Below the pieces are notes generated by a model. It ran no database searches. It saw only the letters and a program-made list of their open reading frames with translations, and was not told where the DNA came from. From a virus, in the IMG/VR virus record IMGVR_UViG_3300025057_000047, positions 1 to 22,616 of that record: a DNA stretch of 22,616 bases. One strand, written 5' to 3'. How positions within the stretch are numbered: position 1 is the stretch's first letter; every line of letters begins with the position of its first letter. Positions 1-22,616 of this stretch are shown in pieces. The translations under genes and the position numbers were made by a program.

Positions 1-251
1 CTATAGCCGTTCCATACCTGCTCTTTTCTGCACCTAGTAGTGCCAATTGGCTGCACTCTAAGACTAGGCAAAGGCCTAATGCCTGGTGTTAGGATCGGGC
101 ATATTCTAGGCGCACAAATCGGCTTTATATCAAGTGTGCTACTACATACACCTTGAACCCGTCCATTAATACACTCGCAACTACAATCTGCTGATGCAAC
201 CCGACTGAATATAACAAGCACAAGTGCCAATAATATAAATACGCCTCTCAT
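1..251 (-). CDS. Secreted Cys-rich small protein, 3' end outside window
   Basis: The frame opens at ATG 251 and is still open at base 1, so the C-terminus is missing. A start is supported by GGGAG eight bases upstream. Residues 1-21 form a typical signal peptide (Met-Arg, a Leu/Val/Ile/Phe core, then ASA before Asp22), so export is expected. The mature part has a C-x-C-x-C cluster near its N-terminus, further Cys residues, and Pro/Ile-rich stretches such as ICAPRICPI, which suggests a disulfide-bonded periplasmic or secreted domain. It resembles short phage-encoded exported proteins of unknown function that I recall, but I cannot name a family. It is the last visible gene of the leftward small-gene operon, 17 bases after the 95-aa gene. 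Confidence 0.72.
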   Translation of the reverse strand, partial: MRGVFILLALVLVIFSRVASADCSCECINGRVQGVCSSTLDIKPICAPRICPILTPGIRPLPSLRVQPIGTTRCRKEQVWNGY

Positions 252-268
252 CTAACTAACTCCCTTTT

Positions 269-556
269 TCATTTTATCCCCATCTCATTGTTAATGTGCT
301 TCTTTACCCTACTCTTAACACACAGCATCTCTCGATTGATTGCCATCTGCCATAAGTCCCTGTCGTTGTCCTTTAGCCAATCCATTGCCAAGTTAAGCAA
401 CCGCTCCATAGTCTCATAGTGATACATAATTATCGGCTGTGTGCATTTAACCTCCTTTGCAAGATCCGGTCCTGATATCGTGGTGCTATGCTGATGGGGT
501 AGTAAACCGGCTGCTTGCTTTAAGATCCTTAGTTTTAGTGGCTCTTTCATCCGCAT
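269..556 (-). CDS. Small protein with TetR-like helix-turn-helix resemblance
   Basis: This 95-aa product starts at ATG 556, five bases after AGAGGT. The segment around residues 26-60 (TISGPDLAKEV, then IIMYHYETMERLLNLAMDW) has the rhythm of a TetR N-terminal HTH, with 'DLAKEV..' as the positioning helix and 'YHYETMERLL' like the usual YHYF-K-ELL. It has no ligand-binding domain, so it would be at most a DNA-binding stub. The C-terminal third is basic. It overlaps the preceding membrane-protein gene by 10 bases, so translation is probably coupled. The HTH call is inference from pattern only; it could be an unrelated helical phage protein. Confidence 0.6.
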   Translation of the reverse strand: MRMKEPLKLRILKQAAGLLPHQHSTTISGPDLAKEVKCTQPIIMYHYETMERLLNLAMDWLKDNDRDLWQMAINREMLCVKSRVKKHINNEMGIK

Positions 557-711
557 TTATACCTCTTGTCATATTCACATGTTGGAGCCTCAATAGGCGC
601 TTTGATCTCTTCAACTCCTTCACTTCCAAATGCGTCCGTCATTGCTGCTCCGATTGCTAAAAACAAGATCACTGTTAAAATTGGCGAACAAATAATCTTC
701 CAAATAATCAT
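547..711 (-). CDS. 54-aa single-pass membrane or exported protein
   Basis: ATG 711 overlaps the stop of the upstream gene as ATGA, and the stop (547-549) lies inside the start of the next gene, so it sits in a fully coupled chain. GAGGTG lies just upstream as a ribosome site. Residues 3-23 are strongly hydrophobic (IIWKIICSPILTVILFLAIG), forming one N-terminal transmembrane helix or uncleaved signal. A short acidic linker and a small C-terminal tail with two Cys follow. I recognise no family. Similar mini membrane proteins are common in phage accessory operons. Confidence 0.6.
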   Translation of the reverse strand: MIIWKIICSPILTVILFLAIGAAMTDAFGSEGVEEIKAPIEAPTCEYDKRYKCG

Positions 712-890
712 AACCACCTCATCCATATTAAAAATAAAATAAAACTACCTATTACTCCCGCCCCAGCTACTATCGACGTTGCCAACATTAAGACCTCTAG
801 CACGTCCTCCGGCCTATTCTCCTCTTTGTCTCGCTCTAAGTGGTGCCTAAGCTCATTACACCTATTTGCCTCTGATTGCGCCTTAATCAT
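708..890 (-). CDS. 60-aa C-terminally anchored membrane protein
   Basis: The chosen start is ATG 890 with GAGGG eight bases upstream; a TTG one codon earlier is possible but unnecessary. The N-terminal 30 residues are charged and helical (ANRCNELRHHLERDKEENRP), followed by one long hydrophobic helix in the last 27 residues ending WMRWL, which is a tail-anchored topology. The start overlaps the upstream stop (ATGATTAA) and the stop overlaps the next start (ATGA). Function is unknown. Confidence 0.6.
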   Translation of the reverse strand: MIKAQSEANRCNELRHHLERDKEENRPEDVLEVLMLATSIVAGAGVIGSFILFLIWMRWL

Positions 891-1050
891 CAATCATGCC
901 CTCATGATAAATCTCACCATCCAATACATAGGCCCTTGAATCATCCGTGAAAACTAACTCAGTCTCTCCTCCTCCAAATACACACTCAAAATTAACCTCT
1001 TTGATCTGACTAAAAAAAACCTCAGCTTGAGTCATTACCCGTTCATCCAT
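883..1050 (-). CDS. Small acidic hypothetical protein (55 aa)
   Basis: ATG 1050 is preceded by a strong AAGGAGGA ribosome site. The product is acidic and soluble, with a GGGE turn at residues 26-29 and an alternating hydrophobic pattern (ELVFTDDSRAYVLDG) typical of beta strands. The stop codon overlaps the ATG of the next gene. I do not recognise the family. The strong ribosome site and tight coupling support it as a real gene. Confidence 0.62.
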   Translation of the reverse strand: MDERVMTQAEVFFSQIKEVNFECVFGGGETELVFTDDSRAYVLDGEIYHEGMIDD

Positions 1051-1052
1051 TA

Positions 1053-1274
1053 TTAATCCTCCTTGTTTTGTTCGAATACAAATTCATTCACTGCAATGTG
1101 CTGTTCCTCGGATAGGTCGCTATCGTATTCCTCGTAGCGCTCAAGTAGTTTGCACCCGTAGTCTGCATGCAGCCTGTTGTCGTTAACGTTTATTTGTGTG
1201 TGGGCTATTTTTCCGTCCGAAAATGTTATTACATACCCGTCTAGATCCTGATTCCATTCTGCGGCATATTTCAT
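1053..1274 (-). CDS. Small acidic hypothetical protein (73 aa)
   Basis: This is the first gene after the leftward promoter at 1310-1338, with AGGAG ahead of ATG 1274. The N-terminal half looks beta-rich (WNQDLDGYVITFSDGKI) and the C-terminal third is an acidic helix (ERYEEYDSDLSEEQHIAVNEF). It contains a single Cys. Its stop is two bases from the start of the next gene, so it is co-transcribed and coupled. No family recognised. Confidence 0.62.
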   Translation of the reverse strand: MKYAAEWNQDLDGYVITFSDGKIAHTQINVNDNRLHADYGCKLLERYEEYDSDLSEEQHIAVNEFVFEQNKED

Positions 1275-1309
1275 GTCTTTGCTCCTGTTGTTGCGTCGTT
1301 GTTGATATA

Positions 1310-1338
1310 ACTATAAGTATGATTTACTGATAACGCAA
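1310..1338 (-). promoter_or_regulatory. Sigma70-type leftward promoter
   Basis: On the minus strand TTGCGT (1338-1333) is separated by exactly 17 bases from TATAGT (1315-1310). A transcript would begin near 1303 and read the small-gene operon starting at 1274. It lies between the stop of the ribbon-helix-helix gene and the 73-aa gene, so the operon could be expressed independently of that regulator. Confidence 0.6.
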
Positions 1339-1344
1339 TAAATA

Positions 1345-1521
1345 TTATGTATCTTTTTGTGATAAGTACTTCGCTTTCTTATTCCTTTGTTTTATATATG
1401 TATCAACGCTTCTTCTTACTATGTCAGATATAGTCATGCCCTCCTTTTCTGCGTACTTATATAGTCTTTCTTTCTCCTCTGCTGTCATCCTGACTTCCAT
1501 ACGAACTGCTTTGGTTTGCAT
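1345..1521 (-). CDS. Ribbon-helix-helix (Arc/CopG-like) regulator
   Basis: The start is ATG 1521 because GGAGGT lies four bases upstream; an in-frame ATG at 1533 lacks this. The 58-aa product has the RHH layout: an N-terminal strand (TKAVRMEVRM), then helix A (AEEKERLYKYAEKEG), a turn with MTISDIV, and helix B (RRSVDTYIKQR). These proteins bind DNA as dimers through the paired N-terminal strands. It is divergent from the rightward operon, with a 14-bp palindrome (1571-1584) in the shared region that could be its operator. It probably acts as a transcriptional repressor; the target is inferred from position. Confidence 0.75.
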   Translation of the reverse strand: MQTKAVRMEVRMTAEEKERLYKYAEKEGMTISDIVRRSVDTYIKQRNKKAKYLSQKDT

Positions 1522-1570
1522 GTAAACCTCCATTTCACTTTTTTGTGTTTTTTTAAACTCAGCACTTGTT

Positions 1571-1584
1571 TTTGTACGTACAAA
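1571..1584. promoter_or_regulatory. Perfect 14-bp palindrome, probable operator with -10 box beside it
   Basis: TTTGTACGTACAAA reads identically on both strands. It abuts a TATACT hexamer (1585-1590) that could serve as the -10 box for the rightward operon beginning at 1623; no good -35 box is visible, which could indicate need for an activator. It lies in the divergent region between the RHH gene and the annealing-protein operon, the expected place for a repressor site controlling both directions. Confidence 0.5.
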
Positions 1585-1622
1585 TATACTATTCTTTAAT
1601 CATGCAAACAAGGAGAGACACT

Positions 1623-1910
1623 ATGAACTTAGAAGATTGGTTAAACGGAGACATAATGAGCGAGTGGCCAAGCGTTAGGCATTACATTAGCTACTCTTGC
1701 TGGTCTGAGTTGCTCAATGAGACATTTATAGATTCTATTGCAGGTTTTGGTTCACTAGATAATGGTTTGTCTGAGGAGAAGTGCAAGGAGATCTGTATAG
1801 GAATTACAGAGGAAGGAAGTGAGGCACTAAAGGAAGTATCTGAAAGGATGTGTAGTTTATTAATGGAGAGGATAAAGCATGTGGCAACAACAGGAGGAAC
1901 TGGAGAATGA
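1623..1910 (+). CDS. Hypothetical early protein (95 aa)
   Basis: The frame is open upstream, but ATG 1623 is chosen because AGGAGAG lies just before it. The protein is acidic and helical, with WLNGDIMSEWPSVRHYISYSCW near the N-terminus, and no motif I can assign. It is the first gene of the rightward operon and its stop overlaps the start of the annealing-protein gene as ATGA, so it is translationally coupled to recombination functions. A role in that module is inferred only from position. Confidence 0.62.
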   Translation: MNLEDWLNGDIMSEWPSVRHYISYSCWSELLNETFIDSIAGFGSLDNGLSEEKCKEICIGITEEGSEALKEVSERMCSLLMERIKHVATTGGTGE

Positions 1911-2503
1911 GCGATTTTGCTACGATTTACTCAACATTATCACAAGTGGATTTATCGAAGCTAACCGAGAAAAAAATGGGTTTAACGTACCTGAGTTGGG
2001 CGAACGCATGGGACGTGATGATGGCGCACTACCCTACCGCAACATTTCAGACCCTCCCTTCTGAAACGTTTTCAGATGGCACTGTTGAGGTGTGGGTAGA
2101 GGTCACAGTCTGTGACCACTCGAGACGTATGTGGCTTCCGGTAATGGACAATAGAAACAATGCAATCCCTAGCCCCTCCTCCAGAGCTGTTAGTGATGCT
2201 CGCATGAGGTGCCTAGTTAAGTGTTTAAGTTTGTTTGGATTGGGTCTTTATATTTATCAGGGTGAAGACCTACCAAAGCCAAAGCCTGTCGATATGGAAG
2301 CAATTAAGGCTGCTGCGGTTAGCATACTTAGCTACATACATGGTGAATTTACGGATGATGAGAAATACAGTTCTATAAAGGAAATATTTGGAGAAATGTC
2401 AGAAGATGAGAAATCAGCTATCTGGGTAGCTAAGTCAAACGGTGGTTTTTTCACTCAACAAGAAAAGGCCGTAATCAGAACAGCAGCGAGTTATACATCA
2501 TGA
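1907..2503 (+). CDS. Single-strand DNA annealing protein, DUF1071/Sak3-like
   Basis: This 198-aa protein matches the DUF1071 pattern of phage recombinases: LTYLSWANAWDVM (residues 26-38), a beta region VEVWVEVTV, LPVMD (77-81), and the signature MRCLVKCLSLFGLGLYIYQGEDLP (100-123). The family is related to Red-beta/Sak annealing proteins, which pair complementary single strands during phage recombination and replication. The C-terminal third is helical and variable. The start overlaps the upstream stop (ATGA), and its own stop overlaps the SSB-like gene the same way, so annealing protein and SSB are made as a coupled pair. Confidence 0.85.
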   Translation: MSDFATIYSTLSQVDLSKLTEKKMGLTYLSWANAWDVMMAHYPTATFQTLPSETFSDGTVEVWVEVTVCDHSRRMWLPVMDNRNNAIPSPSSRAVSDARMRCLVKCLSLFGLGLYIYQGEDLPKPKPVDMEAIKAAAVSILSYIHGEFTDDEKYSSIKEIFGEMSEDEKSAIWVAKSNGGFFTQQEKAVIRTAASYTS

Positions 2504-2814
2504 AAATAGGCGTAAATTTAAAGATCGACGTTACTAAATTAGATAAAACTAAGTTTTTCAAAGCTAAAACTGGGGCCGTATATGCTGATCTAACAGTATT
2601 TATCGACCCTAACCAAGAGGATAAATACGGATATCACGGTGGCATCACGCAAGCCCTTACAAAGGATGAGCGGGATGCAAAAGTTAAACCTAACTATTTA
2701 GGTAACGCAAAGGTATTTTGGAAGGACTCCTCACAGGGAGATGTAACACCCAATACACAGGAATTTAATCAAAACCAATCCCCGCAGGGAGAAAGTTTTG
2801 ATATTCCGTTCTGA
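2500..2814 (+). CDS. Phage single-stranded DNA-binding protein-like
   Basis: The 104-aa product begins with a basic strand-rich region (VNLKIDVTKLDKTKFFKAKTG) followed by AVYADLTVFIDP, a pattern seen in small phage SSB-like proteins. The middle (GYHGGITQALTKDERDAKVKPNYLGNAKVF) also fits that group. A Gln/Asn-rich linker ends in SFDIPF, like the D-D-D-I-P-F tip of bacterial SSB that recruits partner proteins. It is ATGA-coupled to the DUF1071 annealing protein, which strengthens the assignment. Confidence 0.75.
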   Translation: MKIGVNLKIDVTKLDKTKFFKAKTGAVYADLTVFIDPNQEDKYGYHGGITQALTKDERDAKVKPNYLGNAKVFWKDSSQGDVTPNTQEFNQNQSPQGESFDIPF

Positions 2815-2888
2815 TCACCCCTCCTCGTCGGTGCGGCTACCATCGCGCAAGCATGTAGTCACAAACTAAGTTAAATAGGATAAATAAA

Positions 2889-3263
2889 ATGAATATCAAT
2901 GAATTAACTATCGGACAAGCAAAAGAACTAACCAGAATTTTTTCAGGAGAATCGAAAACAGAAAATGATTGTTATTTTGGTATAGGTAAGTACGTTATTG
3001 TTAGATGCAGAGATGCGGGTGTGCACGCTGGCACTCTTGTTAGTAAAAACGGTCGATCGTGCGTGCTTAAAGATTCTAGGCGCCTTTGGTATTGGAAAGC
3101 AAAAAAAGGGTCATTTTTAAGTGCCGTTGCAAATTACGGATTACATTCATCTAGTAAAGTGGGCTGTGAAGTTGACATAGAACTAACAGAAAACTGCGAA
3201 ATAATTATATGCACACCTGAATCAGAAGAGTCAATAATAGCAATGGAGCCCCACAATGAATAA
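2889..3263 (+). CDS. Conserved phage protein, DUF6948-like
   Basis: ATG 2889 follows AGGA by eight bases after a 74-base spacer in which I see no gene. The 124-aa protein has KYVIVRCRDAGVHAGTLV, then VLKDSRRLWYWKAKKGSFLSAVANYGL, then an acidic strand-rich end (VDIELTENCEIIICTPESEESI). This arrangement (IVRxxxAGVxxGTL...LxxARRxWxW) is one I recall from phage DUF6948-type proteins of unknown function. Its last eight bases overlap the start of the Gly-repeat gene. Confidence 0.6.
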   Translation: MNINELTIGQAKELTRIFSGESKTENDCYFGIGKYVIVRCRDAGVHAGTLVSKNGRSCVLKDSRRLWYWKAKKGSFLSAVANYGLHSSSKVGCEVDIELTENCEIIICTPESEESIIAMEPHNE

Positions 3264-3666
3264 CGGATACGGATACGGAAGCGAAAACGGAGACGGAAGC
3301 GGAAGCGGAAGCGGAAACGGAGACGAAGACGGATACGGATACGGAGACGGAAGCGAAAACGGAGACGGAAACGGAAGCGGAAACGGATACGGAAGCGGAA
3401 ACGGATACGGAGACGGAGACGGATACGGATACGGAAGCGGAAACGGATACGGAAGCGGAAACGGAAGCGGAGACGGAGACGGATACGGATACGGATACGG
3501 AGACGGAAGCGAAAACGGAGACGGAAACGGAGACGGATACGGATACGGAAACGGAGACGGATACGGATACGGAGACGGAAACGGATACGGAGACGGAAAC
3601 GGGTACGGAGACGGATACGGAGACGGAGACGGAAGCGAAAACGGATACGGAGACGGATACGGATAA
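3256..3666 (+). CDS. Gly-X dipeptide repeat protein
   Basis: ATG 3256 has GGAG seven bases upstream, inside the end of the previous gene. Apart from the first residues, the 136-aa product is Gly at nearly every second position alternating with Tyr, Ser, Asn or Asp (GYGYGSENGDG...), with rare Glu. It is strongly acidic, has no Lys, Arg or Cys and no hydrophobic core, so it is probably disordered or forms an unusual repetitive fold. All six frames are open through the repeat, so an open frame alone proves nothing; the ribosome site, the overlap and the stop directly at the repeat end are the arguments for translation. Similar repeats next to DUF6948-type genes are known to me from phages; function unknown. 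Confidence 0.6.
   Translation: MNNGYGYGSENGDGSGSGSGNGDEDGYGYGDGSENGDGNGSGNGYGSGNGYGDGDGYGYGSGNGYGSGNGSGDGDGYGYGYGDGSENGDGNGDGYGYGNGDGYGYGDGNGYGDGNGYGDGYGDGDGSENGYGDGYG
3262..3665 (+). repeat. 6-bp (GGANRC)n tandem repeat tract
   Basis: About 400 bases consist almost wholly of hexamers GGA followed by TAC, AAC, GAC or AGC. Breaks are few: GAA replaces GGA in the SEN units and in one DED, and one GGG occurs near 3601. A longer unit, GGAAGCGAAAACGGAGACGG, recurs, showing duplication at scales above the hexamer. Such a tract is prone to slippage and length change. Confidence 0.9.
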
Positions 3667-3672
3667 TTTTAC

Positions 3673-3707
3673 GCCCTGCTCTACTCCCCTAAAGGGTGGG
3701 GCTTTTT
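3673..3707 (+). terminator. Putative intrinsic terminator after repeat gene
   Basis: CCCC (3686-3689) pairs with GGGG (3698-3701), with an optional inner CCC-TAAA-GGG hairpin and outer GCCC/GGGC pairing, and TTTTT follows at 3703-3707. It sits directly after the Gly-repeat gene and before a gap leading to the next gene set, so it probably ends the first rightward transcript. Confidence 0.55.
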
Positions 3708-3734
3708 AGTTATAAAAACTAACTCTACTAATAA

Positions 3735-3750
3735 TAAAAAGATCTTTTTA
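3735..3750. promoter_or_regulatory. 16-bp perfect palindrome upstream of 3800 gene set
   Basis: TAAAAAGATCTTTTTA is perfectly self-complementary. It lies 50 bases before the start of the next gene set, just upstream of a TATACT hexamer (3767-3772) that could be a -10 box; the -35 position overlaps the right arm of the palindrome but is a poor match. It may be an operator for this internal promoter. An A/T hairpin of the preceding terminator region is the alternative. Confidence 0.4.
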
Positions 3751-3799
3751 AGCATTGGTTATTGGCTATACTTACTTATAAGGATATAAGGAGGACGTC

Positions 3800-4036
3800 A
3801 TGAAGGTAGAGATTAGATGTATAGAAAAAAGAACTGGTATTGATTGTTCATACATAGCACACATGCTCATAAGGCCAAATGTTGTTGAGGCCTTCTTTTT
3901 TGACAGGAGATTAAGGAAAGCAATTCATAGGTGGGGAAACGGGTGGAATTGGGAAGATACAAACAAACCCTGCCCTTACTGGTTGGAGCAGAAGTTAAAT
4001 AGGGAGCTAAACAAGGAGGTTACAAATGTACACTGA
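3800..4036 (+). CDS. Hypothetical protein (78 aa)
   Basis: A very strong AAGGAGGA ribosome site precedes ATG 3800. The product is basic and Trp-rich in its middle (RWGNGWNWEDTNKPCPYW), which may form a small nucleic-acid or protein-binding fold, but I recognise no family. It opens the second rightward gene set and overlaps the next gene by 11 bases. Confidence 0.65.
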   Translation: MKVEIRCIEKRTGIDCSYIAHMLIRPNVVEAFFFDRRLRKAIHRWGNGWNWEDTNKPCPYWLEQKLNRELNKEVTNVH

Positions 4037-4220
4037 GGAATATACGTTTGAATTTGCACAGGTATTGATTGATAAGATCTTAAAAGGAATAGCCACTGAC
4101 TTCGGAATGGACTACGAGACGTTAACTTTAAGCGCTCAGCAGTCCCTAAACGAAATGGCGGCGGAACTTTGGAATAAGGGAGAAAGGGGTAAAGGTAGTC
4201 ACTTAAAGGTGGTCAAATGA
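4026..4220 (+). CDS. Hypothetical helical protein (64 aa)
   Basis: AAGGAGG precedes ATG 4026, within the end of the upstream gene. The product is mainly helical (FEFAQVLIDKILKGIATDF, then LSAQQSLNEMAAELW) with a basic C-terminal tail rich in Lys and Gly. No motif is recognised. Its stop overlaps the next start as ATGA. Confidence 0.62.
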   Translation: MYTEEYTFEFAQVLIDKILKGIATDFGMDYETLTLSAQQSLNEMAAELWNKGERGKGSHLKVVK

Positions 4221-4471
4221 GGATTAAGGATATGGTATGGGGTATTAATGAAGTAAAGGACGTGGAATTGGATCAGGTTCCGGTGGTTAAAGCTGGGCCT
4301 GTAGATGGAGCGCAAGGTGTTGTTGTTTGGCATCTGCCAGGAGGATTCACGACTAGTAACTATGACGCAGTACGGGACTATTGTTCAGCAATTAAAAAAG
4401 ATCGTTTGCACTTAAAAGGGATTGAAATACTGGAGGGTCTTAAGGATGAGCTTAATAACGGAGTTGTATAG
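4217..4471 (+). CDS. Hypothetical protein (84 aa)
   Basis: It is coupled by ATGA to the previous gene. The N-terminal part looks beta-rich with repeated Val (VKDVELDQVPVVKAGPVDG, then GVVVWHLPGGF); the C-terminal third is helical (DAVRDYCSAIKKDRLHLKGI). The family is unknown. Its last 26 bases overlap the start of the membrane-protein gene. Confidence 0.6.
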   Translation: MRIKDMVWGINEVKDVELDQVPVVKAGPVDGAQGVVVWHLPGGFTTSNYDAVRDYCSAIKKDRLHLKGIEILEGLKDELNNGVV

Positions 4472-5003
4472 CAAGATAGTTCCAAAGGACGCAACTAAGT
4501 GGACTTTATCGACGGGTGATTTTGGGATTAACTGCATTTTAGGAGCCACTTTGATTTATATGTGGCCCTCCCCTCTCATGATTATGTGTGCAATGTGTCT
4601 TTGGTTCGCCACCATGGGGATATCATATCGTATACCTATTTTTGCCCAAGATTGCGCCCGTGTCGGGGGTGGATGGAGTTACACAGTTCTAACACTAGCT
4701 GTGTTCTGCTCTATCCTACTATCAACATCAGGACTAAACATGGTTGCTAAGATTGCGATCGATCAAGCCAAGGAGTCTGGGAAATGGGGTTCCGACTTCG
4801 CAGCTTTTGACGTGGGGTTCCTAGTTATCGCTGGTGAAATTGTTATTACATGGATGATGATGTTCTTCTCCGTAGCGATGTCAGTGTGCAACGGTATGGG
4901 ATCTTACATGCGTGAAAAAGCATTAATTGAAGAGGAACGAAAAGACAAAAAAGAGAAATCTGAGGGAAAGTCACAAACCCCGAGCCTGCGGAAAGTGTCA
5001 TAA
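4446..5003 (+). CDS. Multi-span membrane protein with -1 slippery site near its 3' end
   Basis: ATG 4446 is preferred over a TTG at 4422 because GGAGGG lies eight bases upstream. The 185-aa product has about three to four hydrophobic spans: residues ~27-62 (INCILGATLIYMW, then LMIMCAMCLWFATMGI), ~77-100 (YTVLTLAVFCSILLS) and ~122-150 (FLVIAGEIVITWMMMFFSVAM). The C-terminal tail is highly charged (LIEEERKDKKEKSEGK), probably cytoplasmic. The gene carries an in-phase G GGA AAG heptamer (4964-4970) ten codons before its stop, so a second, longer product is plausible. It lies in the early/middle operon, not among tail genes. Function unknown. Confidence 0.75.
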   Translation: MSLITELYSKIVPKDATKWTLSTGDFGINCILGATLIYMWPSPLMIMCAMCLWFATMGISYRIPIFAQDCARVGGGWSYTVLTLAVFCSILLSTSGLNMVAKIAIDQAKESGKWGSDFAAFDVGFLVIAGEIVITWMMMFFSVAMSVCNGMGSYMREKALIEEERKDKKEKSEGKSQTPSLRKVS

Positions 5004-5009
5004 ACGGGG
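4964..5009 (+). promoter_or_regulatory. Candidate -1 programmed frameshift signal
   Basis: GGGAAAG (4964-4970) is read in the membrane-protein frame as G GGA AAG, the exact phase for a tandem -1 slip, and is the heptamer used in the lambda G/GT frameshift. After seven bases, CCCCG (4978-4982) can pair with CGGGG (5005-5009). CTGCGG in the loop (4986-4991) can also pair with CCGCAG (5031-5036), giving a possible pseudoknot. The -1 frame has a TGA at 4961-4963, just before the heptamer, and is then open to 5263. Confidence 0.55.
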
Positions 5010-5263
5010 AGTCAGAATTCGTTCCAGGCCCCGCAGCATCGGACTTGGAACTAATTCCGCCAGAGGAACGAATTGCAGGAGCGTTTCTAGAACTGGTGGA
5101 TAAAACAGAAGTGGAAGGCAGAAGGGTAAGGATGTATGGGAACGGAAAGAGGGTAAGTCAGCAAACTGTCAGCAACCGAGCAGGGGTCCAAAAGCAAAGA
5201 GTTGTGGACTGGTTGAGAAGGATGGCAGAGAGCGGTGATGACATATTGGATGTTGGAACTTAG
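4970..5263 (+). CDS. HTH-like domain, probably -1 frameshift extension of the membrane protein
   Basis: This frame has no ATG or GTG start before its conserved-looking part. The only early candidate is a TTG at 5045 (72 aa), which lacks a recognisable ribosome site. Read from the slip site, it adds 97 residues to the first 175 of the membrane protein (272 aa total). Extension residues 1-30 are an acidic, Pro-rich linker. Residues 31-50 are helical (PEERIAGAFLELVDKTE), and residues 60-86 (VSQQTVSNRAGVQKQRVVDWLRRM) resemble a helix-turn-helix. The fusion would place a DNA-binding-like domain on the cytoplasmic face. Independent initiation at TTG 5045 remains possible, since TTG starts appear elsewhere in this phage. 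Confidence 0.6.
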   Translation, partial: VTNPEPAESVINGESEFVPGPAASDLELIPPEERIAGAFLELVDKTEVEGRRVRMYGNGKRVSQQTVSNRAGVQKQRVVDWLRRMAESGDDILDVGT

Positions 5264-5274
5264 GAGCTCAAGGA

Positions 5275-5457
5275 ATGAGGTACTTAATTTTAGCGGTAGC
5301 AATTTTATCACTAACAGGATGTTTTGATTACAAAGACGAGAAGTATCATCTTACGGCAGAGGAGATAGAGCGGTGGGACAAGAAATTTCCATGCGGATTA
5401 CCATCTAGTCCACTGGCCCCAGCTTTACGGAAGCCAAAACCAGAGAGGTGTAGATAA
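5275..5457 (+). CDS. Small lipoprotein
   Basis: ATG 5275 follows AGGAG and AAGG signals. Residues 1-15 are a lipoprotein signal ending in LSLTG with Cys16 as the lipidation site. The mature chain of 45 residues has two more Cys, a charged helix (TAEEIERWDKKF), and a Pro-rich tail (SSPLAPALRKPKPERCR). The size and Pro-rich tail recall outer-membrane spanin partners, but the gene is far from the lysis genes and on the other strand, so a surface or exclusion role is equally possible. The stop overlaps the next start as TAATG. Confidence 0.68.
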   Translation: MRYLILAVAILSLTGCFDYKDEKYHLTAEEIERWDKKFPCGLPSSPLAPALRKPKPERCR

Positions 5458-5639
5458 TGGAGATATTTATTTTGACACTATTTCTATGCCCCGCAAATTT
5501 AACAGATTGCACGCACGATCAACTTGTACCAGAAAAAACGAAACAGTTTGAACAGTTTGATGCGTGTGAAAATCTGGGTAAGGCACTGGTTGATCTGGGC
5601 GAATACGACGATCACGCATGTAGGAGACACGAACAATGA
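5457..5639 (+). CDS. Small Cys-containing, probably exported protein (60 aa)
   Basis: TAATG coupling to the lipoprotein gene sets the start. The N-terminal 13 residues are hydrophobic (MEIFILTLFLCPA) but lack a basic N-region, so export is likely but not certain. The rest is acidic with three more Cys, at 18, 37 and 55. It shares size and style with the exported 80-aa protein that follows (a Cys near 'ACENLGKAL' versus 'KCREAKEEK'), suggesting related small periplasmic proteins. Family unknown. Confidence 0.58.
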   Translation: MEIFILTLFLCPANLTDCTHDQLVPEKTKQFEQFDACENLGKALVDLGEYDDHACRRHEQ

Positions 5640-5878
5640 AAAAGGCGATCATATTATTAATGTTATGCGGTACGGCTAATGCAGCTAGTTATGATCTTAT
5701 CGGTAAAGATCACGGCATGATAACTAGCCAGAAAACCTACGAATCTTTGGCAAAATGCAGAGAAGCGAAAGAGGAGAAAGGGACAGGTTGGACGCAGTAC
5801 TTTTGCTCGAAGTCTTTCCCAAAGGAGAAGCCAAACCAGCGAGCGGTTCCGGTTGAATCTTTGAAGGTATCAGGATGA
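5636..5878 (+). CDS. Small secreted protein with signal peptide (80 aa)
   Basis: It is ATGA-coupled to the preceding gene. Residues 1-16 are a clear signal peptide (MKKAIILLMLCGTANA, cleavage before Ala17-Ser18). The mature 64 residues contain two Cys (C41, C57) that could form one disulfide, in the context TYESLAKCREAKEEKGTGWTQ and FCSKSF, and a basic, Pro-containing tail. This 'S-x-x-x-C...C' layout is common in tiny periplasmic proteins of phages and their hosts. Specific role unknown. Confidence 0.66.
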   Translation: MKKAIILLMLCGTANAASYDLIGKDHGMITSQKTYESLAKCREAKEEKGTGWTQYFCSKSFPKEKPNQRAVPVESLKVSG

Positions 5879-5976
5879 CAAAAGCGTCTAAGAAGTGGTT
5901 ACTATCAACATTAGCCTGCGGCGTTATACTCGCCGTGGGCGTTTTCATAACTGTTCAAATAGGGTGTTTAAAATGA
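5875..5976 (+). CDS. 33-aa single-pass membrane mini-protein
   Basis: The start overlaps the upstream stop (ATGA) after a GGTATCAGG ribosome region, and the stop overlaps the next start in the same way. The product has a basic N-terminus (MTKASKKW) and then one hydrophobic helix through to residue 30, ending GCLK. Topology would be N-in. It is recognised only as a membrane peptide; the unbroken chain of start/stop overlaps is the main evidence that it is translated. Confidence 0.55.
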   Translation: MTKASKKWLLSTLACGVILAVGVFITVQIGCLK

Positions 5977-6071
5977 GCGATAAAGCTAAAAAGTTTTTCA
6001 ACTGGGAGTACTGGGCACCATCTGTTGCGGTATTAGTTTCTGTCTTAGTAATGATTGAGGGGTTGATATAA
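5973..6071 (+). CDS. 32-aa single-pass membrane mini-protein
   Basis: The chain of overlaps continues (ATGA at the start, TAATG at the end). The N-terminus MSDKAKKFFNWEYW is basic and aromatic, and the rest (APSVAVLVSVLVMIEGLI) is a short transmembrane helix. Its first 27 bases are nearly the same as those of the following gene (ATGAGCGA, six variable bases, then TAAAAAGTTTTTC), so the two N-termini share ancestry or the element has a regulatory role. Function unknown. Confidence 0.55.
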   Translation: MSDKAKKFFNWEYWAPSVAVLVSVLVMIEGLI

Positions 6072-6259
6072 TGAGCGAACACGTTAAAAAGTTTTTCCAA
6101 GAAATGGCCAAAGAATCGCAAGACTTCGATGATTTTTGCATTAACTACATGCCAAACCTGCCATATAAACATGTTTCAAAATTTAAAAAAGCGTGGAAGT
6201 GCGCACGAAAGGGCAAGGGTTTTGATTCGGCATTTTCCAAACTTGAGGGGGTTTTATGA
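6071..6259 (+). CDS. Hypothetical small basic protein (62 aa)
   Basis: TAATG coupling sets the start. The N-terminus (MSEHVKKFFQEM) echoes that of the preceding membrane peptide, but the rest differs: it is soluble, helical and basic (KHVSKFKKAWKCARKGKGFDSAF). It might bind nucleic acid or a host protein; nothing more specific can be seen. The stop overlaps the next start as ATGA. Confidence 0.58.
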   Translation: MSEHVKKFFQEMAKESQDFDDFCINYMPNLPYKHVSKFKKAWKCARKGKGFDSAFSKLEGVL

Positions 6260-6519
6260 GTGTTGGCGGTACGGTTACAGAGGTTTTACATACAAAACAT
6301 GGAAAGACTTGGATAAACACTTTAGACCGCGGGGCCGAATGCGCCATTTTTGTTAAAACTGATACAAACTCTAAGCATGTTTCTACTGGTGACATAGTTT
6401 GGTGGCAAGGGTCAGTGGCTTTCTGGACGACACAGGACAGGGTGTCTAGAGTTGAGGTAGAGTTAAAAAGATTAGGCTTTAGTGGGGTAAACAGGCCGAA
6501 AAAGGATTACATAATATGA
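6256..6519 (+). CDS. Conserved small beta-barrel-like phage protein (87 aa)
   Basis: ATGA coupling sets the start. The chain reads as successive strands: GTVTEVLHT, KTWINTLDR, AECAIFVKT, then TGDIVWWQGSVAFWTTQD and a final RLGFSGVNRP. The 'GDIVWWQG..AFWT' and 'GFSGV' elements recall small proteins found in many phage early regions, with an SH3- or OB-like look. No function is established to my knowledge. It overlaps a 29-codon frame downstream. Confidence 0.65.
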   Translation: MSVGGTVTEVLHTKHGKTWINTLDRGAECAIFVKTDTNSKHVSTGDIVWWQGSVAFWTTQDRVSRVEVELKRLGFSGVNRPKKDYII

Positions 6520-6605
6520 GCTTTTGGAACGATTTATCATATTACGAGTGGGCTAAAGAACAGTTAGAAAAACATGGGTTTACTGCTTATTGTGATCCTG
6601 GCTAA
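6516..6605 (+). CDS. 29-aa peptide at end of rightward operon
   Basis: The ATG overlaps the previous stop (ATGA). The peptide, beginning MSFWNDLSYYEWAKEQLEKHGF, is an aromatic, amphipathic helix with no membrane span. Evidence is the coupling and ordinary codon choice; it is short, so a chance frame cannot be excluded. It ends 31 bases before the hairpin that separates the convergent operons. Confidence 0.4.
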   Translation: MSFWNDLSYYEWAKEQLEKHGFTAYCDPG

Positions 6606-6635
6606 TATTAACGGGTTTTTATACTGGATAGCATG

Positions 6636-6696
6636 ACCCCCGAGTTTGAGCATTATGTGACCGTAATTCGTTACGACACCAATAGGCTTCGGGGGT
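6636..6696. other. Structured hairpin between convergent operons
   Basis: ACCCCCGA (6636-6643) pairs with TCGGGGGT (6689-6696), extended by a G-T wobble. Inside, CGTAA (6662-6666) pairs with TTACG (6671-6675) around a TTCG loop, with GTG/CAC (6657-6659 / 6677-6679) below it across a small bulge. It lies between the ends of the rightward (6605) and leftward (6701) transcripts. There is no U-run on either side, so it may be a factor-dependent or bidirectional transcript end, or an RNA 3'-end shield. Confidence 0.5.
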
Positions 6697-6700
6697 ACTA

Positions 6701-7819
6701 TTAAACAGTTACTTGGAACCTAGTGTCTAAACCATATCGTTTATGTAACACAATACAATTCATGCTTCGCTGAGCACCATAGCCCTCTCCTGCATGCCAT
6801 GCGTCCGGGGGAGGGAGTACGCCAAACCTCTCGAATTTCATGCCTCCTATCTCTTTAGACTCTTCGTGATGTAAGTGTCCAGTCCATCCAAAGCGATACT
6901 CTGATTCTCCCCATTCCTTAGAAAGATTACTCACCACGCTTTGGTGCATTCTCGCCCAGTTAATACCGTCCCCGTGATGAGTAACAACAAGGTTTTTTCC
7001 CCAAGTAAACCATAAAAACTTCATAAAATTCTGTGCAATATTCACACGTTTTTCATTTAAAAAGTACGCTCTTAAGACTTCGTTTAGCCACATTCCTGAA
7101 TTAGGGTCGTGATTACCCCTAACATTGATAACCTCAACTTTCTTATGTTTCTGTAGCATCAACTCAACAAGGGTCTTTTGGATAATCCCAGCCCGCCTAG
7201 CGACTCTACAAAAGTGCTCAGCATCTAGAGCGTGTCCAGATCTCGGCGTTCTGTTTGTCTTGTCGTCTGCGTGCAGAAAATCCCCAAGGTTTATTAGGTA
7301 GCCTGTATGGCTTTCTGGAGACCTCGCCACGAGCCGCTGTGTACTCTCGATAAGAGTCTTTTCTGACTTCTCTAGATCCCAATCCTGGCCGGTTTCTTCT
7401 TCGCATGCAGTCATTCCTAAGTGATGGTCACCAATAATGTAACAACTAGCAAGATCAGCCATTACTCTTTTTGGTTGGGGTAGGGGTTTACAAGGTTTTA
7501 TCGAGGAAAATACTTCTATTAGGTGTTCTTGGGTTTGTTCGAGAGAAACCTTTTCAGGCTCTTGTATGTGCCATTGAAGGGCGATTGTTCCGTCTTCACG
7601 CTTGGCGGTAGATATTCTTTTGGTTGTGAATCCAGGTTCACAAGGTACTAGAGTAGGGGTCTGGGTGCCTTGACCCATGAGGGCCTTTTTTTTAATTTGA
7701 TTTAGGCTTTGAGTTACAGCGTTTTTACTACATCCAAGTAATTCGGCTGCTTTTCTGTGCGATCCTGCCTTGTTATATGCGTCGAGTACTTCTTGCTGGC
7801 GTGGGGTTAGGTTATCCAT
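6701..7819 (-). CDS. HTH-metallophosphoesterase fusion
   Basis: ATG 7819 is preceded by GAGGTGG at good spacing; a TTG 15 bases earlier is less likely. Residues 1-46 form an HTH like sigma70 region 4 (LTPRQQEVLDAY...KAAELLGCSKNAVTQSLNQI). From residue ~120 a calcineurin-like phosphoesterase follows with all metal-binding motifs: GDHHLG (130-135), GD (179-180), GNHD (235-238), THHGD (280-284) and GHLHH (314-318). The active site is therefore complete, and a nucleic-acid phosphodiesterase or phosphatase role is likely. Phages carry this HTH-MPE pair widely. It is the last gene of the late operon and overlaps the preceding small gene by eight bases. Confidence 0.85.
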   Translation of the reverse strand: MDNLTPRQQEVLDAYNKAGSHRKAAELLGCSKNAVTQSLNQIKKKALMGQGTQTPTLVPCEPGFTTKRISTAKREDGTIALQWHIQEPEKVSLEQTQEHLIEVFSSIKPCKPLPQPKRVMADLASCYIIGDHHLGMTACEEETGQDWDLEKSEKTLIESTQRLVARSPESHTGYLINLGDFLHADDKTNRTPRSGHALDAEHFCRVARRAGIIQKTLVELMLQKHKKVEVINVRGNHDPNSGMWLNEVLRAYFLNEKRVNIAQNFMKFLWFTWGKNLVVTHHGDGINWARMHQSVVSNLSKEWGESEYRFGWTGHLHHEESKEIGGMKFERFGVLPPPDAWHAGEGYGAQRSMNCIVLHKRYGLDTRFQVTV

Positions 7820-7994
7820 CGCATTCCACCTCAATCTCGATCATGTCACCGATCATGATTGAAGTTTTTATAGTGTCGAGCGCCCCGACTATCTCCAATA
7901 AGCTCAGGTCATTCTCTAGAGCGTATTCGATAGACTGCCAAATCTTTCTCTGAAATACTTCCTGTGTGCTGCTTATCTCCGTAACGTCTGCCAT
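7812..7994 (-). CDS. Small acidic late protein (60 aa) with RBS hairpin
   Basis: ATG 7994 follows GGAGAG by a few bases. The product is acidic and helical (EVFQRKIWQSIEYALENDLSLLEIVGALDTIKTSIM), with no membrane span. The ribosome site and part of the start codon lie within a strong inverted repeat (7993-8023), suggesting translational control. Its stop overlaps the start of the phosphoesterase gene by eight bases, so that gene may depend on its translation. Family not recognised. Confidence 0.65.
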   Translation of the reverse strand: MADVTEISSTQEVFQRKIWQSIEYALENDLSLLEIVGALDTIKTSIMIGDMIEIEVECDG

Positions 7995-8023
7995 AACAAC
8001 TCTCCATAATGGACTGTTGTTAT
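7993..8023 (-). promoter_or_regulatory. Hairpin covering RBS and start of the 60-aa gene
   Basis: On the minus strand ATAACAAC pairs perfectly with GTTGTTAT (8 bp); inside, TCCA pairs with TGGA around TTA, separated by an AG/GA mismatch. The GGAG ribosome site is in the inner part and the AT of the start codon is in the closing arm. This would block ribosome entry until the structure is opened. Confidence 0.55.
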
Positions 8024-8030
8024 TATTATT

Positions 8031-8348
8031 TTAGTCCTTGATTGACTTTAGAGCCTCAAGAAAAAGGTTTCTGAGGTCTTCTATCTCATCCTGATATCTT
8101 TTTGCAGATTGAGCTACTCGTTCTTCACATCTAATGTCGGACTGCCTTAAGTCTTCCTTAAGCAACTTTAGCTCACTTTTGAAGTAGTCCATAGACTTCT
8201 CCATCATAGCTATTCTTTCTTGGTTAACCTTATTCATGAAGATATACGTAGACCCCACACCGATTGCGTAGCTAACAACGAGTGATCCCTGTTCGAAGAT
8301 CCAGTTAGTGACAGACTCCACGATACCTCCATTTTTCCATGTCTGCAT
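8031..8348 (-). CDS. Membrane-anchored coiled-coil protein of the lysis cluster (spanin-like topology)
   Basis: One transmembrane helix near residues 22-40 (SLVVSYAIGVGSTYIFM) is followed by a long charged coiled coil to the C-terminus (ERIAMMEKSMDYFKSELKLLKEDL...RYQDEIEDLRNLFLEAL). This N-anchored plus coiled-coil layout is that of inner-membrane spanins, but no lipoprotein partner is embedded in another frame, so the call is topological only. A GTG at 8321 with GGAGG four bases before it is an attractive alternative start (96 aa), as the ATG at 8348 has a weak ribosome site. It directly follows the endolysin gene. Confidence 0.65.
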   Translation of the reverse strand: MQTWKNGGIVESVTNWIFEQGSLVVSYAIGVGSTYIFMNKVNQERIAMMEKSMDYFKSELKLLKEDLRQSDIRCEERVAQSAKRYQDEIEDLRNLFLEALKSIKD

Positions 8349-8372
8349 TGGTAATATTTCACACTCTTGTTA

Positions 8373-8747
8373 TTAGTAGGTCCATATCCAAGGGCGTATC
8401 CCATTAGATAGATTATCCAGGTGAACAAATCTCTTGTTGTGCGGACCTTTCTGCTTAAGCCCTATCCCCGTCATGCCCTTTTCCTGGGCTATCTTTACTA
8501 GCCTAAAAGCATCCTCACCATAGACCGGAACATCTACAGCCCTGCCAGTGGTATGAGGCCCACAGAACCCAGTTGAGCTTAACTTAGCGTTATACTGGGC
8601 ACAACGATATCCCGACGATATCCTTATTGGCCCGTACTCTTCCCTGATAGAATCCAGCTTATCTAAGAATGCCATGTTCATGCCCCTGTCACCGCAACAA
8701 GGGCACGCCAACATCTTGTCACCAGAGTAGGTAAAATACTTACTCAT
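8373..8747 (-). CDS. Peptidase M15-type endolysin
   Basis: The start is taken at ATG 8747, which overlaps the stop of the holin-like gene; an upstream in-frame start at 8777 would add ten unlikely residues. The 124-aa protein has the M15 zinc site: SSGYRC (44-49), HTTGRAVD with His65 and Asp72, and FVHLD with His109. A CPCCG motif (15-19) occurs near the N-terminus, as in many phage M15_3 enzymes. It would cut peptide cross-links of the cell wall (D-Ala-D-Ala-type carboxy- or endopeptidase). There is no signal peptide, so release would need a holin. Confidence 0.87.
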   Translation of the reverse strand: MSKYFTYSGDKMLACPCCGDRGMNMAFLDKLDSIREEYGPIRISSGYRCAQYNAKLSSTGFCGPHTTGRAVDVPVYGEDAFRLVKIAQEKGMTGIGLKQKGPHNKRFVHLDNLSNGIRPWIWTY

Positions 8748-8904
8748 CCTTGTTTTTCGCATTAGCCACATTGGCACCGAGTATCTCCAGAACCTGACCG
8801 ATAACTGGGAAATACTGTTTTACTTTTACAGGTATAGCGGCAGATATTAATGCACTACCGCCAACAAGGTTTAATATTAATTCCAATAATTCTACATACT
8901 CCAT
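8740..8904 (-). CDS. Holin-like small membrane protein (54 aa)
   Basis: GAGGTG lies just before ATG 8904. Residues 4-25 form a hydrophobic helix (VELLELILNLVGGSALISAA) and a second, weaker one covers 31-48 (YFPVIGQVLEILGANVANA), ending in a charged tail (KNKDE). The ending 'NVANAKN' recalls small phage membrane proteins found beside endolysins. Position between tailspike and endolysin, with stop/start overlap to the latter, supports a holin or pinholin role, which is inferred. Confidence 0.62.
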   Translation of the reverse strand: MEYVELLELILNLVGGSALISAAIPVKVKQYFPVIGQVLEILGANVANAKNKDE

Positions 8905-8924
8905 ATAGCACCTCACTAAACAAT

Positions 8925-10691
8925 CTACTGAAATAGAGGTATATAGTACCTCTGACCATCACTCTCCACCTTAACCCTTATCCACTTAGCAACAGTCATA
9001 GTGGAGGGCCCCCCACCTGTCCCTATAGCAGGAGCCTGAATGTTTACATTAGATCCATCCCCTATACCTTCAGGGACGTTAAACATAACGTCGTTTGTCT
9101 GAAAAACCAGCTCATTTGTTCCAGCCCCGCCAGACTCTATCCGTAGGTTTCTGTTTGTTCCCGTACCAGACGCATTTGATTTTAACTCAAACTCTTGGGT
9201 AGATGAGTTGTACCCTATAACCATCCGCTCTCTATTTGAGGACGCCGTTGATGTCCCTACGCCGTAAAACTCCTGCTGAACGCTATCCGTTCCGTCACCA
9301 TCTGCTGTAAACATTCGGGACGTAAAAGATTTACCAGACTCCATGGACTCTATTATAAGTCTATCTGTGTCTACAGACTCCTTGTAATCCTGATCTGAAC
9401 CAGCCCCGTTCTGTATGTATCCAGCCACCCTTGTAAGGGTCTCGATAAACGGCTGAGATCCATTACCTAAAAAGAAGTTATTCTGGTCGTTTATCTCCCA
9501 GTTCCCCGATCCTTGAGACCTTCCTAGTATGTAATTTCTCTCTGCTCCAGAATCTATCCTGCCGTGGTCAGAGCCCCCACCGTCTAACTCAGAGTAGGTG
9601 GTAGAAAACCAGTTACCTTTGGCTCCAGAGTAAAGCCTTATTCCGTATCCAGTGTTCTCGAATGATTGGATATTTATCCAGGTGCAATCTATGCAGTTCT
9701 CTATTGCTAGAGCGTCACCACCGTTATCTCGTCCCTCATACCCTATTAGCATACCAACATTAACGTCTGGGCTAACTGCTGTCCCGTTTGCGTAAAACCC
9801 GTGAGATGTATTATCCCTGCATATTACGTTGTAAGCCCTCCACAGGTTGGTATTAGTTCCTGATGAGTCTCCTACTCTTACCCCAACCCCTCCGTGTCCA
9901 GTAGATGAGACCGTATCTAAAACACCGCCCCGTCCCCTCAAGTCTATACCGTTACCGCCGTTTCCAGACTCCCCAAGAACATGAACATTCTTCAGTGTTG
10001 AGTAAGCTTTTAATCTAACCCCTGTGTGATTTCCTGATTTTGAGATTATTGTAGGCGCATTTTCTGTTGAGGCTGACGAGGCTTGGCTAAAACCATTACC
10101 TATCAGGGTTACTCGCTCAGGGATGACTAGCTCTTGGCTTATTACGAATTTACCTGACCCCATCTCTACAGTAGATCCCTCTGGGTATACCGTTGAGGCA
10201 TAAGTTAAAGCATTATTTATTGCAGTGTAGCTGTCCGATACCCCAGTTGGATCTGCCCCAAAATCTCTTATTGATATTCTTTCTCTAAGTTTTGCCTGTA
10301 CGTTTGTTGCTACTGCCCCAGTTCCTGCGGGGGTGTAGGAAACATTGGATGCGTCTATTGTTCCAGTACCTGCCTGAAACTGCTCGATGTTATCAACAAC
10401 CCAGTCTGCATTTGCCGTGTTGTCGTTATCAGCATCAGTGGCGTTTTTATATAAAACTATTTTATACGTCTGATTAACATGGGGAATAAATACCGCATCA
10501 GATCCATTAACCGGATACCCGGATGAGTTAATCTTTGCCTTGTCTAAGGTAGAGCCACCAGTGGAATCGGTAGCCATCGAGAATGCCGTGGTCGTACCTG
10601 ACTGGTAGAACTTAATGTAGTAATCGCTGGCTAGAGTACCGTCAGATTTTTGATACTGAGGTACTGTGCCACTAATCGGTGTCCACGCCAT
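8925..10691 (-). CDS. Tailspike with head-binding domain and beta-helix
   Basis: AGGGG precedes ATG 10691. Residues 1-~108 look like a P22-type particle-binding domain (GTVPQYQKSDG, YYIKFYQSGTTT, TYKIVLYKNA, WVVDNIEQF). A linker leads to the classic start of a pectate-lyase-like beta-helix, RERISIRDFGADPTGVSDSYTAINNAL (~136-162), followed by many Gly/Asn-rich coil turns to ~400 and a beta-rich C-terminal end. Such trimers bind and often cut host surface polysaccharide. The total of 588 aa fits the family. It follows the ejection genes by 12 bases and leads into the lysis genes. The substrate cannot be told. Confidence 0.85.
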   Translation of the reverse strand: MAWTPISGTVPQYQKSDGTLASDYYIKFYQSGTTTAFSMATDSTGGSTLDKAKINSSGYPVNGSDAVFIPHVNQTYKIVLYKNATDADNDNTANADWVVDNIEQFQAGTGTIDASNVSYTPAGTGAVATNVQAKLRERISIRDFGADPTGVSDSYTAINNALTYASTVYPEGSTVEMGSGKFVISQELVIPERVTLIGNGFSQASSASTENAPTIISKSGNHTGVRLKAYSTLKNVHVLGESGNGGNGIDLRGRGGVLDTVSSTGHGGVGVRVGDSSGTNTNLWRAYNVICRDNTSHGFYANGTAVSPDVNVGMLIGYEGRDNGGDALAIENCIDCTWINIQSFENTGYGIRLYSGAKGNWFSTTYSELDGGGSDHGRIDSGAERNYILGRSQGSGNWEINDQNNFFLGNGSQPFIETLTRVAGYIQNGAGSDQDYKESVDTDRLIIESMESGKSFTSRMFTADGDGTDSVQQEFYGVGTSTASSNRERMVIGYNSSTQEFELKSNASGTGTNRNLRIESGGAGTNELVFQTNDVMFNVPEGIGDGSNVNIQAPAIGTGGGPSTMTVAKWIRVKVESDGQRYYIPLFQ

Positions 10692-10703
10692 GTCTAGCCC
10701 CTT

Positions 10704-12629
10704 TTATGGCTTATCTCTAGTTAGTATCTGTTGCATTGTATTCATTGCATCTTCGTCGCTTATAGATCTAAGCTTCTCAATTCCTCTCTTGAATAACCCT
10801 AGTGCTGTCTGTGTAGCACTCTGCTGGGCTGCAGCTTCTGCTGATATTGTCCCTGCTATGCTGCCAGAAAAACTACCTCTAGCACTGGGTCTGAATCTTT
10901 CATCAAGGGCGTAAGAGAACTTAACAAGTCTGCTTGTATCTATGGGCGTGTCTATTCCCAGCCTTTGAACCTGATTATCAATTTCTTTTGCTGCATTAGA
11001 TAATGCGGGCCGAACTCCGTAGTTAGTCTCAAGCTTTCTCATCTCCTGGCCAATTGCATCTGATAGGTTGTCAGCATTCCAGTCTATTTTTTTGCTTAAT
11101 AGATCTCTGAATCCACCAAGAGCACCAGCCAATCCGCTAAGCTCATCATTAACAGATGCATATGCTGGGCTTACGTCTCTTACGGCCTGGTTTAGTTGCC
11201 TTCTAATATTCTTGGCAAATACCTCGCCTTCGCCCTTTATGCCCTTGAATTTAGTAGACTCCCAGTCAAGCATACTATCTATTTGGCGCTTAATCTTATG
11301 CACTTCGTATGCGTCTGCTGTTCTAGCCTCATTCAAAAGCTTTATGGTCTTTCTAATTAAGCTCTTACTTCCGGCATCCTCACTTATAGTACTAGCTGCA
11401 AAGGCCGCCTTATCTTTTACAAAGTCATTCAGTAGGGTGGTATTGGTTCTAACCTCCGGCGGTAGGTCCATATCTATTCTATCAAGACCCTCTAATACAG
11501 CTCTTTCAATTCCTGAAGTGTCTACATTAAGACCCCTTAATCCAGGAGTAACGCCAGCGCCAGGAAGCGCCCGATCATCAACAGCCGAACCCCTAGCAAT
11601 TCTATCTAGCTGACCTCTAAGCTCTTTTGCTCTGTTGTTTAGGATCTTTATCCTATCCACCATCACATCGCCGACAGCCTCAATTGGGCGTCTTGGGTAG
11701 CTAGATTCTGCAAGCTCACGTCTTTTATCTTTGAGCATCTTTAGCATTGCAGATTGAGTATCAAGGTTGGCATTCTTAGTCATTGCTACATCGCCAGCCC
11801 TAAACCCAGAATTAACAGCTTTCTCGCCTAAAGGGTCTTTTACCAACTGGTTATTCTCAAGCCTTAAACCAGCCAAAACCCTATTGTCCTCACCTCGGCT
11901 TATCTTCCTTCTGGCCATTATATCAACGGCCCTATCAGGCCCATGAGTATCGATAAGTTGATCCAGGTCGGGGACATCATCTATCAACTCAACACCAGCT
12001 TCATACTTCTTTAGGGCCCTTTTTAATGGTCCTACGGGTAATCCACTTTGAGGGTCTATCATTCTTCTGCTGGTTAGATACCTTAATGCGTTTGGACTCA
12101 TTCCAAGTGATGCAGACATAGGTGCCGCCGCTATTCCCGCTGATGTTAATGCCCTTCCAGTAGGAGACTCTGCAAGGAATCCTCCTACATCTTCCTGAAC
12201 ACCTCTACCTGATTCAGTAAAGGGCTGAAGTGAGTACTCTTGGGCTTTATCCATTGCTTTTTGTCTAATTCTCTCAGCAGCCTCATAGCTTCCAAATTCA
12301 CCAGAGGCTATCTCATCTGCAACGCCCTCCATGAATCCAAATATTGTCCCGCCAGTAGCAGGAACAGCGCTTAGCAGGGTTGTTAGACCGAAATCTATTG
12401 CTCCAACGGTGTTATTCCTAGCCCTTTCATCTAGTGAGGGCATAGGCTCGGGAGTGTAGTCACCACCAGTAATGCTTTCGAAACCAGCTATCAATTCCTC
12501 ATCGGTGCTAGGTACTGGGTCTGGAGTCGAAACACGAGCCTTAAGAGACTCTAGGGTGCTTATTAATTCCTCCCCCTGGATTCTATCGTCCACCTCGTAC
12601 TCTTGATCACCTATCTTATAAACTGCCAT
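10704..12629 (-). CDS. DNA-ejection protein (third internal virion protein, gp16-position)
   Basis: TAATG coupling fixes the start. The 641-aa protein opens with a small strand-rich region (VYKIGDQEYEVDDRI), then an acidic Pro-rich stretch. A Gly/Ala-rich hydrophobic segment follows near 75-105 (AIDFGLTTLLSAVPATGGTIFGFMEGVA) that could insert in membrane, then long helical regions (KDKRRELAESS, RIKILNNRAKELRGQLDR). It is the last of three adjacent ejection-type genes and sits just before the tailspike, the place of P22 gene 16. A channel or DNA-translocation role is inferred from synteny and composition; sequence similarity to gp16 is not evident by eye. Confidence 0.65.
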   Translation of the reverse strand: MAVYKIGDQEYEVDDRIQGEELISTLESLKARVSTPDPVPSTDEELIAGFESITGGDYTPEPMPSLDERARNNTVGAIDFGLTTLLSAVPATGGTIFGFMEGVADEIASGEFGSYEAAERIRQKAMDKAQEYSLQPFTESGRGVQEDVGGFLAESPTGRALTSAGIAAAPMSASLGMSPNALRYLTSRRMIDPQSGLPVGPLKRALKKYEAGVELIDDVPDLDQLIDTHGPDRAVDIMARRKISRGEDNRVLAGLRLENNQLVKDPLGEKAVNSGFRAGDVAMTKNANLDTQSAMLKMLKDKRRELAESSYPRRPIEAVGDVMVDRIKILNNRAKELRGQLDRIARGSAVDDRALPGAGVTPGLRGLNVDTSGIERAVLEGLDRIDMDLPPEVRTNTTLLNDFVKDKAAFAASTISEDAGSKSLIRKTIKLLNEARTADAYEVHKIKRQIDSMLDWESTKFKGIKGEGEVFAKNIRRQLNQAVRDVSPAYASVNDELSGLAGALGGFRDLLSKKIDWNADNLSDAIGQEMRKLETNYGVRPALSNAAKEIDNQVQRLGIDTPIDTSRLVKFSYALDERFRPSARGSFSGSIAGTISAEAAAQQSATQTALGLFKRGIEKLRSISDEDAMNTMQQILTRDKP

Positions 12630-13702
12630 TAGCGAACCCTCGTTACGCCTGGTATAACTTCCTCGCCAATATTTACTGGCTTTAATTCAACTGGGACCGT
12701 AGGTTGACCAGTTCTTACTATTATTTCTTCTCTGTCTATGCCGTATTTTTCGCCCAGCTTCTCGTAGTCTTTTTCACGCTTTTCTTGCTTCTCAAGACCA
12801 ACCTTGTAAACCTTATTCGCCTCATTAACAAAGTTATCTCTTTGTGTATCTGTAAGTCTCTCGCCTGAGATTAGCTTGTTGTATACATTTACAACCCTGT
12901 CATCTATGCTTCCTGTCTGCTGAGCTGTGGCAAACTCACCCTCTCTAACAACAGAACCAGGATCAAGCATTTTCATGTACTGGAATATTAGTGATATGTC
13001 ACTTGCGGCTGTAACATCCCCTTCCTGAGAAGCCTTAACCCTTCCGTAGGCGTCCTCAACATCTCTAAATGTCTTGGTAAACTTCTCAACCTCTCCCCGT
13101 ATTTTTGCTGCCTGGTCAAACTTCCTGCCAGACTGCTTAAGGGATAGATCAAGCTGCTTTATGGGGGTTAATCCTTCCTGAACTACTGTTAACTTACCTT
13201 CTGGGTCTTCTTGAACTACAGCGCCCTCTGAGAAACCTAGTTCTTTAGCCTCTTTCCCTCCGAGTGTCTTCTGTCTAGGCGTTAGAACATCTGCAGCTGA
13301 GGCAGCGCTAGATAATTGCTCATCTGAAAGCATGTCATCAGTAAACTCTATTCCGGTCATGCTAGACATAGCATTCGCCACGCCCCTTCTATCCTCCATG
13401 GGTTTATCCTGAAGGTATCTAGCAAGAGCTCCAAATATTGCCCCCTGGTATCTCTGCTGCTCCCTTTGTGACTTAGCTAAAGATGAGGCCCTTTGAGACC
13501 TAGCAAGCTCTGTCTGAGCTTCCCTAGCAGCAATCTGCGACTGGCTAACAGGATCCAATCCTTGCATTTGACGAAGCCTTGCCTGTTCTTGCAGTAATTG
13601 TAGCTGTTGGAGTTGAGGAGCCCTGAAGGCGCCCATTAAGCCTTGGGCGGCCTGTGCTCCCTGCATTAATCCCGCAAAAGGGTTAGCTATTGGTGATACC
13701 AT
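12629..13702 (-). CDS. DNA-ejection / internal virion protein (second)
   Basis: The frame is open to 13810, but ATG 13702 is chosen: it lies one base after the upstream stop (TAA T ATG), and the longer version would add 36 Pro/Gln-rich residues inside the neighbouring gene. The 357-aa chain is Gln/Ala-rich and helical at first (LQQLQLLQEQARLRQMQ). It later has a segment (ISLIFQYMKMLDPGSVVREGEFA) that I recall from many phage virion-ejection or tail-lumen proteins. It lies between the other two ejection genes, at the P22 gene 20 position. It is probably released into the host envelope at infection. Confidence 0.72.
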   Translation of the reverse strand: MVSPIANPFAGLMQGAQAAQGLMGAFRAPQLQQLQLLQEQARLRQMQGLDPVSQSQIAAREAQTELARSQRASSLAKSQREQQRYQGAIFGALARYLQDKPMEDRRGVANAMSSMTGIEFTDDMLSDEQLSSAASAADVLTPRQKTLGGKEAKELGFSEGAVVQEDPEGKLTVVQEGLTPIKQLDLSLKQSGRKFDQAAKIRGEVEKFTKTFRDVEDAYGRVKASQEGDVTAASDISLIFQYMKMLDPGSVVREGEFATAQQTGSIDDRVVNVYNKLISGERLTDTQRDNFVNEANKVYKVGLEKQEKREKDYEKLGEKYGIDREEIIVRTGQPTVPVELKPVNIGEEVIPGVTRVR

Positions 13703-13703
13703 A

Positions 13704-15092
13704 TTATGGGCCCATCCATCCGTAATAATTAGTTGCCGTGGCTGGTGTTGTGGTAGGAGTGTTAAAGCCTCCGGTGGCAGGGTTAATTGTTGTGGTTGGG
13801 GTGAATCCACCCAACAGACCTAAACCAGCGCTAGCTAATCCGCCGATCATTTGATTCCTGGCCTGAGCTTGTCCTAAAGCACCTGCGGCCTGTGCTTGAC
13901 CTCCCGCCAAGGCTAACTGACCCATTTGACTTGCCGCACTCTGACCTGCCGCACCAGCTTGAGCAGCACTAGCTTGACCTAGCCTTGCAGCATCCATTAA
14001 GTTGGCTACCTGTCTCTGTCTTAGGTCTTCTTGAGTTAGACCAGCCTGCATCCTGTCAGAGATCGCCTGACGTTCTAGGCTAGATAATCCGAACCCTAGA
14101 CCCTCACGACCGGCCATAGCAGCCTCTTGTAGCCCAACCTGGGCACCGCCTAATCTAGCTCTGTCAGAAATATCCTGACGTTGTAGTTCGTTTAGCTGAA
14201 GTCCGAATTGTATAGCTTGTGGTACTAGTCTTTGTTGCAGGGCTTCTGCTGTTCCACCTGAACCTAGCTTGCCTCTAGCCGCTTGGTTAGCCGTAAGTCT
14301 TCGAGTTACGTCATCCTGTAGCGCCCTAAGTAGAGGATTCTGTAGTATCTCTGGACCAAGAGCCTGTGTAGGGTCCATTGCCATTTGTCGTTCAGCAGCG
14401 GATTGTAAAAGCTGGTTTTGCAAAGGATCGAAATCAAGTCTTTCCTGTGCAGCCCTAGATAGTAAAGGTGAACCCGTTGGATCAAACTCTGCCCTTTCTT
14501 GCATGGCTTGCTGCAGAAGCTGATTCTGAGGTGGCGTAAGGTCACCAGAAGTCTGTATGGAGGGGGCGCCAGGGACCGTTCCAACCATGCCGTAAGCGGG
14601 CCTAGGGACTCGTACAGCCTTACCTGATTCTGTAGATATTTCCTCTATTGGCTCCCTGCCTAGAGCCTCTCGGTAAGCCTCAAATGTTGGGGCGGCGGCC
14701 AGACCTTTAGGCTTAAGACCAGGGTAAGATCTACGTAATAGCTCTCGCCTTTCAACCTGTCTTTCGTAATCAGCTCGATCAGCCTCAAGTAGGGCCTGTT
14801 GTTCTGCGCTTAAACCTGCCATCTGATTAGCTGTATCTAATCTCTGGACGTGCTCATACTGAGGCTGGAATCCTATTGCTGCTGATAGGGGATCGAGAGC
14901 AGATACACCGAACTGTCTGAAAGGGTCTAAGTCCTGACGTAGGGCTTCTAGGGCTTCTCTTTGAAACTCGATACCTTGCTTTGAGGCCTCAGTTTGGGCC
15001 CTTGCTGCGTCTTCGGCGGCATCACCAGACTTTTTAGCCCCGTATATCGATGCGCCTCCGATTAACCCAGCCGCTGCTAGCTCAATGCCCAT
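13704..15092 (-). CDS. DNA-ejection / internal virion protein (first), with 18-aa repeats
   Basis: GGAGAG stands seven bases before ATG 15092, which overlaps the previous gene by 16 bases. The N-terminus has a glycine-zipper-like hydrophobic stretch (GLIGGASIYGAKKSGDAA) able to enter membranes. A long Gln/Ala/Arg helical body follows, then a Gly/Ala/Gln-rich C-terminus (GQASAAQAGAAGQSAAS, LASAGLGLLGG). Residues 190-241 hold three 18-residue repeats of the form LLxxAxxERxxFDP. The gene is at the P22 gene 7 position. Composition and order both support an ejection role; exact homology is unproven. Confidence 0.75.
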   Translation of the reverse strand: MGIELAAAGLIGGASIYGAKKSGDAAEDAARAQTEASKQGIEFQREALEALRQDLDPFRQFGVSALDPLSAAIGFQPQYEHVQRLDTANQMAGLSAEQQALLEADRADYERQVERRELLRRSYPGLKPKGLAAAPTFEAYREALGREPIEEISTESGKAVRVPRPAYGMVGTVPGAPSIQTSGDLTPPQNQLLQQAMQERAEFDPTGSPLLSRAAQERLDFDPLQNQLLQSAAERQMAMDPTQALGPEILQNPLLRALQDDVTRRLTANQAARGKLGSGGTAEALQQRLVPQAIQFGLQLNELQRQDISDRARLGGAQVGLQEAAMAGREGLGFGLSSLERQAISDRMQAGLTQEDLRQRQVANLMDAARLGQASAAQAGAAGQSAASQMGQLALAGGQAQAAGALGQAQARNQMIGGLASAGLGLLGGFTPTTTINPATGGFNTPTTTPATATNYYGWMGP

Positions 15093-15565
15093 CTTGATCT
15101 CTCCATTCCAAAATAAACCTGATCAATTAGTTTGCCGTTTCTGTATACGCTTTTTCTGTTCAATCCTTCAATCATGAAACCGGCACGTATATTGTAAGCT
15201 ATTGCTTTTTTGTTATCTGCGGGGGTTCTTCCTGTTATCTTCTCGCACCTAGTGTTTGTAAAAATCCAATTTATGGCTTCTAACGTAGGTTCCAGAGTGT
15301 TACCCCATGCTTCTTTAAGAAATGCTGTGTGCCCCTCGTATTCGATAGAACCCCTGGGAACTAGGGCAAATATACCTACAGTTTTACCTGAAAAAACAAC
15401 CCTTAAGTAAAGATAATCAGGGTTATACTCGTGGAACTTTTCCCTGGTAAAGTCGTCACCTATCCAGCGCCTAACCTCTGGAGAAGACAAAACACTTAAT
15501 ATTTCATCCTCATTATCAGTTTTCTCTATGATATATTTGTCCCCGCTAACCATCATACGAATCAA
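15077..15565 (-). CDS. GNAT-fold protein at the P22 gene 14 position
   Basis: A TTG start at 15565 overlaps the upstream stop as TTGA and has AGGGA seven bases upstream; ATG 15556 is an alternative. The 162-aa chain reads as a GNAT acetyltransferase-like fold: a beta-rich first half (YLYLRVVFSGKTVGIFALVPRG), then a helix (LEPTLEAINWIFTNTRC) and the typical NKKAIAYNIRAGFMIEGLNR segment that precedes the last strands. A clear acetyl-CoA loop (R/Q-x-x-G-x-G) is missing, so catalysis is doubtful. In P22 a gene of similar size (14) sits between the needle and ejection genes, so a virion-assembly role is the likelier inference. Confidence 0.7.
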   Translation of the reverse strand: MIRMMVSGDKYIIEKTDNEDEILSVLSSPEVRRWIGDDFTREKFHEYNPDYLYLRVVFSGKTVGIFALVPRGSIEYEGHTAFLKEAWGNTLEPTLEAINWIFTNTRCEKITGRTPADNKKAIAYNIRAGFMIEGLNRKSVYRNGKLIDQVYFGMERSRWALS

Positions 15566-15903
15566 GCCGTAGTCCCTGAAGCGTCAACGTTAATCACACT
15601 AGCCGTTCCAGCCAAACCTTTAATTGCAGATGAATTACCTAAAATATGACCCTGCAATTTATCTACTGTTACTGTGGCACCGGCGGGGATAGTTTCTCTA
15701 AATATCCAGTTACCACCTGATCCAGTGGTTGCGCTAGTAGCTGTGGCGATTGCCCATAAAGTTACTTCAACATTAGAATCACTTGTATTAGTTAAAGTAA
15801 ACTTCCCGATAAACTTACTCTCACTAGTTGTAGTAGTTATTAAATTAGTGGCCGCAGTGGTTAATTGGGTCTCTGATACAAATCTTTGTATAGTTGTAGC
15901 CAT
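15562..15903 (-). CDS. Small beta-rich virion protein (113 aa)
   Basis: TAATG coupling sets the start. The chain is Thr/Ser/Ala-rich with clear beta strands (KFIGKFTLTNTSDSNVEVTLWAI, IPAGATVTVDKL), like phage decoration or tail-fibre accessory domains. It contains no Cys or membrane span. It sits between the jelly-roll-like protein and the GNAT-like protein, in the part of the late operon that varies between related phages. Structural role inferred. Confidence 0.6.
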   Translation of the reverse strand: MATTIQRFVSETQLTTAATNLITTTTSESKFIGKFTLTNTSDSNVEVTLWAIATATSATTGSGGNWIFRETIPAGATVTVDKLQGHILGNSSAIKGLAGTASVINVDASGTTA

Positions 15904-16979
15904 TATTTAACTAACTCCCTGCCTCTCGCTATAGCTCTAAATTGCAAAAGTCCGCTCAGGTCATCTGATGCTATCAGTTCTATTCTATCCCGCTCATTTG
16001 CGTCTAAGTCGATCCACCAGGACGCATCTACCGAAAGCTTTATAAAAGTATTCGTGCCATCGCACCCTACGTTAATTATAGAAAATCCAGCATAGAGTAT
16101 ATCTGCCAAATGTCTGAAATTTGCTGAAAACTCAACCTTGTTTTTTCTTATCCTTCGTATAGTTACCCCGGACGACAGTGATGCGAGGCCCAATATCTGA
16201 TCATAAGATAGGTTAGGCATAGTTGAATTTAAAAGCGTCGTGTCTAGCGCATCTGCCATTACAATATCTAATGATTTTATTTGAAATAACTTACCAGCCG
16301 GCGGCTCAGCTTTGTATATTGTTCCGCCTGATTCCTCTAGCTGAATATCGTCTAGCCAATAATTAGGAGCCCCTCCCGCATCTGATGCTGTTTGTATTAT
16401 TAGCTGATCAAAATCGGTTACAGTATCGAAAAATAAGCTTAAGGGTATTGCGAACTTAAGCCATGTGTCTTCGTTGTTAGTGTCTACAAAAGTAGCCATA
16501 TCCACCACATTAGACACGTTCACCCCGGCATCCCTAAACCTGAAATAAATATGGTGGTTGCTTTCGTTAAAGTTACCAATGTATACGTAACCAGTTATAA
16601 ACGTGTACGAGCTAGAGCTAATAGAGCCGCTGGGCCTTTCTAATTGGGCTTCTGCTCCATTGTTTGTTCCCCTTGCGTCTATTGACTGCGTGCCAGTGTT
16701 AGCTTGGCTAGAGCTGGTGAAATCCCAATTTCCGCTTAATGCGGTTGCAGTCCAATACGTGTTGTCGCCCCCGTCATGTATTTCTTCTGGTGTACCGCTA
16801 AATGCAACATCCTTATTTATGTTAGCGCCGCCATTGTCATCAGTGAATGGTATGGATTTAACGCTCCACTCTAATCCTTCACGGGTAGCAACATGCAGCG
16901 CATTGCCGGAATAAACTCCGCCCTCTTGCTTAATGTTGGCAACTACACCGTGCCCGTTTTCAATTGCGGTAAACTGCAT
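15903..16979 (-). CDS. Virion protein with carbohydrate-binding-like jelly-roll
   Basis: TAATG overlap sets the start. Residues ~70-215 resemble a carbohydrate-binding jelly-roll: WTATALSGNWDF, then repeated strands including TFITGYVYIGN, HHIYFRFRDAG, TWLKFAIPLSLF, FDQLIIQTA, and a closing YWLDDIQLEES. The C-terminal 130 residues form a separate mixed domain (TIRRIRKNKVEFSANFRHL, ASWWIDLDANERDRIELIASDD) seen to my recollection in phage structural proteins. It may be a host-surface or capsid decoration protein. Family not certain; the jelly-roll reading is from strand pattern. Confidence 0.6.
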   Translation of the reverse strand: MQFTAIENGHGVVANIKQEGGVYSGNALHVATREGLEWSVKSIPFTDDNGGANINKDVAFSGTPEEIHDGGDNTYWTATALSGNWDFTSSSQANTGTQSIDARGTNNGAEAQLERPSGSISSSSYTFITGYVYIGNFNESNHHIYFRFRDAGVNVSNVVDMATFVDTNNEDTWLKFAIPLSLFFDTVTDFDQLIIQTASDAGGAPNYWLDDIQLEESGGTIYKAEPPAGKLFQIKSLDIVMADALDTTLLNSTMPNLSYDQILGLASLSSGVTIRRIRKNKVEFSANFRHLADILYAGFSIINVGCDGTNTFIKLSVDASWWIDLDANERDRIELIASDDLSGLLQFRAIARGRELVK

Positions 16980-17518
16980 TACTTATCCTTGAAGTGACCG
17001 ATAACGGTAACGTATACAGTAGTATTCGCGGAAGCTGTTACACATAAAGCTTTGTCTTGGGTGACTACGAGGCCACCTTTTGTATCTAACACTTCGAACT
17101 CATTTGCTGCAACGCCGTCATAAAACATTGTATCACCAGTCAATGAGCCAGAAACCGCTGCATCACCGAACGCTGAAGCGGGTGCAGAATTACCATTACC
17201 TAAATTCAGGTTTCGGCCTGTGACGGTTGTGCCTGAAGCAGTCCCAGACGTGACCTTTTTTAACGTAAACACGCAAGCAGCTGCCGCCCCCACCACAATC
17301 TGATCAATAACCAGATTCATGGTTTGTGATGTGTTCTCAACGTAAATAACATCAACGTCAGTGCCGCCAGTCGCAAAAGATGAAGACCAAGAGTAAGCGT
17401 TACCTTTTTCTTCAGAAACAAATTCCAGCTCTGACTCTGAAATAGACTTCACTAATAACTGGCTGTCTTCATTTACGTCTGCTACGTTGCCGTTAGATCC
17501 TGACTTAATCACACTCAT
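16979..17518 (-). CDS. Beta-rich virion protein (179 aa)
   Basis: ATG 17518 lies inside the end of the 50-aa gene, with GAGGA upstream. The N-terminus (MSVIKSGSNGNVADVNEDSQLLV) is like that of phage surface proteins that begin with a small capsid- or fibre-anchoring motif. The remainder is a Gly/Thr/Ala-rich beta sandwich (VIYVENTSQTMNLVIDQIVVG, VFTLKKVTSG, TTVYVTVIGHF). It is followed directly by another beta-rich gene. Probably a decoration or tail-accessory component. Confidence 0.6.
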   Translation of the reverse strand: MSVIKSGSNGNVADVNEDSQLLVKSISESELEFVSEEKGNAYSWSSSFATGGTDVDVIYVENTSQTMNLVIDQIVVGAAAACVFTLKKVTSGTASGTTVTGRNLNLGNGNSAPASAFGDAAVSGSLTGDTMFYDGVAANEFEVLDTKGGLVVTQDKALCVTASANTTVYVTVIGHFKDK

Positions 17519-17657
17519 GGGAAATATCCTCTAAATCCATATCTAGTTCGTGAACTTCTTTATACATGTAGTTCTGCAGCTTTAATTCCATAACCATTTC
17601 ATGGAGTAGATCCAAAACAGCCTGCTCAAATGTTTTATTGTCCGGCTCAAAGCTCAT
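17505..17657 (-). CDS. 50-aa acidic helical protein in late operon
   Basis: ATG 17657 overlaps the upstream stop (ATGA), and its end overlaps the start of the next gene by 14 bases. The peptide (MSFEPDNKTFEQAVLDLLHE...) is acidic, mostly helix, Met-rich in its middle (HEMVMELKLQNYMYKE), without membrane span. It is too short to classify; the tight two-sided coupling in a structural operon is the support. It could be a small assembly factor. Confidence 0.5.
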   Translation of the reverse strand: MSFEPDNKTFEQAVLDLLHEMVMELKLQNYMYKEVHELDMDLEDISHECD

Positions 17658-18145
17658 ATGGCTAACCACTCATTATCATCTAGAAAATACTTGAATCTTA
17701 TTGATGTGTACTTTAATTGTATTTTACCAGTATTTGACCCGTTTATATTCTTACCATTTCCATCAAGGGTAATCTTTGAACCATCCCCGTTAGCCACTAT
17801 AATCTCATCACCGTTTTCAGGGTATTTTGGGAAGGTAACTGTAGATCTAGACTTGGCTTTGACCCAATCCCAAGGTACAGCGGTGTAATTACTCGAAACC
17901 GTTACACCCCTAAATTCTCGTAACTTTGTCTCTACGTGTAGATTAACTACCTCTTCTTTAGGGTCATCAATAACCCAAGGGTATAGCTCACGTGTTCCTG
18001 ACTCTGCGACATCATCCGAAGCCCCGCCAGTTCTTTGTCTTAACTGATCAATAGTTCGTATTAATCTCTCGTGGTATTCCCGCTCTACCTTTGATTCAAG
18101 GTACTTTCTAGGAATAGGGACGAGAAAAGGATCAACTATTGTCAC
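17654..18145 (-). CDS. Virion protein at the tail-needle position (163 aa)
   Basis: A GTG start at 18145 overlaps the upstream stop as GTGA. The first ~45 residues are helical (PRKYLESKVEREYHERLIRTIDQLRQR), as in trimer-forming stems. The C-terminal ~65 residues (TVTFPKYPENGDEIIVANGDG, ITLDGNGKNINGS, RFKYFLDDNEWLAI) match a small beta domain I recall at the ends of phage fibre and needle-like proteins. Directly after gp10-like plug, this is where P22 has its tail needle (gp26), so a tail-closure or fibre role is inferred. Confidence 0.62.
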   Translation of the reverse strand: MTIVDPFLVPIPRKYLESKVEREYHERLIRTIDQLRQRTGGASDDVAESGTRELYPWVIDDPKEEVVNLHVETKLREFRGVTVSSNYTAVPWDWVKAKSRSTVTFPKYPENGDEIIVANGDGSKITLDGNGKNINGSNTGKIQLKYTSIRFKYFLDDNEWLAI

Positions 18146-19536
18146 CGGCCTGCCTCCCTCAAAGTGATAGCAGCACCGTGCACACTAAAAAAATTAGGAT
18201 CAGTTGACCTGACTCGGAGTCGTAAATCATAAAAGCTCTGCATGTTGTACCATTCTATTTTCCCAGCCTTCTGACCCTCACGACCTAGCTTTATCCAGTC
18301 TTCATTGGTAAAGGAAGCACCGTCAATAGAGCAGGAAACCATCATTTCTGGGTCTAGTTCGTCAGAGTTGCCAACCCCCGTTTCCATAAAGAAATCGGCT
18401 TTAGACATTAGAAGTCTTTTGCCTGGGGCGAGCTGAACGCTACTCACGGGCGCTGAATCCCTTTGGTAGGCTATAGGAGATCCGTTGGACTGGTATGTTT
18501 CAAAGTCCCACTCATAAACATCACCAGAGTCGTAATCACAAACCAAGTGCTTACCGTAAGCGTACACATAGCCGTTCATTAGGTTTCTTGGTAGTGTTAC
18601 ATCTACACCAGTGCTTAGCCTTATCCATTCCCCTGTTTGCTCTGAGTACGCCAGAGTTAGGTTAGACGTAGGTAGTTGGACTATGTAAAACCACTGTCCA
18701 TCTAGATGAACACAATACCCCTGGGCGTCGCTAGTCGTGGCTTCTCGGAACTCCTTAGCTATAGCACTAGGTGTCACACTTTCTGGTTGGTAAGCAGAAA
18801 CCCTGTATACAGAGTTATCATCCCCCAAAAAGTACAGGTACTCGTCCGAATTAGACATACAAAACGGACTTGCTATGCCTACTTCGGTGGTGCTTTGCTG
18901 AATTCTGTCAAACGGGGGTGACCCTTCACCAGAGTTGTACCAAATTTCAAGTGATCTAGATCCGCCGATATATACCCGCTCATTAAAGGCATAAACTTGC
19001 ACTATGTCGTCTGGGTAACTCTCAGCAGTGGCGTAATTAAGCCCGTCTATTGACGTAGGGTCTCCGGCATTAGAAACACCGAATCTTTGAGCTGTTCCTT
19101 GATAAATAAACTGGTTGTTTATGTAGCAAAGGGTCTGAGCGTTCTCTAGATCTGAATCTGTGATCTCTGCAACTGAGGTTGAGTAGAAATAAGTATTTGT
19201 ACCTGTTCTTATAACAAGATTAGTACCATCTGTAGCCAGCGAGCATCTATTAGTACCCGGAATAGTTCCACGTACAACCCTAGTTCCGCTTGAATCTATT
19301 TCAATAAGATCTGTATTGACTATTAGATATACTAATTCGTTGTGCAGGATCATTCCTCTAGTGGTACCAGAGGAACCGGAAGAGAAAGCCTTTTCACCAG
19401 GCCAAGGGAGTAGGCACGTTTGTGACCTACCAGATCCCTGAGCGTCGATGTAAAGATTAACCGTAGACTGGCTAGACCATTGTCTAGATCTAGAGTTATT
19501 CTCACCGCCGATAAAATTAACAGGTATCGTTCTCAA
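18142..19536 (-). CDS. P22 gp10-like packaged-DNA stabilisation / tail hub protein
   Basis: TTG 19536 overlaps the upstream stop as TTGA; a TTG at 19545 is the alternative start, but GGAG lies too close to it. The ~465-aa protein begins with VNFIGGENNSRSRQWSSQSTVNLYID, the typical opening of this family (repeat of G-G...R....VNLY). It continues as a beta-propeller-like series (GMILHNELVYLIV, LCYINNQFIYQG, QVYAFNERVYIGG, SLEIWYNSG). In P22 this protein binds below the adaptor ring and keeps DNA inside the head. Gene order right after the adaptor supports it. Confidence 0.82.
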   Translation of the reverse strand: MRTIPVNFIGGENNSRSRQWSSQSTVNLYIDAQGSGRSQTCLLPWPGEKAFSSGSSGTTRGMILHNELVYLIVNTDLIEIDSSGTRVVRGTIPGTNRCSLATDGTNLVIRTGTNTYFYSTSVAEITDSDLENAQTLCYINNQFIYQGTAQRFGVSNAGDPTSIDGLNYATAESYPDDIVQVYAFNERVYIGGSRSLEIWYNSGEGSPPFDRIQQSTTEVGIASPFCMSNSDEYLYFLGDDNSVYRVSAYQPESVTPSAIAKEFREATTSDAQGYCVHLDGQWFYIVQLPTSNLTLAYSEQTGEWIRLSTGVDVTLPRNLMNGYVYAYGKHLVCDYDSGDVYEWDFETYQSNGSPIAYQRDSAPVSSVQLAPGKRLLMSKADFFMETGVGNSDELDPEMMVSCSIDGASFTNEDWIKLGREGQKAGKIEWYNMQSFYDLRLRVRSTDPNFFSVHGAAITLREAGR

Positions 19537-20147
19537 GGCGTCCAAGTCTCCAAGCCAACGGTAGGAGCAGCACCATATCTCCCCCGGTTATCCTGAAAGT
19601 TTGCCTTCTCTATTTCTGCCATGAAGACCTGCTCATAATAATTCGCCGTCTGCTCATCCCTCGCCCATCTATGAAGTTCAGACAGGGCCCCATATAGGTA
19701 AAGGTTTGGATAATCTGTTAATACATTGTTAGTAGTATTTGAGCTAGTTAATGGGTCCAGCCTTGCGTAGTAGCTCATCTCTATTGTATAAGCCGATGCT
19801 GGAGTCCTATCGAATTCAATTTGGCTAGTAATGGTGAAAAACTTAGGCTCACCAGAGTATTCAGAATTTCTTAGGGCCTCAGGAGCCTTGTATTCAATGT
19901 CTCGTGTATTAGTACCACTTATAAGACTTAACCTTCGCATCTCTAAGAATCTATCAGGAAGCGCTAAGAACCTGTCAGCAGTAGGAGCTGAAGCAGTAGC
20001 CCTTAATTCATTGCTTCTTAGTCTGAGGTTGTTATCTATTTTATTCTCAGCAAGGTCTATGAAATCATCCAGCATGTCGGAAATATCCGTCCTATGACTG
20101 AATCTCTCAATAGCTTGCTTCAAGTTCGCATAGCTGTCTAAAGCCAT
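19533..20147 (-). CDS. Head-tail adaptor (P22 gp4-like)
   Basis: TAATG coupling sets the start. The 204-aa protein has the adaptor pattern: a helical start (SYANLKQAIERFSHRTDISDMLDDFIDLAENKIDNNLR) and a middle with DRFLEMRRLSL and PEALRN. A beta section with FDRTPASAYTIEMSYYARL follows, and a C-terminal helix YPNLYLYGALSELHRW. These features are typical of SU10/P22-type adaptors that form a dodecameric ring under the portal. It lies directly upstream of the gp10-like gene, as in P22. Confidence 0.85.
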   Translation of the reverse strand: MALDSYANLKQAIERFSHRTDISDMLDDFIDLAENKIDNNLRLRSNELRATASAPTADRFLALPDRFLEMRRLSLISGTNTRDIEYKAPEALRNSEYSGEPKFFTITSQIEFDRTPASAYTIEMSYYARLDPLTSSNTTNNVLTDYPNLYLYGALSELHRWARDEQTANYYEQVFMAEIEKANFQDNRGRYGAAPTVGLETWTP

Positions 20148-20467
20148 TAGATTCTTCCTGCTCTAGTACGTAATGCCGAGTATTCATTAGAATTAAGCTT
20201 AGCAGCCAACCATTTACGATTGTGCTTAGCTAAAGGATTATCCCCTAGTTCCTTCCACCACTGAGCGATTACCACTTCAGGCACTGAGGCTACTTTGTGC
20301 ATACCTTCGCCCCATTTAGAACCCCTGCGAAACTCGCCCTGGGATTCCTTGTTGCTTCTTAAATATTGAGCAACATCCTGTACGACCTCGATGTGGAATT
20401 TACCATCACCAGGATCTTTGTGATAAACCTCTTTTACATCACCACGCTGTTCAACAATTCTTTTCAT
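20147..20467 (-). CDS. Conserved small head-region protein (106 aa)
   Basis: ATG 20467 is preferred over GTG 20473 because AGG lies five bases before it. The protein (MKRIVEQRGDVKEVYHKDP, later HIEVVQDVAQYLRSNK, VASVPEVVIAQWWKE, SALRTRAGRI) resembles small proteins that follow the capsid gene in many podoviruses; the R-T-x-x-GRI ending is characteristic in my recollection. The function is not settled and a head-completion role is likely. It lies downstream of a strong terminator-like hairpin, so its expression is expected to be lower than that of the coat. Confidence 0.65.
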   Translation of the reverse strand: MKRIVEQRGDVKEVYHKDPGDGKFHIEVVQDVAQYLRSNKESQGEFRRGSKWGEGMHKVASVPEVVIAQWWKELGDNPLAKHNRKWLAAKLNSNEYSALRTRAGRI

Positions 20468-20475
20468 AGTCACCT

Positions 20476-20496
20476 AAAAAGGGGCCCGAAGGCCCC
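20476..20496 (-). terminator. Intrinsic terminator/attenuator after the capsid gene
   Basis: On the minus strand GGGGCC and GGCCCC form a 6-bp G/C stem closed by a TTCG loop (20496-20481), followed by TTTTT (20480-20476). It begins seven bases after the coat stop codon. The U-run runs into the ribosome site of the next gene, so part of the transcripts would stop here. Confidence 0.85.
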
Positions 20497-20502
20497 AACT
20501 TA

Positions 20503-21447
20503 TTAGCTAAGGTCAGAAACAATACCAGATGCTTTCTCGTTCTTAGCACACAGAGTAACTTCCATAAGAAGCTGCTTACGGTCCGTGTCACCAGTCTTGG
20601 CAAGATCCCAAGATTGATAAGGTCGTAATTCAGCTAATGACCACTTGTCCATCTCTAGAATCAAACAAGACTCACTAACCATAAATCGGTTAGGTACTAC
20701 CTGCATTGTTCCAAAGTCAGAAATGTAAAAGTCGATAACGTTACTCAAAGTCTTCTGAGAAACATCGATGTTCTGACGAGCGCTTGAGTTACCAGTGAAA
20801 GCAGAGAAATCTTGCTTAAGGTTGGATGGAACCATGATCATATCTGGCTCACCGCCCTCATCCCAACAAGAAGCAATAACAGCTTGCACTTGAGACTCTG
20901 CGAAAGCTCGGTCAGTACCACTTGTTCGAGTATCAGTACCGTCACCAGTAGGTGCAGCACCAGTACCTCCCAAGTCAGTGTTAGTTGCTAACCAAGATTC
21001 AACACCTGCCATTACACGAGCAGTAGTGTCGTTACCAGCTACCTTAGCCTTGTTAGCCAAAAGAGACTTTTCTAAATCACGCTTAATCTCCTTTGTACGC
21101 TTCATCATCTGGTAGTCCATTTCATCAGCACGACCGGCTGAATCATTGGCTCTCTGAGTACCAGCAACACGAGCTACCTTATCTAGAATCTGAGTGTAAT
21201 TACCCAGACGAACAGTAGCTGTTGAAGCGTCAGTTGTGGCCTCGTCACCTTCAATCACTGCGTTAGTGTCAACCGCAGCAGCTAAGGTGTCCGTTTGCCA
21301 CTCGTGGTTAGTAGCAGTGGCTACAGTCTTAGCAATACCAGACTGGAAAGGTGTAGCAGTTGGTGAAATCATGGTAATGAAGTCCGCAAGGTCTTCACGG
21401 TTACCAATTGCATCATATGAACTGAATGTATTCGTTGGCTGAGCCAT
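20503..21447 (-). CDS. Major capsid protein, SU10/DUF5309-like HK97 fold
   Basis: AGGAGA precedes ATG 21447, which overlaps the scaffold stop as TAATG. The 314-aa protein begins with the family pattern NTFSSYDAIGNREDLADFITMISPTATPF, followed by HEWQTDTLA and YTQILDKVARVAGTQ. It later has RDLEKSLLANKAK and the typical end VPNRFMVSESCLILEMDKWSLAELRP. These are the marks of SU10-type coat proteins that form T=7-type heads. It sits next to scaffold, and a strong terminator follows, as expected for the most abundant virion protein. Confidence 0.92.
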   Translation of the reverse strand: MAQPTNTFSSYDAIGNREDLADFITMISPTATPFQSGIAKTVATATNHEWQTDTLAAAVDTNAVIEGDEATTDASTATVRLGNYTQILDKVARVAGTQRANDSAGRADEMDYQMMKRTKEIKRDLEKSLLANKAKVAGNDTTARVMAGVESWLATNTDLGGTGAAPTGDGTDTRTSGTDRAFAESQVQAVIASCWDEGGEPDMIMVPSNLKQDFSAFTGNSSARQNIDVSQKTLSNVIDFYISDFGTMQVVPNRFMVSESCLILEMDKWSLAELRPYQSWDLAKTGDTDRKQLLMEVTLCAKNEKASGIVSDLS

Positions 21448-22367
21448 TATGTTCTCCTAGATTTGAGGTACGATAGGGCATCTCGCTCACTGCCTGACTG
21501 CTTAAACTTCTGTCTCGCTTCGTCAGATGCTGATGTTGTAGGCTTCTTTCGCCCTTTTTTAGGCTTAAGAACCTTCGGAGCCCTTTTAAGTTCTTTGTCC
21601 ACCGCAGGCTTTTTACTCTTCATGGCACGGTAATTAGCCGCATCCTCAAAGACAGCCCATAGGCGAGCGTCAGTTACTTGATTGACGTCATCTACACTAA
21701 AACCCTTGGCCTCTAGGTATTGATTAATCACCGGAATCCTACCCTCCATCGTGGGGGTGAATTTACCAGTATCATCAACCCACTCCGGTAAAAGCTCCTT
21801 CATTTTGATAACCTGAGCATTAAGATATTCTAAACGCTGTGCGTCTAACTCCTTTTGTCTTACCGCTCTGGCATCTTCCAGTGCTTTTTCCTTCTTGGCT
21901 AGCTTCTGCTTCTCTCTTAAGTAGGTTGCTGGATCATCCTCTAGGAGTTCATCCCAGTTAATAGAATTCTCCTGCTCTACTAAGAGTCCTTCAAGCTCTG
22001 CCATCCTAGAATCGAACTGCTTCTGTGCCTCGTCAGCTTTGGCCTTTGCTGCCTCAACTAATTTGCGCTCTTCTGCAAGCTCTTGGGTCTTTCTCGTGTA
22101 ATCAGACTGTCTGAACTTACTACCTAGGGATTCTCTGATTTCATCAAGGCTGATCTCCTTTCCGTCTATTTCAACGAATAGAGATTCCTCTCCGTCCTCT
22201 TCAGTCTCTAGTTGTTCATCAAGTTCGGCCTCTTCCGTTTCTACCTCTTCGGCTTCCACTTCTTCGACCATTTCTTCCGCACTCGCTTCGGGTGTACTTT
22301 CAGTATCCTCAACTCGTTTGGATTTCAGGAAATTCAACGCATCCTGTGGCGTTTCTAGGGAATCCAC
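21447..22367 (-). CDS. Scaffolding protein
   Basis: A GTG start at 22367 overlaps the upstream stop as TAGTG. The 306-aa protein has a very acidic region (residues ~24-65, mostly Glu), a short domain with LFVEIDGKEISLDEI and FRQSDYTRKTQELAEE, a long charged coiled coil (~95-185), and a basic C-terminal end (KRAPKVLKPKKGRKK). This is the usual design of podoviral scaffolds placed just before the coat gene. The motif DALxxLKSxR occurs at both ends (residues 9-18 and 296-305). Confidence 0.87.
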   Translation of the reverse strand: MDSLETPQDALNFLKSKRVEDTESTPEASAEEMVEEVEAEEVETEEAELDEQLETEEDGEESLFVEIDGKEISLDEIRESLGSKFRQSDYTRKTQELAEERKLVEAAKAKADEAQKQFDSRMAELEGLLVEQENSINWDELLEDDPATYLREKQKLAKKEKALEDARAVRQKELDAQRLEYLNAQVIKMKELLPEWVDDTGKFTPTMEGRIPVINQYLEAKGFSVDDVNQVTDARLWAVFEDAANYRAMKSKKPAVDKELKRAPKVLKPKKGRKKPTTSASDEARQKFKQSGSERDALSYLKSRRT

Positions 22368-22616
22368 TATGGGTTTGCTCCGTTATCTAAAGTTTGCCTT
22401 GCCATGATCCCTGATTGCATTACAGATTCCAGTCGCTGCTCTAGCTTTTGGATTGCCTGTGCTTGCCGCCAGATCTCATCACGCTCGTTACTGTCTGTAC
22501 TTGCTAAATAATCTTTATAATTCTCGCCCTTAATGGCCGTTATGGCCTCCTGAAACATCTGATCCTGTAGTATCTGCCTGGCTCTTTCGCCTCGGCTTAT
22601 CTTCTCATGGGGGTTC
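22367..22616 (-). CDS. Small head-region protein, 5' end outside window
   Basis: The frame is open to the right edge, so the true start is beyond 22616; an internal ATG at 22558 is not needed. The visible 82 residues (NPHEKISRGERARQILQDQMFQEAITAIKGE...) are charged and helical, with ENYKDYLASTDSNERDEIWRQAQAIQKLEQRLESVMQSG. Small proteins of this type, lying between portal and scaffold, are common in podoviruses. Role unknown; it lies just upstream of scaffold in the operon. Confidence 0.7.
   Translation of the reverse strand, partial: NPHEKISRGERARQILQDQMFQEAITAIKGENYKDYLASTDSNERDEIWRQAQAIQKLEQRLESVMQSGIMARQTLDNGANP

Follow-up and report, generated by a model that had tools for sequence, protein, structure and literature searches.

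The virus gene that begins at position 4446 of the window (the whole stretch of DNA analyzed here, 22,616 bases, positions 1 to 22,616 of virus record IMGVR_UViG_3300025057_000047) very probably produces, by programmed -1 frameshifting, a minor membrane-tethered form that carries a winged helix. The gene would be translated mostly into a 185-aa inner-membrane protein, and some ribosomes would slip back one base at the heptamer G_GGA_AAG (4964-4970) and go on in the -1 frame. This slip would append a CRP-type winged-helix domain, preceded by an acidic linker, to give a 272-aa form, with the DNA-binding-type domain on the cytoplasmic side; the short form may constitute the bulk of an oligomer, and the long form may supply a few DNA-contacting subunits. 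We infer the slippage itself and its frequency, as well as the binding of DNA and the membrane topology; the set ratio of the two products and the tethered DNA binding that were put forward in an earlier note on this DNA are likewise putative. The frameshift reading is supported by the codon statistics of the -1 frame, by the lack of a usable start in that frame, and by a syntenic gene in a distantly related phage, designated G006, that has the same architecture and a different strong heptamer.

Genome type and early operon

The window comes from a podovirus-like phage. Profile matches on its minus strand identified an SU10-type major capsid protein, a P22-like head-closure protein, and a DNA-ejection protein, and the plus strand carries an early-type operon containing a Sak annealing protein. 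The gene for this ssDNA-annealing protein (1907-2503, plus strand; Pfam PF06378, E 2.4e-36) stands at the head of a syntenic block, and beside it is the gene (2500-2814) for a protein whose C-terminus is an SSB-like DIPF tail. A phased T_TTT_TTC was seen 19 codons from the end of the Sak gene (1907-2814 region), where a -1 slip would join Sak to the 2500-2814 protein; because the ATGA overlap of the two genes gives such a frame relation automatically, this site is probably not programmed.

Two syntenic markers lie further along the plus strand, a DUF6948 protein (2889-3263; Pfam PF22253, E 6e-27; 39.5 bits for the L163 counterpart) and a protein of Gly/Tyr/Asp/Ser/Asn repeats (3256-3666) that was recognized from its sequence (70% over 53 aa to L163:15219-15401). 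A Pfam TrAA12 match of the repeat protein was set aside as a low-complexity match. The DUF6948 gene was adjoined by a short Gly-rich repeat protein of the GYGDGSG type, whose repeats are encoded by hexanucleotide tandem repeats, in all six phages inspected for the pair, namely the window (2889-3666), G006 (L163:15219-15781), Pectobacterium phage Ymer, Vibrio phage IKEMa6-1, Iodobacter phage PhiPLPE, and MW202478; the loci compared, besides the window and L163, were L289, L290, L291, and L293. Judged from these sequences, the two genes are a conserved pair. Three small exported or lipoprotein-like ORFs were noted immediately 3' of the -1 ORF described below, at 5275-5457 (with a lipobox-like LSLTGC), 5457-5639, and 5636-5878.

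Membrane gene and slippery site

The zero-frame gene (4446-5003, plus strand) starts at ATG 4446 with a strong Shine-Dalgarno (SD) sequence (-9.8 kcal/mol) and ends at TAA 5001-5003. Its 185-aa product is predicted to contain 3-4 transmembrane (TM) segments and gave no family in Pfam, PHROGs, or NCBIfam. The C-terminal tail is K/E-rich, with 8 K/R and 7 D/E after the last hydrophobic segment, and is probably cytoplasmic as judged from the charge distribution, which in the membrane part would permit both termini to be in the cytoplasm. The AlphaFold2 (AF2) model of the membrane domain was poor (pLDDT 53). The site lies within the Sak/DUF6948 operon in a gene encoding a membrane protein, in agreement with the earlier description of a non-tail early gene.

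The last stop in the -1 frame, TGA at 4961-4963 (plus strand), sets the 5' limit for any productive -1 shift, and the slippery heptamer G_GGA_AAG follows it directly at 4964-4970. The codons GAG GGA AAG at 4962-4970 place the heptamer in exact zero-frame phase, as had been claimed, so that an X_XXY_YYZ sequence of the kind found at bacterial -1 programmed frameshift sites is present in phase and inside the frame overlap. From 4964 the -1 frame is open to TAG 5261-5263 (99 codons, of which 97 follow the slip), and the trans-frame fusion is 272 aa long, with EGK followed across the junction by VTNPEPAESVINGESEF...; the position of the TGA, the 97 open codons, and the lengths of both products were thus confirmed. 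Sites of the G_GGA_AAG and A_AAG types show a strong tendency to shift in E. coli (PMC5009743). Phased XXXYYYZ heptamers occur at 25 of the 6,790 codon positions in the window genes, GGGAAAG at 4964 being one of them. Transcriptional slippage at the site is unlikely since there is no long homopolymer there, and slippage at the A6 run at 4947-4952 would terminate at TGA 4961.

The two frames could also be the remains of one ancestral gene that was split by a one-base indel, either a true mutation or an assembly error, with the heptamer present by coincidence. In principle, a change of one base within the 40-base overlap would be enough to join the frames, and the window arrangement is known from one metagenomic contig only, which fits an indel. 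Counting against this explanation, a phased XXXAAAG within the 13-codon overlap is expected in only about 2% (1.6-2.2%) of codon-resampled sequences; the further evidence that bears on it comes from the relative described below.

Candidate RNA structure downstream of the heptamer

A 7-nt spacer (4971-4977) separates the heptamer from a candidate stimulatory stem-loop, CCCCG 4978-4982 with CGGGG 5005-5009 (4978-5009, plus strand; -8.9 kcal/mol). Both elements are present where they had been reported, but the stability of the stem is only ordinary to moderate for its genome, in which 16.5% of 45-nt windows are equally stable (z = -0.17 and -1.09). The pseudoknot that had been proposed from a second pairing, CTGCGG 4986-4991 with CCGCAG 5031-5036 (4986-5036, plus strand), did not find support: the pairing is possible, but the pseudoknot would have long loops, and RNAfold favors a nested minimum free energy fold in which CTGCGG/CCGCAG replaces the CCCCG/CGGGG stem. 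The stem and pseudoknot are the weakest part of the frameshift case.

Coding character and possible starts of the -1 frame

The -1-frame ORF (4964-5263, plus strand) comprises an acidic Pro/Ser-containing linker followed by the putative winged-helix domain and, on the basis of its codon score and the AF2 model, is read as the C-terminal part of the 272-aa fusion. Over 4971-5263 the codon score was +15.7 in the -1 frame versus -7.1 and -1.5 in the other frames, and over 4970-5044, ahead of any start codon, it was +2.6 versus -8.2 and -9.0. Frame +1 scores were likewise positive in parts of the region. The -1 frame remained open in 60 of 5000 dinucleotide shuffles; the region is purine-rich, and open frames are therefore commoner in it.

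The only standard start codon ahead of the domain is TTG 5045-5047 (plus strand), which lacks an SD sequence (SD energy +1.1 kcal/mol versus -3.1 to -12.2 at 14 neighboring starts), and GTG 5096, GTG 5111, and ATG 5132 all lie inside the domain. The earlier statement that no ATG/GTG start or ribosome site precedes the HTH-like part accordingly holds for the domain as a whole, with the qualification that these three codons occur within it. Two separate genes are nevertheless conceivable, the winged-helix protein being made alone from TTG 5045 (72 aa, by re-initiation after TAA 5001-5003) or from ATG 5132 (43 aa). A start at TTG 5045 would retain the entire modeled domain, and ATG 5132 has a weak SD sequence (-4.6 kcal/mol); the former is set back by the missing SD sequence, and the latter would remove the first helix and most strands of the domain. 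Two separate genes are considered unlikely, since the segment ahead of TTG 5045 is already coding-like in the -1 frame and the equivalent ORF of G006 contains neither ATG nor GTG and has its sole TTG 29 codons from the end.

Predicted winged-helix domain

Single-sequence AF2 prediction of the -1 ORF gave a linker modeled as disordered and, at residues 33-89, a compact domain. The pLDDT of the domain was about 90 in the best model, the only one of the five to reach high confidence. The modeled domain (5060-5230, plus strand) consists of a helix, three strands, and two HTH helices, which is the composition of a CRP-type winged helix. When it was used as a Foldseek query, the best 50 PDB matches listed were all CRP-family proteins or regulators (best E 0.022). 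No Pfam match above the cut-off was obtained for the domain, and the sole family hint was HTH_Crp_2 (E 0.064, 13.7 bits versus a cut-off of 27). On the strength of the model and the Foldseek matches, which uphold the HTH-like domain noted earlier in the -1 frame, the domain is taken as a CRP-type winged helix, predicted to be of the DNA-binding type. Sequence comparison with the PDB also matched the -1 ORF with methyl-coenzyme M reductase (E 0.0006); this match is to an enzyme segment, has no support from the fold model, and was set aside.

It would be extremely improbable, in our estimate, for the -1 ORF to be non-coding, with the 185-aa protein as the sole product and a domain match that reflects a chance model. 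The compact single-sequence fold with its consistent CRP matches, the full-region codon score in favor of the -1 frame, and the same arrangement with a decisive codon score in G006 all count against a non-coding ORF, while the purine-rich composition, the partly positive frame +1 scores, the confinement of high AF2 confidence to one model in five, and the lack of sequence homologues of the -1 ORF fit it. Taken on its own, the window is a good, not a decisive, case of frameshifting.

A syntenic gene with the same architecture in a related phage

The most similar full-length phage found was G006 (IMGVR_UViG_3300031977_002164, 35.7 kb, loci L162/L163). The structural genes common to it and the window are mostly 45-69% identical, and the early block runs in the same order in both, with Sak, the SSB slot, DUF6948 (Pfam matches in both), the Gly/Tyr-repeat protein, and small ORFs. 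At the place of the window's membrane gene, G006 has a 257-aa gene with 4 TM segments, and no similarity between the two membrane proteins was detectable by blastp (E 1.5). In its overlap a phased A_AAA_AAG (L163:13625-13619, minus strand) directly follows TGA TAA in the -1 frame; a phased XXXAAAG is expected there in 0.3% of resampled sequences. A 9-bp hairpin is located about nine bases 3' of this heptamer, and 2.6% of the windows of the G006 genome are equally stable.

The -1 ORF of G006 spans 119 codons, its stop overlaps the ATG of the next gene, and its frame remained open in 3 of 5000 shuffles; its codon score was +12.9 in the -1 frame versus -28.1 and -28.7 in the others. A second frame encoded in homologues as a separate gene with its own ATG and ribosome site had been named in the earlier note as evidence that would count against frameshifting, and the start codons of the syntenic G006 ORF, set out above, do not fit that pattern. 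The C-terminal part of the ORF weakly matches winged-helix families (GntR, 14.8 bits with a cut-off of 27; PHROG transcriptional regulator, E 0.004). The -1 ORFs of both phages look like winged helices; the single-pair alignment of the two domain sequences (E 0.035) is only suggestive. What the two phages have in common at the syntenic place is the architecture and not the bases, and the heptamers differ. A shared arrangement at the same genomic place with different sequences suggests a deliberate device.

Homologue searches and control screen

No sequence homologues of the membrane protein, the -1 ORF, or the fusion were found in IMG/VR, GenBank phages, plasmids, a set of one genome per species, or 50 relative records, and none of the G006 gene were found in the collections searched. 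Relatives were gathered through their exonuclease, capsid, and Sak neighbors (240 loci), and only G006 among them has both the Gly/Tyr-repeat gene and the architecture. The architecture was absent from further relatives by Sak (80 loci) and by capsid, from relatives in GenBank whose capsid or Sak is related, and from GenBank phages that have DUF6948; many of these loci are fragments, in which absence is weak evidence.

A control screen was performed on 3,503 ORFs of at least 100 aa across the phage loci gathered. In 54 ORFs the extension in the -1 frame is long and has no ATG/GTG close by, and 5 of the 54 have a phased heptamer. Three ORFs with at least three TM segments have a long -1 extension that lacks a start, and the two of these that carry a heptamer are those of the window and G006. 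A membrane gene with a phased heptamer and a startless -1 extension is thus a rare arrangement. Because this rare arrangement is seen again in the one phage whose gene order matches, two indels or sequence that is never read are hard to accept. The split of one ancestral gene by an indel is decidedly unlikely, given that the syntenic G006 gene is interrupted in the same way, with a different strong heptamer and a good hairpin; for errors to have struck this domain boundary twice independently, each time on a phased heptamer, would be very unlikely.

Two other loci were noted during this work. At L237:4102-4434, an SSB-like gene with a DDIPF tail has a phased C_CCT_TTT at its stop, and the -1 frame runs 125 codons (to about 4800) into an HTH-like ORF; this is possibly a fusion by frameshifting, or a coincidence. 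At L184:15173-15559 (minus strand), a phased T_TTT_TTC with a 95-codon -1 extension looks like an ordinary tail chaperone frameshift of the lambda G/GT type.

Possible role and significance

If programmed frameshifting is accepted for the window gene, two roles appear about evenly plausible for the long form, namely the anchoring of phage DNA or of a Sak/SSB recombination-replication complex to the membrane, and membrane-bound control of transcription. Membrane anchoring of replicating DNA is favored because the neighboring genes encode an annealing protein and a protein with the SSB-like tail DIPF; by analogy, a ToxR/CadC-like regulator is equally open. The chances seem balanced that the window and G006 genes represent an undescribed type of phage gene, in which a multi-TM protein gains a winged helix in its minor form by -1 frameshifting, and in which the architecture is kept across related phages while the heptamer, the membrane part, and the type of winged helix are all replaced; the ratio in which tethered DNA-binding subunits are made would then be under selection, and not the sequence.

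If frameshifting indeed occurs here, it is a new use of a known mechanism, in which the frameshift sets how many membrane subunits bear a DNA-binding domain, and it would let a phage tether DNA or the control of transcription to the membrane by simple means and in a fixed stoichiometry. Recoding may also be findable without sequence conservation, by looking for a common architecture with phased heptamers at matching positions in the gene order.

Comparison with known systems

To our knowledge, including the literature searched, -1 frameshifting in bacteria and phages is known to yield tail chaperones, capsid variants, transposases, and a small number of host proteins. We found no phage protein described in which a frameshift joins a membrane part to a winged helix in that literature, which was covered in part. 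The lambda G/GT frameshift, which serves tail assembly, uses the same heptamer as the window site, GGGAAAG. The A_AAA_AAG of G006, with its hairpin about 9 nt downstream, resembles the -1 sites of the IS type and of dnaX, whereas neither the window gene nor that of G006 encodes a transposase or a clamp loader. The logic would be that of lambda G/GT, with an excess of a short protein over a long form that arises when ribosomes shift to -1 close to the 3' end of the gene (PMC5009743). The lambda products, however, are a tail-assembly chaperone encoded in the tail module. The window gene does not belong to this soluble, tail-module class: it encodes a membrane protein that would gain a winged helix, it lies in the Sak/SSB early operon with DUF6948, and the structural genes, of podovirus type, are on the other strand.

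ToxR and CadC are likewise single proteins that fix a DNA-binding domain to the inner membrane (PMC5430869, PMC7496328). They are encoded in one continuous reading frame, in contrast to the window domain, which would be added by frameshifting C-terminal to 3-4 TM segments. The phi29 proteins p16.7 and p1, for which membrane anchoring of phage DNA replication has been proposed, are phage membrane proteins that contact viral DNA or replication proteins, and would be functional analogues only; no frameshift is described for them in the available part of the source (PMC4974454). T7 genes 5.5 and 5.7 are adjacent phage genes with a frameshift-compatible overlap, the second of which encodes a winged-HTH-like protein (PMC5569994). 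In T7, Gp5.7 is made as a protein of its own, and expression of a 5.5/5.7 fusion was reported not to occur (PMC5569994). Unlike the window gene, the T7 pair has no membrane part; as an analogy, T7 gene 5.7 is the closest phage parallel.
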